DNA from: Vicinamibacterales bacterium | GTDB taxonomy: Bacteria; Acidobacteriota; Vicinamibacteria; Vicinamibacterales; 2-12-FULL-66-21 | NCBI GenBank assembly: GCA_035699745.1 | Contig: DASSPH010000015.1 | Location: forward strand, 1-64,000 | Direction: 5' to 3' | Length of the DNA stretch: 64,000 bases | In this document: positions 1 to 64,000 of the stretch, piece after piece | Position numbering within the stretch: position 1 is the first letter of the stretch | Layout: each line of letters opens with the position of its first letter | The notes under the pieces: generated by a model | What the model was told of the DNA's origin: nothing | Databases searched by the model: none | What the model saw: the letters and a program-made list of their open reading frames with translations, nothing else | Translations under genes and position numbers: made by a program

Positions 1-200
1 GCCCGTCTGCAGACCTGACCCCCGGTGCGCCCGTCTGCAGACCTGACCCCCGGTGCGCCCGTTTGCAGACCTGACCCCCGGTGCGCCCGTTTGCAGACCT
101 GACCCCCGGTGCGCCCGTTTGCAGACCTGACCCCCGGGTGCGCCGGTTTGCAGACCTGACCCCCGGGTGCGCCCGTTTGCAGACCTGGCCCGCGGGGACG
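1..200. repeat. 28-bp tandem repeat array, running off left edge
   Basis: Seven or so head-to-tail units of 28-29 bp begin at about 1, 29, 57, 85, 113, 142 and 171. Each carries a core like TTTGCAGACCTGACCCCC. The first two units have GTCTGCAGAC, a short palindrome, where later units have GTTTGCAGAC. Units decay to the right, and a further degenerate copy (about 200-230) reaches into the 3' end of mltG. There are no unique spacers between units, so it is a minisatellite rather than a CRISPR array. The array continues outside the window. Confidence 0.95.
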
Positions 201-206
201 GCCGCT

Positions 207-1244
207 TTACAGACCGGACCCCCGACGTCGGAGGTCGCGGAAGTACTGCACCTGATACTGGTGCACGTTGCGGTTGTGCTCCTCCAGCGTCTCGGCAAAC
301 GCGTGGGACCCGTCGTTCTTGCTCACGAAATACAGATACGGCACCGGGGCCGGCGAGGCGGCGGCCGCCAGCGAGGCGCGGCCGGGCGACGCGATCGGGC
401 CCGGCGGCAGCCCCGCGTAGCGATACGTGTTGTACGGAGAGTCGAACTGCAGATCCGCGCGCGTGAGATTGCCGTCGTACCGGCCGGCGCGCTCCAGCGC
501 GTAGATGACGGTCGGATCGCACTGCAGGCCCATGCCGATCTTCAGCCGGTTGGCATACACCGCCGCGACCAGCGGCCGTTCGTCCTGGTTCCCCGTCTCC
601 TTCTCGACAATCGACGCCAGCGTCACCAGCTGCCGCAGCGACAGCCCCCTGGCCGCCGCCGCGTCGACGATGTCCGGCGTCAACGCCTTGCGGAAGCCGG
701 CCACCATCCGCGTCACCAGCTGCTCGGCGGTCGCGCGGCGCGGCAGCGTGTAGGTGTCGGGGAACAGGTAGCCTTCCAGATCCTTCGCCGCCGGATCGAG
801 GTCCTGCACCAGCTCGCCGCGCGAACTCGCGGCAATGAACTCGCGCGCGTCGCCAAACCCCTTGCTCTCGAACAGCGCCGCCATCTGGCGGATCGTCAGC
901 CCTTCGCGGAACGTCAGCGGCGTCACGACCACGTCGCCGCGGGCGATCTTGTCGATCACCTCGCGCGGCGACATCGGCCGATCGAACCGGTACTCCCCCG
1001 CCTGCAGGCGCCGCCCCTGCCCCGTCACCCACAGCGCGATGCGGAACCGCGACACGTCCTGGACGACACCGGCGTCGGCGAGACGGCGGGCGATGGTGGC
1101 CGAGCCGGCCCCCTGCGGGATCTCGACGAACTGCTCCGCCGCAGCGTAGCCCTTGTACGGCCGGTCGATGTTGAAGTAGAACCACGCGCCGGCCGCGGCG
1201 CAGATGGTGAGCAGGATGAAGAGCGCGAGGATGAGCTTCTTCAC
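207..1244 (-). CDS. mltG: Endolytic murein transglycosylase MltG (YceG-like)
   Basis: 345-aa inner-membrane lytic transglycosylase that cleaves nascent glycan strands and so limits their length. One N-terminal membrane segment (about residues 4-20) is followed by a LysM-like region and the YceG catalytic domain. LASIVEKETG, near residue 215, contains the conserved catalytic Glu, and NRLKIGMGLQCDPTVIY is the following family signature. Length is normal for the family. The GTG start at 1244 is chosen because it gives the membrane anchor and overlaps the ruvX stop as GTGA, which suggests translational coupling. The last codons and the TAA stop lie inside a decayed copy of the neighbouring 28-bp repeat. 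Confidence 0.93.
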   Translation of the reverse strand: MKKLILALFILLTICAAAGAWFYFNIDRPYKGYAAAEQFVEIPQGAGSATIARRLADAGVVQDVSRFRIALWVTGQGRRLQAGEYRFDRPMSPREVIDKIARGDVVVTPLTFREGLTIRQMAALFESKGFGDAREFIAASSRGELVQDLDPAAKDLEGYLFPDTYTLPRRATAEQLVTRMVAGFRKALTPDIVDAAAARGLSLRQLVTLASIVEKETGNQDERPLVAAVYANRLKIGMGLQCDPTVIYALERAGRYDGNLTRADLQFDSPYNTYRYAGLPPGPIASPGRASLAAAASPAPVPYLYFVSKNDGSHAFAETLEEHNRNVHQYQVQYFRDLRRRGSGL

Positions 1245-1672
1245 GGGCGTGGCCGGCCGTCGAGAAAATCCTGCAGGATGAGCGCGGCAGCCATCGCGTC
1301 GAGCTGGTCCTTCCGTTTGCGCCAGTCGCGCTCGCGCGCGGCCAGCAGTTCGTCGGCCTCGTGACTCGTCAACCGCTCGTCCTGAAGCGAAATCGGTACC
1401 GTGACCGCCGCCGCCAGCATTTCGGCGAGTTTCCGCACCCGCGCGGTCTGATCGTTCGGTTCGCCGTTCAACCGCCGGGGCAGTCCGATGACAATAGCGT
1501 CGAGCCCGTCCTCCGACTGTAATGTCCGGATCTCCGCCGCCAGCCGCTGCACGGCGGCGCCGAGGTTGGCATCGTTCTGGAGCCGCTTCCACGGTGAGGC
1601 GAGGAGCCCGGTCGCGTCCGACAACGCAAGCCCAATCCGCCGCTCGCCGTAATCGATCCCGAGCACCCGCAC
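1241..1672 (-). CDS. ruvX: RuvX/YqgF-family Holliday junction resolvase-like nuclease
   Basis: 143-aa RNase H-fold protein. GIDYGERRIGLALSD at residues 5-19 holds the first catalytic Asp. IVIGLPRRLNGEPNDQT is the usual glycine-rich strand, DERLTS the next acidic motif, and the Asp in DQLDAMAAALILQDFL closes the active site. The family is implicated in processing of pre-16S rRNA ends and in Holliday junction resolution. The start is GTG at 1672. It is the upstream member of a ruvX-mltG pair that overlaps by 4 bp, a common bacterial arrangement. Confidence 0.92.
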   Translation of the reverse strand: MRVLGIDYGERRIGLALSDATGLLASPWKRLQNDANLGAAVQRLAAEIRTLQSEDGLDAIVIGLPRRLNGEPNDQTARVRKLAEMLAAAVTVPISLQDERLTSHEADELLAARERDWRKRKDQLDAMAAALILQDFLDGRPRP

Positions 1673-1696
1673 GAGGTCGAGCGTACCACGTCGCGC

Positions 1697-4177
1697 CTAG
1701 AGGTCCCGGAGCGCCACGTTCGGCTCGACGCGCGCCGCTCGCGACGCCGGGACGCAGCAGGCCAGGAGCGCGGCGAGCGCGAACGGAACCGGCACCATGA
1801 CGAACAGTCCAGGATCGATCGGGCTCAGCGTCGTGACGATGGTGGCCTTCAGCGCGACGCGGATCAGGACGCCGAATACGAGCCCGATGACGAGTCCCTT
1901 GAGCACGGGACGGAAGCCATCGCGCAGGATCAGACGGAAGATCGCGCCCCGGTTCGCGCCGATCGCGATGCGGATGCCGATCTCTCGCGTCCGGCGCGCG
2001 ACGACGTGCGCCAGCACGCCATAGAGCCCGGCCATCGCCAGCAGCAGCGCCACGCCCCCGAGCGCGGCCGCCAGACCACCGACGATCCGCAGCAGGAGAA
2101 ACGGCCCTTCCAGCAACCGCGGACCCGTCCCGATCGCCATCAGCGCGAGCTCGGGATCGACACGTCTGATCGCGGCGCGCAGCGCGCCGACGGCGGCCGA
2201 GGGGTTCGCGCTCCGTACGCTGATCGCAATGCCCGGGTCGTAGTGCTGCGCGAGCGGCACGAACAGCGGCGGATTGCCGCGGCGCGTCAGCCTGAACGTG
2301 TCCGTATCAGCAGAAACGCCCACGATGGTGTGGACCGCCGGCGCGATCCTGTCGTTGAGAATTCTGCGCCACGGGTGCAGCATCACCGTTCGACCCACCA
2401 CATCGATCGTATTGAATACCTCCCGCGCCACTCCCTCGCTCACGATGGCGACGCGCGGCGCCTGCGCATCGTCGCGGTCGGTGAAGCCGCGGCCGCGGAC
2501 GAGGCGCATCCCGAGCGTCGCCAGAACGTCCGGCGTCGCCGCGATCCGGTACGTGTAGTGGCCGACGTCCCGCGTCGCGGTGAACGGCTCTTCGATGGGC
2601 GTGATGTAGACCGACGGCGGCATCATGCCGAACGGCAGCCCGGACGATGCGGCCGCGCGCTCGACGCCGGGCTGAGCACGCACGCTCGCCAGGATGTCGT
2701 CGACGATCGCCCGGGCGCGTGCCGGGTCACGGCCGTTCAACGCGAAGTCCACTTGCGCCAGCGCGAGGCGCCGGTAGTCGATGCCGGCGTCGAGGCTGCC
2801 GGCCCAGCTGACCACTTTCACGCACATCGCGGCGACGAGCACCATCGCGACCGAGCCGCTCACCTGCCAGGCCACGAGCGTGCGATGCAGGCGCCACCGC
2901 GCCGGGGTGGCCGCGCCGCCGGCGCCAAGCCTGCCGCGAACGTCGTCCCGCGTGGATTGCAGCGCGGGCCAGACGCCGAAAACGAACAGCGCGAGCATCG
3001 TCGCTACGGCCGAGGCGAGGAGCACGGGGCCGCTGATCTCGGGCGTGAAGTGGATGACGACGTTCTGGGCAATGGGCAGGTCGGTCTCGAACGCGCGCGT
3101 CAACACGACGAGCAGGACGAGACCGAGGGCGCCGCCGGCCAGCGTCACCAGACCGCTCTCGAGCAGGTGCTCGCGGACGAGACGGCCGCGCGACGCGCCG
3201 AGCGCGGTGCGTACCGCGATCTCGTGCATGCGCGACGTGCCCTTTGCCAGCGACAGGTTCGCGAGGTTGGTGCACGCGATGAGCAGGACCATCGCGACGG
3301 CAAACAGGATGGCGCCGCCGAGGACGTCGATCCGGTCGGCCTCCGCGGCTTGCGTGCCGTCGCGCACGGTCCAGACGCGGCGCGGCACCGCGCCGTACGG
3401 GGTCGAGCCCGGCGATGGCGGGTACGCGGCGTCGAGCCGCTGCCCGATGACCGCCGCTTCGGCGGACGCCTGTGCGGCCGTCACGCCGGGTTTCAACCGG
3501 CCCCAGACCGCGATCGAGCGGAGGTTCCGATCGCGCCGCTGCCGCGCGGCCCAGCCGGTGCCAGCCTTGTCGGGCACGCTGACCTCCGGAATCCAGATGG
3601 ACGCCGGCAGCATCAGGTGCACGCCGTGAAAGGTGCCGCGAACCACGCCGACCAGTTCGAACGTCTCTCCGCCGAGCGTGAACAGCCGGCCGACCGCGGC
3701 CGGGTCGGCCCCGAGCCGGGAACGCCAGAACGATTCGGAGACGACCGCGACCCGCGCCGCGTCTGCCTCGTCCTGCGCCTGCAGCAGACGTCCATGCCGC
3801 GCGGCCAGACCGAGGGTCGCGAAATACTCGCCGCTGACGCTCTCGCCGAACACCGTCTCGACGGTGCTGCCGATCGAGATCGCCGCCACCATGCGCCGCG
3901 CCGCGCCGATCGAGGAGAAGCTCGACTGCTGCGCGCGGATGTCGAGAAAGTCCGGCCAGGAGATCGAGGGAGTCGAACGTCCCGCTGCGGTCCACGACAA
4001 CGTGCGCTCGGGCGCGGGGATCCCCATCGGCATCCAGAACAGCGTGCGCACCGCCGCATAGATCGCGCTCGATACGCCAATCCCCACCGCGAGCGAGGCG
4101 ATCGCGAAGCAGGTGAACCCGGGCGCCAGCCGCAGCCGGCGCCACGCCAGCCGAATGTCGCGAAGCCATGGCTCCAT
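1697..4177 (-). CDS. ABC permease, MacB/FtsX type (orphan ADOP family), no N-terminal extension
   Basis: 826 aa. It starts at MEPWLRDIRLAWRRLRLAPG, the usual entry into the first membrane segment of acidobacterial duplicated orphan permeases. Layout: membrane segment 1 (about residues 20-45), MacB-like periplasmic domain, FtsX three-segment permease unit (about 320-430), a second periplasmic domain, and a second FtsX unit at the C-terminus. The TREIGIRIAIGA motif near the end is typical. No ATPase gene is near it, so the ATP-binding partner is unknown; the family is known for this. Unlike the copies at 42307, 51061 and 56059 it has no PadR gene and no extra N-terminal domain. The start codon is 28 bp from the divergent phosphatase gene. 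Confidence 0.85.
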   Translation of the reverse strand: MEPWLRDIRLAWRRLRLAPGFTCFAIASLAVGIGVSSAIYAAVRTLFWMPMGIPAPERTLSWTAAGRSTPSISWPDFLDIRAQQSSFSSIGAARRMVAAISIGSTVETVFGESVSGEYFATLGLAARHGRLLQAQDEADAARVAVVSESFWRSRLGADPAAVGRLFTLGGETFELVGVVRGTFHGVHLMLPASIWIPEVSVPDKAGTGWAARQRRDRNLRSIAVWGRLKPGVTAAQASAEAAVIGQRLDAAYPPSPGSTPYGAVPRRVWTVRDGTQAAEADRIDVLGGAILFAVAMVLLIACTNLANLSLAKGTSRMHEIAVRTALGASRGRLVREHLLESGLVTLAGGALGLVLLVVLTRAFETDLPIAQNVVIHFTPEISGPVLLASAVATMLALFVFGVWPALQSTRDDVRGRLGAGGAATPARWRLHRTLVAWQVSGSVAMVLVAAMCVKVVSWAGSLDAGIDYRRLALAQVDFALNGRDPARARAIVDDILASVRAQPGVERAAASSGLPFGMMPPSVYITPIEEPFTATRDVGHYTYRIAATPDVLATLGMRLVRGRGFTDRDDAQAPRVAIVSEGVAREVFNTIDVVGRTVMLHPWRRILNDRIAPAVHTIVGVSADTDTFRLTRRGNPPLFVPLAQHYDPGIAISVRSANPSAAVGALRAAIRRVDPELALMAIGTGPRLLEGPFLLLRIVGGLAAALGGVALLLAMAGLYGVLAHVVARRTREIGIRIAIGANRGAIFRLILRDGFRPVLKGLVIGLVFGVLIRVALKATIVTTLSPIDPGLFVMVPVPFALAALLACCVPASRAARVEPNVALRDL

Positions 4178-4186
4178 GGCGAGGGT

Positions 4187-4192
4187 TATAAT
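4187..4192 (+). promoter_or_regulatory. -10 box (TATAAT) of the phosphatase gene
   Basis: A perfect TATAAT lies in the 28-bp gap between two divergent genes, 13 bp before the ATG at 4206, so the mRNA leader would be only about 6-8 nt. No good -35 hexamer is visible at 17-18 bp upstream. Confidence 0.5.
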
Positions 4193-4205
4193 TCGCCGCA
4201 TCCCC

Positions 4206-6272
4206 ATGTGCAACTGGATGAAGGCGCTCGCGATCGCCGCTGCGGCCTCCGCGCTGTGCACCGCCGCCTGTTCGGGCGGCGCGGCGCGCGGCCCGTCCAG
4301 AGTCGACAAGAAGATGGTGATTCTCGGGTTCGACGGCATGGACCCGGCGCTGCTGCAGCGCTACCTCGCCGAGGGCAAGATGCCGCACATCGCCGCGCTG
4401 GCAAAGCGCGGCGGCTTCGCGCCGCTGCAGACGACGCATTCGCCCGAGTCGCCGACGGCGTGGGCCTCGTTCGCGACCGGCGTGAACGCCGGCAAGCACA
4501 ACATCTACGACTTCCTGGTGCGCGACACCACGACCTACCTGCCGGATCTCGGGATGGTGACGCGCACGCCGCCGAAGTTCCTGTTCAACTACTTCCCGGT
4601 CTCGAAGCCGAAGGTCGATTCGACGCGCGGCGGAACCTCCTTCTGGGTGACCGCCGGCCAGGCCGGCGTGCGGTCCGACATCCTCACCGTGCCGGTGACG
4701 TTCCCGCCCGAAGAGGTGCCGCACGGCTTCATGCTCTCGGGCCTGCCGCTGCCGGACATCCGCGGCACGATGGGCACCTTCTCGTACTACGCGACGGATC
4801 TGAGCCGGTACGAGGAAGGCAACACGGAGATGGGCGGCATCCTGAAGCGCCTGGTCTTCGAGGGAGACACCGCAGCCAGCGAGCTGGACGGGCCGCCCAG
4901 CCCGATCGTCCGGCAGAAGATCGAAGCGATCCGCCGCAAGGGGGCGACGCTCAGCGAAGCGGATCGCACGCAGCTGGCCGAGCTGCAGGCGGTGCAGGAC
5001 GTGCGCGTGCCGTTCACGATCCAGTGGAACCGCGCGGCGAAGAACGCGTCGCTCGCCATCGACGGACAGACCATCGCGCTCGAGCCGGGCAGGTGGACGC
5101 CGTGGATCGACCTCACCTTCAAGGTGAACTTCGTCGTCCGGCTGCAGGGCATGGTGCAGATGCTGCTGATGAACGCCGGCAGCGAGCTGCAGCTCTACGT
5201 CTCGCCGGTGAACTTCAAACCGGAGAATCCGCCGGTGCCGATCTCGTCGCCGCCGGCGTTCGCCGCCGATCTGCGGAAGGGGGTCGGCAATTTCCGGACG
5301 CTGGGATGGGCGGAGGCGACCTGGGCGCTGAACGAAGGGCGCATGGACGAGAAGACGTTCATGGACGACCTCATGGTCGCCTTCGACGACCGCGCCAAGG
5401 TGATCCTGCACCGGCTCGGCGCCAGCGACTGGGATCTGCTGATCGGCGTCATCGAGTCGACCGACCGCGTCCAGCACATGATGTGGCGGCTGATCGATCC
5501 GAAGCATCCGTTGTACGACGCCGCGCTCGCGGCCCGGTTCGGCGACTCGATCGAGCGCGTCTACCGCCGCGCCGACGACTTCGTGGGCGAAGTGGTGAAG
5601 CGCGTCGGCGCCGACGTGCCGGTGGTGATCGTCTCGGACCACGGCTTCCACTCGTGGCGCAAGGCGGTGAATCTCAACACCTTCCTGGTGCAGCACGGCT
5701 ACATGGTGATGAAGGGGCAGAGCGCCGATAAGAAACTGGCGGACCTCTTCGGCGGCGGCACCTTCTGGGAGAACGTCGACTGGTCGAAGACCCGCGCCTA
5801 CGCCATGGGCATCGGCCAGATCTACTTCAATCTGCGCGGCCGCGAGTCGCAGGGCATCGTGAGCCCCGGCGCGGAGGCGGCGGCGCTCGCCGACGAGCTG
5901 AGCGCGCGGCTGCTCACCATGACCGATCCGGACGGCGGCACGCCGATCGTGCGCGCCGTCTACAAGCGTGACGACATCTATACCGGCCCCTACCTGCACA
6001 ACGCCTCGGAGCTGCAGGTCGGCATGCACGAGGGCTACCGCGTGTCCTGGCAGACCACGCTCGGCGGCTCCCCTCCCGGCATCGTCTACAAGAACGATCG
6101 GAAGTGGAGCGCGGACCATGGCGGCTACGACTTCGCGATCACCTCGGGCATCCTGGTGAGCGCCCTCCCGATCACCTCGACCTCGCCGCGGATCATCGAT
6201 CTCGCGCCGACGGTCCTGAAATATTTCGGCGTCTCGATCCCTGGGGATGTGGATGGCAAGCCGCTGTTCTGA
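4206..6272 (+). CDS. Lipoprotein alkaline-phosphatase-superfamily phosphodiesterase (type I PDE/nucleotide pyrophosphatase-like)
   Basis: 688 aa. The N-terminus has a lipoprotein signal ending at ALCTAAC (lipobox Cys near residue 21). The alkaline-phosphatase fold follows: VILGFDGMDP carries the first metal-binding Asp, SPTAWASFATG holds the Thr/Ser nucleophile, VIVSDHGFHSW and WSADHGGYDF supply the later Asp/His metal ligands. A beta-rich insertion of about 100 residues sits near 240-340. It probably hydrolyses a phosphodiester or phosphate monoester outside the cytoplasm; the substrate cannot be read from sequence. An alternative ATG at 4218 (MKALAIAAAA) also gives a good signal peptide. 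The next gene overlaps its 3' end. Confidence 0.85.
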   Translation: MCNWMKALAIAAAASALCTAACSGGAARGPSRVDKKMVILGFDGMDPALLQRYLAEGKMPHIAALAKRGGFAPLQTTHSPESPTAWASFATGVNAGKHNIYDFLVRDTTTYLPDLGMVTRTPPKFLFNYFPVSKPKVDSTRGGTSFWVTAGQAGVRSDILTVPVTFPPEEVPHGFMLSGLPLPDIRGTMGTFSYYATDLSRYEEGNTEMGGILKRLVFEGDTAASELDGPPSPIVRQKIEAIRRKGATLSEADRTQLAELQAVQDVRVPFTIQWNRAAKNASLAIDGQTIALEPGRWTPWIDLTFKVNFVVRLQGMVQMLLMNAGSELQLYVSPVNFKPENPPVPISSPPAFAADLRKGVGNFRTLGWAEATWALNEGRMDEKTFMDDLMVAFDDRAKVILHRLGASDWDLLIGVIESTDRVQHMMWRLIDPKHPLYDAALAARFGDSIERVYRRADDFVGEVVKRVGADVPVVIVSDHGFHSWRKAVNLNTFLVQHGYMVMKGQSADKKLADLFGGGTFWENVDWSKTRAYAMGIGQIYFNLRGRESQGIVSPGAEAAALADELSARLLTMTDPDGGTPIVRAVYKRDDIYTGPYLHNASELQVGMHEGYRVSWQTTLGGSPPGIVYKNDRKWSADHGGYDFAITSGILVSALPITSTSPRIIDLAPTVLKYFGVSIPGDVDGKPLF

Positions 6273-7431
6273 GGATCGTCCGGCAGCGTCCGGCTTCAGC
6301 CGGAAGATCCTGACCGCCGGCATCACCCTGCTGCTCGGTCTGGGGCTGGGAGCCCAGACCCCCGACCGATCCCAGACCGAAGCGCTCGCGCGGCGCGCCG
6401 CGGAGCGGCTGGCCGCGCTGCAGAAGGAATCCGAGCGGCTCGCCAGCCAGGAGCGCGGCGTGCTCGCGGAACTCCGCAAGCTCGAGGTCGATCGCGCGAT
6501 CAAGGTCGAGGAGCTGGCGGCCATCGAGCGCGATTCGCGCGGCGTCCAGGACAAGCTCGCCGCCGCGACCCGGCGCGCCGCCGAGCTCCAGGGGGAAGCC
6601 GACCGGCAGCGGCCGGACGTCGAAGCGCGCCTGGTGCACTTGTACAAGATGGGGCGCGCCGGCTACTGGCGCCTGCTGCTCGACGTCAACAACCTGCGCG
6701 AAGTCGGCCGCGCGTACCGCACCGCCGCGGCGCTGAACCGCATCGATCGCGATCGCGTCGAGGAACACCGACGCACCCTCGCGGCGCTGGCGGCGGAGCG
6801 CACGGCGCTCGAGGCGCGCGCCAGGGAGCTGACGATCCTGCAGCGCCGCGCCCGCGACGCGGCCGCCGGAATCGAACGCGCCGTGGCTGCCCGCGCCACC
6901 CTCGTGCGATCGATCGACGAGCGCCGCGATCTCAACGCGCAGCTCGCCGGCGAGCTGCAGGACGCGCAGCAGAAGATCCAGGCGACGCTCGCCGCCGCCG
7001 CGGCCGGCCGTCCCGCTACCGCGCCGAACCTGCCGCTACGTCCGTTCCAGGGCACGCTGCCCTGGCCGGCCGAGGGTGTCGTGTCGGCGCGCTTCGGCCG
7101 GCAGCCTCCCAACACGGCAGGCCCCCCGGTCCGGAACGGCATCGAGCTGTCGCTGCCGGAGGGGCAGCCGGTCAATGCCGTCCATAGCGGGACCGTGGCG
7201 TATGCCGACCTCTTCAGTGGCTATGCCAACCTGGTCATTGTCGAGCATGCCGACGGGGCCTACTCGCTCTACGGCCACCTCGCCACCACCGTCGTCAAGA
7301 AAGGTGACCGGGTCGAGGCCGGGACGACCGTCGGGACCGCCGGGCGAAACCCGGCCGGGAACCCCTCGATCTACTTCGAGCTTCGCGTCGACGGCAGGCC
7401 CGTCGATCCCCTACAATGGCTGAAGCGATGA
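6247..7431 (+). CDS. EnvC-like murein hydrolase activator (coiled coil + M23 domain)
   Basis: 394 aa. A signal or anchor segment (ILTAGITLLLGLGLGAQ, about 20-37) is followed by a long Arg/Glu/Ala-rich coiled coil (about 40-245) and a C-terminal LytM/M23 domain (about 265-394). In the M23 domain the Zn-site positions are altered: an Asn appears in RNGIELS where active enzymes have His (H-x(n)-D), while the later YSLYGHLA H-x-H-like region is retained only in part. That pattern fits a non-catalytic activator of amidases, as EnvC is. It overlaps the upstream gene by 26 bp; a second ATG at 6253 is equally possible and better spaced from GGGG. The S41 gene follows with an ATGA overlap. Confidence 0.85.
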   Translation: MWMASRCSEDRPAASGFSRKILTAGITLLLGLGLGAQTPDRSQTEALARRAAERLAALQKESERLASQERGVLAELRKLEVDRAIKVEELAAIERDSRGVQDKLAAATRRAAELQGEADRQRPDVEARLVHLYKMGRAGYWRLLLDVNNLREVGRAYRTAAALNRIDRDRVEEHRRTLAALAAERTALEARARELTILQRRARDAAAGIERAVAARATLVRSIDERRDLNAQLAGELQDAQQKIQATLAAAAAGRPATAPNLPLRPFQGTLPWPAEGVVSARFGRQPPNTAGPPVRNGIELSLPEGQPVNAVHSGTVAYADLFSGYANLVIVEHADGAYSLYGHLATTVVKKGDRVEAGTTVGTAGRNPAGNPSIYFELRVDGRPVDPLQWLKR

Positions 7432-8669
7432 CTACCCGCACGCGACTCTCCGTCCTGCTGATCTCGACGCCGCTCGTCGCCTTCATCGTGTTCGGCGGCA
7501 TGATGGGCAAGGCGTCCGGCGGCGACCAGACGTTCCAGCATCTCCGCATCTTCGAAGACGTCGTCTCGCTGATCCTCAACAACTACGTCGAGGAGGCGAA
7601 GGTCGATCGCGTCATGGAAGGGGCGATGCGCGGTCTCGCGGACGGCCTCGATCCCGACAGCGCGTATCTCACCGCGGCGCAGGTCAAGCTGGTGGATCCG
7701 GGCGAGAAGCCCGCCGCCGGCGACGTCGGCGTCGAGCTGACCCGTCAGTACTACTTGCGCGTGATCGCCGCGCGCGACGAGTCGCCGGCGGCGAAGGCCG
7801 GATTGCAGACCGGCGATTACGTCCGCGCCATCGACGGCAGGCCGGCGCGCGACATGTCGGTGTTCGAGGGCATGCGGATGCTGCGCGGCGCGCCCGGCAC
7901 CAAGGTGACGCTGACGATCATCCGCGGCAACGCCGCGGAGCCGCGGCAGATCGAACTGGTGCGCGAGAAGACGCCCGGCGCGATCGTCACCGGCCGCATG
8001 CTGCCCGGGGATCTCGGCTACCTGCGCATCGCCGCGTTCGGTCCCGACGCGACGGCGAAAATCCGCGCCCAGGCGACGGAGCTGCAGAAGGCCGGCGCGA
8101 AACACCTGATCGTCGACGTGCGCCGCACCGCGGAAGGGCCGTTCGAGAGCGGCATCGACGCGGCGCGCCTGTTCGTGAAGACGGGCACGCTGGCGATGGT
8201 GGCCGGGCGCGACCCGAAGGCGACGCCGCCGCCGTCGAACCCGCAGACCTCGCGTCCGGCGGCGGCGGAACCGCCCGCGAGAGTATCGCAGGAGTCGATC
8301 AAGGAAACCATCGCCGCCAAGGCCGGCGACGGCGCCATTGCGCTGCCGGTCACGCTCCTGGTGACCACCGGCACCTCCGGCGCGGCGGAGCTGTTCGCCG
8401 CGGCGCTCGACGGCAACACACGCGCGGATCTCGTCGGCGAGCGGACGCTCGGACGCGCCGGGATTCAAAAGCTGGTGCGGCTGCCCGACGGCCGCGGCCT
8501 GTGGCTCACCTACGCGCGCTATCTCACGCCCGGCGGCGAGATCATCCAGGGACGCGGCCTCACCCCCGACCTGGCGGTCGACGAGCCCGACGTGGACTTC
8601 GATCAGCAGAAACCGGCCACCGACCCGGTGCTCGACGCCGCCGTGGCCCGGATCCAGAAAAACGGGTAA
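7428..8669 (+). CDS. S41-family (C-terminal processing protease-like) protein, catalytic dyad not conserved
   Basis: 413 aa. N-terminal membrane anchor (about 7-25), the FEDVVSLILNNYVEE helix typical of Ctp proteases, a PDZ domain (about 95-165, AGLQTGDYVRAIDG), then the S41 tail domain. The nucleophile motif, normally G-S/T-A-S-A-S-E, reads GTSGAAE (residues 315-321), putting Gly318 where the Ser should be. Twenty-five residues on, the usual Gly-Lys-Gly reads GRAG, putting Arg343 in place of the catalytic Lys. By hand alignment to E. coli Prc (Ser430/Lys455) both dyad residues are missing, so it may be a scaffolding pseudoprotease. Its start overlaps the EnvC-like stop (ATGA). An EnvC-Ctp pair is a common wall-remodelling operon. 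Confidence 0.85.
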   Translation: MTTRTRLSVLLISTPLVAFIVFGGMMGKASGGDQTFQHLRIFEDVVSLILNNYVEEAKVDRVMEGAMRGLADGLDPDSAYLTAAQVKLVDPGEKPAAGDVGVELTRQYYLRVIAARDESPAAKAGLQTGDYVRAIDGRPARDMSVFEGMRMLRGAPGTKVTLTIIRGNAAEPRQIELVREKTPGAIVTGRMLPGDLGYLRIAAFGPDATAKIRAQATELQKAGAKHLIVDVRRTAEGPFESGIDAARLFVKTGTLAMVAGRDPKATPPPSNPQTSRPAAAEPPARVSQESIKETIAAKAGDGAIALPVTLLVTTGTSGAAELFAAALDGNTRADLVGERTLGRAGIQKLVRLPDGRGLWLTYARYLTPGGEIIQGRGLTPDLAVDEPDVDFDQQKPATDPVLDAAVARIQKNG

Positions 8670-8673
8670 CTTC

Positions 8674-8682
8674 TGTTACAAT
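8674..8682 (+). promoter_or_regulatory. Extended -10 promoter of tRNA-Val
   Basis: TGTTACAAT is an extended -10 element (TGn + TACAAT) just after the S41 stop codon. Transcription would start near 8689, leaving about 28 nt of 5' leader before the tRNA. No convincing -35 box is visible. Confidence 0.5.
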
Positions 8683-8716
8683 AGCGGTTTCGGCAAGGGC
8701 CTGTGTTTCAGGACAT

Positions 8717-8792
8717 AGGCGCGTAGCTCAGTGGTTAGAGCGCCTGCTTGACACGCAGGAGGTCGGTGGTTCGACTCCACTCGCGCCTACCA
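8717..8792 (+). tRNA. tRNA-Val (anticodon GAC)
   Basis: A complete 76-nt cloverleaf. The acceptor strands AGGCGCG (8717-8723) and CGCGCCT (8782-8788) pair fully. The D arm contains GCTCAGTGGTTAGAGC. The anticodon stem CCTGC/GCAGG closes the loop TTGACAC with anticodon GAC (Val, codons GUC/GUU). The T arm contains GGTTCGACTCC. The discriminator is A and CCA is encoded at 8790-8792. It lies between the S41 gene and thrS. Confidence 0.95.
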
Positions 8793-8793
8793 G

Positions 8794-8850
8794 CCTTCGC
8801 TCACGCGCGCCAACCTGAGCGTGAGCTGCGGTTGGCACGCCAGGCGAAGG
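8794..8850. repeat. Large imperfect hairpin abutting the tRNA 3' end
   Basis: Outer arms CCTTCGC (8794-8800) and GCGAAGG (8844-8850) pair perfectly. Inner arms GCGCGCCAACC (8805-8815) and GGTTGGCACGC (8830-8840) pair with one mismatch. Another GCGAAGG follows at about 8871. There is no U-tract, so it is not a standard terminator. It may be a palindromic repeat element, a tRNA-processing or termination structure, or a thrS leader structure; thrS starts 49 bp further on. Confidence 0.8.
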
Positions 8851-8899
8851 TTGTCCGCCGCAGCGCCAGCGCGAAGGTGGACGGCCACGAATAACGTTC

Positions 8900-10855
8900 A
8901 TGAGTGAGATCTCAGTCACGCTGCCCGACGGATCGGTCCGTCGTGTGAGCGCCGGCAGTACGCCTGCCGACGTCGCGGCCGGGATCTCTCCGCGCCTCGC
9001 CAAGGCCGCCATCGCCGCCATCGTCGACGGCAAGCCCGTCGATCTCACCTGCCCGCTCACGGCGGATGCCCGGGTCGAGATCCTCACGGACCGCGGCAGC
9101 GACGCGATGCACGTCTACCGTCACAGCACGGCGCACCTGCTGGCGGCGGCGGTGACGAATCTCTTCCCCGGCGTCCAGTGCGGCATCGGTCCGGCGACGG
9201 ACGAGGGCTTCTTCTACGACTTCGTCGTCCCGCGGCCGTTCGTGCCCGAGGACCTCGAGGCGATCGAGAAGAAGATGAAGGAGATGGCCGCGCAGGATCT
9301 GCCCTACGAACGGCAGCTGTGGCCGCGCGAGGAAGCGATCGCGTTCTTCAAACAGCGCGGCGAGCCGCTGAAGGTGCAGTTGATCGAGGAGAAGACGGCC
9401 GGCCAGCCCGAGGTCTCCGTCTACACGATCAAGGACCGCGACACGTTCGTCGATTTCTGCGTCGGCCCGCACGTGCCGTCGACCAGCCGGCTGAAGGGCT
9501 TCAAGCTGCTCAACACGTCCAACGCGTACTGGAAAGGTGACGCGAAGGGGACGCCGATGCAGCGGATCTACGGCACGGCCTTCTTCAGCGACAAGGATCT
9601 CCAGGCGCACCTGCAGCGCATCGAGGAGGCGAAGAAGCGCGACCATCGCCGCGTCGGTAAGGAGCTCGGGCTCTTCACGTTCCACCAGTGGGCCCCCGGC
9701 GCCGCGTTCTGGCTCGGCAAGGGGACGACGCTCTACAACACGCTGGCGGATTACATGCGCCGCGTGCTGTTTCCCTCCGGCTACGTCGAGGTGAAGACGC
9801 CGCTCATCTACAACAAGGCGCTGTGGGAGACGTCCGGGCACTGGGGGCATTACCGCGAGAACATGTTCCTCGTCGAGTCCCGCGACGGCGATCCGATGGG
9901 CGTGAAGGCGATGAACTGCCCCGGCCACATGCTCGTCTTCGGCAGCGAAGTGCGGAGCTACCGCGATCTGCCGCTGCGCTTCCACGAGCAGACGCCGCTG
10001 CACCGCAACGAGGCGTCCGGCGTGCTCGCCGGGCTCACCCGGGTGCGCCAGTTCTCGCAGGACGACGCGCATTGTTTCGTGACCCAGGAGCAGATCGGCG
10101 AGGAAGTCGAGCGGCTGATCCGGCTGGTGCAGCGGGTGTATGCCGACTTCGGGCTGCCCTTCGTCGCCAAGCTGTCGACCCGGCCGGACGAGTTCCTCGG
10201 CGAGGTCGCGACGTGGGACAACGCGGAAGCGCAGCTCAAGGCGGCGCTCGCGGCGGCGGCGATGCCGTACGAGTTGAACGAGAAGGACGGCGCGTTCTAC
10301 GGTCCGAAGATCGACTTCGACATCATGGACGCGCTCGGCCGCCGCTGGCAGTGCGCGACGATCCAGCTCGACTACCAGATCCCGCAGCGCTTCGGCCTGA
10401 AGTACGTCGGCGCGGACAATGCCGAGCACATGCCGATCGTCATCCACCGCGCGATCTTCGGCAGCTTCGAGCGGTTCATCGGCATCCTGATCGAGCACTA
10501 CGCGGGGGCGTTCCCGCTGTGGCTGGCGCCGGTGCAGGTGACGGTGCTGCCGATTGCGGACCGCCACGCGGCGTATGCGGCGGGCGTGCGGGATCGGCTG
10601 GCGGCGGCGGGCCTGCGGGTGGAGCTGGACGCCCGGCAGGAGAAGATTAATTATAAGATCCGCGAGGCTCAGCTGCAGAAGATCCCCTACATGCTGGTCG
10701 CGGGGGATCGCGAGGCGGCGGAAGGCACGGTGTCGGTGCGCAGCCGCAGCGGCGGGGACCAGGGGGCGCAGCGCGTCGACGAGTTCGTGCAGACGGCGCT
10801 GACGGAAATCGCCGGCAAGGGGCAGGCGGAACCCGAATCGGGCGCCGCTGCGTAA
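8900..10855 (+). CDS. thrS: Threonine--tRNA ligase
   Basis: 651 aa, full length. TGS domain at about 1-62. The editing domain has HSTAH (His75, His79) and FCVGPHV with the editing-site Cys and His. The class II catalytic core contains [20 protein letters not shown] (Zn-binding Cys), QDDAHCF (Zn-binding His) and [20 protein letters not shown] (third Zn ligand and motif 3). The anticodon-binding domain starts near residue 545. It charges tRNA-Thr and hydrolyses mischarged Ser-tRNA. The ATG at 8900 gives the normal TGS start. It heads the thrS-infC-rpmI-rplT-pheST order usual in bacteria. Confidence 0.97.
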
Positions 10856-10870
10856 GTAACAGGGTTGCCC

Positions 10871-10884
10871 AGGAGGTAGTTATC
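10871..10884 (+). promoter_or_regulatory. Strong SD plus AUC start codon of infC
   Basis: AGGAGGT (10871-10877) is followed after four bases by ATC at 10882-10884. Translating from ATC gives [20 protein letters not shown], the conserved N-terminus of IF3. The only ATG/GTG/TTG-type start in frame (GTG, 10924) would remove this part and has no Shine-Dalgarno. Rare AUU/AUC starts on infC are established in other bacteria, where IF3 discriminates against them and represses its own synthesis. Confidence 0.88.
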
Positions 10885-11469
10885 GCTTTTGATCGAGGTC
10901 CGCGCCGAGACGATCGCACGCGGGTGAACGAACGCATCAGGGTCCGCGAAGTCCGCGTCATCGACGAGGACGGGACGCAGCTCGGGATCATGCCGCCGCC
11001 TCAGGCGATGGCGATTGCCCGGCAGAAGGGGCTCGACCTCGTGGAGATCGCCGCGACGGCGGTGCCGCCGGTCTGCCGCATCATGGACTTCGGGCGCTAT
11101 CAGTACCAGGAACAGAAGCGCGCGCGGTCGGCGAAGAAGCACCAGAAGATCATCGAGGTCAAGGAAATCAAGTTCCGCCCGAAGGTCGACGAGCACGACT
11201 ACCAGTTCAAGAAGAAGCACATCGAGCGCTTCCTCGCGGACGGGGACAAGGTCAAGGCGACGATTTTCTTCCGCGGCCGCGAAATGGCGCACCCCGAGAT
11301 CGGGCGGCGCATCCTGGAGCGGTTGATCGACGACCTCGCCGACGTGGCGACGCCGGAGAACATGCCGCGGCAGGAAGGCAACCAGATGCACACCATCCTG
11401 TCGCAGAAGGTGGGCGGGAAGAAGCCGGCGCCGAAGGCGCCCAAGGTCGAGAGCGTAGAAGGTAGCTGA
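10882..11469 (+). CDS. infC: Translation initiation factor IF-3
   Basis: 195 aa from the AUC start. The N-terminal domain (about 12-85) includes [18 protein letters not shown] and [19 protein letters not shown]. The C-terminal domain (about 95-180) includes [20 protein letters not shown] and the [16 protein letters not shown] signature. A lysine- and proline-rich tail of about 20 residues follows. IF3 binds the 30S subunit, prevents premature subunit joining and checks start codons. The start was set by the perfect SD at 10871 and the conserved N-terminus; it lies 26 bp after thrS. Probably autoregulated through the AUC codon. Confidence 0.93.
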
Positions 11470-11472
11470 GTC

Positions 11473-11667
11473 ATGCCGAAACTGAAGAGCCATCGGGGCG
11501 CGGCCAAGCGCTTCAAGAAGACGAAGTCGGGAAAGTTCAAGCGCGGGAACGCGTTCAAGGCGCACATCCTCACCAGCAAGACCCGCAGCCGCAAGCGCAA
11601 GCTGAAGGGCACGTCGCTGGTGTCGGACCAGGACACGGCGAAGCTGCGCCGCATGCTCCCCTATTAA
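11473..11667 (+). CDS. rpmI: 50S ribosomal protein L35
   Basis: 64 aa, highly basic, with the family start [17 protein letters not shown] and the [11 protein letters not shown] and RRMLPY motifs. Length is normal. It follows infC by 3 bp and precedes rplT by 18 bp, the conserved IF3 operon order. Confidence 0.96.
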
Positions 11668-11685
11668 CCAGACGGAACTACATCA

Positions 11686-12075
11686 ATGCCTCGAGTCAAA
11701 CGTGGAAACGTCCGGCGCGCGAAGCGGAAGAAGCTGCTCAGCCGTGCCAAAGGGTTCTATCAGACCAAGAGCAAGCTCTATCGCTCCGCCAAGGAGTCGG
11801 TCGACACCGCCCTGAAGTACGCGTTCGTCGGCCGCCGCCGCAAGAAGCGGGACTTCCGCACGCTGTGGATCCAGCGGATCAACGCCGCGGCGCGCGAGCA
11901 CGGCCTCACCTACGGGCAGTTCATCGCCGGCCTGAAGGCCTCGGGCAACCTGCTCGATCGCAAGAGCCTGGCCGAGCTCGCCGTGTCGTCGCCCGCGTCG
12001 TTCGCGCGGCTGGCGAAGACCGCCGCCGACGCCCGGCCGAAGACCGCGCCGAAGAAACCGGCCGCGCGCGCCTAG
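11686..12075 (+). CDS. rplT: 50S ribosomal protein L20
   Basis: 129 aa. The signature [20 protein letters not shown] starts the protein and [20 protein letters not shown] is the central motif. L20 is an early assembly factor of the 50S subunit that binds 23S rRNA and in several bacteria represses rpmI-rplT translation. The C-terminal 10 or so residues are an Ala/Lys/Pro-rich extension. Confidence 0.96.
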
Positions 12076-12103
12076 TCCGCCCCCGGTCACGACCACAGGA
12101 GGT

Positions 12104-12139
12104 CAGGAGATCAGGAGACGCGTTTCTCCCGATCTCCTG
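12104..12139 (+). promoter_or_regulatory. Hairpin between rplT and pheS
   Basis: CAGGAGATC (12104-12112) pairs with GATCTCCTG (12131-12139), with a second inner stem GGAGA/TCTCC. The stem is followed by CTCTTGTCG, not a clear U-tract. It lies 30 bp before the pheS start and could be an attenuator, a weak terminator or an RNA-processing site. No Phe-rich leader peptide is evident. Confidence 0.5.
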
Positions 12140-12168
12140 GCCTCTTGTCGTAAACACTGCCCGAAACG

Positions 12169-13290
12169 ATGGACATCGCCGCTCTCAGACAACAGGCCGA
12201 GCAGGATCTCGCGGCCGCGCACACGGAGGCGGAGCTGCGCGGCGTCCACGACAAGTACCTGTCGCGCAAGCACGGGCTGATCTCCACCTTCCTGAAAGAG
12301 GTGGCGGCGGCGCCGGCCGACATCCGTCCGGCGCTCGGCCGGACCGCGAACGAGCTGAAGCAGCACGTCGAGGCGCTCTGCAAGGCGCGCCTGGCCGAAG
12401 CGGCGGCGACGCGGCCGCCGATCGACGCCGTCGACGTCACGCTCCCCGGCCGTCCGCCGCTCGTCGGCCACCGCCATCCGCTGACGCTGATGCGCGAGCG
12501 CGTCGAGCAGATCTTCCAGCGCTTCGGCTTCCTCGTCGTCGAAGGGCCCGAACTCGAAGACGACTACCACAACTTCGAAGCGCTCAACATGCCGCCGGAG
12601 CATCCCGCGCGCGACATGCAGGACACGCTGTACGTGTCGTCGCCGGTGCCGGCGCCAGGTCGGTCCGACCCGGCCGGCGGCGGCGCTCAGGGCAGGCCCG
12701 CGACGCTGCTCCGGACGCACACGTCCGGGATGCAGATCCGCTACATGGAGACGCACCAGCCGCCGATCCGGCTGATCGCGCCCGGCCGCGTCTACCGCCG
12801 CGACGGCCTCGACCTCACCCACTCGCCGATGTTCTCGCAGGTCGAAGGGCTCGTGGTCGGTGAAGACGTGACGCTCGCGGATCTGAAAGGCACGCTGATC
12901 GCGTTCGCGCACGAGCTGTTCGGCCCCGATCGCGGCACGCGGTTCCGTCCCAGCTTCTTCCCCTACACCGAGCCGTCCGGCGAGCTCGACATCAGCTGCG
13001 CCAACTGCGGCGGCACCGGACGGGCGACGCCGGTGTCGCCGAAGCCGGGCGCCGGCGCCGCCGGCGAAGGCGGATGCGCGATGTGCAAGCAGACGGGATG
13101 GATTGAGGTGCTCGGGAGCGGGATGGTGCATCCCGCGGTGTTCGAAGCCGTGGGCTACGACCCGGAGAAGTACACCGGCTTCGCGTTCGGCGTCGGCATC
13201 GAGCGGCTGGCGCTGCTCAAGTGGGGGATCGAAGACATCCGCCTGTTCTACGAGAACGACCTGCGCTTCCTGGAGCAGTTCCCGCTGTGA
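12169..13290 (+). CDS. pheS: Phenylalanine--tRNA ligase alpha subunit
   Basis: 373 aa. The N-terminal coiled coil (about 1-85) binds tRNA-Phe. The class II core follows with FLVVEGPELEDDYHNFEALN, LLRTHTSGMQIRYM (motif 2 region) and GFAFGVGIERLALLKWGI (motif 3). A Cys-x2-Cys pair (ISCANCGGTG) and a second pair (CAMCKQTGW) flank a Gly/Ala-rich stretch near residues 280-310; similar cysteine pairs occur in some bacterial PheS. A Pro/Gly-rich insertion lies near residues 163-178. It partners PheT; the pheT GTG overlaps its stop (GTGA). Confidence 0.95.
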   Translation: MDIAALRQQAEQDLAAAHTEAELRGVHDKYLSRKHGLISTFLKEVAAAPADIRPALGRTANELKQHVEALCKARLAEAAATRPPIDAVDVTLPGRPPLVGHRHPLTLMRERVEQIFQRFGFLVVEGPELEDDYHNFEALNMPPEHPARDMQDTLYVSSPVPAPGRSDPAGGGAQGRPATLLRTHTSGMQIRYMETHQPPIRLIAPGRVYRRDGLDLTHSPMFSQVEGLVVGEDVTLADLKGTLIAFAHELFGPDRGTRFRPSFFPYTEPSGELDISCANCGGTGRATPVSPKPGAGAAGEGGCAMCKQTGWIEVLGSGMVHPAVFEAVGYDPEKYTGFAFGVGIERLALLKWGIEDIRLFYENDLRFLEQFPL

Positions 13291-15386
13291 AGCTGCCCTA
13301 TTCCTGGCTCACCGATCTGGTCCGCGTGACCGACGGCGTGGACGCGGTTGCGGCCGCGCTGGCGCGGCGCGGCTTCGAGGTCGCCTCGGTCGAGGACGGC
13401 GTGATCGATTTCGAGATCACCGCGAACCGTCCCGACTGCCTGAGCGTGATCGGGCTGGCGCGCGAGGCGTCCGCCGCGTACGGCCTGCCGCTGCAGCTGC
13501 CGGATCGGACGATGCCGCCGGCCGGGCAGCCGCAGCCGATCGACATCGCGATCGAGGATCCCGAGCTGTGTCCGCGGTATTGCGCGCAGGTCTTCGAGGT
13601 GCGCGCCTCCGGCGCCGCGCCGGCGTGGATGCGCGAGCGGCTCGAGGCGTGCGGCGTCCGCAGCATCAGCCCGATCGTCGACGTCACCAATTACGTGATG
13701 CTCGAGATGGGCCAGCCGACGCACGCGTTCGACCACGCCGCGCTGGCGGGGCGGGCGCTGCGGATCCGGCGCGCCCGGCCCGGCGAGACGCTGCGCACGC
13801 TGGATGGCATCGATCGCGAGCTGCAGCCCGACATGCTCGTCATCGCCGACGCCGAGCGCGCGCAGGCGATCGGCGGCGTGATGGGCGGCGCGACGTCGGA
13901 GATCGGTGCGTCGACGAAGCTGATGGTGCTGGAGAGCGCCTACTTCAAGCCGGCGTCCGTGCGGCGGACCAGCAAGCGGCTGGGCCTCAAGACCGAGGCG
14001 TCGACGCGGTTCGAGCGCGGCGCGGACGTGAACGCCGCGCCGGCGGCGATCGCGCGCGCGGCGGCGCTGCTGCAGCAGATCGGCGCGGCGCAGCCGCTCG
14101 GCCCGATCATCGACAAGTATCCGGCGCCGCCCGCCGCGGTGACGCTCGAGCTGCGCGCCGCCCGGATCCAGCGCGTGCTCGGCGTCGCGGTCGCGGACGA
14201 GGACGTCCCCGCGCGGCTCCAGCCGCTGGGATTCACGGTCGAACCTCGCCCCTCGACCCTCGACCCTCGACCCGCGACCCTCGACCCTCGACCCTCGATC
14301 CTCGAACCTCGAGCCTCGTGGTCCGTCATCGTCCCGTCGTTCCGCGTCGACGTTCAGCGCGAGATCGATTTGATCGAAGAAATCGCCCGGCACGACGGCT
14401 ACCTCGGACTGCCGGCGACGTTCCCCGCGCTGACCGCCGCGCAGCCGCCGCCGGATCCGCGGATGCTGCGCGATCGGCTGGTGCGCCAGGTGCTGACGGC
14501 GTGCGGCCTGTCGGAGGCGATGACGTTCGCGTTCATCGAAGCGGCCGCGGCCGCCCCCTTCGCGGATCCCGCCACCGTGGTCGGCGTGGCCAACCCGCTG
14601 TCGGAGAAGTACGCCGTGCTTCGCCCGTCGCTGCTGCCCGGATTGATCGATGCCGCGGCGCACAACCGGCGGCGCGAGCATCCTGACGTGCGGCTGTTCG
14701 AGACCGGCACGCGGTTCAGCACCGCGGGAGAGACGCGCGCGGCCGCCGGCGTGTGGTGCGGCGCGGGCGCGCCGGCGCACTGGTCGGGCGGCGCGCGCGA
14801 AGTGGATTTCTTCGACGTGAAAGGCGTGGTCGAAGCGGCCGCGAAGGCGCTCGGGCTCGCGCTGGAGTTCGAGCCGGCGGTATCGCCCTACTTCGTGGAA
14901 GGGCGGGCCGCCGCGGTGAACGTCCGCCTGCGGGAGACGGCGACGGACATCACGCGCCGGTTCGGACTGCTCGGACAGCTGCAACCGGGCGTGCTGGCGG
15001 CGCGCGGATTCCCCTCCGGCGACACGATGTACGCCTTCGAGCTGGATCTCGACGCCGTTCCGGCGCTGAGCCAGACGGACGATCTGCGCGCTGAGTCGCT
15101 GCCGCGGTTCCCGTCCGTCGTGCGCGACGTCTCGATTCTGGTCGATAGCACCTTGCCTGCGGCTGCCGTTCGTGGCACTATCCGGTCGTCGGCTCCCGCC
15201 ACGCTGGCGCACGCGATCGAGTTCGATCGTTATCGCGGCAAAGGGGTGCCGGACGGACGCGTCAGCCTGTCGCTGCGCCTCACCTTCCGCTCGCCGGAGC
15301 GGACGCTGACGGACGCCGAAGTCGACGCGGCGATGGAACGGATCGTCGCCGCCCTCGCCTCGGCGCACGGCGCGGTCAGACGCTGA
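13287..15386 (+). CDS. pheT: Phenylalanine--tRNA ligase beta subunit, short form without the OB-fold
   Basis: 699 aa, about 100 shorter than usual. The N-terminal MKLPYSWLTDLV motif runs, via GFEVASVEDGVIDFEIT, straight into ANRPDCLSVIGLAREA. The EMAP/OB-fold tRNA-binding domain that normally sits between them is absent. B3/B4 editing domain (ISPIVDVTNYVMLEMGQPTH), B5 domain, core-like domain and C-terminal FDX-type domain (LPRFPSVVRDVSILV) are present. Within B5 a 25-residue Pro/Arg/Leu/Asp repeat (320-344) interrupts two strands and is encoded by a 7-bp DNA repeat. The GTG start at 13287 overlaps the pheS stop. Confidence 0.93.
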   Translation: MKLPYSWLTDLVRVTDGVDAVAAALARRGFEVASVEDGVIDFEITANRPDCLSVIGLAREASAAYGLPLQLPDRTMPPAGQPQPIDIAIEDPELCPRYCAQVFEVRASGAAPAWMRERLEACGVRSISPIVDVTNYVMLEMGQPTHAFDHAALAGRALRIRRARPGETLRTLDGIDRELQPDMLVIADAERAQAIGGVMGGATSEIGASTKLMVLESAYFKPASVRRTSKRLGLKTEASTRFERGADVNAAPAAIARAAALLQQIGAAQPLGPIIDKYPAPPAAVTLELRAARIQRVLGVAVADEDVPARLQPLGFTVEPRPSTLDPRPATLDPRPSILEPRASWSVIVPSFRVDVQREIDLIEEIARHDGYLGLPATFPALTAAQPPPDPRMLRDRLVRQVLTACGLSEAMTFAFIEAAAAAPFADPATVVGVANPLSEKYAVLRPSLLPGLIDAAAHNRRREHPDVRLFETGTRFSTAGETRAAAGVWCGAGAPAHWSGGAREVDFFDVKGVVEAAAKALGLALEFEPAVSPYFVEGRAAAVNVRLRETATDITRRFGLLGQLQPGVLAARGFPSGDTMYAFELDLDAVPALSQTDDLRAESLPRFPSVVRDVSILVDSTLPAAAVRGTIRSSAPATLAHAIEFDRYRGKGVPDGRVSLSLRLTFRSPERTLTDAEVDAAMERIVAALASAHGAVRR
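14244..14318 (+). repeat. 7-bp tandem repeat inserted in frame in pheT
   Basis: About ten copies of a TCGACCC-like heptamer in 75 bp. Because 7 and 3 are coprime, three heptamers encode one seven-residue unit, giving the peptide units STLDPRP, ATLDPRP and SILEPRA. The tract keeps the reading frame open and falls in a loop of the B5 domain. Confidence 0.9.
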
Positions 15387-15401
15387 CACAGAAGGAGTTC
15401 A

Positions 15402-15728
15402 ATGGCGAAGACGGCAGTAGCCACCCCCACGGTCGACTTCGAGGCGATCGACCGGCTGGAGCAGAAGCTGAAGCAGCTGGTCGCCGTGCTGGACCGCACC
15501 CGCGCCGAGCACGCGCGCGTCAGCGACGAGCTCGCCCGCGTCCGCGGCGAGCATCAGCGCGCGGCCGAAGAGAATACGCGCCTGCGCGCCGAGATCGAGA
15601 CGGCGCGGACCCGGCTCACCGAGGCCGAGGGCACCGGCTCCGAGCTCGCGGCGCTGCGCCAGGAGCGCGAGCAGATCCGCGGCCGGGTCGATGACATGCT
15701 GAAACAGATCGACGCGCTCAATCTCTGA
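15402..15728 (+). CDS. Small coiled-coil protein, ZapB-like
   Basis: 108 aa. Apart from a short N-terminus it is one continuous coiled coil (about residues 12-105) rich in Leu, Glu, Arg and Ala, with no membrane segment or Cys. It sits 15 bp after pheT and 11 bp before zapA. Position and architecture suggest a ZapB-type partner that bundles at the divisome through ZapA. Sequence alone shows only a coiled coil, so the ZapB name is inference. Confidence 0.7.
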   Translation: MAKTAVATPTVDFEAIDRLEQKLKQLVAVLDRTRAEHARVSDELARVRGEHQRAAEENTRLRAEIETARTRLTEAEGTGSELAALRQEREQIRGRVDDMLKQIDALNL

Positions 15729-15739
15729 CGCCGCCCGAC

Positions 15740-16075
15740 ATGGCGAACGAACACGGTCGTCTCGTCACCGTCGAGATCAACGGGCTGCGGTACCCCATCC
15801 GCAGCCAGCTCGATCCCGCGTACGTCGCCGAGCTCGCGACCTACGTCGAGGAGAAGATGCGGCTGGCGGCGCGCGAATCCCCCGCCGGAGACACGCTGAA
15901 GATCGCCGTCCTCGCCGCCCTCAACATCGCCGACGAGTGCTTCCGCGCGAAAGAGGAGGGTTCGGCGCAGCGTACAGATTTGTCAGAGCGCACGCGCGCG
16001 CTCGAACGGATGCTGGATCTCGCGCTGGCGCTCGATCCTCCCGACGCTCTGGCCCGCGCCGCCGGATCACACTGA
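15740..16075 (+). CDS. zapA: Cell division protein ZapA
   Basis: 111 aa. The N-terminal globular part has VTVEINGLRYPIRS and DPAYVAELATYVEEKM, and ALNIADECFRAKEE leads into a C-terminal coiled coil, the standard ZapA layout. It cross-links FtsZ protofilaments at the division ring. The gene order pheT-zapB-like-zapA-6S RNA-rny supports the call; zapA next to the 6S RNA gene is a widely conserved arrangement. Confidence 0.88.
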   Translation: MANEHGRLVTVEINGLRYPIRSQLDPAYVAELATYVEEKMRLAARESPAGDTLKIAVLAALNIADECFRAKEEGSAQRTDLSERTRALERMLDLALALDPPDALARAAGSH

Positions 16076-16080
16076 GGCGC

Positions 16081-16150
16081 TCCGAGGGGCGCGGCCCCCG
16101 GGCTCCCCTGCACGCCCGCGTGCGCTCGCTCGCGGCCTCGCATTGCGGGA
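16081..16150 (+). repeat. Dispersed GC-hairpin repeat, copy A (after zapA)
   Basis: Six bp after the zapA stop: left arm TCCGAGGGGC, 3-nt loop, right arm GCCCCCGGGC, then TCCCCTGCAC and a GCTCGCTCGCGG-type tail. The same build occurs at 48883, 63594 (minus) and, with a decayed left arm, 21903. It may act as a bidirectional terminator or as a REP-like element. Confidence 0.7.
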
Positions 16151-16164
16151 ACGGTGAGATAGGG

Positions 16165-16170
16165 TAAAAT
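16165..16170 (+). promoter_or_regulatory. -10 box of the 6S RNA gene
   Basis: TAAAAT lies 7-9 bp before the inferred 5' end of the RNA. No -35 hexamer is clear because the upstream DNA is GC-rich repeat. Confidence 0.45.
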
Positions 16171-16176
16171 CCTTCA

Positions 16177-16377
16177 GGAGTTGTTCGAGCTCCCTGCTTT
16201 GCTCGTGATGGTTTCGGAGGCTCGGTTTGAGCCAATGTTCCATCTAAGTGAATCGCGGCGCCGTGCCGTGTGCATGCCTCTGTAAGAGGAAGCCTGACGC
16301 GCGGCGAGCTACAGCGGTTCCACCTGGTTTATCCAGGTTCAAACGACCTCCCCACACGGCAAAGCGGGGCCCTTTCT
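16177..16377 (+). ncRNA. ssrS: 6S RNA
   Basis: About 200 nt without a plausible ORF, between zapA and rny. The ends form a long closing stem: CCCTGCTTTG (16192-16201) pairs with CAAAGCGGGG (16360-16369) with one G-U. The interior is open except for small stems such as ACCTGG/CCAGGT (about 16322-16338), which is the 6S shape mimicking an open promoter. 6S RNA sequesters the housekeeping RNA polymerase in stationary phase. The call rests on structure and on the conserved location next to zapA; end positions are approximate. Confidence 0.75.
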
Positions 16378-16418
16378 CCCAGCCGGCGGGCCGCCGCCGT
16401 TAACAGATAGCAGGTACG

Positions 16419-17993
16419 ATGAGCCCGTCCGCCGTGTACCTCACCCTCGGCGCACTGGCCGATCTCGCCGGCGTCGCCGCCATTGTCTGGTGGTTCAACA
16501 GCCGCAAACGTTTTTCCGCTGAAATCATCGCCCGCGCCGAAGGCCTGAGCCGCGACATCCGCGAGCAGGCGGAGCGCGCCGCCGAATCGATCAAGAAGGA
16601 AGCGCAAATCGACGCCCGCGAGAAGGCCCACGCGCTCCTGACCGAGGCCGAGACCCGGGCGCGCGACCGGCAGCAGGAGATCCTCGCCGTCGAGCAGACG
16701 CTCGCCGATCGCACGCGATCGCTGGCGGATCGCATCTCGGCGACCGACGCGCTGGAGCGGGATCTCCGCGCCCGCGACGCCGCGCTCGCCGAGCTGCGCC
16801 GCCGCACCGAGGCCGCCGCCGCGCGCGGCGAGCAGCTGGTCGCGGAACGCGAGCGCGAGCTGCAGCGAATCTCCGGGCTGACCGCCGACGAAGCGCGCGA
16901 GCTGGTGCTGAGAGACATCGAATCGGATGCACGGCGCGACGCCGCCAACCTGATCAAGCGGCTCGAAGCCGAGGCGCGCGAGTCCGCGGCCGAGCGGGCG
17001 CGCCAGATCATCGCCGACGCCATCCAGCGCAGCGCCGCCGACCACGCCATCGAAACCACCGTCTCGGTCGTCGACCTGCCCAGCGACGACATGAAAGGGC
17101 GGATCATCGGCCGTGAAGGGCGCAACATCCGCGCGCTCGAGCAGGCGACCGGCGTCGAGCTGATCGTCGACGACACGCCGGGCGCCATCATCCTGTCGTC
17201 GTTCGATCCGTTCCGCCGCGAAGTCGCCAGGCTGGCGATCGCGCGGCTCGTCGCCGACGGCCGGATCCATCCGGCGCGCATCGAGGAAGTGGTCGAGAAG
17301 GTCAAGCTCGAGATGGAGGAGACCGTCCGCAAGGAGGGAGAGTCCGCCGCGTTCGAGCTGGGGCTCTACGATCTCCACCCGGAAGTGCTGCGGCTGATGG
17401 GGCGCCTCAAGTTCCGCACCAGCTACGGGCAGAACGTGCTCAATCATTCGCGGGAGGTCGCGTTCCTCGCCGGCATCATGGCGAAGGAGATCGGCCTGAA
17501 CGGCCATGTCGCCGCGCGCGCCGCGTTCCTCCACGACATCGGCAAGGCGATCGACCGCGACCTGCAGGGCACGCACCTCGAGCTCGGCCTCGATTTCCTC
17601 CGCCGCCACGGCGAGAGCGAGCCGGTGCTCCAGGCGGTCGCGGCGCATCACATGGACATCGACTGGCCGTCGCTCGAAGCGATGATCGTCCAGGCGGCGG
17701 ACGCCATCTCGGCGGCGCGCCCCGGCGCCCGGCGCGACATCCTCGAGTCCTACGTCAAGCGGCTGGAGAAGCTGGAGAGCATCGCCGACTCGTTCGAGGG
17801 GGTGACCAAGGCGTTCGCCCTCCAGGCGGGGCGCGAGATCCGGATCATGGTGGAGAGCGATCGGGTGTCGGACGAAGCGACCGTCTGGCTGTCGAAGGAC
17901 ATCGCCAAGCGGATCGAGAGCGAGCTGCAGTATCCCGGCCAGATCAAGGTCACCGTCATCCGTGAAACGCGTGCGGTCGAGTACGCCCGCTGA
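16419..17993 (+). CDS. rny: Ribonuclease Y
   Basis: 524 aa, normal length. N-terminal membrane anchor (about 5-25), long coiled coil (about 30-200), KH domain with GRIIGREGRNIRALEQATG (about 226-245), HD domain with FLHDIGKAIDRD (catalytic His-Asp near 371-372) and the conserved C-terminal region ending RETRAVEYAR. It is a membrane-bound endoribonuclease that initiates mRNA decay and processing. It follows the 6S RNA, and thiL begins inside its last 32 bases. Confidence 0.96.
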   Translation: MSPSAVYLTLGALADLAGVAAIVWWFNSRKRFSAEIIARAEGLSRDIREQAERAAESIKKEAQIDAREKAHALLTEAETRARDRQQEILAVEQTLADRTRSLADRISATDALERDLRARDAALAELRRRTEAAAARGEQLVAERERELQRISGLTADEARELVLRDIESDARRDAANLIKRLEAEARESAAERARQIIADAIQRSAADHAIETTVSVVDLPSDDMKGRIIGREGRNIRALEQATGVELIVDDTPGAIILSSFDPFRREVARLAIARLVADGRIHPARIEEVVEKVKLEMEETVRKEGESAAFELGLYDLHPEVLRLMGRLKFRTSYGQNVLNHSREVAFLAGIMAKEIGLNGHVAARAAFLHDIGKAIDRDLQGTHLELGLDFLRRHGESEPVLQAVAAHHMDIDWPSLEAMIVQAADAISAARPGARRDILESYVKRLEKLESIADSFEGVTKAFALQAGREIRIMVESDRVSDEATVWLSKDIAKRIESELQYPGQIKVTVIRETRAVEYAR

Positions 17994-18981
17994 TCTGCCG
18001 GGCGAACGCGCGCTGATCGAGGAGATTCGCGCGCGCGCCGGGGCCGCGCCGGCGTGGCTGCCGGTCGGCATCGGCGACGACGCCGCGGTGGTGGAGGGGG
18101 CGCGCGGCGCGCTGGAGATCCTGACCACCGACGCCATCGTCGAAGGCATTCATTTCGACCGCCGGGTCAGCACGCTGGCGGACGTCGGCTGGAAGGCGCT
18201 GGCGGTGAATCTCTCCGACATCGCGGCCATGGGCGGCACGCCGCGGCTGGCGCTGCTCTCGCTCGGCCTGCCGGAGGCGATGTCCGCCGCCGAGGTCCGC
18301 GAGCTGCTGGACGGCTTTTTCGCCCTGGCCGGAGAGACCCGCGTGACGCTCGCCGGCGGGAACATCACGCGATCCCCCGGTCCGCTGTTCGTCGACGTCA
18401 CCGTCTCGGGGTTCGCCCGGCGCCGGCAGGTGCTGACGCGCGGCGGGGCGCGCGCCGGCGACGCCCTCTACGTCACCGGCCAGGTGGGTGCCGCCGCCGC
18501 GGGACTGGGCTGGTCGACGGGCCGCCCCGCCGAGGAACCGATCGATGGCATCGACGCCTGCGTGGAGCGGCATCGCCGCCCCGACCCGCGCGTCCGCGTC
18601 GGCGCCCTGCTCGGGCGCAACCGGGCGGCGAGCGCGTGCATGGACCTGAGCGACGGCCTCGCCGACGCGGTCCGCCAGGTCGCCGCCGCCTCAGGGCTGG
18701 GCGCCGTCGTCGACGGGGAGGCGCTGCCGATCCCCGACGCGGCGCGGACGTGGTTTCAGCGGCGCGGCGTCGATCCCGCCAGCGCCGCGGCGGCCGGCGG
18801 CGACGACTACGAGCTGCTCTTCGCCGTGCCCCGCCGGGCGCGCGGCCGCCTCGCGACCGTCATCCGCCAGGCGCGCGGCGTTCCCATCACCCGCGTCGGC
18901 GAGCTCACCGCCGATCCGCGCCTGATTCTGATGAACCGCGGCCGGCCGGAACAGCTGCCGGACGGATTCGTCCACTTCTAG
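17962..18981 (+). CDS. thiL: Thiamine-monophosphate kinase
   Basis: 339 aa, the last step of thiamine diphosphate synthesis (TMP + ATP to TPP). PurM-like ATPase fold: PVGIGDDAAVV with the Mg/ATP-binding Asp pair, TTDAIVEGIHF, NLSDIAAMGGTP, ACMDLSDGLADAVRQ and GGDDYELLFAV are all the ThiL signatures. The GTG at 17962 overlaps rny by 32 bp; a second GTG at 17971 is possible. No other thi genes are nearby. Confidence 0.93.
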   Translation: MKRVRSSTPADLPGERALIEEIRARAGAAPAWLPVGIGDDAAVVEGARGALEILTTDAIVEGIHFDRRVSTLADVGWKALAVNLSDIAAMGGTPRLALLSLGLPEAMSAAEVRELLDGFFALAGETRVTLAGGNITRSPGPLFVDVTVSGFARRRQVLTRGGARAGDALYVTGQVGAAAAGLGWSTGRPAEEPIDGIDACVERHRRPDPRVRVGALLGRNRAASACMDLSDGLADAVRQVAAASGLGAVVDGEALPIPDAARTWFQRRGVDPASAAAAGGDDYELLFAVPRRARGRLATVIRQARGVPITRVGELTADPRLILMNRGRPEQLPDGFVHF

Positions 18982-18985
18982 AGCG

Positions 18986-19480
18986 ATGCAGCCACGGACG
19001 CGCCGCTGGCTCGACCAGCTGCTTCATACCCACGACACGCCCCACCGCACGGCCGCGGCCTACGCGCTGGGGATCTTCTTCGGCTTCTCCCCGTTTCTCG
19101 GCCTGCACACGATCCTCGGTCTCGGCTTCGCCTTCGCGCTGAACCTCAATCGCGTCGCGGTGCTGCTCGGCGTCTACTCGAACCTGCCGTGGATCCTCCC
19201 GGCGTACTACACCCTCGCGACCGTTGCCGGCGCCGCGATCCTGCAGGTGCAGGTCCCGCCGGGCCTGTTGAACGAGCTGAGGGCCGCGGTCGCCGACGCG
19301 TCGTGGTCAGACTTCCGGAGAATCGTCGCGGACCTGGCGCCGCTGGCCTGGGCCTACGTCCTGGGGTCCACCCTCGGGGCCGTGATTCTGGCGGGGATTG
19401 CCTATCGCGTGGCCCTGGCGGCCGTCCTGGCCCACCGGGCGAGACACGCCCTTGCGCAACAAACCAAGCAAAATCAATAA
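18986..19480 (+). CDS. DUF2062 membrane protein
   Basis: 164 aa with three or four membrane segments. The HRTAAAYALGIFFGFSPFLG stretch and the NLNRVAVLLGVYSNLPW motif are the DUF2062 pattern. Function is unknown; relatives are small integral proteins, sometimes fused to glycosyltransferases. It starts 4 bp after thiL. Confidence 0.82.
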   Translation: MQPRTRRWLDQLLHTHDTPHRTAAAYALGIFFGFSPFLGLHTILGLGFAFALNLNRVAVLLGVYSNLPWILPAYYTLATVAGAAILQVQVPPGLLNELRAAVADASWSDFRRIVADLAPLAWAYVLGSTLGAVILAGIAYRVALAAVLAHRARHALAQQTKQNQ

Positions 19481-19512
19481 CTTACAATCTTGTCTCGGCC
19501 GTAATTGGGCCT

Positions 19513-19541
19513 TTGACTGAACGCTTCCGGCCCCCTATAGT
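19513..19541 (+). promoter_or_regulatory. Sigma-70-type promoter, leaderless for the 3D-domain gene
   Basis: TTGACT (19513-19518), a 17-bp spacer, then TATAGT (19536-19541), close to consensus. The start point would fall at about 19548-19550, on or next to the ATG at 19550, so the transcript should be leaderless and the upstream ATG at 19544 unusable. Confidence 0.75.
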
Positions 19542-19549
19542 GGATGGAC

Positions 19550-20113
19550 ATGGTCGGGATCTCCCGGTCGCTTTGGCGCAAGCTGACGGCGACCGCCGCG
19601 GTCGCGGCGGGCTTCGTCCTGATGTACGAGGCCAAGGTGATCGACTTCCGTCAGATCGCCGTCCCCAGCCAGGCCAAGGAAGTGGTGTCCGGCGACGAGC
19701 CGGTCGGTCCCAACGCCAACCATCTCAGATTCGCCGCCACCGCCTACTGCAAGGGGACGACGACCGCGTCCGGCGTCAACGTGCGGACCGGGATCGCGGC
19801 GGCGGATCCCGATCTGCTGCCGGTCGGCTCGGTGATTCAGGTCTACCGGCTCGGCGAGCGCTACAACGGGATCTACACCATCATGGACACGGGACCCGCG
19901 GTCCAGGGGCGCGAGATCGACATCTATATGTGGAGCTGCCACGAGGCGCTGCAGTTCGGGCGCCGGCAGATCGCGATCAACGTGCTGCGGCTGGGATGGA
20001 ACCCGAAGGCCAGCTCGCCGACCCTGATCGAGCGGCTGTTCCGCCAGCGGGAGGCGGCCATTCTGTCAGAGCCGGCCGCGCCGTTAGCCTCGCGGCCGAT
20101 CGAAATTCGATAA
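19550..20113 (+). CDS. Secreted or anchored 3D-domain protein (MltA/YabE C-terminal type)
   Basis: 187 aa. An N-terminal membrane segment (about 8-25) precedes a linker and a 3D (Asp-Asp-Asp) domain at about 60-150. RFAATAYCKG, TGIAAADPDLLPVGSVI, YTIMDTGPAVQGREIDIYM and HEALQFGRRQI carry the conserved acidic residues. The fold is the double-psi barrel of lytic transglycosylase MltA, so a role in peptidoglycan turnover or binding is likely. The start is set by the promoter, which places +1 at the second ATG. Its last 30 bp overlap the convergent ABC gene. Confidence 0.8.
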   Translation: MVGISRSLWRKLTATAAVAAGFVLMYEAKVIDFRQIAVPSQAKEVVSGDEPVGPNANHLRFAATAYCKGTTTASGVNVRTGIAAADPDLLPVGSVIQVYRLGERYNGIYTIMDTGPAVQGREIDIYMWSCHEALQFGRRQIAINVLRLGWNPKASSPTLIERLFRQREAAILSEPAAPLASRPIEIR

Positions 20114-21898
20114 CGCCGCCTCTCTCTCCTGATCCTGGTATTGCAGCTGATACAGCTTGAAATAGATGCCGCGCTGGGCGAGCAGCTCCTGGTGCGTGCC
20201 CATCTCCCGCAGCCGTCCCTTGTGCAGGACCAGGATCTTGTCCATGTCCTGGATGGTCGACAGGCGGTGCGCGATCGCGATGGTGGTACGGCCCGACATC
20301 AGCACGTGCAGCGCGTCGCGGATCAGGATCTCGGTCTCGGTGTCCACGCTGGAGGTCGCCTCGTCGAGCACCAGGATGCGGGGATCGAAGGCGAGGGCGC
20401 GCGCGAACGAGAGCAGCTGCTTCTGGCCGACCGACAGCGTCGCGCCGCGTTCGACGACCGGCGCCGCGAATGTTCCAGGGAGCCGCGCGATGAACGCGTC
20501 GGCGTGCACCGCCGCCGCGGCGCGCTCGACCTCGGCGTCCGGGATCGCCGACGCGCCGAGGCGGATGTTGTCGGCAATCGTGCCGCTGAACAGGTGCACG
20601 TCCTGCAGCACCAGACTGAACAGCCCGCGCAGCCCGCTCAGATCCATCTCGCGCACGTCGACGCCGTCGATGAGGATCCGTCCCTGGCTGACGTCGTAGA
20701 ACCGCAGCAGCAGGTTGATGATCGTCGACTTCCCCGCCCCGGTCGCGCCGACGATGCCGAGGCGCTCGCCGGGACGGACCTCGAACGACACATCGCGCAG
20801 CACCCAGTCGGGTTCCCCCGACTCCGCGGGATTGTAGGCGAACCACACGTGGTCGAAGCGGATGTGCCCTGCCTTCGCGCTCCCGATCGTCCGCTCGGGT
20901 GAGTGAATCGTCACCGGTTCGTCGAGCAGCTTGAAGATGCGCTCCGACGAGGCCATCGCCGCCTGCAGGATGTTGAACTTCTCCGACATGTCGGCAATCG
21001 GGCGGAAGAAGCGCTGCGAGTAGAGCAGGAACGCCACCAGCGAGCCGAGCGACAGGGTGCCGGCCAGCACGGAGCGGCCGCCGTACCAGATCGTCAGCGC
21101 CGCCGCCAGCGCGCCGATGATCTCGATCGCCGGATAGAACACCGCGTAGTAGAAGATCGAGTCCACGTTGGCGACGCGGTGCTCGCGGTTGATCGCCTCG
21201 AAGCGGTCGAAGGCGCGGGCCTCCCGGCGGAACAGCTGCACCGTGCTCATGCCGGTGATGTGCTCCTGCAGGTAGGCATTGATCCGGGCGATCAGCCGCC
21301 GCACCGTGCGATAGGACTCGCGGACGTTGCGGCGGAACCACTGCGTGACCACGACGATGAGCGGCAGCACGGCAAAGGAGACCAGCGCCAGCTCCCAGTT
21401 CATGCTCAGCATCACGATCATGATGCCGGCGAGCGTGAACACGTCGCCGAACACCGACACCACGCCGGACGTGAACAGGTCGTTGATCACGTCGACGTCG
21501 GTGGTGACGCGGGTCATCAGCCGGCCGACCGGATTGCGATCGTAGAAGCGCAGGTCGAGGCGCTGCAGATGCGCGTAGATCTGCATCCGCATGTCGAACA
21601 TGATGCGCTGCCCGGTGGTCTGCAGCAGCCAGGTCTGGGTGAACTCGAGCGCGAACGCGGCGGCGAGGATCGACAGGAACCACAGCGCGATGCGGTTGAC
21701 GCCGTCGAGATCCCCCGCCGGGATGTAGCGGTCGATCGCCAGCTTCATCACGTAGGGCTGCGCCAGCTGCAGCATCGAGTTGGCGATGATGGCGGCGAGG
21801 GCGAGCGCCGCCTGGAGGCGGTACGGCCGCAGGTACTGCAGCAGCCGCCGCATCAGGCGCGCGTCGTACGCTTTTCCGACTACGTCGTCGTCTGTCAT
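20084..21898 (-). CDS. Heterodimeric ABC exporter, catalytic-Glu subunit
   Basis: 604 aa half-transporter: six-helix membrane domain (about 25-325), ATPase domain (about 350-590). Walker A IVGATGAGKST, Q-loop SLVLQDVHLF, signature LSVGQ (altered from LSGGQ), Walker B ILVLDEATSSVD with catalytic Glu, switch AIAHRLST. Together with the upstream subunit it should form one consensus and one degenerate ATP site as in TM287/288- or BmrCD-type exporters. Start MTDDDVVGK at 21898 rather than further upstream, because the bases before it belong to a dispersed repeat. The substrate is unknown (drug or lipid-like for this family). Second gene of a pair. Confidence 0.9.
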   Translation of the reverse strand: MTDDDVVGKAYDARLMRRLLQYLRPYRLQAALALAAIIANSMLQLAQPYVMKLAIDRYIPAGDLDGVNRIALWFLSILAAAFALEFTQTWLLQTTGQRIMFDMRMQIYAHLQRLDLRFYDRNPVGRLMTRVTTDVDVINDLFTSGVVSVFGDVFTLAGIMIVMLSMNWELALVSFAVLPLIVVVTQWFRRNVRESYRTVRRLIARINAYLQEHITGMSTVQLFRREARAFDRFEAINREHRVANVDSIFYYAVFYPAIEIIGALAAALTIWYGGRSVLAGTLSLGSLVAFLLYSQRFFRPIADMSEKFNILQAAMASSERIFKLLDEPVTIHSPERTIGSAKAGHIRFDHVWFAYNPAESGEPDWVLRDVSFEVRPGERLGIVGATGAGKSTIINLLLRFYDVSQGRILIDGVDVREMDLSGLRGLFSLVLQDVHLFSGTIADNIRLGASAIPDAEVERAAAAVHADAFIARLPGTFAAPVVERGATLSVGQKQLLSFARALAFDPRILVLDEATSSVDTETEILIRDALHVLMSGRTTIAIAHRLSTIQDMDKILVLHKGRLREMGTHQELLAQRGIYFKLYQLQYQDQEREAALSNFDRPRG

Positions 21899-21902
21899 GT
21901 GA

Positions 21903-21985
21903 ACCGGATGGCGTCGCCCCTCGGGCTGCCCCACGCGCGCGCTCCGTGCGCGCGGCTCGCTCGTTGTCCTCGCTCGCTCATGATG
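21903..21985 (+). repeat. Dispersed GC-hairpin repeat, copy D (between ABC genes)
   Basis: Right arm GCCCCTCGGG (21916-21925), the following CTGCCCCACGC and the GGCTCGCTCGTTG tail match copies A and C. The left arm (ACCGGATGGC) is decayed. It fills nearly all of the 99 bp between the two ABC genes, 4 bp from the start codon of the second. Confidence 0.6.
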
Positions 21986-21997
21986 GTTCCGGGGCGC

Positions 21998-23812
21998 TTA
22001 CGATGCCTGCAGCTCCTCCTCGAGCAGTTGCTTCTTGTACATCGCGGCATAGAGACCGTCGCGGGCGACGAGCTGGTCGTGCGTGCCGCGCTCGGCGATC
22101 CGCCCGGCGGCCAGGACGAAGATCTGATCCGCCTGCCGGACGGTCGAGATCCGGTGCGAGACGATGATCGAGGTCCGCTCGCGCATGACCCCGCGGAGCC
22201 GGGACAGGATCTCTTCCTCGGTGTAGGTGTCGACCGCCGATAACGCGTCGTCGAGCACGAGGATGCTCGGATCGACCGCCACGGCCCGGGCGAGGGCGGT
22301 GCGCTGTTTCTGCCCGCCCGACAGCGTGATCCCGCGCTCCCCGACGGTCGTGGCGTAGCCGCGGGGAAACCCTTCGACGTCCTTGTCGAGCCGCGCCACT
22401 GCCGCCGCGGCAGCGACCGCTTCAACCGCTGGAGCCTCTTCCCCCCCTTCGCATCCTTCGAGCCCCTTCGACCCCTTCGCCTCCTTCGACTCCTCCTTCG
22501 TGAGTCCGAAGGCGACGTTCTCGGCAATCGTGTCGGAGAACAGGAACGGTTCCTGCGGCACGAAGCCGATCGCCCCGCGCAGCCGCGACAGCGGAATCTC
22601 GCGGACGTCCACGCCGCCGATCCGCACGGTGCCGCGCGGCGGCTCGTGCATCCGCGGGAGGAGGTTGATCAGCGTCGACTTCCCTGCGCCGGTGCCGCCC
22701 ACCAGCGCCACCGTCTGCCCCGGCTCGATGCGCAGGCTCACCTGCTCGAGCACCGGGCGGTCGCTGCCGGGATAGGTGAAGGTGAGGTCGCGGATTTCGA
22801 TCGCGCCGTCGAGCGGCGCCGCCCGGCCGGCGGGGGTGACGGCCGCGTCATCGATGGCAGGCTCGTGCTGCAGGACTTCCAGCATCCGCCCCCAGGACGC
22901 GAGTCCGCGCTGCAGGATGTTGGTGACCCAGCCGAAGGCGATCATCGGCCAGGCGAGCATCACCAGGTAGCCGTTGAAGGCGACGAACTCGCCCAGCGTG
23001 ATCGACCCGCGAATCACCTCGCGGCTGCCCAGCCAGAGGACCAGCATCGATCCCAGGCCGAGGAACAGCGTCATGCTGGGATAGAACGCTCCCTGCAGCC
23101 GGATCAGAACGCGGTTGCGGCGGAAGTACTCCTCGTTGGCGCGGCGGAAGCGCGCTTCCTCGTGCGCTTCCTGGCGGTAGGCGCGGACCACCCGCACGCC
23201 CGACAGCGCCTCCTGCACCACGGCGCTGACTTCCGAGAGCTGCGCCTGGATCTCCTCGAACCGCTGGTGGATGGCGCTGCCGAAGTAGCGCACCGCCACG
23301 GTGACGAACGGCAGCGGGATCAGCGCGATCAACGTCAGCCTCACGTCGATCGTCAGCATGAGGACGATCGCGACCACGAACACCAGGATGGTGCTGGCCG
23401 AATACATGATCGCCGGGCCGATCATCATCCGCACGGCACTGAGATCGTTGGTGGCGCGCGACATCAGGTCGCCGGTGCGCCGCGCCTGGTAGTAGCCGAG
23501 CGGCTGCCGGGCCAGGCGCGCGAAGAAATCGTTGCGCATGTCGTACTCGATGTCGCGCGATGCGCCGATGATGATGCGGCGCATCAGGAACAGGAACAGG
23601 CCGCGCACCAGCGCGATGCCGAGCAGCAGCGCCGCGTACAGCACGAGCTTGCGCTGCGTGACGCCGCCGTAGAGATCGTCGATCGCGTACTTGAGCACCC
23701 ACGGGCCGAGGAGCTGGAAGGTCGTGGTGGAAATGACGCAGATCAGGCCGAGGAGGAACGCGCGGCGGTAGCGATTGACGTAGGGAAGCAGTGCGCGAAC
23801 GGCCGGTGACAT
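21998..23812 (-). CDS. Heterodimeric ABC exporter, degenerate-site subunit
   Basis: 604 aa half-transporter. Membrane domain (about 5-310), ATPase domain (about 335-590). Walker A VGGTGAGKST and signature LSGGQKQR are intact, but Walker B reads ILVLDDALSAVD: Asp in place of catalytic Glu, the hallmark of the inactive site in heterodimers. Between Q-loop and signature an extra Lys/Glu/Gly-rich tract (about 434-455) and an Ala-rich run are inserted; the DNA there is a 9-bp CTTCGA-type repeat. Start MSPAVRALLPYVNRY at 23812. It is the first gene of the pair, 99 bp before its partner. Confidence 0.9.
   Translation of the reverse strand: MSPAVRALLPYVNRYRRAFLLGLICVISTTTFQLLGPWVLKYAIDDLYGGVTQRKLVLYAALLLGIALVRGLFLFLMRRIIIGASRDIEYDMRNDFFARLARQPLGYYQARRTGDLMSRATNDLSAVRMMIGPAIMYSASTILVFVVAIVLMLTIDVRLTLIALIPLPFVTVAVRYFGSAIHQRFEEIQAQLSEVSAVVQEALSGVRVVRAYRQEAHEEARFRRANEEYFRRNRVLIRLQGAFYPSMTLFLGLGSMLVLWLGSREVIRGSITLGEFVAFNGYLVMLAWPMIAFGWVTNILQRGLASWGRMLEVLQHEPAIDDAAVTPAGRAAPLDGAIEIRDLTFTYPGSDRPVLEQVSLRIEPGQTVALVGGTGAGKSTLINLLPRMHEPPRGTVRIGGVDVREIPLSRLRGAIGFVPQEPFLFSDTIAENVAFGLTKEESKEAKGSKGLEGCEGGEEAPAVEAVAAAAAVARLDKDVEGFPRGYATTVGERGITLSGGQKQRTALARAVAVDPSILVLDDALSAVDTYTEEEILSRLRGVMRERTSIIVSHRISTVRQADQIFVLAAGRIAERGTHDQLVARDGLYAAMYKKQLLEEELQAS
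22433..22502 (-). repeat. About 9-bp tandem repeat in frame inside the ABC gene
   Basis: On the plus strand CCTTCGA/CCTTCGC-like units repeat at roughly 9-bp steps through about 70 bp. On the coding strand they give the peptide KEESKEAKGSKGLEG. It lies in the helical domain loop of the nucleotide-binding domain. Confidence 0.8.
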
Positions 23813-23927
23813 CCGATCCAAGCGTACATGAAAACGGGCGCCGGGCCGAAGCCCGGCGCCCACTCCCCTCCCGACCCGAAGTGCGGCTAGCTGCCTGTCA
23901 ATTTCCGACCAGGTCTCGAGTCCACGC

Positions 23928-26885
23928 CTAGAACTGAAAACGCACGCCGAGCTGGAGCTTGCGCGGCGCGTAGCTCGTGCTGTACGAGTTCAGCACCAGG
24001 AAGGTCGCGGCATTGCCGGAATTGCCGGACGGGTTCGCGAAGTTCGTGCGGTTCGTCACGTTGAAGATGTCGGCGAAGATCTCGACGCGGCGATCCTGCG
24101 GCAGCCCGATGCGGTACCCGAGGCGGACGTCCGCGTTCATGAAGCCGGGACCCTTGGCGCCGTTGCGCTCCGACTTGTAGTGCTTCACCGTGTAAACGTC
24201 GACGCCGGTCGCCGTGCCGGTGTAGTCCCCGGCCGGCAGCGGTTCGGAGCTGCTGCCGTTCCGGTCGGGATCGAGGTTGTTGTTCGTCAGGCTGAACGGC
24301 GAGCCGCTCAGCGCGCGCACCACCCAGCTGACGTTCAACCCGCCGGTGCGCGGCACCAGCGCCTGGCCGCTGACCACGAAGTTGTGGCGGGTGTCGAACG
24401 CGGTCGGCCCCTCGTTCAGGTCCAGGTTCATGTCGTCGAGCACCTGGAAGCCGCTGGTGGGCACGCCGCTGCCGCTGGTGTTGCCGCGCGAGTACGCCAG
24501 CGTGTACGAGACGCGGGCGCTGTAGTTGCGGCTGAACCGCTTGTTGAGCGACAGCAGCAGCGCGTCGTAGTCCACCTGGCCGATGTTGAGCGGCTGGGTG
24601 ACGCCGGTGGTGAAGTTCGCGAACCCGGGATAGCGCTGCCGCAGCACCTCGTAGGCGGCGACGAGCGCCGGCTGCGGATAGATGCGCTGTACCGCGTCGG
24701 TCACCGAGGTCGAGTTGCGCAGGCCGGCGTTGAGGTCCTTCGACATCAGCATGTCGCGGTTGAAGGCGTGCACGTAGTCGGCGCTGATCGCCATGTTGCC
24801 GGCGATCTGCCGCTCGTAGCCGGCCGTCACCTGGTCGGTGTACGGCACCTGCCGGTCCGCATTGTCCCAGCTGGCGCCGGTGTTGCGCAGCAGCGAGCCC
24901 GCCGGGAACCGCTGGTTCAGCAGCGCCGTGTTGATCACCGGCCCCTGGGTGAGGAACGGGTCGATCGGCAGCAGACCGAGCCGCGGGTTCGGATCCGCGG
25001 CCCCGACCGGCGTCGTGAACGTGAACGACGAGGTGAACGGGGTCCCGGTGAACAGGCCGCCAATCAGCTCGAAATGGGTCTTGTCGTAGAACCGCCCGTA
25101 GCCGCCGCGCACCACGCTGGTGCCGCCGCCGAGATCGTAGGTGAGGCCCACCCGCGGCTGGATGTTGTTCTTGTCGATCGGATAGCTCGACACCAGCGGA
25201 TCGTCCGTCTCGGGGATCGGAATGATCTCGAGGTCGTAGCGCAGGCCGAGGCTCAGCGTCGCCCGGCTGTTGAGGCGCCACTTGTCCTGCGCGAACGCCG
25301 ACACGTAGTGCGCCTTCTCGTAGAAGATGCTCGGGCCGCCGACGCGGATGCTGAACCGATCCGGGTAGCTGCGCGGGTCGGACGGATTGAACGGCACGTC
25401 GCTGCGGCCGAACGTGAAGGTGCCGTTCAGATTGCCGTCGTTGCGGTTGTAGGCGCCGGAGTACTGGTACTGCGCGCCGAACTTGATGTCGTGGTCGCCG
25501 CGTTTCCCCGGCAGGAACCAGCCCACCGTCTCGTCGAGCTGGATCGCGTCGTTGATGCGGTACTGCCCGGTGTTGTCCTGCTGGTCGGTGAACGACTGGA
25601 ACGCGAGCGTGACCGGGCACTTCGACAGATCGCGATCGTTCGCGTTGTAGCAGGCGTTGCCGAAGGTGACGTTCTCGCGCGTCCAGGTCAGGCGCAGCGT
25701 GTTCACCTTGGTGTTGGACAGCACCGAATTGAAGTTCGTCGCCAGGGTCTGGTCGACGTCCGCCTCCGAGCGCGCGGCCGCCGGCGTCACCGAGCCGATG
25801 ATCTGGTTCGCCTGCGGCGAGCTCTCGCGCAGCCAGCGCACGCTGTAGGTGTTGTTGCGGTTGATCTGGTGATCGCCGCGGACGATCGTGTTCCACACCC
25901 GATCGCGCGTCGACTGGGTGTCGTTCAGATCCGGACGCGTGGTGATGTTGATGATGTTCGCCCGATCGATCGCGAACCGCTCCAGGCTGAAGAAGTAGTG
26001 CATCTTGTCCTGCACCAGCGGCCCGCCCACCGTGCCGCCCCAGCGCTGATACGACGTGTCGGCCTTCCGCCGGTTCGCGTCCTTCCGCGTGAAGTAGTCC
26101 TTCTCGGTCAGGCTGCTGTCCTGGAAGAAGCCGAAGGCGCTGCCGTGCACGTTGTTGGTGCCGGCCTTGGTCACCGCGTTCACGATCGCGCCCGAGGTGC
26201 GGCCGAACTCGGCGTCGAACTGGTTGGTGATGACCTGGAACTCCTGAATCGCCTCGATCGGCGTCCGCGCCTGCATCCCCGCCCGCTGCCCGATCACGTC
26301 GTCGTTGTTGTTGCCGCCGTCGACGCTGTAGTTGTTGTTGCGCGGATCCTGGCCGTTGACGCTGACCGAGTCGCTGCCGAACGACTCGGTGCTGATCGAG
26401 GGGACGATGCCGGGCAGCAGCCCGATGAAGCCGATGAAGTTGCCGTTGACGCTCGGCAGCTGCGACAGCGTCTCGCTCGTGATGTTGCCGCCGATCTCCT
26501 TGGACGTGACGTCGACCAGCGGCGATTCGGCGCTGACCGTGACGGTCTGCTCGATGCCGCCGACCTCCATCGTGAGGTCGATGGTGACGGTCTTGCCGAC
26601 TTCCAGCTGCAGGTCGCGGCGGCTCAATTTCTTGAAGCCGGCGAGCTCGCCGGTGACTTCGTACGTGCCGGGCGTCAGCCCGCTGGCGATGAACGCGCCG
26701 TCGGTGCCGCTGACGGTCTCGCGAAACATGCCGGTGGCCTGATTGCGAACCACGACCGTCACCCCGGGCAGCACGCCGCCCTGCGAGTCGAGCACGCGGC
26801 CGCGCAGCTCGGTCGTGCCCTGCTGCGCCATCGCCGGAACGGCGAGCAGCAGGAAAAGAAGGGTCCCCACGAATTTCCGCGTCAT
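23928..26885 (-). CDS. TonB-dependent receptor, Oar-like, with carboxypeptidase-regulatory domain
   Basis: 985 aa. Signal peptide (1-20, cut after AMAQ), CarboxypepD_reg-like beta-sandwich (about 25-105, LRGRVLDSQGGVLPGVTV), plug domain (about 125-235, with DGGNNNDDVIG and IQEFQVITNQFDAEFGRTSG), then an outer-membrane barrel ending KLQLGVRFQF with the terminal aromatic of a BAM signal. The family imports large ligands such as glycans or siderophores with TonB energy; in Acidobacteriota it is heavily expanded. The ligand is not readable and no SusD-like partner is adjacent. It lies 175 bp downstream of a co-oriented GntR regulator, whose possible sites (GTATAC) occur before both genes. Confidence 0.88.
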   Translation of the reverse strand: MTRKFVGTLLFLLLAVPAMAQQGTTELRGRVLDSQGGVLPGVTVVVRNQATGMFRETVSGTDGAFIASGLTPGTYEVTGELAGFKKLSRRDLQLEVGKTVTIDLTMEVGGIEQTVTVSAESPLVDVTSKEIGGNITSETLSQLPSVNGNFIGFIGLLPGIVPSISTESFGSDSVSVNGQDPRNNNYSVDGGNNNDDVIGQRAGMQARTPIEAIQEFQVITNQFDAEFGRTSGAIVNAVTKAGTNNVHGSAFGFFQDSSLTEKDYFTRKDANRRKADTSYQRWGGTVGGPLVQDKMHYFFSLERFAIDRANIINITTRPDLNDTQSTRDRVWNTIVRGDHQINRNNTYSVRWLRESSPQANQIIGSVTPAAARSEADVDQTLATNFNSVLSNTKVNTLRLTWTRENVTFGNACYNANDRDLSKCPVTLAFQSFTDQQDNTGQYRINDAIQLDETVGWFLPGKRGDHDIKFGAQYQYSGAYNRNDGNLNGTFTFGRSDVPFNPSDPRSYPDRFSIRVGGPSIFYEKAHYVSAFAQDKWRLNSRATLSLGLRYDLEIIPIPETDDPLVSSYPIDKNNIQPRVGLTYDLGGGTSVVRGGYGRFYDKTHFELIGGLFTGTPFTSSFTFTTPVGAADPNPRLGLLPIDPFLTQGPVINTALLNQRFPAGSLLRNTGASWDNADRQVPYTDQVTAGYERQIAGNMAISADYVHAFNRDMLMSKDLNAGLRNSTSVTDAVQRIYPQPALVAAYEVLRQRYPGFANFTTGVTQPLNIGQVDYDALLLSLNKRFSRNYSARVSYTLAYSRGNTSGSGVPTSGFQVLDDMNLDLNEGPTAFDTRHNFVVSGQALVPRTGGLNVSWVVRALSGSPFSLTNNNLDPDRNGSSSEPLPAGDYTGTATGVDVYTVKHYKSERNGAKGPGFMNADVRLGYRIGLPQDRRVEIFADIFNVTNRTNFANPSGNSGNAATFLVLNSYSTSYAPRKLQLGVRFQF

Positions 26886-27019
26886 CAGCTGTCCTCCCAG
26901 ACCGCGTTCATACGAGCTTTTGGAGTGCGACTTTCGAATAGATGGATCGCCGGCGAGGGTCCTGCCCGTAAGTGATTGAACCGGAATGAACTCAGGCTGG
27001 ACCCGCCGGAATACGGCCG

Positions 27020-27025
27020 GTATAC
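27020..27025. promoter_or_regulatory. GTATAC palindrome upstream of the TonB receptor gene
   Basis: GTATAC lies 135 bp upstream of the receptor start in the 175-bp gap after gntR, beside the dyad TACGGCCGGTA (27012-27022). The same hexamer occurs 9 bp before the gntR start. Possible GntR binding sites. Confidence 0.35.
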
Positions 27026-27060
27026 AGCAAGCGGGATGCCCGGTCGGGCACTCGAATCGA

Positions 27061-27765
27061 TCAGAGTCCGACGCCGGAGAGCTGACCCCGGAGGAGGGCG
27101 TCCTTCATGAGACGGCTGCCGCAGTCGAGATGCTCCTCCATCCGGGCGCGGGCGGCGGCGGGATCGCGCGCCTCGATGGCGTCGACGATCTGGAGGTGCG
27201 CCTCGGTCGCCGTCTCGGTGAATTGCCCGAAGTTGACGCCCAGCGACATGAAGCGGTCGACCTGCGCGAGGCAGCGCTCGATCAACTCGGCGGCAAGGCC
27301 GTTGCGCGCGCACGCCGCAATCGCGAGGTGGAACTGGACGTTCGCCACCTCCGACTGGCGGTAGTCCTGCGACGCGACGATCGGCACCGAGGCCAGGGTA
27401 CGCAGGCGCTCCACGTCCGCCGGCGACGCGAGCTCCGCGGCGCGGGCGGCGGCGGCCCCTTCGAGCAGCCGGCGCACGTCGAACGTATCGTGAATCTGCT
27501 GGACGGTGACGCGGGCCACGAAGTACCCATGGCCGACGACGCGATCGAGGTAGCCCTCCTGCCAGAGGCGCGCGAGCCCTTCGCGGATCGGCGTCCGGCT
27601 CATGCCGTGCTCCGCCGCGAGGCTCACCTCCGACAGCGCCGCGCCCGGGCGGTAGCGCCCGGCGACGATGCCGGCCTTGAGGTTGACGTAGGCACGCTCG
27701 ACGTGCGGGGCCGTCGGAATCTCAACGGTCGGCCTCGGCGCGCGGCGAGTGGCGCGGGACTTCAC
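27061..27765 (-). CDS. GntR-family transcriptional regulator (FadR/FCD subfamily)
   Basis: 234 aa. Winged helix (about 18-85): AYVNLKAGIVAGRYRPGAAL and GMSRTPIREGLARLWQEGYL are the GntR signatures. A helical FCD ligand domain follows (about 95-220) with DVRRLLEGAAAARAAE and three conserved His/Asp-type positions (EVANVQFHLAIA, EAHLQIVDAIE). FCD regulators usually sense small carboxylates or sugar acids. GTG start at 27765; a longer upstream ORF has no family match. It probably controls the co-oriented TonB receptor and perhaps itself. Confidence 0.87.
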   Translation of the reverse strand: MKSRATRRAPRPTVEIPTAPHVERAYVNLKAGIVAGRYRPGAALSEVSLAAEHGMSRTPIREGLARLWQEGYLDRVVGHGYFVARVTVQQIHDTFDVRRLLEGAAAARAAELASPADVERLRTLASVPIVASQDYRQSEVANVQFHLAIAACARNGLAAELIERCLAQVDRFMSLGVNFGQFTETATEAHLQIVDAIEARDPAAARARMEEHLDCGSRLMKDALLRGQLSGVGL

Positions 27766-27773
27766 GGCGCCGA

Positions 27774-27779
27774 GTATAC
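27774..27779. promoter_or_regulatory. GTATAC palindrome before gntR
   Basis: GTATAC is 9 bp upstream of the GTG start of gntR, a suitable autoregulatory position. It matches the site at 27020. Confidence 0.35.
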
Positions 27780-27934
27780 CCACGGGATTCCGCGCGCCGC
27801 AACTGCGCCCGCGCGTGCCGCAGCTCGGAAAGTGGCTCGCCGTCAGGCCCGGACGTGGTATTCTGAGCCGGCCTTCTCCCAGCAGGCTTGCCCGCGGCTC
27901 TTTCAAATCAACCATTCCGGGGCGGGAACGATCT

Positions 27935-28768
27935 ATGCGCACGCGTCTGTTTGCGATCGGTGTTTGCCTGTTCGCGGGCCTGTGGACGGCCGCGCCCGCG
28001 GAAGCTCAATACGGCGCGCCGCGCGCCGGATCGGATCGGGCGACCGGCGAGGTCTATCACGTCGAGATCGCCGGCACGCTGTGGAACCCCACGCCCGACA
28101 TCGTCATCGCCAGCGAAGGGCTCGGGCAGCTCGGGACGAACATCGACTTCGTGAACACGCTGGGGATCGAGAAGACGCGCTTCAAGCAGTTGAAAGTGGC
28201 GCTCCGCCCCGGCGTGAAGCACAAGCTGCGCTTCGAGTACACGCCGATCAGCTACACGGCGCAGAAGAACATCCCGGCCACGTTCGTCTTCAACGGCCAG
28301 CGCTTCAACGTCGGCATTCCCGTAGCCACCGAAGTGACCTGGAACGCGTACCGATTCGGCTACGAGTGGGACTTCCTGTACAAGGATCGCGGCTTCGCGG
28401 GGCTGCTGCTGGAAGTGAAGTACACGGACGTGAATGCCACGCTCACCGCGGCGGCGGTGGGGGCCGAGCAGTTCACCGAGGCCCAGGCGCCGATTCCGGC
28501 AATCGGCTTCATCGGCCGCGGATACGTCGCCCCGAACATCTCGATCACCGGCGAGTTCTCCTTCTTCAAGCTCCCGGAGCAGGCGATCGAGAGCGAGGAC
28601 TACTCGGCGAAGTACTACGACTTCGACCTCTACGGCACCGTCAACTTCAACAACAACGTCGGCGCGCAGGTCGGTTACCGGTCGTTCGACGTGTACTACA
28701 AGATCAAGCAGGACACCGGGACGCTGAAGCTGAAGGGCATGTATTTCGGCGGAGTCGTCAGGTTCTGA
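27935..28768 (+). CDS. Small outer-membrane beta-barrel protein of unknown role
   Basis: 277 aa. Signal peptide of about 25 residues ending AEAQ. The rest alternates polar and hydrophobic residues as in barrel strands (LRFEYTPISYTA, YRFGYEWDFLYKD, GFIGRGYVAPNISITGEFSF) and ends GMYFGGVVRF with a C-terminal Phe. No enzyme motif. It is divergent from gntR with 169 bp between them. I cannot assign a substrate or a named family. Confidence 0.75.
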   Translation: MRTRLFAIGVCLFAGLWTAAPAEAQYGAPRAGSDRATGEVYHVEIAGTLWNPTPDIVIASEGLGQLGTNIDFVNTLGIEKTRFKQLKVALRPGVKHKLRFEYTPISYTAQKNIPATFVFNGQRFNVGIPVATEVTWNAYRFGYEWDFLYKDRGFAGLLLEVKYTDVNATLTAAAVGAEQFTEAQAPIPAIGFIGRGYVAPNISITGEFSFFKLPEQAIESEDYSAKYYDFDLYGTVNFNNNVGAQVGYRSFDVYYKIKQDTGTLKLKGMYFGGVVRF

Positions 28769-28857
28769 GTCGCGTCAACTCCCAAGATCTGTTTCGTGAA
28801 CTTGGGATTCTGGATGTTGGAAGTTGATTGGCACTTGGGCCCTTGGAAACGTGGGAG
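28769..28857. other. Convergent intergenic region
   Basis: AT-richer than its surroundings. CCCAAG (28781-28786) can pair with CTTGGG (28801-28806), and TTGG-type phrases recur. A weak bidirectional terminator is possible; no gene is seen. Confidence 0.4.
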
Positions 28858-31557
28858 TCATCTCCCCTTCACCTGCACGAACACCCCGAGGAGCCTGGTA
28901 TCCCTGCTGCTGGCGTCCACCTCTGATGGCCGGAACCCGGCGGCGGAGCGGATGGTCACCAGCGCGGCGCCGGATGCGTCGATTGGCACGTCGATCCGGT
29001 ACTCTTCGCCGGCCCCGAGCCTGAACTCGTCGCGCCACGTGCCCGACGCGAGACTGACCTGGTTGTCCACCGCACCGTTGCGCAGCACGAGCGGGATCGC
29101 GCGCCGCTGATCCGGTTGGATGGCGACCGTTGATGCCCGGGCGCCGGCGACCCAGAAACCGGCCGGCTCGGGAAACGATCGGTCGTCCACGAAGAAGGCG
29201 GTCCCCGCTTCGTAGCGCACGGCGCGTCGCGCCACGTCGCGCGATACCGCGCGATCGGCGCGCGGCAGCGGCCGCAACTCCACCGCCTGCAGCTGATCGC
29301 GGGCCCCTTCGTCGGCCCTCACGAGGAGCGCGCGAACCGGCAGCGGCAGGTCGATCCGCACGCCGGCGTCGAACGCCGCGATCGGTTGTGTGACGATCGC
29401 GAACTGATCGTTCCCGACGCCCACCATCATCCAGCCTTCCGCACTCCCCTGACGCCGTGCGGTCAGCAGGTAGCTTCCCGCCGGGACCGCGGGGAACGCC
29501 GCGAGCGGACGGTTCAGACGGCCGCCAGCCCCTCGCCGCCGCACCGGCGCCTCGATTCGCATCGCCCACGCTTCGTCCGGCGTCAGCCGGCGGCGCCCCT
29601 CGAGATCGAGCGCCAGCACGGGTCCGGCCGCGAGCCTCCGCAGCACGTCGAGCTGCGCGGCCGTTGCGGTGATCCGGTCGGCGCCGTGGATCCGCCAGAC
29701 GACGGACATCGCGATCATCGCGGCCACGGCGAATGCGACGGTTCCGGCCGCGACGATGGTTTCCGGCGTCGCGGAACGCCGGCGGAAAAACAGCACGACG
29801 AACGCGGCCGCGGCACCCAGGCTCACGACCCACGGGATCGTCGCCGCAAAGCCGGTTCGCGCCGCGTTCGCGCGTGACACGCGTCCGCCGGGATCGGGCT
29901 GGACCGGCTGCGGCACGAACGCCGGAAATGCGGACGGCAGATCGACGACGGTGCTCGCCCACTGCATCCAGGGGGCCGCGGTCAGGCCGGCGTCATTGCG
30001 CGTGTGATAGCCGAGGCGGCCGGCGCCGGCGCCCGCCATCAGCGCCGACAGCCACGCGCTGACGATCAGCGCGGCGAGCAGCACGGCGCGGGCGCCGCGC
30101 GACGTGTACGCCGTCCACGCACACGCCGCCGGAATCGCGAGCGGCAGCAGGAGCGGAACGAGAAAGCGCGCCGGACCGCTCCATCCGCCCCACCACATCG
30201 CGAATGTCGTCACCGCGAGCAGATAGGGAACTGCCACGACCGTCCACTCGAGCGCGAGGCGTCGGGCGCGCGCGAAGCCGGCGAACGCCGCGGCAATCAC
30301 CGGCGCCGTGGCAAGCAGCCCGAACCCCTGGTCGAAGAGGATGCCGCCGAGACCGTTGGGAAGATAGGCGAACGAGCTTTCGACCGCGGCGCCATAAGGC
30401 GCGGAAGGATCGGGCGCGCCGTAGATCACGGTGAAGAAGAAGAGCCATGCGAGCGCGCTGATCGCCGGGGCGCTCAGGAAGGCGATGGCCCTGGTGAGCG
30501 GCTCCGGCGTTCGTGCGATCCGCACCAGCACCAGGCCGCCGAGCGTGCCGGCCAGGACGGCAAAGCGCGTGTGCATCCACGGGAGAAAGGCGAGCGCCGC
30601 GCCGTGCAGAAACCACGGCCACCACGGCCGCGGCGCCGGATCCGCCTGCTCCCACTCGGCGCGCAGCAGGGCCCAGAAGCCGGTCAGGACGACAGCCGCG
30701 CCGGGACCGTCCGGGTAGACCGTGAACGACTCGAGCACGAACGGCGCGGCACAGACGACGGCGCCCCATCCGAACCAGGCGGCGGCGCGGCTGCCGGTGA
30801 CGCGCCAGGCCAGCCACCACGCGAGTCCGCACGCTGCGGCGGCGATGAGCACGAGAAAGAGGATGACGCCGCGGTAGCCGCCGATCGCGAAGGCCGGCAG
30901 CACGGCCGCCGGCACGCCGGGCGCGTGGATCGAATAAATCCGGCCGTCGCGCCCGCGCCGCCTCGAATCGGGCGCGAGATCCCCCGCGAAGTACGCGCGG
31001 TAATCGCCGCGGACGTGGTTGTTCTCGATCGCGAGGTCGCGATCGTACAGCAGGCTCTGCGTGATGACGAGATAGTGCGGCTCGTCACCGCCGGGAATCG
31101 ATGACGACGAGCCCGCCGCCGCGGCCGAGAAGATGATCGCGGCGGCCAGCGCCGGTGCGGCCGCGCTCTGTGCGCGACGCCACGGCACCTGTGGCACTGC
31201 CGGACGCGCCGCCAGGGCGAGGGCGACCAGCGACGCCAGCCACGCAAGCGATCCGAGCGCTCCCTGCCACGCCAGAAACGCCGCCGGCACCGGCAGCGGC
31301 AGCCACGGCAGAAACACGAGCGCGAGCGGCGCCACCGCGACGGCGGCCGCGCGGCCGTGCCAGCCGGCGCCGACGACCACCAGCGCGGCGATCGCGGCGA
31401 TGGCCAGCGACGCGGCATCCACAGGAATGACGCCGAACCGCGATCCGGAAAACGAGGCGGCGGACGGTCCGGTGAAGGCGAGGCCGCCCAGGGACACGAG
31501 CGCCGCCGCGGCGGTCCAGGCACCGGCGGCCAGCGCGAGAAGGCGGGAAGTCGACAC
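28858..31557 (-). CDS. Multi-span membrane protein, GT-C glycosyltransferase-like, with C-terminal soluble domain
   Basis: 899 aa with about 12 membrane segments in the first 650 residues and a beta-rich C-terminal part of about 230 residues. The first large loop contains IPGGDEPHYLVITQSLLYDR; an acidic pair in this loop is where GT-C enzymes keep their catalytic Asp/Glu. RIYSIHAPGVPAAVLPAF follows, as in dolichyl-phosphate-mannose-transferase relatives. Likely transfers a sugar from a polyprenyl phosphate on the outer face of the inner membrane; acceptor unknown. GTG start at 31557, 27 bp from the divergent gene at 31585; a TTG at 31578 is an alternative. Confidence 0.7.
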   Translation of the reverse strand: MSTSRLLALAAGAWTAAAALVSLGGLAFTGPSAASFSGSRFGVIPVDAASLAIAAIAALVVVGAGWHGRAAAVAVAPLALVFLPWLPLPVPAAFLAWQGALGSLAWLASLVALALAARPAVPQVPWRRAQSAAAPALAAAIIFSAAAAGSSSSIPGGDEPHYLVITQSLLYDRDLAIENNHVRGDYRAYFAGDLAPDSRRRGRDGRIYSIHAPGVPAAVLPAFAIGGYRGVILFLVLIAAAACGLAWWLAWRVTGSRAAAWFGWGAVVCAAPFVLESFTVYPDGPGAAVVLTGFWALLRAEWEQADPAPRPWWPWFLHGAALAFLPWMHTRFAVLAGTLGGLVLVRIARTPEPLTRAIAFLSAPAISALAWLFFFTVIYGAPDPSAPYGAAVESSFAYLPNGLGGILFDQGFGLLATAPVIAAAFAGFARARRLALEWTVVAVPYLLAVTTFAMWWGGWSGPARFLVPLLLPLAIPAACAWTAYTSRGARAVLLAALIVSAWLSALMAGAGAGRLGYHTRNDAGLTAAPWMQWASTVVDLPSAFPAFVPQPVQPDPGGRVSRANAARTGFAATIPWVVSLGAAAAFVVLFFRRRSATPETIVAAGTVAFAVAAMIAMSVVWRIHGADRITATAAQLDVLRRLAAGPVLALDLEGRRRLTPDEAWAMRIEAPVRRRGAGGRLNRPLAAFPAVPAGSYLLTARRQGSAEGWMMVGVGNDQFAIVTQPIAAFDAGVRIDLPLPVRALLVRADEGARDQLQAVELRPLPRADRAVSRDVARRAVRYEAGTAFFVDDRSFPEPAGFWVAGARASTVAIQPDQRRAIPLVLRNGAVDNQVSLASGTWRDEFRLGAGEEYRIDVPIDASGAALVTIRSAAGFRPSEVDASSRDTRLLGVFVQVKGR

Positions 31558-31563
31558 CGGCGC

Positions 31564-31569
31564 TACAAT
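31564..31569 (+). promoter_or_regulatory. -10 box (TACAAT) before the gene at 31585
   Basis: TACAAT ends 15 bp before the ATG, giving a predicted leader of about 9 nt. It sits in a 27-bp divergent gap, so both promoters must overlap. Confidence 0.45.
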
Positions 31570-31584
31570 GACGAGCAATTCTAC

Positions 31585-33258
31585 ATGGAGGCAGCGCCCC
31601 GCACCATCGCGCGTGCGCGCGAGATCCTGCTCGTCTGCGCCGCCGGTTTCGTTCTCGCGCTGCTGATGACGTGGCCGCTCGCAACCGACCCGGGAGGGCT
31701 CGGCCGCACCCATCCCAACGACGCCGATGGACAGTTCGCGATCTGGAACGTCAGCTGGGTCGCGCGAACGCTCGTCGCCGATCCGCTGCGGCTGTTCGAC
31801 GCCAACATCTATCATCCGCACCGGCTGACGCTCGCCTACTCGGAGGCCAACATCCTCACCGGCGCGATCGGCCTGCCCGTCTACTGGCTGACGAGCAACC
31901 CGTGGCTGACGCTCAACGCGGTGATGATCGCCGGGTTCGCCTCAGCATACGCCGCCGCGTACTTCCTCATGCGGCACCTGACCGGCAGCCGTCCGGCATC
32001 GGCGGCGGCGGCGGTGCTCTACGCGTACTGCCCGTACGTGATGTCGCATCTCTCGCACATCCAGCTGCTGATGACCGGCGGGATCCCGCTCGCGCTGCTG
32101 CTGCTGCACCGCGTCGCAGATGACGTCACGAGCCCGAAGCTGGTCAGGCGCGGCGCCGCGCTCGGCGTCGCGCTCGCCGCGCAGGCGCTCACCTGCGCCT
32201 ATTACGGCATCTTCGCCGGCCTGGCCGTCGGCTACGCGGCGCTGGTCCTGGCCTGGTCGCGCCGCCTGTGGACCGCGCGCCGCTACTGGATCGCCGTCGC
32301 CGCCGGCGCGGCGACCTCCATCGCGCTCGTCCTCCCCTTCTTCATTCCATTCCTGGAGGTGCAGGAAGAGAGCGGATTCGCCCGCAGCCTCGAGGACACC
32401 GCGCGATGGGCGGCACGCCCGCACGGGTACCTCGTCTCCTCCGCCAATGCGCACCGCTGGCTGCTGGATCTGGTCCGCCGCTTCGGCCCCTGGGACGAGG
32501 TCCTGTTCCCAGGAATCCTCGCGCTCGTGCTCGGCGCCGCCGGTATCGTCCTCGCGCTCCGCCGCGCCGGGCGCGATCGCGAAACGGCGCTGCTCTATGG
32601 ATCGCTCGGGGCGCTCGCGTTCTGGGCGTCGTTCGGTCCCGACGCCGGCCTGTATCGCGTCCTCTATCACCTGCCGGCGTTCTCGTTCCTGCGCGCCCCG
32701 TCGCGGCTGGGACTGGTGGTCGTGCTCTGCCTCGCCCTGTTCGCGGCCTTCGCGCTGCGCGAGATCTTCGCGCGGCTCCCGGCGCGGGGCCGCGGCATCG
32801 CCGCCGCCGCCGCGCTCGCCGCCGCGGTTGCCGACCTCGCGATCGTCCCCTTGATCTGGTATCGCGCGCCGCAATTGCCGGCGGGCTACGCGGTGCTGGC
32901 GAAGAGTCCGCGCGGACCGCTCGCCGAGTTCCCGTTCTACGGCGAACGGATCGCCTTCCCGCTGCACGCGCAGTACATGCTGTTCTCCACGTCGCACTGG
33001 ATGCCGATGGTCAACGGCTACAGCGACGTGATTCCGAACGACTTCCGCCAGGCGGCGGTGGTGCTGGATGGCTTCCCGTCCGACGACGCCTTCAGGGTCC
33101 TGGCGCGGCGCCGCGTCCGCTACATCGCCGTGCACTGGGACATGTTCGCCGGACGGCAGGCGGAAATCCGCGCCCGGCTCGAGCCCTACCTGCGCAACCT
33201 GCGCACGCTCTCCGCCGACGACCGGATGACGCTCTTCGAAGTGGTGAGATATCCCTAG
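31585..33258 (+). CDS. Multi-span membrane protein, GT-C-like
   Basis: 557 aa with 10-12 membrane segments. The first loop has HPNDADGQFAIWNVSWVART with acidic residues in the GT-C catalytic position; later come SHLSHIQLLMTGGIPLALLL and FSFLRAPSRLGLVVVLCLAL, patterns seen in YfhO/GT-C-like membrane proteins. The C-terminal 120 residues are soluble (RRRVRYIAVHWDMFAGRQ). Probably acts in glycan modification or lipid-linked sugar transfer with its divergent neighbour; not provable here. Its TAG stop is shared, as CTAG, with the convergent transglycosylase gene. Confidence 0.7.
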   Translation: MEAAPRTIARAREILLVCAAGFVLALLMTWPLATDPGGLGRTHPNDADGQFAIWNVSWVARTLVADPLRLFDANIYHPHRLTLAYSEANILTGAIGLPVYWLTSNPWLTLNAVMIAGFASAYAAAYFLMRHLTGSRPASAAAAVLYAYCPYVMSHLSHIQLLMTGGIPLALLLLHRVADDVTSPKLVRRGAALGVALAAQALTCAYYGIFAGLAVGYAALVLAWSRRLWTARRYWIAVAAGAATSIALVLPFFIPFLEVQEESGFARSLEDTARWAARPHGYLVSSANAHRWLLDLVRRFGPWDEVLFPGILALVLGAAGIVLALRRAGRDRETALLYGSLGALAFWASFGPDAGLYRVLYHLPAFSFLRAPSRLGLVVVLCLALFAAFALREIFARLPARGRGIAAAAALAAAVADLAIVPLIWYRAPQLPAGYAVLAKSPRGPLAEFPFYGERIAFPLHAQYMLFSTSHWMPMVNGYSDVIPNDFRQAAVVLDGFPSDDAFRVLARRRVRYIAVHWDMFAGRQAEIRARLEPYLRNLRTLSADDRMTLFEVVRYP

Positions 33259-35528
33259 CCGCGCGGGGTGCGGCGGGTGCGGGTGCCCGGCTTCTTCGCC
33301 GGCGGCCTCGCCGGCGCCTTCTTCTTTGCCGCCGGCTTGGCCGCGGGACGCCGGACGCCCGGCTTGGAGGTCGTCAGCCGTTTCGACGCCGGCGCGGGGC
33401 GCGGCTTCACGTCACCGTCGCCGTACAGGCGCCGATAGTCCTCCGCCGTCCCGAGGATCCGCTTCACGTAGTTCTGGGTCTCGGGGAACGGGATGTCGTC
33501 GATGAACTCGTCTTCGTCCATCCCCGGCCGCTCCGCTTTCCACCGCACGACGCGGTTCTCCCCCGCGTTGTAGCTGGCGAGCGCGTAGTGCGTGCCGCCG
33601 AACTGCTGGACGAGCCGCTTGAAATAGAGCGTGCCCAGGCGGATGTTGGTCTCGCCGTGCGTCAGCATCGACGTCGAGAAGCGCCGGATGCCCAGCGCCG
33701 TCGCGAGGCGGCGGCCCGTGCTCGGCACGATCTGCATCAGCCCCCACGCGTTCGCCACCGACCGCGCGTTGGGATCGAACGTCGACTCCTGCGCGATCAG
33801 CGCGGCGACGACGTAGGGATCGAGCTCGTAGACGGCTGCCTGCCGCTTGATCGCGTCCCAGTAGGTCAGCGGGAAGATCACCTGGAGGATCTCGGCGGGC
33901 ACGGCGTCGCCGCCCGAGGTGAGGAACTGCGGGTACGCCCGCCGCATCAGCGTGATGGCGCGGCGCAGATCCCCCTTCTGATGGTGAATCCATGCGATGG
34001 TCGCTTCGATGGCCGGCGACGTGCCCCACGCCTTCTGCGCATATCTCAGCTCGTTCAACCCGTCGTCATACAGGCCGGCGGCCAGCAGGTGACGGATGAG
34101 CGTCCCCGTGGGCGGCGCCGGACTGGCGGGCGCGGGGCGCGCCGACTCCACGCTCGCCGGGACGATCGAGCCCTCATCCACCGCGGCGCTGGCCTTGAGC
34201 GGCGCGAGACGCGCGGCGGCGAGCCGGCCGTAGTAGGAGTGCAGGTAGTCGGCGTGGACGAGGCGCATCCGCGCTTCGGCGACCTGGCGCTGCCCGAGCT
34301 TCTCCCGCGCGCGCGCCGACCAGTAGAGCCACGGCGGCCGGTAGTCGGAGCGCGGGAACGCGGCGGCCGCGGCCTCGAACACGCGCACCGTCTCGTTGTA
34401 GTTGCGAGTGGTGTACGCCCACCAGCCGTACTTCCACGCGGCGCGCTCGGCATGCGGCCCGGAGGGGAACCGGGCGAACAGATCCTTGAAGGTCTGCGCC
34501 GCGAGGTCGTCCTGGTTGGTGACGATGTAGTGGGTGCCGAGATTGTTGAGCGCTTCGGACGACCACGAACTGTCGGGGAACTCCGCCGCCAGCTCGCGCG
34601 TCAGCCGGTTCGCCTCGTCGTCATCGCCGAGGCCGCGCAGCGCGCTCAGGTAGAAGAACTTCGCTTCGGCCCGGCGTGAGGCGCGATCGAGGTACGGACG
34701 CACGCCGTCACGGGCGTAGGCGTAGCGCTTGAGGAAGTACTCGCTTTCGGCGATGCGCAGATCGATGACTTCGCGATCGTCGCCGTCGGCCTGGCGCTGG
34801 ATGTCGAGCAGCAGCCCCTTCGCTTCGGCATAGCGCCTGGCGCCGAACAGAATCAGCGCGCGTCCGAGATCCGCCTTGTAGTCCTTGCGGACGATGAGAT
34901 CCTGCAGCGAGCCCATCGCCGTCGCCGCGGCGGTGGCGGCCTCGGACAGCGGGAACTCGTAATAGATCCGCACGTATGCTTCCGCGGCGCGCGCGCGGTT
35001 GCCGGCGGCCAGCGCGGCCCGCGCGAGGCGCGACAGGATGTCCTCCGGCGCAATCGATTTGTGCGACGCCAGCGTCTCGTAGATCGCGAGCGCCTCGCCG
35101 TGGTCCCCGCGGCTCTCGGCCGCCTCGGCCTTCCCGAGCAGCGCCGCGACCGAGAGCTGCCCTTCCGGCTGTTTCGCGAGCACGGCGTCGAACGCCTTCA
35201 CCGCGTCCGCGGCGTTGTTGAGCCGCAGCTGCGACGCGCCGACGTAATACTGCGCGTAGATCTCGAGCGGACCGCCGGCGGCGAGCGCCTGGCGCGCGGC
35301 GGCAAGCGCGGCGGCGTAATCGCCGGCGGCATACGCCGCGGCGGCGTCGGCCAGCCGCTGATTGCGCGGCGCTGATCGCTGCGCGGCCGCGGGCGCGAAC
35401 CAGTAGTCGTCGATGTTCTGAGGCAGCGACGCGTGCACGGTCGGACGGAGCGGCGTGTCGGCCGGCGGGGACTGCGCCGGCGTGTGCCAGCTCCCGAGCG
35501 CCAGCAGGAAGACGGGCACCAGGCGCAT
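33255..35528 (-). CDS. Soluble lytic murein transglycosylase (Slt70-like) with TPR-rich N-terminus
   Basis: 757 aa. Signal peptide (1-20), an alpha-helical TPR-type superhelix (about 60-520), then an SLT domain (about 545-690). LIAQESTFDPNARS holds the catalytic Glu; WGLMQIVPSTGRRLA and ALASYNAGENRVVRW are the other SLT motifs. A basic Lys/Arg/Pro/Ala tail of about 50 residues ends the protein and may bind wall polymers or DNA. It cleaves glycan strands with 1,6-anhydro ends in the periplasm. ATG at 35528 (TGATG, overlapping the upstream stop) is preferred to GTG at 35531. Confidence 0.9.
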   Translation of the reverse strand: MRLVPVFLLALGSWHTPAQSPPADTPLRPTVHASLPQNIDDYWFAPAAAQRSAPRNQRLADAAAAYAAGDYAAALAAARQALAAGGPLEIYAQYYVGASQLRLNNAADAVKAFDAVLAKQPEGQLSVAALLGKAEAAESRGDHGEALAIYETLASHKSIAPEDILSRLARAALAAGNRARAAEAYVRIYYEFPLSEAATAAATAMGSLQDLIVRKDYKADLGRALILFGARRYAEAKGLLLDIQRQADGDDREVIDLRIAESEYFLKRYAYARDGVRPYLDRASRRAEAKFFYLSALRGLGDDDEANRLTRELAAEFPDSSWSSEALNNLGTHYIVTNQDDLAAQTFKDLFARFPSGPHAERAAWKYGWWAYTTRNYNETVRVFEAAAAAFPRSDYRPPWLYWSARAREKLGQRQVAEARMRLVHADYLHSYYGRLAAARLAPLKASAAVDEGSIVPASVESARPAPASPAPPTGTLIRHLLAAGLYDDGLNELRYAQKAWGTSPAIEATIAWIHHQKGDLRRAITLMRRAYPQFLTSGGDAVPAEILQVIFPLTYWDAIKRQAAVYELDPYVVAALIAQESTFDPNARSVANAWGLMQIVPSTGRRLATALGIRRFSTSMLTHGETNIRLGTLYFKRLVQQFGGTHYALASYNAGENRVVRWKAERPGMDEDEFIDDIPFPETQNYVKRILGTAEDYRRLYGDGDVKPRPAPASKRLTTSKPGVRRPAAKPAAKKKAPARPPAKKPGTRTRRTPRG

Positions 35529-37819
35529 CACGCGTTTCCGAGCAGGGCCGGGTCGCCGTCGGCCAGGGTCTGGATCAGCTCCTGCTGGAAGAGGGTGTGC
35601 CGCGCGCCGAGCGCCGCCGGCACGCGCTCCTCGTACAACCGCTGCGCGCGATCAATCTCGGCGCGCAGGCGCTGGCGCAGATCCCGCTGTTGCCGGCCGG
35701 CGTGAACCGCGGCTTCGTTGTACAGCTTGATCTCGGAAATCAGCAGCCGCGCGAAGCGCCGCGCCCCTTGATCGTCGCCGAGGTCGTCGTCACCGGCGTC
35801 GCCGGGGGACACGCCGCGCAGCACGTCGAGCGTCCGCATGGCGGTGCGCAGCGCCACCACCGTCGACGCGTGCCGCGCGAGCAGCTCGACGGTGTCGAAC
35901 GCGCCGTCCGGCGCGGCCGTCCTGCCGCCGTCCGCGTACAACACGGCGACGGCGCGGCCGCCGATCATGATCGGCGCCGCGGCGCCGGCGCGATCCGCGG
36001 CCAGCCGCGCGAACGCGGGAGCCGCAGCCTGCGGCGACGAGCGGACCGTGGCTCCGGACCGGGCCGCACGCGCAAGCAGGTCGTCGCCGTCGATCGGCGC
36101 GTCGACGCTGCGCATCTCCGCGTCGGGAATGCCGACGCCTTTCCATGGCTTCAGCCGGTCCCCTTCGATGAGGAACACCGCGGCCCGGCCCGCGATGGTC
36201 GCGGCGTTCGCCAGGAGCGTGTCGAGCGTCTGCGACAGACTGCGCGTGGCGTCCAGCGCGCGGAGGCCCGCGACGACGCGTGCGAACGCGGCCGCGGCGA
36301 CGGCGGCATCCCCGGGCGCCGGACCGCCCGAGGCCGCGGCGGCTTCCCGCGCGGCGGCGATTTCGCCGTGCAGCCGCTCCGCGAGGTCGTGCGAGTCGCT
36401 CTGCAGACTGGCGTGCGCGGCTTCGAGCTCCGCCGCCCGCGCCCGCTCGGTGTCGAGCTCCTCCTGCAGCCGCGCGCGCTCGCTGTCGAATTCATTCTGC
36501 ACGCGGCGGCGATCGGACTCGCGCTCCAGCTCCGCGCTTCGCCTGGTCGCGGCGATCGCCTGCTCGATCCGCTGATCCACTTCGCCGCGCACGCTGTCTT
36601 CGCGGGCGCCGAGCTGCTGCTCCAGTTCGGTGCGGACCGCCTGTTCGCGCGCCTGCGCCTGCTGTTCGAGCTCGGCGCGCAGCGTCTCCTCGCGCGCCTG
36701 CGCCTGCTGTTCGAGCTCGGCGCGCAGCGTCTCTTCGCGCGCCTGCGCCTGCTGTTCGAGTTCGGCGCGCAGCGCCTGTTCGCGGGCCTGCGCCTGCTGT
36801 TCGAGTTCGGCGCGCAGCCCCTGTTCGCGGGCCGGCGCCTGTTGCTCGAGTTCGGCGCGCAGCGCCTGCTCCTGCGCCTGCGCCTGCTGCGTGAGCTCCG
36901 CGCGCAGCTGCTCGCGTGCCTGCTGCGCCTCGCGCTCGACCTCGGTGCGAACCGCCTGCTCGCGCGCCTGGATCTGCTGGGCCAGCTCGGCACGCAGCGA
37001 CTGTTCCCTCGCCGTCTGCTGCTCCAGGTCGGCGCGCAGCATCAGCTCGCGGGCCCGGGCCTGTTCGAGCTCGGCGCGCTGCGCCTGCTCGCGCGCCTCT
37101 GCCTGCTGTTCGAGCTCGCGGCGGACCACGTCTTCGCGAGCCTGCAGCTGACGATCGAATTCCTGACGCAGGCTCCGCTCGCGGGCGTCCGCCTCCTCGC
37201 GCATGTCGCGGCGGACCGCTTCTTCACGCGCGCGCGCCTGCTGCTCGAGATCGCGCCGGAGCGCCTCGTCCCGCGCGTGCTGCTGCTGCTCGGCCTCCTG
37301 ACGCGCCGCCTGCACGCGCGCCTCGACGTGCTCGCTGAACTCGCGGCGCAGCTCCTGCTCCCGCGCCTCCAGCGTCTGCTCGAACTCGCGCCGCGCCGCC
37401 GCTTCCTGCGCCGCGTAGTGCTGCTCGAACTCGCGGCGCAGCGTCGATTCGCGCGCCTCGTGCTGGACGGCCGCCAGATCGAGCGCGCGCTGCTCCGCCT
37501 CGGCCCGCACCGCCGAGAGCTGCGCGTTCAGCTGCTGGTCGTATTGATCGCGGAGCTGGCGCTCCCGCTCGTCGCGCTCGATCGCCGCCGCCTCGAGGGC
37601 CTGCTGATAGCTCTCGGCCCTGGCTGCCGCGACCTGCCCCTCGTGCCGGACGTCCCACTCGGCCCGCGCCTGGGCGACGCGGGCGCCGAGCTCCTTCATG
37701 GCCTCCTCGGTCGCCTCCCGGCGCGCCTGGGCGATGGCGGACTCGTAGTACTTCTTCAGCGTCGCGAGCTGCTGATCGAGCGCACCGCGGAGCTGATTCT
37801 GGAGCTCGTCCAGTGACAT
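35528..37819 (-). CDS. Long coiled-coil protein with C-terminal GAF domain
   Basis: 763 aa. Residues about 1-490 form one coiled coil built from Arg/Glu/Gln/Ala-rich segments, including near-identical 15-residue units LRAELEQQAQAREET (about 300-405). A GAF-like domain follows (about 505-655: RAAVFLIEGDRLKPWKGVGI, AAPIMIGGRAVAVLYADGG). The last 85 residues (ARRFARLLISEIKLYNEAAV) form a separate helical domain. No membrane segment or catalytic motif. The architecture suggests a cytoplasmic scaffold or sensor. It is translationally coupled to the transglycosylase gene (1-bp overlap). Confidence 0.75.
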   Translation of the reverse strand: MSLDELQNQLRGALDQQLATLKKYYESAIAQARREATEEAMKELGARVAQARAEWDVRHEGQVAAARAESYQQALEAAAIERDERERQLRDQYDQQLNAQLSAVRAEAEQRALDLAAVQHEARESTLRREFEQHYAAQEAAARREFEQTLEAREQELRREFSEHVEARVQAARQEAEQQQHARDEALRRDLEQQARAREEAVRRDMREEADARERSLRQEFDRQLQAREDVVRRELEQQAEAREQAQRAELEQARARELMLRADLEQQTAREQSLRAELAQQIQAREQAVRTEVEREAQQAREQLRAELTQQAQAQEQALRAELEQQAPAREQGLRAELEQQAQAREQALRAELEQQAQAREETLRAELEQQAQAREETLRAELEQQAQAREQAVRTELEQQLGAREDSVRGEVDQRIEQAIAATRRSAELERESDRRRVQNEFDSERARLQEELDTERARAAELEAAHASLQSDSHDLAERLHGEIAAAREAAAASGGPAPGDAAVAAAAFARVVAGLRALDATRSLSQTLDTLLANAATIAGRAAVFLIEGDRLKPWKGVGIPDAEMRSVDAPIDGDDLLARAARSGATVRSSPQAAAPAFARLAADRAGAAAPIMIGGRAVAVLYADGGRTAAPDGAFDTVELLARHASTVVALRTAMRTLDVLRGVSPGDAGDDDLGDDQGARRFARLLISEIKLYNEAAVHAGRQQRDLRQRLRAEIDRAQRLYEERVPAALGARHTLFQQELIQTLADGDPALLGNA
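36604..36915 (-). repeat. 45-bp in-gene tandem repeats in the coiled-coil gene
   Basis: About six or seven consecutive 45-bp units each encode a 15-residue coiled-coil segment; several are almost identical in DNA, pointing to recent expansion. Confidence 0.85.
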
Positions 37820-37847
37820 GAGAGCCGTATTATCGCATGGGGTTACG

Positions 37848-37935
37848 GGGATCGGGCCATCGAGTCATCGGGCGATCGGGTGATCGGGTGATCGGGTGAT
37901 CGGGTGATCGGGTGATCGGGCCATCGGGTGAGCGG
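37848..37935. repeat. 8-bp tandem repeat (TGATCGGG) between genes
   Basis: Around ten copies of TGATCGGG, the outer ones varied (CCATCGGG, CGATCGGG, TCATCGGG). It lies in the 140-bp gap upstream of the coiled-coil gene and contains many GATC sites. No spacer structure. Confidence 0.9.
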
Positions 37936-37959
37936 GGGATCGAGCGGCAGGCGGGCCCT

Positions 37960-38715
37960 CTATCCGTATCCGCCGCTGCTGGTCTGCTCGGGGATGGCGG
38001 AGCCGAATCCGCCGACGTTGCTGCGCCGGAGGCCCAGGAGCGCGATCGTAGCGTACCACGCCAGGCGGAAGCCGGAGGGCCTGGGGATCGAGACGCCCTC
38101 CGCAACCTGGCCGGTCGTGATGTCCGCGGTCCGGATCGTCATCCCGTGGTCCTGCCAGCGGCGGAGCACGTGCGCCAGATCCGGCGGCACGGACGACGGG
38201 CCGCGCTGCAGCAGCGTCGCACTGCGGAACCCCCGGCTCACGAGCAGCGCGCCGGAGGGAAAATCCTGCGGCAGCGCGACCCAGCGGTTGTCGTAGACGC
38301 CGGGCTTCAGCGTCACCCCGGCCCCGCGGCGGCGCGAATCGAGGAGGAACGCCGGCGTCGAGGCGGGTGCAATCGTGCGCAGTTTCAACGACTCCGCGCC
38401 CGCGACGAGCGCGCGGGCGATCGGCTGCACGTCGATCGCCGGCGACGGTCCCGACGTGCCGTTGAACAACGGCACCGGGCAGAATCCGCGCTGGGCGAGG
38501 AGCAGCCCCGCCTGAACCGATTCGGCGCCGGGCAGATCGACGATCACGATTGACGACGAGTCGATCGTCAGCGGCAGCCGGAGATCGGCAACGGGAGCGG
38601 CCGACGCCGGCGCCTGCGCCGCGTTGACGAACGCGACCGGCTTCGCCCATTCCGACCACGGCACGCCAGCCGGCGTCCACGCGGCGAACGTCTGCTCGTC
38701 GACTTCCCAGTTCAC
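37960..38715 (-). CDS. Uncharacterised 251-aa protein of the ATP-grasp/DUF350 cassette
   Basis: I do not recognise the family. Residues about 50-65 (DSSSIVIVDLPGAESVQAGL) look like a Rossmann-type strand and turn; QRGFCPVPLFNGTSG, FLLDSRRRGAG, YDNRWVALPQDFPSGALL and DLAHVLRRWQDHGMTI appear as compact motifs. A single hydrophobic helix (about 213-228) is followed by a Ser/Gly-rich tail ending SSGGYG. It is the last gene of a three-gene set with the ATP-grasp enzyme 61 bp upstream. It may be the ligase's substrate or partner; that is a guess. Confidence 0.7.
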   Translation of the reverse strand: MNWEVDEQTFAAWTPAGVPWSEWAKPVAFVNAAQAPASAAPVADLRLPLTIDSSSIVIVDLPGAESVQAGLLLAQRGFCPVPLFNGTSGPSPAIDVQPIARALVAGAESLKLRTIAPASTPAFLLDSRRRGAGVTLKPGVYDNRWVALPQDFPSGALLVSRGFRSATLLQRGPSSVPPDLAHVLRRWQDHGMTIRTADITTGQVAEGVSIPRPSGFRLAWYATIALLGLRRSNVGGFGSAIPEQTSSGGYG

Positions 38716-38776
38716 CAGATCACCTCGTCTGAGCGGTTCGCTGGCCGCTCACCGCCATCCGCCTGCCGCTTTGCTC

Positions 38777-39991
38777 TTACGCTGCCAGGACTGCGGCGTC
38801 CGCGGCGCGCGCGTCGACGAGCGGCACTGTCGCGAGCCGGCCGTACGCACCGACGACCCGACCGTCGAGCGTATAGACGCCGAGACAGGGAAACACCGCG
38901 CGGCCGCCGATCTCGACCGGGAGCGCGCGAAACCGACGCTGCGCGATCCAGCGGCCCGGCCACCAGTGGGCCTGCCGTCGAATCCGGCGCAGCTCCGCGG
39001 CGCCGATCGCGTCCGGCATGCCGATCCCCTCCCCCACGCGGCCGAAGGCCGGCTTCACGATCCACTCGTCCGACGTGCGCCACGGGGCCTCCCGCGGATC
39101 GCGGGTCTCGGGCAGGTGCGCGCGCCACGCCGGCAGCCGCGTCTGCAGGCGATCCCACACCAGCGGAAAACGCTTGCTCTGCGTCAGGATCGCGGCGGCC
39201 GGGTTGCTGAGCGGCGTGCGCGATCCGGCAAACAGCATCGGCCATCCGCACGCGCCGGGCAGGTCGCCGAGCCACTCCGCCGGGAAGAACCGCACGACCG
39301 CGTCGAGCGGTCCCTGGAACCAGGCGCTGTCCAGATGCACGCGTCCGTCGCGCCACCGCAAGTGGCTCGGGCTCGCGAGCTGGGGGGCGACGCCCCGGGC
39401 CTCGAGCCGCCGGGCGACGAAGGACATCATCTGCTGGTCGTCACTGAACGCGGTGGCGTGGACGAGCGCGACCGTCGACCGCGGACCCGCACCGGCGGCG
39501 ATGGCCCTGGCGTAGGCGTCGGCCGGATCGCCGACCGGCACGGCCCACGCGTAGTGCGGTCCGATCGCCGCCGGCAGGCCGGAGGCTTCGTTCAGCCCGC
39601 CAGGGACGTCGCAGTTCGCCTCCGAAATGCGCCAGCCGTCGGTGGTGAAGTGAAAATCGAACCGCACGATCCGCGCCACACCGGCCGACGGCCCGAGCCG
39701 GCCGATCCGCCGCAGCGCCCGCCTCGCCGCACGCGGCACGCCCAGCACGCGATGCAGCTCAGGACGATCGATCAGCTCGCGTTCGGCCGCGAGCGTCTCG
39801 TTCGCGAGCGTCTCCGCGAGCCGGACGACGGCGTCCCAGGCGGCCCGCGTAATCACCAGCGGCGTTCGCGCGATGACACACACGTCGCCCACCTGCGGAT
39901 CCCACTTGCAGCAGTCGACGATGGCGCGCCGGCGCACGTCTGCAAACGCCGCGGACGCCAGCGGTTCGACCGGCACCCACGGTCCGCTCAT
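38777..39991 (-). CDS. Glutathionylspermidine-synthase-like ATP-grasp ligase
   Basis: 404 aa. Motifs of the GSP-synthase ATP-grasp fold: VRFDFHFTTDGWRISEANCD (substrate and metal region), WIVKPAFGRVGEGIGM (ATP-binding Lys and glycine loop), VFPCLGVYTLDGRVVGAYGR (late metal-binding and catalytic strand). It lacks the N-terminal amidase domain of E. coli Gsp. Such stand-alone enzymes (YgiC/YjfC group) are predicted to ligate amines or amino acids to peptides or proteins. Start MSGPWVPVEP at 39991 overlaps the upstream stop by ATGA. Neighbours are a DUF350-like membrane protein and an unknown protein. Confidence 0.82.
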   Translation of the reverse strand: MSGPWVPVEPLASAAFADVRRRAIVDCCKWDPQVGDVCVIARTPLVITRAAWDAVVRLAETLANETLAAERELIDRPELHRVLGVPRAARRALRRIGRLGPSAGVARIVRFDFHFTTDGWRISEANCDVPGGLNEASGLPAAIGPHYAWAVPVGDPADAYARAIAAGAGPRSTVALVHATAFSDDQQMMSFVARRLEARGVAPQLASPSHLRWRDGRVHLDSAWFQGPLDAVVRFFPAEWLGDLPGACGWPMLFAGSRTPLSNPAAAILTQSKRFPLVWDRLQTRLPAWRAHLPETRDPREAPWRTSDEWIVKPAFGRVGEGIGMPDAIGAAELRRIRRQAHWWPGRWIAQRRFRALPVEIGGRAVFPCLGVYTLDGRVVGAYGRLATVPLVDARAADAAVLAA

Positions 39992-40788
39992 GGCGGCCAC
40001 TCCATCGACCACACCGCGGCCGCCGCCATCGCGAGATACAGCACCGCCGGGACGGCGCCGTGCAGCACCAGCGATCCGCGCGGACGCTGCGCCGTCGGCC
40101 GCGCGGTCCGTTCGACGGCGATCGCGATCGCGAGAATGATGCCCACCGCCGGCAGGACGCCGGCGACGTCCGTCAGCGTGTCGCCCGCGGAGTACCAGTC
40201 GCCGGCGGCGCCGCGGCCGAGCAGCAGACCGATCGCCGCCAGGAACCCGCCGGCGCGGAGCCCGGCGGCCGGGTCGCGGTCGATCGTCACCGCGTCCATC
40301 GCCGGACTGAATTGCGCGAGCAGCAGCCACGCGGCGAACCAGCACGCGCTGGCCAGGCCGCTCGAGAACACCACCACCCACCAGCCCGGGCCGTCCCCGA
40401 TGTTGCCGCCGGCATAACACAAGGTCAGCCCGGCGAACGCGCCCGCCATCGCGGCAATCGCCGCCCCGTTCCTGCGCTCGATCAGATCGTCGCGCACGCT
40501 GAGGCCGGCGAACGCAAAGAACCGCTCGCCGATCCGCAGCCACGCCAGCCCCAGCACGCCGTACATGAACTGGTATTCGGGGGCGTCGACGACGTCGAAC
40601 GAGGCGAGGGTCTCGAGGACGAGCAGGATGGCGACGCCGCACACCGACACGGCGACGGTGAGCGCCTGGACGCCCCGCGCACCGGGGCGCAGCGGCGACA
40701 GCCGCGCCCAGAACAGGAAGGTCATCGTCCACCACAGAGGACCGGCGGCCAGCGCGATCAGGGTGACGACAATCTCGTCTGCCGACAT
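39988..40788 (-). CDS. DUF350-like multi-span membrane protein
   Basis: 266 aa with about seven or eight membrane segments. Two internal stretches, RNGAAIAAMAGAFAGLTLCY and DPAAGLRAGGFLAAIGLLLG, resemble the repeated 'N-AAA---G---G' pattern of DUF350 (YjfL) proteins, and a third unit is possible near the N-terminus. DUF350 genes occur with YjfC-type ATP-grasp enzymes in many bacteria. Here the pair overlaps by ATGA, so they are co-translated. The family match was made by eye and is uncertain; the membrane topology is clear. Confidence 0.65.
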   Translation of the reverse strand: MSADEIVVTLIALAAGPLWWTMTFLFWARLSPLRPGARGVQALTVAVSVCGVAILLVLETLASFDVVDAPEYQFMYGVLGLAWLRIGERFFAFAGLSVRDDLIERRNGAAIAAMAGAFAGLTLCYAGGNIGDGPGWWVVVFSSGLASACWFAAWLLLAQFSPAMDAVTIDRDPAAGLRAGGFLAAIGLLLGRGAAGDWYSAGDTLTDVAGVLPAVGIILAIAIAVERTARPTAQRPRGSLVLHGAVPAVLYLAMAAAAVWSMEWPP

Positions 40789-40831
40789 CAGGGGATGGCG
40801 GAGTGTAACGCAAGTGCGGGACGCGCCCGCT

Positions 40832-40845
40832 GAACCGGCCGGTTC
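40832..40845. promoter_or_regulatory. Perfect 14-bp palindrome in the divergent gap
   Basis: GAACCGGCCGGTTC lies 44 bp upstream of the DUF350-like gene and 105 bp upstream of the amidohydrolase gene, next to a small GCGGG/CCCGC inverted repeat (40816-40830). A regulator-binding site is possible. Confidence 0.4.
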
Positions 40846-40950
40846 TCGCCATGCGTGCCCGCGGCTGGTGACTCCCTGCGGCAATCGGCGTATCCTTCCC
40901 GCCTCGGCCACTCGGGAAACGCCGCGAACACCGCCAGGAGTCGCTCTGCC

Positions 40951-41892
40951 ATGTTGAATCGCCGTGAGTTTCTCGGCGTGCTCGGCGCCGTCACGTCCGC
41001 CGGGCCCGCTGTTCTGCGAGGCGCACAGGTCAACGAATGGGGATCGCCGGTCTTCGACCTGCACTTCCATCTGCGGGCACAGCCAGCCGCGAACGTCGCG
41101 CATCTCGACGGGGCCGGCATCACCAGGGCGAATCTGCTGACGCGCGCCGCGGCCAGCAGTCAGGTTCAGTCAGTGCAGGCGGCTGCTCCGGACCGCTTCA
41201 CGTGGTTCTGCAGCGCCGATCCGTCCCGGCCGGAAGGGATCGACGCGCTGACGCAAAGCGTGAAATCGGGCGCCCGCGGATTCGGCGAAATGAAGTACCA
41301 CCTCGCCGCCGACGCCCCCGAGTTCCAGCGCGCGTACGCGCTGGCCGCCGAGTTGCGCGTGCCGATCCTGATCCACTTCCAGGAAGTCGATCACTTCCCG
41401 AACGAAGGCACGTGGGGCACGGGGTTCGCCAGGAACTTCGAACGCATGCTGAAGACGTATCCGAACACCACCTTCATCGGCCACGCGGACGCGTTCTGGG
41501 CGAATGTGAGTGCGGACTATCGCAACGAGGCCGCCTACCCGTCCGGCCCCATCGTCCGCGGCGGGATCACCGACAAACTGCTGGGCGATTATCCCAACTT
41601 GTACGGCGACGTGTCGGCCAATTCCGGCAACAACATGTTGTCGCGCGATCCGGACTTCACCGCGGACTTCGTGCGCCGACATCAGAACAAGCTGCTCTTC
41701 GGGAGCGACTGCGGGTGCGCCGACGGCCACGGCAGCGGTGTGAGCCAGGGCAACAACCCGGCGGCCGCCCGATTGGCCGGCAAGTGCGTCGCACGCGAAA
41801 CCCTGACCGTGCTGAAGCGGGCCGCGTCGCCGGAGACCTTCCGGAAGATCGTCTGGAGCAATGCGCTCACGCTGCTCAGGATTCCGGCGTAA
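40951..41892 (+). CDS. Amidohydrolase-2-family metal hydrolase, Tat-exported
   Basis: 313 aa. N-terminal NRREFLGVLGAV is a Tat signal. The TIM-barrel amidohydrolase follows: VFDLHFHLRAQP holds the first metal-binding His-x-His, PILIHFQEVDHF and TTFIGHADAFW carry the next histidines, and LLFGSDCGCADGHG the late Asp. The family includes decarboxylases and lactonases (ACMSD-like); the substrate is unknown. ATG at 40951 keeps the complete signal. A short gap and the PadR operator follow. Confidence 0.82.
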   Translation: MLNRREFLGVLGAVTSAGPAVLRGAQVNEWGSPVFDLHFHLRAQPAANVAHLDGAGITRANLLTRAAASSQVQSVQAAAPDRFTWFCSADPSRPEGIDALTQSVKSGARGFGEMKYHLAADAPEFQRAYALAAELRVPILIHFQEVDHFPNEGTWGTGFARNFERMLKTYPNTTFIGHADAFWANVSADYRNEAAYPSGPIVRGGITDKLLGDYPNLYGDVSANSGNNMLSRDPDFTADFVRRHQNKLLFGSDCGCADGHGSGVSQGNNPAAARLAGKCVARETLTVLKRAASPETFRKIVWSNALTLLRIPA

Positions 41893-41922
41893 CGCGACCC
41901 CCGCCGCCGCGGGATTTTTATT

Positions 41923-41962
41923 GTGTAGACAGCCTCCATAACATGTAGTAGGCTGTCTCCAC
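41923..41962. promoter_or_regulatory. PadR operator (inverted repeat) before padR at 41964
   Basis: GTGTAGACAGCCT (41923-41935) and AGGCTGTCTCCAC (41950-41962) are inverted copies matching at 12 of 13 positions, separated by 14 bp that include a possible -10 (TAACAT). The right arm ends one base before the ATG, so bound PadR would block its own promoter. Confidence 0.75.
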
Positions 41963-41963
41963 A

Positions 41964-42302
41964 ATGAAGGACCCTCAGACGCAGTTCATCCAGGGGACGT
42001 TCGACCTGCTGATCCTGCGGACCCTGATTTACGGCCCCGCCCACGGGCACGCGATCGCCAGGCACATCCAACACGCGTCCGAGGACCTGCGGATCGAGAC
42101 TGGCTCGCTGTACCCCGCGCTGCACCGCCTCGAGGCGCAGGGTTTCGTGCAGTCCGCGTGGCGCGTCTCCGACAAAGGCAAACGGGCGAAGTACTACCAG
42201 CTGACGCCAGCGGGAAAACGCCACCTGACGGCTGAGCAATCCCGCTGGGATCGGTTCGTTCTGGCGATGAGCCGCGTGCTTCAGCCGTCGGAAGCGGAGT
42301 GA
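41964..42302 (+). CDS. PadR-family transcriptional regulator
   Basis: 112 aa. FIQGTFDLLILRTLIYGPAH and GHAIARHIQHASEDLRIETG followed by SLYPALHRLEAQGFVQSAW form the PadR winged helix; a short C-terminal helix dimerises. Probably represses itself and the permease gene 4 bp downstream through the inverted repeat at 41923-41962. The inducer is unknown. Confidence 0.92.
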   Translation: MKDPQTQFIQGTFDLLILRTLIYGPAHGHAIARHIQHASEDLRIETGSLYPALHRLEAQGFVQSAWRVSDKGKRAKYYQLTPAGKRHLTAEQSRWDRFVLAMSRVLQPSEAE

Positions 42303-42306
42303 GACG

Positions 42307-44937
42307 ATGCCCCGGATGCGGTGGTTGCTCTATCGCCTGAGGAGCCTCTGGCACCGGCCAGCGCGTGAGGCCGATCTCGAGGCCGAGCTGCAGTTTCACC
42401 TCGAGGCGGAAGCCGAGGAGCAGATCGAGACCGGCCTGCCGCCGGACCGCGCGCGGCAGGCGGCCTTGCGCGCGCTCGGGAACGTCACGCTCGCGAAAGA
42501 AGATGCGCGCGCCGTCTGGACCTGGGGCGCGATCGAGCGCCTGCTGCAGGATGTCCGCTATGCGCTTCGCGTGCTTGCCAGGCAACGCGCGTTCACTGCG
42601 ACCGCGCTCGCAACCATCGTCTTGATCGTCGGCGGCACGACGGCCGTGTTCACGCTCGTCAACGCCGTGCTGCTCCGGCCGCTGCCGTACCCCGCGTCCA
42701 ACCGGCTCGTGATGGTACGGGCCCACGATCCGCGCGGCGGGACGACGATGTCCTATCGCGATGTCGAACGGCTCCAGGAACAGGTTTCGAGCGTCGAGGC
42801 CTGGGGACTCTACCGCGGTCCCGGCTACGTCAGCACGCTCGATCGAAACTCCGATCGCCCGCTGGACGTTCAGGACATGCGGATCACACCAGAATTGTTC
42901 CGCCTGCTGGGCGTGCAGGTCGCGCTCGGCCGGCCCCTCCTTCCCGGCGATGCGATAGAGGCGAACCCGGACGTGGCGGTCATCGGTCACGACCTGTGGC
43001 AGACGCGGTTTGGCGGCACGCCGGACGTGCTCGGCAAGAGCTTCGAGCTGAGACGAGGACGAACTCTGACCATCGTCGGCGTCGCCGCGCCAGGCGCTGA
43101 TGTGCCGGGCAACTGGCTGTCGGATCCCATCGTGTGGCATCCGATCCGCGCAGGCGAGCGCGCGGCGTCCACGCTTCGATTCACGGTGCTGGCGAGGCTG
43201 AAGCCGGGCCGATCGATCGGCGCCGTCAACGCCGAGATCGCCGCTCGGCGTCCGCTGATGGACTCGGCCGGCGGTGTCGATCGCCCGGTTGACGCCTCGC
43301 TGCTCCTCGATCACATCGTGGGCGACAGCCAGCGCATTCTCTGGGTGTTCTTCGGCGCGATGGCGTGCGTGCTGCTCATCGGCGTGGCGAATCTCGTGAG
43401 TCTGCAGCTGGTCCGCAACGCCGCCCGCGAACGGGAGCTGGGGCTTCGCGCGGCACTGGGCGCGAGCCGGTGGCGGCTGGTCCGGCAGCTGCTCGTCGAG
43501 AGTCTGCTCCTCGGCGCCGCGGGCGGCGCCGGGGGCCTGCTCGTCGCGTCCACCGCCGTCGATCTGGTGACGTCCGCGCTGCCGGCCGGTTTCCCGCGCG
43601 CCGATCAGATCGCGCTCGACCCGGCGGTCTGGGTCTTTGCCGCGCTTCTCTCGGCGCTCGTTGGCGCCACGATCGGTTTCATCCCTGTTCTTCGCTCGAT
43701 CAAACCCGGGTTGATCCAGCGCGTCCAGGAAGGCGGCGGGAGCGCCACGCTGAGCCACCGCCGCGCGCGGGTTCAACGCGCCCTGATCGCCTTCGAGACG
43801 GCAGCGGCGCTGGTGCTCCTGGTCGGCGCCGGTCTCCTGGTCAACAGCTTCGGCCGGCTGATTTCGCAGGACGCGGGGATGCGCGAGCGGGACCTGTGGG
43901 TCGTGCGCGGCACGCTGCCGATGCGGTATCGCCCGCCCGCGGACACCGACTTCTGGTTGTCCGCCGTGCGTCACCTGCGCGAGCTGCCCGACGTCGAGAG
44001 CGCCGCGCTCGTGGTGAACGACGGCGGGCCGCTCCGCGGCGGCGACATCAGCTTCGGCGGGATCGTTCCCGATGGCCAGACCGCTGGACAAGGCCGCGGC
44101 TTCAGCCTCAGCCACCGCGCCGTCGGCGGCAGCTATTTCAGCACGCTCGGCATTCGGATTGTCTCCGGCCGGCCGATCCTCGACTCCGATACCGCCCGCA
44201 GCGAAGGGGTCGTCGTTCTCAACCAGGCCGCGGCGGCCGCACTCTGGCCCGGCGACAATCCACTGGGCAGAAGGCTCGGCGGTATCGGCCGCCCGTTGAC
44301 GGTGGTCGGGATCGTTCCGGACTTCAAGCTCACGCGGCTGGACGGCGGCGTGTCGCTCCAGATGTACACCTCGCTGCTGCAGCAGCCGCCGCCGGCGCAG
44401 ACCTCCACCATCATGGTTCGCGCGAAGCCTGGTGCGACCGCGATCGCCGACCGGACGAAGGCGATCCTCGTGAACCTCGACAAGGACCTCTCGCATCTCG
44501 AGGTGCTCACGATGGCGCGGGTGCGGTGGCAGCTGCTCGCGTCCGAGCGGTTTCGCACCGCGGTGCTGCTCGTCTTCGCCGGAACGGCGGCGTTCCTGGC
44601 GCTGATCGGCGTGTTCGGGCTCGTGTCGTACACCGTCGCGCAGCGCCATCGCGAGATCGGATTGCGAGTGGCGCTCGGCGCGACCTACTCGCGCGTCGTA
44701 TCGCTGATGCTCCGTCAGGCGTTGATCCCCGCCGGCCTCGGTATCGCGGCCGGCATCCTGGGGGCGCTCGCGGCGAGCCGCCTGCTGGCTGCGTTTCTCT
44801 TCGGCGTGCAGGCAACGGATCCGGCGACGTTCAGCGCCACCATCGGCCTGTTCTTCTGCGCGGTCTTGGTCGCCGCGCTGCTGCCGGCGCTGCGAAGCTT
44901 CCGCATCGATCCGGCGGCCGCCCTGCGGCACGAGTAG
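42307..44937 (+). CDS. ABC permease, MacB/FtsX type (orphan ADOP family)
   Basis: 876 aa. An N-terminal cytoplasmic domain (about 1-80: LEAELQFHLEAEAEEQIETG) typical of ADOP proteins, a first membrane segment (about 95-120), MacB-like periplasmic domain, FtsX unit (about 340-455), second periplasmic domain, and second FtsX unit (about 755-870; RHREIGLRVALGATYSRVVS). Together they form a fused, internally duplicated permease. No ATPase gene is adjacent. It is coupled to the PadR gene 4 bp upstream and presumably exports a small molecule or peptide. Confidence 0.87.
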   Translation: MPRMRWLLYRLRSLWHRPAREADLEAELQFHLEAEAEEQIETGLPPDRARQAALRALGNVTLAKEDARAVWTWGAIERLLQDVRYALRVLARQRAFTATALATIVLIVGGTTAVFTLVNAVLLRPLPYPASNRLVMVRAHDPRGGTTMSYRDVERLQEQVSSVEAWGLYRGPGYVSTLDRNSDRPLDVQDMRITPELFRLLGVQVALGRPLLPGDAIEANPDVAVIGHDLWQTRFGGTPDVLGKSFELRRGRTLTIVGVAAPGADVPGNWLSDPIVWHPIRAGERAASTLRFTVLARLKPGRSIGAVNAEIAARRPLMDSAGGVDRPVDASLLLDHIVGDSQRILWVFFGAMACVLLIGVANLVSLQLVRNAARERELGLRAALGASRWRLVRQLLVESLLLGAAGGAGGLLVASTAVDLVTSALPAGFPRADQIALDPAVWVFAALLSALVGATIGFIPVLRSIKPGLIQRVQEGGGSATLSHRRARVQRALIAFETAAALVLLVGAGLLVNSFGRLISQDAGMRERDLWVVRGTLPMRYRPPADTDFWLSAVRHLRELPDVESAALVVNDGGPLRGGDISFGGIVPDGQTAGQGRGFSLSHRAVGGSYFSTLGIRIVSGRPILDSDTARSEGVVVLNQAAAAALWPGDNPLGRRLGGIGRPLTVVGIVPDFKLTRLDGGVSLQMYTSLLQQPPPAQTSTIMVRAKPGATAIADRTKAILVNLDKDLSHLEVLTMARVRWQLLASERFRTAVLLVFAGTAAFLALIGVFGLVSYTVAQRHREIGLRVALGATYSRVVSLMLRQALIPAGLGIAAGILGALAASRLLAAFLFGVQATDPATFSATIGLFFCAVLVAALLPALRSFRIDPAAALRHE

Positions 44938-44979
44938 CGCCCGAACCGTCGCGGGCGCGACGCCCCCGGCGCGCGCCGA

Positions 44980-44985
44980 TACAAT
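44980..44985 (+). promoter_or_regulatory. -10 box (TACAAT), leaderless promoter of the ypdA-like gene
   Basis: TACAAT is followed by six bases and then the ATG at 44992, which would itself be near +1. Confidence 0.5.
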
Positions 44986-44991
44986 TGACGG

Positions 44992-46005
44992 ATGCCTGAG
45001 CCGCGTGACGTCGCCGTGATCGGGGCCGGACCTGTCGGCCTGGCGTGTGCCATCGAGCTCCGCCGGCGCGGCCTCAGCGTCCGCGTGTTCGACCAGGGCA
45101 CGCTGGCGAACTCCATCGTCGGCTACCCGTCGAACATGGAATTCTTCTCCACGCCCGACCTGATCGAGATCGGCGGCTACCCGTTCCCGGTGGCGGGGTA
45201 CAAGCCGACGCGCGAAGACGCGCTCGAATACTACCGCGGGGTCGCCGCGCGCGAGTCGCTCGAACTGTCGCTCTACGACCGCGTCGGCGCGATCGACGGA
45301 TCGGCCGGCGCGTTCGTCGTCCGGGCGGCGAGCGGCGCGCACCAGGTCGGCGCCGTCGTGCTGGCGACGGGGTTCTTCGATCGCGCCAACGCGCTCGGCG
45401 TCCCGGGCGAGGATCTGCCCAAGGTGACCCACTATTACAAGGAGCCGTTCGCCTACGTCGGCCAGGACGTGGCGGTGATCGGGGCGCGCAACTCGGCCGC
45501 CAAGGCGGCGCTGGACTGCTACCGCCACGGCGCCCGCGTCACGCTCGTGGTCCGCGGCGCGGCGCTGTCGGAGAAGATCAAGTACTGGATCAAGCCGGAC
45601 CTCGAGAACCGGATCAAGGAAGGCAGCATCAAGGCGTTCTTCCACACCACCGTGGCCGAGATCCGTGCTCGGACGCTGCTGCTCAACACCCCGTCCGGCG
45701 GCTGCGAGATCGCCAATCACTGGGTGCTGGCGATGACCGGGTATCACCCCGACTTCGACCTGCTTCACCGCTTCGGCGTGACGTTCGCGGAGGATCGCTG
45801 GCGCACGCCGATTTACGACGAGTCGACGTTCGAAACGGCGCGGCGCGGCCTCTACATCGCCGGCACCGTCTGCGGCGGCTATCAGACCGGCCGCTGGTTC
45901 ATCGAGAACGGCCGCTTCCATGCGCGGCAGATTGCCGAGCACCTCTCCGGCGGCGCCGCGGAGCGGATCCCCTACGACGCGATCCACTGGAAGACCGCCG
46001 AATAG
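44992..46005 (+). CDS. YpdA/Bdr-type FAD/NADPH oxidoreductase (putative bacillithiol-disulfide reductase)
   Basis: 337 aa. Two dinucleotide-binding folds: VAVIGAGPVGLACAIEL (FAD) and VAVIGARNSAAKAALDC (NADPH). SNMEFFSTPDLIEIGGYPFP is a signature of the YpdA family, and LYIAGTVCGGYQTGRWFIEN is its C-terminal Cys-containing motif. No thioredoxin-reductase CxxC is present. Family members reduce bacillithiol disulfide in Firmicutes; presence here suggests a bacillithiol-like thiol, not proven by other genes in the window. Probably leaderless. Confidence 0.85.
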   Translation: MPEPRDVAVIGAGPVGLACAIELRRRGLSVRVFDQGTLANSIVGYPSNMEFFSTPDLIEIGGYPFPVAGYKPTREDALEYYRGVAARESLELSLYDRVGAIDGSAGAFVVRAASGAHQVGAVVLATGFFDRANALGVPGEDLPKVTHYYKEPFAYVGQDVAVIGARNSAAKAALDCYRHGARVTLVVRGAALSEKIKYWIKPDLENRIKEGSIKAFFHTTVAEIRARTLLLNTPSGGCEIANHWVLAMTGYHPDFDLLHRFGVTFAEDRWRTPIYDESTFETARRGLYIAGTVCGGYQTGRWFIENGRFHARQIAEHLSGGAAERIPYDAIHWKTAE

Positions 46006-46046
46006 CCCCCGACCCCGCGCTGTCCTGATCGACCCGCGAATCGGGC

Positions 46047-46119
46047 TACAATACGCGCCTTGAGCTCACCCGGTCGAGTACGGGCAGAGCCTGAGAGTCG
46101 GCTGCCGGAGGCCTCACAC
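46047..46119 (+). promoter_or_regulatory. Promoter and structured leader of the molybdenum hydroxylase genes
   Basis: TACAAT (46047-46052) predicts a start near 46059 and a leader of about 60 nt. The leader contains GGCAG (46083-46087) and CTGCC (46102-46106) closing a hairpin around a TGAGAG loop. It matches no riboswitch class that I can identify. Confidence 0.45.
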
Positions 46120-46584
46120 ATGAGATACACAGTCCTCGTCAATGGGGAGCGGCGCACCGTGGATGTGCCGGAGCGCATGCCCCTGCTCTGGGTGCTCCGG
46201 GACGCGATGGATCTGAAGGGCACGAAGTTCGGCTGCGGCGTGGCGATGTGCGGCGCGTGCACGGTGCTCGTCGACGGCCAGCCCACCCGCTCGTGCATCA
46301 CGCCGATCTCCTCGGTGGGCACGCGCGCGGTCACGACCATCGAGAGCCTGCCGCGCGACGCGTCGCACCCGCTGCAGCGCGCCTGGATGGAGCTCGACGT
46401 GGCGCAGTGCGGATACTGCCAGGCGGGCCAGCTGATGGCCGCCTCGGCGCTGCTCAAGGCCACACCGAACCCGACCGACGCGCAGATCGACAGCGCGATG
46501 AGCGGCAACGTCTGCCGGTGCGGGACCTACATCCGGATCAAAGAGGCCATCAAGGCGGCGGCGAGCGCCGGAAGGAGGGGATAA
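46120..46584 (+). CDS. (2Fe-2S)-binding small subunit of a xanthine-dehydrogenase/IorA-type hydroxylase
   Basis: 154 aa. Plant-type 2Fe-2S cluster: [20 protein letters not shown] followed by a fourth Cys (SC). The helical second cluster domain has [16 protein letters not shown] and [15 protein letters not shown]. It passes electrons from the molybdopterin subunit encoded 3 bp downstream. Start [10 protein letters not shown] at 46120. No FAD subunit gene is present, so the pair is the two-subunit IorAB type that needs another acceptor such as cytochrome c. Confidence 0.92.
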
Positions 46585-46587
46585 GCC

Positions 46588-48879
46588 ATGGCTGACACCT
46601 TGAAGCATCCTCGACTCGACCGGCGCGCGTTCCTGCAGGTCTCGGCCGCCGCCGGCGGCGGGCTGCTCATCGGTCTCTACGTGCCGGACGCGCTGGCGCA
46701 GGGGCGCGGCGGCGGAGCTCAGGGCAACCCGGCGTCGCTCGCGCCGAACACCTACATCACGATCCATCCCGACAACACGTTCACGATCATCGCGAAGAAT
46801 CCGGAGACCGGACAAGGCGTCAAGACGGCGCTCCCGATGATCATCGCGGATGAGTTCGACGTCGACTGGGCGCAGGTCAAGATTCAGCAGGCCGACCTGG
46901 ACCCGAAGTACGGCGCGCAGATCGAGGGCGGCAGCCGCGCGATTCCCTCCAACTACCAGAACATGCGCATGGTGGGGGCGGGCGGCCGGCTCCTCATGCT
47001 CGCCGCCGCGGCGCAGCAGTGGAGCGTCCCGCAGAGCGAGTTGACGACGGCGGGCGGTGTGGTCACGCATGCGCCGACGAAGCGTACGGCGACCTACGGC
47101 TCGCTCGCGGCCCTGGCGGCGACCCTCCCGGTGCCGGAAACCGCCGCCATCCAGGCGGCGCTCAAGAATCCGCGCGACTTCAAGATCATGGGCAAGCGGA
47201 TTCGCGGCGTCGACAGCCTGGACATCGTGACGGGGCGTCCGATCTACAGCATCGACGTCTCGTTCCCGAACATGCTCCATGCGGTGCTGGTGAAGTGCGA
47301 CGTCTTCGGCGGGAAGGTCGTCAGCGCCAACCTGGACGAAATCAAGAAGCTGCCGGGCATCAAGCATGCGTTCATCGTCGAGCCGGCCGGGCAGGGCAAC
47401 AACTCGCTCGCGTCGGGCGTGGCGATCGTGGCCGACAGCTGGTGGCTGGCCAACGACGCGCGAACCTCGCTGAAAGTCACCTGGGACGAAGGTGCGGTCG
47501 CGGCGCAGGCGAGCGATCGCTACCTGGCGCAGGCGCGCGAGCTGGCGGCCAAGGCGGCCACCGCGCCGGCACCCGCGCCGGCGCCGCCGCCGGATCCGGC
47601 ACAGGGCGGAGGGCGCGGGCCCGGGGGACCGCCCAGGGCCGTGATCGGCGACGTCGAGGCGGCATTCCGCACCGCGGCGAAGACGATCGAAGCCGAGTAC
47701 TTCTTCCCGCTGCTGTCGCACGCGCCGCTCGAACCGCAGAACTCCACGGCGCATTTTCACGATGGCCGGCTGGAGATCTGGTCGCCGAGCCAGATTCCGT
47801 CCAAGCAGCATCCGGCGCTCGGCGCCGGCATTCCGCCCGAGAACGTGACGTTCCATCTCGTGCGGGCGGGCGGCGGATTCGGCCGGCGGCTCGTGAGCGA
47901 GTACGACATCGAGGTGGCGCGGATCGCCAGGGTCGTCACCGAGGAGCGGGCAGCCGCGGGGCTGCCGAGCGTCCCGGTCAAGCTGCTGTGGTCGCGCGAA
48001 GACGACATGGCGCACGACCAGTACCGGCCGACCGGCTACCACTTCTTCAAGGCCGGCCTCGACGCGAACGGCAAACTGATCGCCTATCGCGATTTCGTCC
48101 CCAGCACCAACTCCGTCGTCCCCGCCAACGAGTTCCCGCGCGGGTTCGTGGAGAACGTGCTGATCACGTCCGAGAACGTGACGCCCTTCGGCATCCCCGT
48201 CGGTGCGCTGCGCGCCCCGCCTACCAACGGGATTTCGTTCGTGAAGCAGGGCTTCATCGACGAGATCGCCGTCGCGGCGGGCAAGGATCCGCTGCAGTAC
48301 CGGATCGATCTGCTGAACAATCCGGTCGGCGCCGGACCGGCCGGCGGGTTCAACCCGGCGCGCGCGCGCGGCGTGCTCGAGGCCGTGCGCGAGATGTCGG
48401 CGTGGGATCGCCGCGGTTCGCTGCCCAAGGGCACCGGCAAAGGCGTCGCGTTCCAGTTCGCGCACGCCGGTTATGTGGCGTATGTCGTCGAGGTCTCGGT
48501 TGACGCGAAGAAGGCCATCAGGGTCAACCGGGCGTGGTGTGCCGTGGACATCGGCCGGCAGATCGTCAACCCGAGCGCGTCGGAGAATCTGGTGCACGGC
48601 GGCTTCATCGAGGGGATGAGCCACCTGATGTCCTGGGCGATCACGATCGACAAGGGACGTGTCGTCCAGCGGAACTTCAATCAGTACCAGCCGACGCGCA
48701 TGCAGCATGCCCCGGCCAGCATCGAGGTCCGGTTCCTGCAGACCGACTTCGATCCGACCGGGCTCGGCGAGCCGTCCCTGCCGCCGGCCGTCCCGGCGAT
48801 CGCCAACGCCATCTTCGCGGCGACCGGCGTTCGCATCCGGTCGTTGCCGCTGGAGAATCAAGGCTACCGCTGGACCTGA
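46588..48879 (+). CDS. Molybdopterin-binding large subunit of an IorB-type hydroxylase, Tat-exported
   Basis: 763 aa. Tat signal RRAFLQVSAAAGGGLLIG followed by AlaLeuAlaGln; the mature protein is periplasmic. ETGQGVKTALPMIIADEFDV, GAGGGFGRRLVSEYDIEVAR-like RAGGGFGRR, LLWSREDDMAHDQYRP and FDPTGLGEPSLPPAVPAIAN are molybdenum-hydroxylase motifs, the last containing the catalytic Glu (GLGEP). A Pro/Ala/Gly-rich linker lies near residues 325-350. Members oxidise N-heterocycles or aldehydes; substrate unknown. It partners the small subunit upstream. A hairpin terminator-like repeat follows the stop. Confidence 0.9.
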   Translation: MADTLKHPRLDRRAFLQVSAAAGGGLLIGLYVPDALAQGRGGGAQGNPASLAPNTYITIHPDNTFTIIAKNPETGQGVKTALPMIIADEFDVDWAQVKIQQADLDPKYGAQIEGGSRAIPSNYQNMRMVGAGGRLLMLAAAAQQWSVPQSELTTAGGVVTHAPTKRTATYGSLAALAATLPVPETAAIQAALKNPRDFKIMGKRIRGVDSLDIVTGRPIYSIDVSFPNMLHAVLVKCDVFGGKVVSANLDEIKKLPGIKHAFIVEPAGQGNNSLASGVAIVADSWWLANDARTSLKVTWDEGAVAAQASDRYLAQARELAAKAATAPAPAPAPPPDPAQGGGRGPGGPPRAVIGDVEAAFRTAAKTIEAEYFFPLLSHAPLEPQNSTAHFHDGRLEIWSPSQIPSKQHPALGAGIPPENVTFHLVRAGGGFGRRLVSEYDIEVARIARVVTEERAAAGLPSVPVKLLWSREDDMAHDQYRPTGYHFFKAGLDANGKLIAYRDFVPSTNSVVPANEFPRGFVENVLITSENVTPFGIPVGALRAPPTNGISFVKQGFIDEIAVAAGKDPLQYRIDLLNNPVGAGPAGGFNPARARGVLEAVREMSAWDRRGSLPKGTGKGVAFQFAHAGYVAYVVEVSVDAKKAIRVNRAWCAVDIGRQIVNPSASENLVHGGFIEGMSHLMSWAITIDKGRVVQRNFNQYQPTRMQHAPASIEVRFLQTDFDPTGLGEPSLPPAVPAIANAIFAATGVRIRSLPLENQGYRWT

Positions 48880-48882
48880 TCA

Positions 48883-48918
48883 TCCGGGGGACTTCGTCCC
48901 CCGGACCCCCTTACACCC
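48883..48918 (+). repeat. Dispersed GC-hairpin repeat, copy B (after the hydroxylase)
   Basis: TCCGGGGGAC (48883-48892), loop TTC, GTCCCCCGGA (48896-48905) make a perfect 10-bp stem 3 bp after the stop codon, followed by CCCCCTTACAC. It would work as a strong terminator hairpin and matches the copies at 16081 and 63594. Confidence 0.8.
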
Positions 48919-48936
48919 TCGGTTCCCAGGCCAGGC

Positions 48937-49530
48937 ATGTCCCTCGCCGGATCGATCTCTCTCGTTCTCGGCGCGCTCGTCTGCGTCATGAGCGGTCGCG
49001 CGCATTCGTCGATGCAGCAGCGGACGCTCGCGGCGCACGACTTCGAGTCGTCTCGCCATGGATGGCTCGTGTCAGGAGACACTGGCCAGTCAGAGCCCCG
49101 GCTCCACGCGGCCGGCGGTCATCCCGGCGGCTACATCTCGCACGTCGACGAAGCGGTGGGGGAAACCTGGTACTTCCTGGCGCCCGAGAGCGTGCTGACC
49201 GCGCTCCGCGCCGCCGAGAACGGCACGCTGAGTTACAGCCTCAAACAGTCGGCCGAGATACCTGGCGTTCTGGACGATGACGTCATCATCGTGGGACCGG
49301 CGGGACGGCTGTCGTACCGGTTTCCGACGTCGCCCGGTACCGGCTGGACGCCGTTTTCGGTGAAGCTCACCGCCGCCGCCGGCTGGCGCTGGAACTGGAA
49401 CGCGCCGGCCACTCAGGAACAGATCCGCCGCGTGCTCGCGAACGCGACGAGCCTGGAGATTCGCGGCGAGTATCACACCGGGCCGGATGAGGGCGGGCTC
49501 GACAATGTCGTGGTGAGAGCCGGCGGGTGA
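48937..49530 (+). CDS. Secreted laminin-B-domain-like protein
   Basis: 197 aa. Signal peptide (1-23). The rest resembles the laminin domain IV (B) jelly-roll: HDFESSRHGWLVSGDTG, GGYISHVDEAVGETWYFLAP, GTLSYSLKQS, VIIVGPAGRLSYRF and TSLEIRGEYHTGPDEGGLDN follow the order of that domain. No enzyme residues. Likely a carbohydrate- or matrix-binding secreted protein. It stands alone after the hairpin repeat. Confidence 0.75.
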   Translation: MSLAGSISLVLGALVCVMSGRAHSSMQQRTLAAHDFESSRHGWLVSGDTGQSEPRLHAAGGHPGGYISHVDEAVGETWYFLAPESVLTALRAAENGTLSYSLKQSAEIPGVLDDDVIIVGPAGRLSYRFPTSPGTGWTPFSVKLTAAAGWRWNWNAPATQEQIRRVLANATSLEIRGEYHTGPDEGGLDNVVVRAGG

Positions 49531-49533
49531 CGA

Positions 49534-50403
49534 TCACTGATAGATGACGACCGACGGCAGCGGCTCGAGCTGCATGACCTCGGCCGGATCGAAGAGGTTG
49601 GTGTCCTGCCGGTAGAACAGCTTGAAGCCGGCGAACGGCAGCGCGAACTGGCGATTGACCGCGCGGTAGCTCGCCCGCTTCAACGGCCGCGGACCGAATC
49701 CGTCCATGTCGAGCACGAGATCGATGCCCCCGCGCGCCCGGATCTCCGGCTTGTCGGGCAGCATGCCAATCGTGAACTGGTGCACGATGACCACCTTCGG
49801 CGGGAGCGCCCGCGCGAGCCGGACGCGCTCGACGGCGTCGAGCGCCGCGTTGATCTCGCTCGCGTGCATGTGACCGATCGCGCCGCCCGGACGCTGCCCC
49901 TCGCTCATGGCGAATTCGGGATCGAGCGCGAGATGGACGTCCGGTTCGGCCAGCATCGGCAGCAGATACTGGATCTCGTCGGCGACGGTGGAGCGCCCCG
50001 GCTGCACATCGAGAACGAGCGCGAACCCGTAGCGTCTCGCCTCGGCGAGCAAGGCCGTCATCAACTCGAGGGACTCGCGCCGCCGCCAGCGGCCGTCGGT
50101 GCCGGCCGTCTTCTGGGCCACCACGGCGACCAGATGAAAGGCCGGGAGTACGCGCTTGGCCGTCAGCGGCGCGTAGCACGCAGCTTGACCACGCAGGGCG
50201 GCGGCACGCGCTTCTCCCTCAGCCTGGCCGAGCACGCCCATTGCCGCACTGTGCGGGTTGCCGTACCAGGTGACGAGCAGGTGCGATGCGAGCAGCGACG
50301 CCGCGGGCCGCGTCGCCACAGGTGTGGCCGCCGCATGAAAGCCGGCCAGCGAGAGCACGAAGACACTCGCGGCCATACGGAGCCCGGAGGCCTGATGCTG
50401 CAT
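49534..50403 (-). CDS. Secreted protein of unknown function, possibly a TIM barrel
   Basis: 289 aa with a signal peptide (about 1-27). VTWYGNPHSAAMGVLG near residue 45, LVAVVAQKTAGTDGRWRRRE, FALVLDVQPGRSTVADEI, HLALDPEFAMSEGQRPGGAI, PPKVVIVHQFTIGMLPDKPE and GIDLVLDMDGFGP alternate strands and helices like a glycosidase-type (beta/alpha)8 barrel. The acidic residues in LALDPEF and VLDMDGF could be catalytic. I know similar unannotated proteins in Actinobacteria but no proven function. Confidence 0.72.
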   Translation of the reverse strand: MQHQASGLRMAASVFVLSLAGFHAAATPVATRPAASLLASHLLVTWYGNPHSAAMGVLGQAEGEARAAALRGQAACYAPLTAKRVLPAFHLVAVVAQKTAGTDGRWRRRESLELMTALLAEARRYGFALVLDVQPGRSTVADEIQYLLPMLAEPDVHLALDPEFAMSEGQRPGGAIGHMHASEINAALDAVERVRLARALPPKVVIVHQFTIGMLPDKPEIRARGGIDLVLDMDGFGPRPLKRASYRAVNRQFALPFAGFKLFYRQDTNLFDPAEVMQLEPLPSVVIYQ

Positions 50404-50406
50404 GTG

Positions 50407-50643
50407 TCAACCCGCCTGCCAGCTACGCGGCGACGCCTTGACCCAGGTGCGCCATGCTGGGCGACGCCGCTGGCGGTGTAACGCTGCGTCGAGCCGGTGG
50501 TCGTATCCGCGTTCGTCGCCGAACTCGACGAACCGTTGATACCGGCCGTACTCGAGCGTGTGGCGGTCGATGATCATGAACCGGGCGCGGCGGACTCGCG
50601 GCATCCGGTAGACGGGGACCGGCTGACCGACTGCCGTGGGCAT
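50407..50643 (-). CDS. Possible small protein or gene remnant
   Basis: 78 aa, ending 3 bp before the start of the secreted protein at 50403. RARFMIIDRHTLEYGRYQRF looks like the first strands of a ferredoxin-fold domain of NIPSNAP type, but the rest is Arg-rich and unlike it. It may be the 5' remnant of a decayed gene. Confidence 0.25.
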   Translation of the reverse strand: MPTAVGQPVPVYRMPRVRRARFMIIDRHTLEYGRYQRFVEFGDERGYDHRLDAALHRQRRRPAWRTWVKASPRSWQAG

Positions 50644-51060
50644 CGCTCACCTGCCGCAGGTGATCCGAGCAAGACCCGCGCCGCGATGCCGACGGCGAGA
50701 CACCCTAGAAGGCAGGCGCGGACCCGAGCGCCCGCCGCGACATTTTCAGCGCGCACCTGCGAAGGAATTCGCGCTTGAGGCGAGTCTCGCAACGCCGCCG
50801 CAGACCCCTGCTGGATTCAAGGTGAGTCTGTATGCCGGCGCCGACGGCTACATCTTCTCGATCAAAGACACGCTGGATCCGTGTCGGTTCGCCATCTTCT
50901 CCGATTCGGCCGGCGTGCTGTATGAAAGCAGCCTGTCGCCATGGTAACGGCACCCGCCAACGGCAGCCCCACCGCTCCGCTTGCGCGCGACCAGCGGGTG
51001 GCCGTCGCGGGTCCCGTGATTCCCTGGGGCGGATACGCGACGTCGCGATAGTCTCTGCGC
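50644..51060. other. Intergenic region with a possible gene fragment
   Basis: About 420 bp before the convergent permease stop. On the plus strand 50790-50947 encodes TPAGFKVSLYAGADGYIFSI and a further 30 residues ending SLSPW, which reads like the C-terminus of a real secreted or pilin-like protein, but no start or signal is found in frame. Probably a remnant. Confidence 0.35.
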
Positions 51061-53754
51061 TCACTCGCAGCGCAAGGCCTCGATCGGGTTGACCCGGCTC
51101 GCGCGGCGGGCCGGGATCCAGCCGGCGACGACGGCGACCGTGCCGAGGGCGAGCGCGACGGCGGCGATTGTGGTCGCGTCTGCTGGTCGCACTCCGAACA
51201 GCAATCCTTCCAGCGCCGGGCCGGCCAGCAACAGCAGGCCGGTGCCGATCGCGAGACCGATCGCGGCGAGTTTTCCGATCTGCACCAGGATCAACCGCAA
51301 CACATCGGTCGATTCGGCACCCACAGCCATCCGCACGCCGATCTCCTGCGTCCGGGCGCTCACCGATTGCGACATGACGCCGTAGATCCCGACCGCGGCG
51401 AGGACCAGCGCGACCATCGCGAAGGTACCGAGCAGCAGCGCCGCGATCCGCTGCTGGAACGCCGACATCGCGACCGCCTCCCTCATCGTCTGGATCGCGT
51501 AGACCGGCTGCTCCGGATCGATGGTGGTCACGGCCGCGCGGACGGGCGACACCATCCCCGCAGCATCGCCGGCCGACCGCACCAGGAGGAACAACTGGTT
51601 CCACGCGTCGCGTCCCTGCTCCATCGGGATGAAGAGCTCGGGTCGCACCATCGCGCCGGCGCCGTTGTTCCTGGCGTCGCCGACGACGCCCACGATCTCG
51701 ATCCAGCTTCCCGGTCCGCTGCGGCCGACGATGCGGACGCGCGAGGTGAGCGGATCGCGATCCACGAGATGTCGGGCGACGAACGCCTGGTTGACGATGG
51801 CGCGGCGCGGCGCGGCCGGCGTGTCCTCGCTTCCGAAGAAGCGTCCGCGGAGGAGCGGGATGGCGATCGTCCGGAAGTAATCGCGCGACGCCACGGTGGT
51901 GTTGGCCGTGGGCAGGGTGGTCCCCGTTGCCGCGACGCCCTCGACTTCAACCTGGGAGCTGAACGGTCCCACAGGCGGGAACTGCGACACCATCGCGACG
52001 CTCGTCACGCCGGGCACGTTCTGCACCCGTCGGATCAGCTCCTCGAAGAAGGACGTCACCGCCTCGCCGGTGGGATACTTCTGCTGCGGCAGCGTCAGCC
52101 GCATGGTGAGGACGTTCTCGGGATTGAACCCGAGGTCCGCGCGCTGCAGATTGACCACGCTGCGCATCAGGAGGCCGGCGCCCAGGAGAAGGACGACCGA
52201 GAGGGCCATCTCGGCGACGATGAGCACCTGGCGCATGCGACTGCCGGCCCGGTTCGTGCCGCTGCGCCCGTCCGACTTCAACGATTCGTACGGATCGGTG
52301 CGACTGGCGTGAAGGGCTGGCAGTAGCGCGACAAGGACAGCTGCCGCCGTTGCGAGCGCCGCACTCCAGACCAGCACGCGGCCATTGATCGTGGCGTCGA
52401 GACCCAGGTTGGCGAACGTCGATGGGATCAAGAGCCCGGCGAACTTCAGGCCGATGGAGGCGAGGACCAGGCCGCCGGCCGCGCCGAAAAAGGCCAGCAG
52501 CATGCTCTCCGTCAGGAGCTGCCTGGCAATGCGCCAGCGCGCCGCTCCGAGCGCGAGGCGAACGGCGACTTCCCGGGTCCTCATCGTGGCCCGCGCCAGC
52601 ATCAGACTGGAGAGGTTGGCGCACGCGATCAGCAGCACGAGGCCTACGGCACACAGCATGAGGAACGCCGCCGGCCGCAGATCCTGGAACAGGGCGGCAG
52701 CCCACGGTGTCGCGATCAGGCGCCAGCCTTCGTACTCCTTGAAGGAGGCGAGATGCGTCTGTTGGACCTGCCGTGCAATCGCGGCGAGCTCGGCGTTCGC
52801 CCGCTCGAGTGCCACGCCGGGCGCGAGCCGTCCGAGAATGGTGAACTGTCGCGCGGCGCGCGGCACGTCCGTGGCACTGGCGCCCCAGGGGATCCAGAGG
52901 TCCGCCCCGATCAGGACGAGCTCCGGCGGCATCACGCCCACCACCGTCGTGGCCTCACCGCCAATCCGGATGCTGCGTCCGACGATCTGCGGGTCCGCGC
53001 CGAACCGCGACTGCCAGAGTCGATGACTGAGGATGGCGACGCGCGGACCGCGGGGCGCCAGCTCCTCGGCGGTGAACCCGCGGCCGAGGTGCGGGGGCAA
53101 TCCGATCACCGGGAACAGGTCGTCGAGCAGCAGTGCGGTGAAAACCCGCTCCGGCACGTCACCGCCCGACACATTGCGGTTCCCGAGGTCGAAGGCGCCG
53201 AAGTGCGAGAAGGAACGCGCGGCGCGGATATCCCCGTACTCCGCCGGGGAAAGCGCCTCGACATAGGTCGTGTCCGACGAGACCTTCGGGAACGTGACCC
53301 CGATCGAAACGAGCCGGCCGGGATCGGGATATCGGAACGGGTTGAAGACGAATCCATCCAGCAAGCCGAAGATCAGGCTGTTGCCACCGATCGCCAGCGC
53401 CAGCGACAGCACCGCGATCGCGGTGAACCGCGGGCGCCTGACGAACTGTCGAAAGGAATAGCGGACGTCCTGCGCAAGCGTTTCCATGAAGCCTCTTCTC
53501 GCTGGTTTGGAGAGTTGAGGGACCCCGCGGCGGCGCATGCCGGGGAGACAATCAGGCCTGGCGCGCGTGCGCAGACGCCATGAGGCCACGACCACATCCA
53601 CGATGAGAAACCGCCAGAGGGCAAGCGCGCCGCGCAGGCCGCGGTGTCTGCCGTCGGCTCGCTCCATTTCGAATGCGGCGAGCAGCTCTCGTTCGTACTG
53701 TTGGCGGAACGCGCGAGGATAGGCTCGCAGCAGCAGCCGGTACAAGGCGTTCAC
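51061..53754 (-). CDS. ABC permease, MacB/FtsX type (orphan ADOP family), variant N-terminus
   Basis: 897 aa. The N-terminal cytoplasmic domain differs from the copies at 42307 and 56059: NALYRLLLRAYPRAFRQQYE and a hydrophobic helix (ALWRFLIVDVVVASW). After a linker, METLAQDVRYSFRQFVRRPR begins the standard part: MacB-like domain, FtsX unit (about 380-500), second periplasmic domain, and second FtsX unit (RTQEIGVRMAVGAESTDVLR). The GTG start at 53754 overlaps the PadR stop (GTGA), so the two genes are coupled. No ATPase nearby. Confidence 0.86.
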   Translation of the reverse strand: MNALYRLLLRAYPRAFRQQYERELLAAFEMERADGRHRGLRGALALWRFLIVDVVVASWRLRTRARPDCLPGMRRRGVPQLSKPARRGFMETLAQDVRYSFRQFVRRPRFTAIAVLSLALAIGGNSLIFGLLDGFVFNPFRYPDPGRLVSIGVTFPKVSSDTTYVEALSPAEYGDIRAARSFSHFGAFDLGNRNVSGGDVPERVFTALLLDDLFPVIGLPPHLGRGFTAEELAPRGPRVAILSHRLWQSRFGADPQIVGRSIRIGGEATTVVGVMPPELVLIGADLWIPWGASATDVPRAARQFTILGRLAPGVALERANAELAAIARQVQQTHLASFKEYEGWRLIATPWAAALFQDLRPAAFLMLCAVGLVLLIACANLSSLMLARATMRTREVAVRLALGAARWRIARQLLTESMLLAFFGAAGGLVLASIGLKFAGLLIPSTFANLGLDATINGRVLVWSAALATAAAVLVALLPALHASRTDPYESLKSDGRSGTNRAGSRMRQVLIVAEMALSVVLLLGAGLLMRSVVNLQRADLGFNPENVLTMRLTLPQQKYPTGEAVTSFFEELIRRVQNVPGVTSVAMVSQFPPVGPFSSQVEVEGVAATGTTLPTANTTVASRDYFRTIAIPLLRGRFFGSEDTPAAPRRAIVNQAFVARHLVDRDPLTSRVRIVGRSGPGSWIEIVGVVGDARNNGAGAMVRPELFIPMEQGRDAWNQLFLLVRSAGDAAGMVSPVRAAVTTIDPEQPVYAIQTMREAVAMSAFQQRIAALLLGTFAMVALVLAAVGIYGVMSQSVSARTQEIGVRMAVGAESTDVLRLILVQIGKLAAIGLAIGTGLLLLAGPALEGLLFGVRPADATTIAAVALALGTVAVVAGWIPARRASRVNPIEALRCE

Positions 53755-54113
53755 GCGAGTCCCTTGCGCAGCTTCGGATGGGCGCGCGCCCGGTCGACGA
53801 TGGCGCCGAGCCGGTGGATCTCGTCTTCCAGGGCGGCCCACCCCTCGGCGGTGAGGGCGTAATAGCGGCGCTGCGCCTGCTGTCCATTCTCCGCATCCGC
53901 GCCGCTCGTCTCCGCGATCAGCCCGGCCTCCAGCAGCCGCTGAATCGCCTCGTAGAGCGTGCCCGGCCCGAGCCGGATCGCGCCCCCGGTCCGTTCCTGG
54001 ACGTCCTGCTTGATCGCGTAGCCGTGCCGCGCCCCCTCGGCGAGCGCGAGCAGAATATGGATGACGGGGAGCGAAAGGGCCTTGCGAGGCTCGGGTGCGG
54101 GCTTTCGGGGCAT
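53751..54113 (-). CDS. PadR-family transcriptional regulator
   Basis: 120 aa. SLPVIHILLALAEGARHGYA and IRLGPGTLYEAIQRLLEAGL with the AQRRYYALTAEGWAALEDEI wing and dimerisation helix define PadR. It overlaps the permease gene by 4 bp. Its start codon lies inside a perfect palindrome, so autorepression is very likely. Confidence 0.92.
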   Translation of the reverse strand: MPRKPAPEPRKALSLPVIHILLALAEGARHGYAIKQDVQERTGGAIRLGPGTLYEAIQRLLEAGLIAETSGADAENGQQAQRRYYALTAEGWAALEDEIHRLGAIVDRARAHPKLRKGLA

Positions 54114-54140
54114 AGACGTATCGTTAGACGATACGTCTAT
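54112..54140. promoter_or_regulatory. PadR operator: perfect 12-bp inverted repeat over the start codon
   Basis: ATAGACGTATCG (54112-54123) and CGATACGTCTAT (54129-54140) are perfect inverted copies around TTAGA. The left arm contains the ATG of padR, so any promoter must lie within or just upstream of the operator and the leader must be very short. Confidence 0.85.
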
Positions 54141-54217
54141 GCAAAGAGTTTACTCGCAGTTGGCAGAGCCGCAAGGCGTCCTAGCCGAAGAGGCAGGACT
54201 GAGTGCAGCAACTCGCG

Positions 54218-55582
54218 CTACACAGGGACCGCCTTCAACGCCTGCGCGTCCCATTTGAACGACCGGCCCTGACGTACGGCCATGACGCCGAGGATACAGG
54301 GCAGCGAGGCGTGGAATCCGATCTCGAGGTCGGAGACCGGCTTCCGACGCGACTTGACGCAATCGAGGAAATTGCGCGTATGCGCGATGGTGTGCGGATC
54401 GTCCTGGTAGTTCTCCGCGTAATCCTTGCGCGTGTATTCGAACGGCATCGTCAGCGCGGGCGCCGGTGCCGGCGCCGTCCCGGCCGCCGCCGGAGCGCCC
54501 GCGCCACGACGGCCGGCGCCGCCGGCGCGCTGCGGCCGCGGCCGCATCTCGTAGCCGACGCGGTTGACGAGCAGACTGCCTTGCGGGCCGTAGAAGTAGT
54601 TGCCGCGCCGATCGAACTCCCCCTGACGCGCCTCGGAGAGAATGTTGGTGAACGTCATGACGAACTCGGGATACTGCCACGTCACGGAGAACGAGTCCGG
54701 AGACTGGTCGCGCTCCGGGTTGACGAGGTTCACGTACTGCGCGGAGCCGCTCGTCAGCAGCGGAGCGGCGCTCTGCGCCTCGAGATACCAGAGCGCGACG
54801 TCGGTCAGGTGCACGCCCCAGTCGGTAATCAGGCCGCCGCCATAGTCCCAGTAGCCGCGCCAGCTGCGGTGGCGGCCCACCTTGTAGGGATGTCGCGGCG
54901 CCGGCCCCTGGAACATGTCCCAGTTGAGTCCCGCCGGCGGCGCGGTGGGCTCCTCCGGGCCGCGGCCGTAGCCGGTGCCGGGATAGAGGAGCACGGCGTG
55001 CGTCACCTTGCCCAGCTTGCCCGACTGGACGATCTCCGCCGCTTCCTGGAAGTGGGGACCGGACCGCTGCTGGGTGCCCAGCTGCACGACCCGGTTGGAT
55101 CCGCGGTACGCCTTCAGCGCGGAGACGGCCCGCTCGATGGTGTTCGACAGCGGCTTCTCGACGTAGACGTCCTTGCCCGCCTTGATCGCGTCGGTCAGGA
55201 TGTCACAGTGCCAGTGGTCGGGCGTGGCGATGAACACCGCGTCCACGTCCTTGCGGTCGAGGACGCGGCGATAGTCTTCAACGGCGTCCACCTTGCTGCC
55301 GGCCTGCACGGTATGGGCGGACCGGGCGAACGCGTTGACGCGTGCGTCCAGCCGTTCCTTGAACACGTCGCACGCGGCCACGAACTGCATGTCCTGATGC
55401 CGCAGGAAGAAATCGGTGACTTGTCCGCCGCGGTTGCCGCACCCGATCAGCGCCATCCGCACGCGATCGTTGGCGCCTTGCACGCGCTTCCACGCGTGCG
55501 CGGGCGTGGCCGACAGGAGCGCGACTCCAGCGGCCGCGCCGAGGAAGTCACGCCGCGTCAGTTTGCTGTCCGTGATGCCCAT
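54218..55582 (-). CDS. Gfo/Idh/MocA-family oxidoreductase, Tat-exported
   Basis: 454 aa. Tat signal TRRDFLGAAAGVALLS, then the NAD(P) Rossmann domain (RMALIGCGNRGGQVTDFFL; VDAVFIATPDHWHCDI; GKDVYVEKPLSNT with the catalytic Lys-Pro). The C-terminal domain carries YWDYGGGLITDWGVHLTDVA. An Ala/Pro/Gly-rich insert lies near residues 365-390. Secreted sugar or inositol-type dehydrogenases of this build (GH109-like) are common in Acidobacteriota and Bacteroidota. ATG at 55582 is chosen for its spacing from AAGGAG; ATG 55588 is too close to it. Confidence 0.88.
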   Translation of the reverse strand: MGITDSKLTRRDFLGAAAGVALLSATPAHAWKRVQGANDRVRMALIGCGNRGGQVTDFFLRHQDMQFVAACDVFKERLDARVNAFARSAHTVQAGSKVDAVEDYRRVLDRKDVDAVFIATPDHWHCDILTDAIKAGKDVYVEKPLSNTIERAVSALKAYRGSNRVVQLGTQQRSGPHFQEAAEIVQSGKLGKVTHAVLLYPGTGYGRGPEEPTAPPAGLNWDMFQGPAPRHPYKVGRHRSWRGYWDYGGGLITDWGVHLTDVALWYLEAQSAAPLLTSGSAQYVNLVNPERDQSPDSFSVTWQYPEFVMTFTNILSEARQGEFDRRGNYFYGPQGSLLVNRVGYEMRPRPQRAGGAGRRGAGAPAAAGTAPAPAPALTMPFEYTRKDYAENYQDDPHTIAHTRNFLDCVKSRRKPVSDLEIGFHASLPCILGVMAVRQGRSFKWDAQALKAVPV

Positions 55583-55663
55583 GCTCATCTCCTTGGGACG
55601 CCGCAGCGTCATCTGCAATCGCGTAGAGGATATCGTCGCTGCCGATGAAATAGCACCCTGAAA

Positions 55664-55717
55664 TTGACTCGGGCATCAACCCTGGTTTACTCTAGGCATC
55701 CTCTAACTAGGTATTAC
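55664..55717 (+). promoter_or_regulatory. Promoter and probable PadR operator before padR at 55721
   Basis: TTGACT (55664-55669), 18-bp spacer, TACTCT (55688-55693). The stretch 55688-55717 contains inverted CTAG-centred half sites (TACTCTAG and CTAGGTA) that would let PadR cover the -10 and start point. Confidence 0.5.
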
Positions 55718-55720
55718 GCG

Positions 55721-56062
55721 ATGCCGTCATCAGATCGCTCCGATCTCTTTCCTGGCGCGTTGGAGATGATGATTCTCCAGACGCTGCGCCGTGGCCCCCG
55801 GCACGGTTATGAACTGGCGCAAGCCATCCGACGCGCGTCGGACGACCTCGTGCATGTGGAGGAGGGTTCGCTGTATCCCGCGCTGCAGCGCATGCTCAAG
55901 GCCGGCTGGCTGTCCGCCGAATGGGGCAAGTCGGCGCGCAACCGTGAGGTACGCATCTACACACTCACCGCCGCGGGGCGCAGGCAGCTGGAGCGGAAGG
56001 CTGGTGCGTTCGAACGGCTGATGACCGGCATCACGAAGGTCATGCGGGCGAGAGAGTCATGA
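55721..56062 (+). CDS. PadR-family transcriptional regulator
   Basis: 113 aa. LFPGALEMMILQTLRRGPRH, GYELAQAIRRASDDLVHVEE and GSLYPALQRMLKAGWLSAEW form the PadR winged helix. The stop overlaps the permease start as ATGA. Third PadR-permease pair of the window. Confidence 0.93.
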   Translation: MPSSDRSDLFPGALEMMILQTLRRGPRHGYELAQAIRRASDDLVHVEEGSLYPALQRMLKAGWLSAEWGKSARNREVRIYTLTAAGRRQLERKAGAFERLMTGITKVMRARES

Positions 56063-58680
56063 CTGCGTGGCGGTGGCTCTTCGGTCGTCGCGCGGACACC
56101 GAGCTGGCGCGGGAGATCGACGCCCACATTGCCGAGCGCGTCGACGAGCTGGTGGACGAGGGGTGGAGCGAGGCCGACGCGACGGCGCAGGCACGGCGCG
56201 AGTTCGGCAACAGGACCTTGCAGATCGAACGCAGCCGTGAGGTCTGGATAGCGCCCTGGTTGTCGAGCGTGTGGCAGGACCTTCGCTACGCGGCGCGATC
56301 GATGGCAAGGCAGCCGGGATTTGCCGTGAGCGTGATCGGGATTCTCGCGTTCGGCATCGGACCTGTCACGGCCCTGTTCTCGATGGTCAACGGCAGGGTG
56401 TTGCGTCCATGGCCGGTGCGCGATCCGTCCTCGATCGTGATCGTCAAGCCGATTCCTGGACCGAAAGAGCAGTACGGCGACCTGTCGAACGAGGAGTACC
56501 GGTATCTCCGCGAACATACCCGTACGCTGACGCATCTGGCGACGTGGCGGCCTGGCGGCGGCCCGATCGCCTACGGCACGACGAACGCCTCCGTCCAATG
56601 GAACTTCGTGAGCGCCAACTATTTCGACATGCTGCGTGTCGGAATGCACATGGGACGCGGGTTCCTTCCCGAAGAAGAGGACTATGCGTCGCCGCGAGCC
56701 GTGGCGGTCATCAGCGAGCGCCTGTGGCGCGAGTACTTCGGCGCGCCGGCGTCAATCCTCGGCGACACCATCCTCGTGTACGGCCAGCCGTTCACGATCG
56801 TTGGCGTGGCGGAAGCGCGCTTTTTCGACGTCGAATGGCACGTCCGCCGTGACGTGTGGATGCCGCTCCCGTCCGTAGCCCTCGCACTCGCCGCGCTCGA
56901 GAGCCCGGGGGCGCAGCTCGCGCGTCTTGCCGACCCGCGCGGGGGCGGTGTCGAACGGGTGGCAGGACGTCTGGCACCCGGCACCTCGAGAGCCGCAGCG
57001 CTCGCCGAGCTCGACGTGCTTGGCCGGCAATTCCGCAGCACCGTTCCGATGGACGCGCACGGATATGCCCTGCGCGATACGCGACCCGTCAGTCTGGATC
57101 CGAAAGCCCTGTCCCGGCAGCTGCCGGTGCTGACCACGCTGTTCGGCGCGCTGATGCTGGTGATGCTGCTCGCGTGCGCGAACGCGGGCAACCTGATCCT
57201 GGCCCGCGGTCTGTCACGCCAGCGCGAGCTCGCCATCAGGCTGTCGCTCGGCGCCAGCCGCTGGCGCGTCACGCGGCAGCTGGTGACCGAAGCCTTGCTC
57301 ATGGCGGTAGTGGCGAGCGGTGTCGGTCTCGGCGTTGGTGTGCTTGGACTGCAGATCATGGTTCGCAGCACGGGCTCGCCGCTGTTGGGAAACCCGGATC
57401 CGTACATGCCGGATCTTCTGGTGGTGGTGGTGACGATCGCCCTGGCGTTCCTCGCCTGCCTGGCATCGAGCGTGTTCCCGTCTTTGCGGTCGACACGCAT
57501 CAGCATCGCCGCGCGCACCGCCGAGAGCGGCGCCGGCCGCCCGGGTGCCGGCCGGCTGCGGACGACCCTGCTCGCCGTGCAACTGGCGGTGTCGCTGGTC
57601 CTGCTCGTCGCTGCCGGGCTGCTGACGCGCGCCGTGGGCCATGCGATGACGCTCGATCCAGGCTTCGCCATTCACGAGTCGCAGGCGGTCTCCCTGCGAT
57701 TGCCGCCAGGTGCCTCGAGGGAGCGATCGGCAGTGTTCCAGCGCACGTTGCGCGACGCGCTCGAAGGCGGGCAGCTGCCGCCGCTCGCGTTCAGCGAGTC
57801 CACGGCGATCACGACCTCGCACCGAAGCATCCCTTTCCGTCGTGGCGACGATGGTCCGGGCACGAGTCGAGCCACCATCATCGCTCGGGACGTGTCGGGG
57901 AGCTACTTCAGCGTCCTGGACATTCCGCTGGTTGCCGGTCGTACTCTGGCGGATGACGCACGCGCACCGGAGGTCGTCGTCAATCAATCCGCGGCCCGAC
58001 TGTTCTGGCCGAACGGCGACCCGCTCGGCAAGCGCCTCGTGACCGGCAATGGCGACGCGGGCCAGCAATACACCGTCGTCGGTGTGGCGAAGGATGTTCC
58101 GGTCACGACGCTGTCGGAGATCCCGCCGGTCGCGTACCGATCGCTTCAATCGGGGGGCCTGGTGCTCGTGCGCGATCTGTCGCCGGCGATCGTCGAGCGC
58201 ATCGTGGCGGTGGCGCGCGGCATCGAGCCGAAGGTCGAGTTTGCCGCGCGACCGCTGGCTGAGGACATCCGGATGGCGACGCGCGACGTGGCGGCGGCGA
58301 GCCGGTTTTCATGGGCGGTTGGCCTGCTCGCGCTGATCCTGGCGACCGCCGGCGCCTTCGGCGTCTTCGCCTACGCCGTCGAAGAACGGCGGCGCGAGAT
58401 TGGCGTGCGCCTGGCGCTCGGCGCGCAGGCGGCGCAGGTCGTGTGGATCGTCATCGGCGGCGCGCGCTGGCCGCTGCTCCTGGGCCTGGGCGGCGGACTC
58501 GTGTTGTCCTTCGCTGCTGCGCCGCTGATCCGCCGCTTCCTCTACGGCCTCACGCCGTTCGACGCGATTACCTACCTCACCACGTCCGCCCTTCTGGTGG
58601 CGGCGGCGCTGGTGGCGACCTGGATTCCGGCGCAGCGCGCGATCCGGATCGACCCCGCGATCACGCTGCGGGCGGATTGA
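56059..58680 (+). CDS. ABC permease, MacB/FtsX type (orphan ADOP family)
   Basis: 873 aa. N-terminal ADOP domain (about 1-70: TELAREIDAHIAERVDELVD), first membrane segment (about 90-112), periplasmic MacB-like domain, first FtsX unit (about 350-480), second periplasmic part, second FtsX unit with ERRREIGVRLALGAQAAQVV. Translationally coupled to the PadR gene by a 4-bp overlap. No ATPase gene nearby; substrate unknown. Confidence 0.87.
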   Translation: MTAWRWLFGRRADTELAREIDAHIAERVDELVDEGWSEADATAQARREFGNRTLQIERSREVWIAPWLSSVWQDLRYAARSMARQPGFAVSVIGILAFGIGPVTALFSMVNGRVLRPWPVRDPSSIVIVKPIPGPKEQYGDLSNEEYRYLREHTRTLTHLATWRPGGGPIAYGTTNASVQWNFVSANYFDMLRVGMHMGRGFLPEEEDYASPRAVAVISERLWREYFGAPASILGDTILVYGQPFTIVGVAEARFFDVEWHVRRDVWMPLPSVALALAALESPGAQLARLADPRGGGVERVAGRLAPGTSRAAALAELDVLGRQFRSTVPMDAHGYALRDTRPVSLDPKALSRQLPVLTTLFGALMLVMLLACANAGNLILARGLSRQRELAIRLSLGASRWRVTRQLVTEALLMAVVASGVGLGVGVLGLQIMVRSTGSPLLGNPDPYMPDLLVVVVTIALAFLACLASSVFPSLRSTRISIAARTAESGAGRPGAGRLRTTLLAVQLAVSLVLLVAAGLLTRAVGHAMTLDPGFAIHESQAVSLRLPPGASRERSAVFQRTLRDALEGGQLPPLAFSESTAITTSHRSIPFRRGDDGPGTSRATIIARDVSGSYFSVLDIPLVAGRTLADDARAPEVVVNQSAARLFWPNGDPLGKRLVTGNGDAGQQYTVVGVAKDVPVTTLSEIPPVAYRSLQSGGLVLVRDLSPAIVERIVAVARGIEPKVEFAARPLAEDIRMATRDVAAASRFSWAVGLLALILATAGAFGVFAYAVEERRREIGVRLALGAQAAQVVWIVIGGARWPLLLGLGGGLVLSFAAAPLIRRFLYGLTPFDAITYLTTSALLVAAALVATWIPAQRAIRIDPAITLRAD

Positions 58681-58763
58681 CGATTAACGTCGCTCGGCCG
58701 CTATCCATTCTTCTTGAAACCAGCCATTTGCCCAGCTTTCGCATCTGACCCTCAACGGCTCCG

Positions 58764-59943
58764 TTACGCGTCGGACTTACAGGGAGTCTCGAGCGTTGCA
58801 TCCCTGAAAGCCGACGGGCAGCACTTGGCAAGCACCAGTCGAAGCTCGCGCAATTCCCCCGCAATGGAGAAACTGGCCTCTACTCGCTTCTGTGCGGCGA
58901 CGCCCATCGTCCTACGAAGATCTTCATCAAATAGCAGCCGAACCGTACGGTCAGCCATCGCTTGACAATCGCCTGGCGGTACGAGAAAGCCGGTCTCGCC
59001 GTCTTGCACGGCCTCAGGAATACCGGCGTGGTGGGTAGAGACTACGGGAACGCCCTCCGCCATCGCCTCCAGAATCGACACCGGCAACCCCTCCTCGTCC
59101 CCATCCAGCGCCGTAACGCTGTGTTGCAGAAACAGGTCAGCGTCGCCCAGGAGCAGGCACGCTGGCATTCGGCAACTCGCCCAACAGGTGGACGCAGTCT
59201 TCAAGCTCTGTTGCTCGCACGAACTGCGATACGGCCTCCATCAAGGGGCCCTGTCCGACCAGGAACAGCTCAGCCCGAGGGCAGGCTTGCCGAACGCGTC
59301 GAAACGCCTCGAGGAGGAAGATCGGACCTTTCTTTGGGATCAGTCGACCAACGGCCACAATCTTGAACACATCCCTCTTGCCGTGACGCTGCGCGTTGCT
59401 CTCGGCGCGCACATCGGTACCGCATGGAATCACATGGATGCGATCCGCCGGGACGCCGAATTCCATGACCTGCGCCTTCATCGCACGGGAGACCACTACG
59501 ACCGCATCGATCTGCGGCAGCACCGCCCGATAGCGAGCTCCCCATACTGCATCGCGGGACTGTCCGGCTACATCGTAGCCGTGGGCATGGGCGACCAGAG
59601 GTATCCGCATGCGTCTGCACACATCAGCGACGCTGACCGCCACCTGCAAATACTCGCATAGCACGACGTCTATGCGGTTTGTCGCCAACCAGAAGGCGAG
59701 TCGAGACAAATCAATTCTCAGCAGGCTCTCACGACTCGCTGCTCCGGCCACACGCCTGAGCGCCTGCAATGGCCACACATCGGAATGGTACAGCCGCAAC
59801 ACAGGCCATTCGGGAACCCATGCCGGGTTCTCAACGGGAGACAGGCTGCACACCGCCGTGCCCGCCGGCGACAGGTTGGCGATATGTGACGAGATATAGG
59901 TTTCTGACGTCCTGCCTATGCAGGACACAATCACTCCGAGCAC
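58764..59943 (-). pseudogene. Frameshifted GT4 glycosyltransferase
   Basis: Two adjoining reading frames make one GT4 enzyme of about 390 aa. The upstream part (from GTG 59943) has GVIVSCIGRTSETYI, PLVAHAHGYDVAG and IVAVGRLIPKKGPIFLLEAF; it runs out of frame after LLGELPNASV near 59165 and stops. The other frame resumes with LLLGDADLFLQHSVTALDGD and EGLPVSILEAMAEGVPVVS, the nucleotide-sugar-binding Glu motif. One extra base (or two missing) near 59155-59170 explains it. GC content is visibly lower than in the neighbours. A sequencing error cannot be excluded. It stands alone, without other polysaccharide genes. Confidence 0.78.
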
Positions 59944-60000
59944 TCGGAGCCTCCTATTCGCCGCCGGGGCGTGGAGAGGAGACGCCCGGCACGAGATCCA

Positions 60001-62373
60001 TCACTCGGCCTTCAACGTCGTCACCGGGTCGAGACCCAGCGCCCGTTTGAGAGGAACCAGACAGGCAAGGATGGCGCTGGCAAGGACCATGGTTACCGGC
60101 AGCGCGTACGCCGACACATCGGTAGACGCGACCTGGAACAGCAGCGTCTGTAGAAATGGGTCCGCGGCCAGAGCGCGTATGAGCACGAAACCGCCGGCGA
60201 GGCCTGCCGCTATTCCGATCATCACTGGCTGAAGGCCCTCGATGAGGACGAGCCGGACGACCTCGACTCGCCTCGCGCCGAGCGCGACCCGGATGGCAAT
60301 TCCCTTCGCGCGTAACGACACGACGCGGCCAACCGCGCCGAAGACGCCGAGGGCACTCACCAGCACGGCCACGACAGCGAACGTGCCGGCAATCGCCAGA
60401 TAAAAGCGGCGCATCCTCTCGCTCCGCCAGACGATGCTGCTGAGCGGCTCGATCGCCACGGCCGGCGCATTCGGATCCACCCGCCCAATCGCCTTCCGCA
60501 TCTCGGGGATCGCTTGCCCTGGTCTCGGGCTCCGCGCGATGACGGACACCGCCGTGCCTGCAGCGAGCGTGATCGGCGCGTACAACGCCGGCGTCGAGTC
60601 GTTGGTCAGCCATGTTGTCTTCACGTCGCCGACGACGCCGACGATCAGGAGCGATCGCGCGGGCGTTCGCACGACGGCGCCGAGCACCTCGTGCCCTGGG
60701 AAGAGGCGAGCAAAGGCTTCACTCACGACTACTTCACTCCCAGCGGCGGTCTCAGCGGCGAACATGCGCCCGCGCACGAGGGGAATCTGCAGCAGCGAGA
60801 AATAGTTCGACGAGACATGCGACATTTCAAATGTTCGACTCACGGCCTCCGCCGCGCCAGGCAACATCACCTGAAGGCGCCGGCTGCCGCCGCCGACGAA
60901 CGGAGAAGCGTCGCTGAACGCGCACTCGTCGACCGACCGCACCTCGGTCATCGCGGCACTCAGCGCGCGGACGGCCTGTTGGAACGGGAAGGAGGGCGCC
61001 ACATTGGTACTGATCGTGGCGGGAAGGTACACGTCGGTCGTGAGGAGCCCTTCGCTGCGAAAGCCGGCGGGCAATGACGTGGCATCGCGATAGCTCCGCA
61101 GCAGCACGGTTGCGCCGGTCAGCAGCACGATCGTGGCGCTCACTTGCAGCACCAGCAGCATCGCGCGCATCCGCTGTCCAGACGGCTGGCGTCGGGGAGA
61201 CGCCGAGTGCCCGACCTCGTAGGCGGCCGCCAGCGCCGGCAGGGTCCCGAACACGATCAGCGCGACACCACCGAGCCCAAGCGCGGCGAGGACATCTCGC
61301 CAGTCCATGTCCAGGACCACTCCGGACAATACCGGTGCCGCCAACGGACTCAGCCATCGGGTGACGGCCTGCGCGAGCACCGCGCCGAGCGTCGCACCAA
61401 CGGCGGCAACCGCGGCTGTCTCGGCAAACACCTGGCGAAGGAGGTGCCCGGGCGTGGCGCCCATACTCACGCGCAGCGCGAACTCGAACCGTCGTTCAGA
61501 GGCGATCAGGACCAGCGCGCCGGCGATATTGGTACACGCCACCAATAGGAGTAGCACCGCGACTGACTGCAGCAGGATCAACCCCGGACGGGCGGCGGCG
61601 GCCCGCGACGCGTTGATTGGTTCCAACGTATAGGCAGCCAGGCGATCATCGCGACGGTCGGTCGCCCAGTACCGGGCCAATGCGTCACGCTCGGCATTTG
61701 CCTGCGCCAGCGACAGACCAGGCGCCAGACGGGCCATGAGCCGCATGCCGAACTCGGTCACACTAGTCTTCGGGTCGTGTGGCACCCACGCCAGCGGACC
61801 ACCAATCCCGAAACAGCTCGGCCTGAAGGATCGGGGCATCACGCCGACAATCGTCCAGCGGGTGCGGTCGAGGGTCACCGCGCGTCCGACGACATTCGGG
61901 TCGCCGCCGAACATCGACTTCCACAGCTCGAACGACAGCACGGCTGAGCGCTGTCCACCGGAAAAGTCGCTCGCCACCAGGCCGCGTCCCAGCAGGGGCG
62001 GCACGCCGAATACGTCAAAAAAGCCCTGGGTGACCTCGATCGGTGCTGCCAGAATCGATGGTCGGTCTCGCAGCATCGGTACCGAGGTAGCGCTGCAGCC
62101 TGCCACGTTGGACAGGCTTTGGAGTTGCTCCAACTCTGGAATATCGGCCGCCGTCAGCGGCGTTTGCGAGAAGTGATTGAGCGGGGCAAATATGACGATG
62201 GTGTCAGGGTCGCGGTAGGGAGGAGGATCGATCAGAATCGCGCGTGCGGCTGCAAAGACGGCGGTATTAGCGCCTACTCCAACCGCCAGAGTGACAACCA
62301 CACTCCAGAAGAACACAGGTCGACCTGTTGCCAGGCGAAACCCGTCTCGCAGGTACCTCGTCATGCGTGCCAC
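60001..62373 (-). CDS. ABC permease, MacB/FtsX type (orphan ADOP family), no N-terminal extension
   Basis: 790 aa, the shortest of the five. It starts at MARMTRYLRDGFRLATGRPV, directly before the first membrane segment (VFFWSVVVTLAVGVGANTAV), followed by the MacB-like domain, FtsX unit (about 265-385), second periplasmic domain and second FtsX unit (LRAKGIAIRVALGARRVEVV). No PadR gene or ATPase is beside it. A second ATG at 62364 is possible. Confidence 0.84.
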   Translation of the reverse strand: MARMTRYLRDGFRLATGRPVFFWSVVVTLAVGVGANTAVFAAARAILIDPPPYRDPDTIVIFAPLNHFSQTPLTAADIPELEQLQSLSNVAGCSATSVPMLRDRPSILAAPIEVTQGFFDVFGVPPLLGRGLVASDFSGGQRSAVLSFELWKSMFGGDPNVVGRAVTLDRTRWTIVGVMPRSFRPSCFGIGGPLAWVPHDPKTSVTEFGMRLMARLAPGLSLAQANAERDALARYWATDRRDDRLAAYTLEPINASRAAAARPGLILLQSVAVLLLLVACTNIAGALVLIASERRFEFALRVSMGATPGHLLRQVFAETAAVAAVGATLGAVLAQAVTRWLSPLAAPVLSGVVLDMDWRDVLAALGLGGVALIVFGTLPALAAAYEVGHSASPRRQPSGQRMRAMLLVLQVSATIVLLTGATVLLRSYRDATSLPAGFRSEGLLTTDVYLPATISTNVAPSFPFQQAVRALSAAMTEVRSVDECAFSDASPFVGGGSRRLQVMLPGAAEAVSRTFEMSHVSSNYFSLLQIPLVRGRMFAAETAAGSEVVVSEAFARLFPGHEVLGAVVRTPARSLLIVGVVGDVKTTWLTNDSTPALYAPITLAAGTAVSVIARSPRPGQAIPEMRKAIGRVDPNAPAVAIEPLSSIVWRSERMRRFYLAIAGTFAVVAVLVSALGVFGAVGRVVSLRAKGIAIRVALGARRVEVVRLVLIEGLQPVMIGIAAGLAGGFVLIRALAADPFLQTLLFQVASTDVSAYALPVTMVLASAILACLVPLKRALGLDPVTTLKAE

Positions 62374-62427
62374 AGCGACCGCACCGTGCGATCCCGAGTG
62401 TCACCGCGCGCCCTGCTCAGTGCATGG

Positions 62428-62901
62428 TCATTTCGTGACTGGCGTGGATCGACGATAGGACAGGGTGGACGTATTAATGACCTTGTTGTCAAGCCAGGCC
62501 GTGCCCTCCACTATCAGTTTATCGCCTTTCCGATACAGGGTGCGCTCCTCGCGATTGACACGACCGCCTCGATCGCGACCGCTCACCAGGACGATCCGAT
62601 CTTTGGCGATGTGGGCCCTTCCAATCTCAGTGTAGCTTCCGGCATCAGCCACACGCACGAGCGTCTTGTACTCGACGCCATCCAAGGTCCATGTGCGCTT
62701 CCGGTTCATGCTGTACTCAACCGTAATCTTCCCGCCGGCGTGCTCGATCGTGATGTCCGTCCCCATTGCAGGACTCTTGAAGTCTTTGCTCTCCGGCGGT
62801 CCATCTACAGACCACCGGCCGGACACATCGAGCGCGCTTTGCGCATTGGCTATGGCAGGACTCGCAGCGAGGTAGCACGCCAAGGCGACGACGAGACGCA
62901 T
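62428..62901 (-). CDS. Small secreted protein of unknown function
   Basis: 157 aa with a clear signal peptide (1-21, ending AIANAQS). The mature part is beta-rich (DVSGRWSVDGPP, TDITIEHAGGKITVEYSMN, GKLIVEGTAWLDNK-like DKLIVEGTAWLDNK), resembling a small lipocalin-like or calycin sandwich. ATG at 62901 chosen for the signal; a GTG three codons upstream is possible. It lies 54 bp upstream of the permease gene, same strand, and may be co-transcribed with it. Confidence 0.72.
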   Translation of the reverse strand: MRLVVALACYLAASPAIANAQSALDVSGRWSVDGPPESKDFKSPAMGTDITIEHAGGKITVEYSMNRKRTWTLDGVEYKTLVRVADAGSYTEIGRAHIAKDRIVLVSGRDRGGRVNREERTLYRKGDKLIVEGTAWLDNKVINTSTLSYRRSTPVTK

Positions 62902-63042
62902 AGCAGACACCAAAGACCTCCTGTGAAGGATCGGTAACCGATGCGCAGGACCGCTGTCGGTGCCGCCGGCTCGCCACACCACCGACGGGAAACCGCCACG
63001 GTCTCGGATACTTCGACCGTGACGGTCGGCGCTACTCAGACA

Positions 63043-63237
63043 CTAGCTGCCCACGCAATTACACACGTTGTCGTCTGTGACCTTGCAGTCGAAACCCGGA
63101 TGATTTTCCTTGCAGCCGGCATTGTTGCACAGGACCGTGCAGTGCGTATGATCCTGTGCTTCACGTTGATGATGGTACGTCTGCGTCCGTAACGGAACTG
63201 CGGACCTTGTCCGATCGACCACATCTTCTCTACTCAA
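63043..63237 (-). CDS. Possible Cys-rich small peptide
   Basis: 64-aa ORF whose last 33 residues carry six Cys in the pattern C-x3-C-x4-C-x8-C-x8-C-x-C (from HCTVLCNNAGCKENHPGFDC to NVCNCVGS). The N-terminal half has no signal peptide and may not be translated, or the real start may be lost by a frameshift. It lies in AT-richer DNA with no neighbour within 140 bp. Confidence 0.3.
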   Translation of the reverse strand: MSREDVVDRTRSAVPLRTQTYHHQREAQDHTHCTVLCNNAGCKENHPGFDCKVTDDNVCNCVGS

Positions 63238-63573
63238 TCGACCTACACCAACGTGATCGTCTGATGACTGATTGCCTATCTGATCACGTCCAGTGCGAGG
63301 CTCAACATGTGGGTGGGCCCGGTGAAAGGGTGTCGATATGTTGCCAGTTCACAAGGAGGAACTGGTGCTGGTTCAGGTCAAGCGATGCACGGACTCCACG
63401 CGCAGCAACGCTGCGTTTGCAGAAAACGAATGGTGCGATGTCCGCGATAAGTGGTTCGACGGGCGAAGCGCCGATCAGACGAGAGTGAGCGCAGCGAACG
63501 AGCGCACGCGAACGAGCCGAGCGGCGCCCTCACCTTCGGTGGGTGCCGCGAGCGAGAGAGCGTGTAAGGGAGT
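63238..63573. other. Intergenic region between the Cys-rich ORF and ssrA
   Basis: No convincing gene. The right part (about 63465-63570) holds GAGCGCAGCGAACGAGCG-type low-complexity sequence that looks like the tail of the dispersed hairpin repeat next to it. Confidence 0.5.
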
Positions 63574-63595
63574 CCGAGGGGCGAAGCCCCTCGGA
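63574..63595 (-). terminator. Hairpin after ssrA (dispersed repeat copy C)
   Basis: On the minus strand CCGAGGGGC, loop TTC, GCCCCTCGG starts 7 nt after the tmRNA 3' end and is followed by ACTCCCTTACAC. It is a strong hairpin without a long U-tract. It is nearly identical in layout to copies A and B. Confidence 0.65.
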
Positions 63596-63601
63596 AGAAA
63601 A

Positions 63602-63950
63602 TGGAGGCGCCGGGAGTTGCACCCGGGTCCGAAAATACATCCCCGCAGGAATCTACGATGCGTATCCGCCTCTGAAGTGTCGCGCCCGGCGTGAAGAAGC
63701 GGAAAAACCGCCGGGCACCAACCCCGGAAAATCTCGCCGTCACCGTCCGAGGCAGCCGGTGACAGCCAGCCTACTTAAATGACATCTGGTCCCCACCCGT
63801 AGGCTGATGGGGGCAGACGCTCACAGGTTCTTAGGCTGCGAGAGCGAGCTGCGTATCCGCAGTTAGGTTGGTTTCCATCTTTTGTCGAGGTTGATGGTCC
63901 TCGGCACGCATCCTGCGAAACCGTACTCCCGTCGAATCTGGTTCGCCCCC
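63602..63950 (-). ncRNA. ssrA: tmRNA (ssrA)
   Basis: 349 nt. The 5' end GGGGGCGAACCAGATTCGAC is the canonical tmRNA start and pairs with CGCCTCC at the 3' end. The T arm is GGACCCGGGTGCAACTCCC-like. The tag frame (63834-63875, stop TAA at 63831) reads ETNLTADTQLALAA, if GAA is the resume codon. LALAA is a typical degradation signal. Several GC stems afterwards (for example CCGGCGG and CCGCCGG) fit the pseudoknots. The discriminator A is followed by TTT, so CCA is not encoded, unlike the tRNA-Val here. tmRNA rescues stalled ribosomes with SmpB. Confidence 0.93.
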
Positions 63951-64000
63951 TTACCCTTCCATTGTACGACGCCTGGCAAGCTCGGGCGAATCCGCGGCGC
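63951..64000. other. Region upstream of ssrA, right edge
   Basis: 50 bp only. On the minus strand GTACAATGG (about 63962-63966 for the TACAAT core) could be the -10 box of ssrA, ending roughly 10 bp before its 5' end. Confidence 0.45.

Follow-up and report, generated by a model that had tools for sequence, protein, structure and literature searches.

E. coli Gss (GspSA) joins the C-terminal glycine carboxylate of glutathione to spermidine. The products of two other E. coli genes, ygiC and yjfC, are named peptide--spermidine ligases in RefSeq, are described as peptide-spermidine ligases by Pederick et al. 2023 (cited in PMC12568646) and, according to a title cited in the same article, accept peptides in vitro; no native substrate of either enzyme is named in the portion of the literature covered. 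Both genes are neighbours of a gene for a DUF1190 protein, ygiB and yjfM, respectively. The ygiBC pair is without a DUF350 gene, and yjfIJKLMC encodes the DUF350 protein YjfL, the DUF1190 protein YjfM and the ligase YjfC. In PMC11237479, DUF350 proteins of the YjfL family are placed together with a lipoprotein and an ATP-grasp peptide ligase related to GSPS, and a connection to polyamines is drawn.

The window analysed here, a stretch of 64,000 nucleotides from a Vicinamibacterales bacterium, carries three consecutive genes on its minus strand that recall these systems. Gene A (39988–40788) encodes an integral membrane protein of 266 aa, gene B (38777–39991) a stand-alone ATP-grasp ligase of the GSP_synth type of 404 aa, and gene C (37960–38715) a protein of 251 aa belonging to an uncatalogued family. 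Genes A and B are joined by an ATGA overlap (39988–39991), and 61 bp separate the stop codon of gene B from the start codon of gene C, a GTG at 38715; a sequence-only reading of the same DNA had given the same ORF positions, overlap and spacing. The three genes form a self-contained module. We compared the flanks of 26 loci all-against-all. The three genes occur with unchanged order in 20 complete loci, so that the cassette cannot be a chance assembly.

Judged by sequence, the cassette parallels yjfL-yjfM-yjfC and the PspA-linked DUF350/ATP-grasp/DUF1190 operons of PMC11237479, but its partner protein is unrelated, its ligase belongs to a clade of its own, and PspA and the other yjf genes are lacking. 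Like yjfIJKLMC, the cassette brings together genes for a membrane protein of the DUF350 type, an ATP-grasp ligase of the GSP_synth type and a partner with a GG[FY]G...G tail. However, YjfL has 132 aa whereas the gene A product has 266 aa and eight helices, YjfC and the gene B ligase are only distantly related, and genes for PspA, DUF2170 and DUF2491 do not recur at the cassette in the 26 flanks. Moreover, YjfM is a DUF1190 protein with a lipoprotein-like N-terminus, whereas gene C encodes an alpha/beta domain without signal peptide, on an unrelated scaffold. The ygiBC pair also places an RGGFG-tailed partner with a Gly-Gly end (YgiB) beside a GSP_synth ligase (YgiC), but its partner scaffold is again unrelated, it has no DUF350 gene, and YgiC has a RED motif that is missing from the gene B clade. 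With the operons of PMC11237479 the cassette shares the combination of DUF350 protein and GSPS-related ligase; the accessible part of that article does not mention the gene C family, the PspA-free three-gene form or the shared tail.

Taken alone, the gene A protein matches DUF350 (PF03994) with an E-value of 0.0017 and 18.9 bits, under the 26-bit cut-off. The same profile is matched by all ten gene A family members searched, with a best E-value of 1.2e-9, and at divergent loci the membrane protein encoded upstream clearly exceeds the cut-off (1e-12 to 1e-36), indicating that the partnership with DUF350 proteins is general. These family and divergent-locus matches uphold the earlier assignment of gene A to a DUF350 relative, here a divergent one of the YjfL type, and none of them pointed to an unrelated family. 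The AlphaFold2 model of gene A has eight long helices (pLDDT 92.7), one of the two helix numbers, four or eight, given for DUF350 membrane proteins in PMC11237479. A fold search with this protein retrieved no solved fold below E 0.3.

Gene B matches GSP_synth (PF03738) in Pfam with an E-value of 1.4e-10 and 41.4 bits, above the curated cut-off of 29.3, which confirms its earlier placement among GSP_synth ATP-grasp enzymes, and it was the sole copy found when the genome was searched with GSP_synth (39.7 bits). Sequence searches with a profile of the gene B family retrieve E. coli YgiC (structure 7uk8) and the GspSA structures. Alignment with GspSA, YgiC and YjfC showed that gene B, like these members of the ATP-grasp superfamily, retains R110, D112, E124 and N126 (residues 110–126, encoded at 39614–39664 on the minus strand) as well as K313 and R318 of the ATP-grasp K..GR motif (39038–39055, minus strand). 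The equivalents in GspSA are R316, D318, E330, N332, K533 and R538, which bind metal, ATP and phosphate; the six residues are also invariant in the ligase family alignment. Gene B has an acidic pair, D184/D185, where GspSA carries two glutamates.

While the core catalytic residues stay, the acceptor site of gene B differs. The RED motif that follows the last conserved arginine is absent, the corresponding residues being RLA in gene B, R[LVIM][AGS] in its relatives and RE[DSC] in YgiC-type enzymes, and the residue equivalent to GspSA D610 is not conserved in the gene B clade. Since the core is kept and these two features are lost, gene B is probably an active carboxylate-amine ligase, and the amine used by its clade may differ from spermidine. 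In contrast to GspSA, gene B stands alone, without an amidase domain, and its presumed substrate is a protein instead of glutathione. In a midpoint-rooted maximum-likelihood tree of the ligases, YgiC, YjfC and the YgiC-like sequences make up one clade (support 100/100), and gene B with its relatives falls outside it, in the other.

Gene C had been described in the sequence-only reading as a protein of no known family, and no match to it was found in Pfam, DUF1190 included, nor in NCBIfam, PHROGs or PADLOC; it defines a protein family absent from these four collections. In its AlphaFold2 model (pLDDT 86), an alpha/beta domain leads into a short helix (residues 215–226) and a disordered tail. 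This helix, previously noted as a hydrophobic one, comprises about 12 residues, fewer than a normal transmembrane span requires. Structure searches yielded no Foldseek match at E ≤ 0.001, and the best VIA-align hits (Z 4.3) were unrelated Rossmann-like proteins. With no clear match among solved folds, a function cannot be proposed from the fold. Weak profile matches to orotidine decarboxylase (E 0.06 and above) were taken as chance.

The Ser/Gly-rich tail noted earlier is present, and turned out to be the most conserved part of the protein. Among 22 gene C sequences of the closer clade, an alignment that includes two sequences with 26–28% identity to the window protein, GGFG near the C-terminus is the sole run of residues that never varies; W20, D126, R129, D142, N143 and D179 are the other invariant positions. 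In the close clade the residues flanking GGFG are conserved too (LRRNSAGGFGxxIPxxS). In the window protein the tail spans residues 235–251 (37963–38013, minus strand), reads GGFGSAIPEQTSSGGYG and ends with glycine. When the set is widened to 37 clusters with less than 60% identity, the tail takes the forms GGFG, GS[FW]GR, GGSW and DG[ST]FG, and the last residue is Gly in 30 clusters, Ser in 4, Ala in 2 and His in 1. Glycine is the last residue in 10% of background ORFs, a comparison for which a binomial value is indicative only, as the clusters share descent and the background includes spurious ORFs. A search of the genome itself for the GGFG codon pattern proved unspecific on its own and was of no use.

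The same kind of C-terminus, with GG[FY]G and a final glycine, is found in the DUF1190 proteins YgiB, which ends in TRGGFGES...SRSMGG, and YjfM, which ends in SRGGYGRSSSARGHWGG (RGGYG...WGG). For 29 of 31 YgiC-like genes in other genomes, a neighbouring gene carries GG[FY]G within its last 60 residues; one of the two exceptions lies at a contig end and the other has a neighbour with a variant tail. Outside such partners, GG[FY]G tails were counted in 8 of about 2,620 ORFs of the flanks and the window. No homology was detected between the core of gene C and the YgiB-type partners, with an hhalign probability of 0.3% both with and without the tail. As the two partner scaffolds are without detectable homology, and yet share this kind of tail and this kind of ligase neighbour, the tail points to shared recognition and may be the element that the ligases recognise. 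At loci L004–L026, most partners of YgiC-like ligases from the same phylum end in Gly-Glu instead of Gly-Gly, and the partners have no significant DUF1190 score.

The ligase and the third gene were not found in the 60 nearest genomes, which suggests that the cassette arrived separately. A scan of genome contigs with gene B found nine relatives, whose record titles name Verrucomicrobia, Holophagales, Nostoc, Planctomycetaceae, Phycisphaerales, Deltaproteobacteria, Gemmataceae and Sumerlaeia. Wherever one of these loci is complete, its three genes are adjacent and keep their order, with protein identities of 31–63%. Cassette loci span at least six phyla with unchanged gene order; several of the records are metagenome bins in which individual phylum assignments may err, but the spread as a whole is not a binning error. 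Phyla are intermixed in the ligase tree, where many inner forks are poorly supported, and this pattern would fit horizontal transfer of the whole module. A reading as mobile element or defence system was considered and dropped, since comparisons with plasmids, phages, viral contigs, PHROGs and PADLOC gave no match. The Verrucomicrobia cassette is followed directly downstream by an ORF assigned by eye as REP-associated-transposase-like (L034, 8115–9290).

We then looked at how faithfully the ligase and the third protein accompany each other. In 392 Planctomycetota genomes, two of which had contributed to the search profiles, the gene C profile matched 22 genomes, and the ligase was directly upstream in 21. 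The remaining match (L067, 1501–1656) is a remnant consisting of the last 52 codons of gene C, including the GGFG tail, without ligase or membrane protein gene. Reciprocally, the ligase profile gave 22 strong matches in the same genomes and the third gene was found by profile in 21 of them; in the other one (L110) it was identified by inspection, with the tail TSGGSWFRSTGSRGYHSS. Full-length third genes without this type of ligase numbered zero. The two proteins are thus reciprocal in this sample with the L067 remnant as sole exception (Fisher p 4e-35, a value that overstates the certainty by counting related genomes as independent), and the 251-aa family, whose frequent occurrence apart from the ligase would have counted against the sequence-only reading, was almost never encountered without it. 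In 292 cyanobacterial genomes the family was found only in Nostoc sp. 106C. The association does not depend on one operon, since at L149 (1692–3965) and L159 (1745–3844) relatives of the third protein are encoded next to the ligase but on the other strand. The 26 flanks were also examined for a recurrent fourth partner, and none was seen in the close clade; the exceptions are an upstream gene common to the close relatives L076, L077 and L079, and, in the divergent group, a fourth gene after the third one (L165, 2338–3003; L071, 601–1149; L088, 7179–8093). The L165 gene has a weak DUF1517 match (E 0.00049).

These data lead us to consider it reasonably likely that the cassette is a dedicated protein-modification module, in which the ligase acts on the third protein as its cognate substrate and joins the tail of this protein to an amine. 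The sequence-only reading had seen in the third protein an acceptor or an adaptor for the ligase; near-obligate co-occurrence supports this pair of roles taken together, and the resemblance of the Gly-Gly-Phe-Gly tail to those of YgiB and YjfM makes ligase-dependent modification probable. The proposed chemistry, an amine ligation, would fit by analogy the E. coli homologues described as peptide-spermidine ligases. The ligase would bind the flexible GGFG tail and use ATP to convert a tail carboxylate into an acyl phosphate, most likely at the C-terminal glycine, as in the glutathione glycine used by GspSA. The activated tail would be joined to an amine, most plausibly a polyamine because E. coli YgiC and YjfC can use polyamines with peptides, and possibly another amine; the loss of the RED motif and of the D610-like residue suggests that it may not be spermidine. 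The DUF350 membrane protein would act in the same pathway, perhaps in retaining the modified protein at the membrane, or perhaps as a supplier or sensor of the amine. As some YgiC-like partners end in Glu or Ser, the reacting group may instead be a side-chain carboxylate. In this scheme residues 235–251 of gene C are proposed to be both recognition and modification tag.

Tails rich in Gly and Ser are common as low-complexity sequence, and the tail could be a docking element only. Against the role of a bare substrate, gene C has a well-ordered conserved domain with the invariant residues D126, R129, D142 and N143. The third protein might thus be an adaptor or regulator whose GGFG tail docks on the ligase and activates or localises it, the substrate being another peptide or a small molecule. 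The conserved folded domain of the model, the distance of its invariant polar residues from the tail, the docking-motif-like conservation next to GGFG and the in vitro acceptance of peptides by YgiC and YjfC (title cited in PMC12568646) all agree with such a role. We nevertheless regard it as unlikely, as no other recurrent neighbour in the 26 flanks could provide the substrate or use the product, and docking alone poorly explains a final glycine conserved at varying distances from GGFG.

The predicted alpha/beta fold and the same four invariant residues could also belong to a Rossmann-like enzyme that works ahead of the ligase or after it, for instance in preparing the amine or removing it again, with the tail as a mere tether; E. 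coli GspSA offers a precedent for the pairing of a synthetase with an opposing amidase. This appears quite improbable: in the 22-sequence alignment none of the invariant positions is a Cys, Ser or His able to serve as nucleophile, solved folds gave no clear match, and such a domain is missing from YgiB and YjfM, which are small proteins of low complexity, so that an enzyme cannot be a general requirement. Even less probable is a scaffold in the style of peptide-aminoacyl-tRNA ligases, whose C-terminus would receive an amine or amino acid that is then altered and cut off as a small molecule. Extension of the C-terminus of scaffold peptides by ligases is known (PMC10979984 and PMC11962472), but tailoring enzymes, peptidases and exporters are not among the recurrent neighbours of the cassette in the 26 loci, the third protein is a folded protein of 250 aa and no short peptide, and the ligase is of the GSP_synth type.

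More tentatively, with chances that we place a little short of even, the GG-aromatic-G C-terminal tail may be a general tag for GSP_synth-type ligases, for which at least two unrelated scaffolds would have been recruited as dedicated substrates whose tails are joined to an amine. If so, E. coli YgiC and YjfC would have their own neighbours, YgiB and YjfM, as native substrates. With a tail common to two unrelated partner families, each ligase gains a candidate substrate, and a short motif becomes available for testing. The modification would then be a C-terminal amine modification of proteins that occurs in many phyla and goes together with membrane proteins of the DUF350 type.

The genes downstream of the cassette lie on the same strand, beginning with a GAF/coiled-coil gene (35528–37819) at a distance of 140 bp and continuing with an Slt-type lytic transglycosylase with TPR repeats (33255–35531). 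The sequence-only reading had suggested that they may link the cassette to the envelope. That they form a larger envelope module with it now seems very improbable, as neither gene stands beside the cassette in any of the 26 other loci, a tandem array separates the cassette from the GAF/coiled-coil gene, and the lack of the cassette in relatives suggests its separate arrival. In the array (37846–37942), an 8-bp unit (CGGGTGAT) occurs about 12 times in succession. The Slt-type protein scores 205 bits against the NCBIfam flagellar assembly lytic transglycosylase, under the cut-off of 234. The coiled-coil part of the GAF gene contains internal tandem repeats of 45 bp and 90 bp, at positions 37018–37461.
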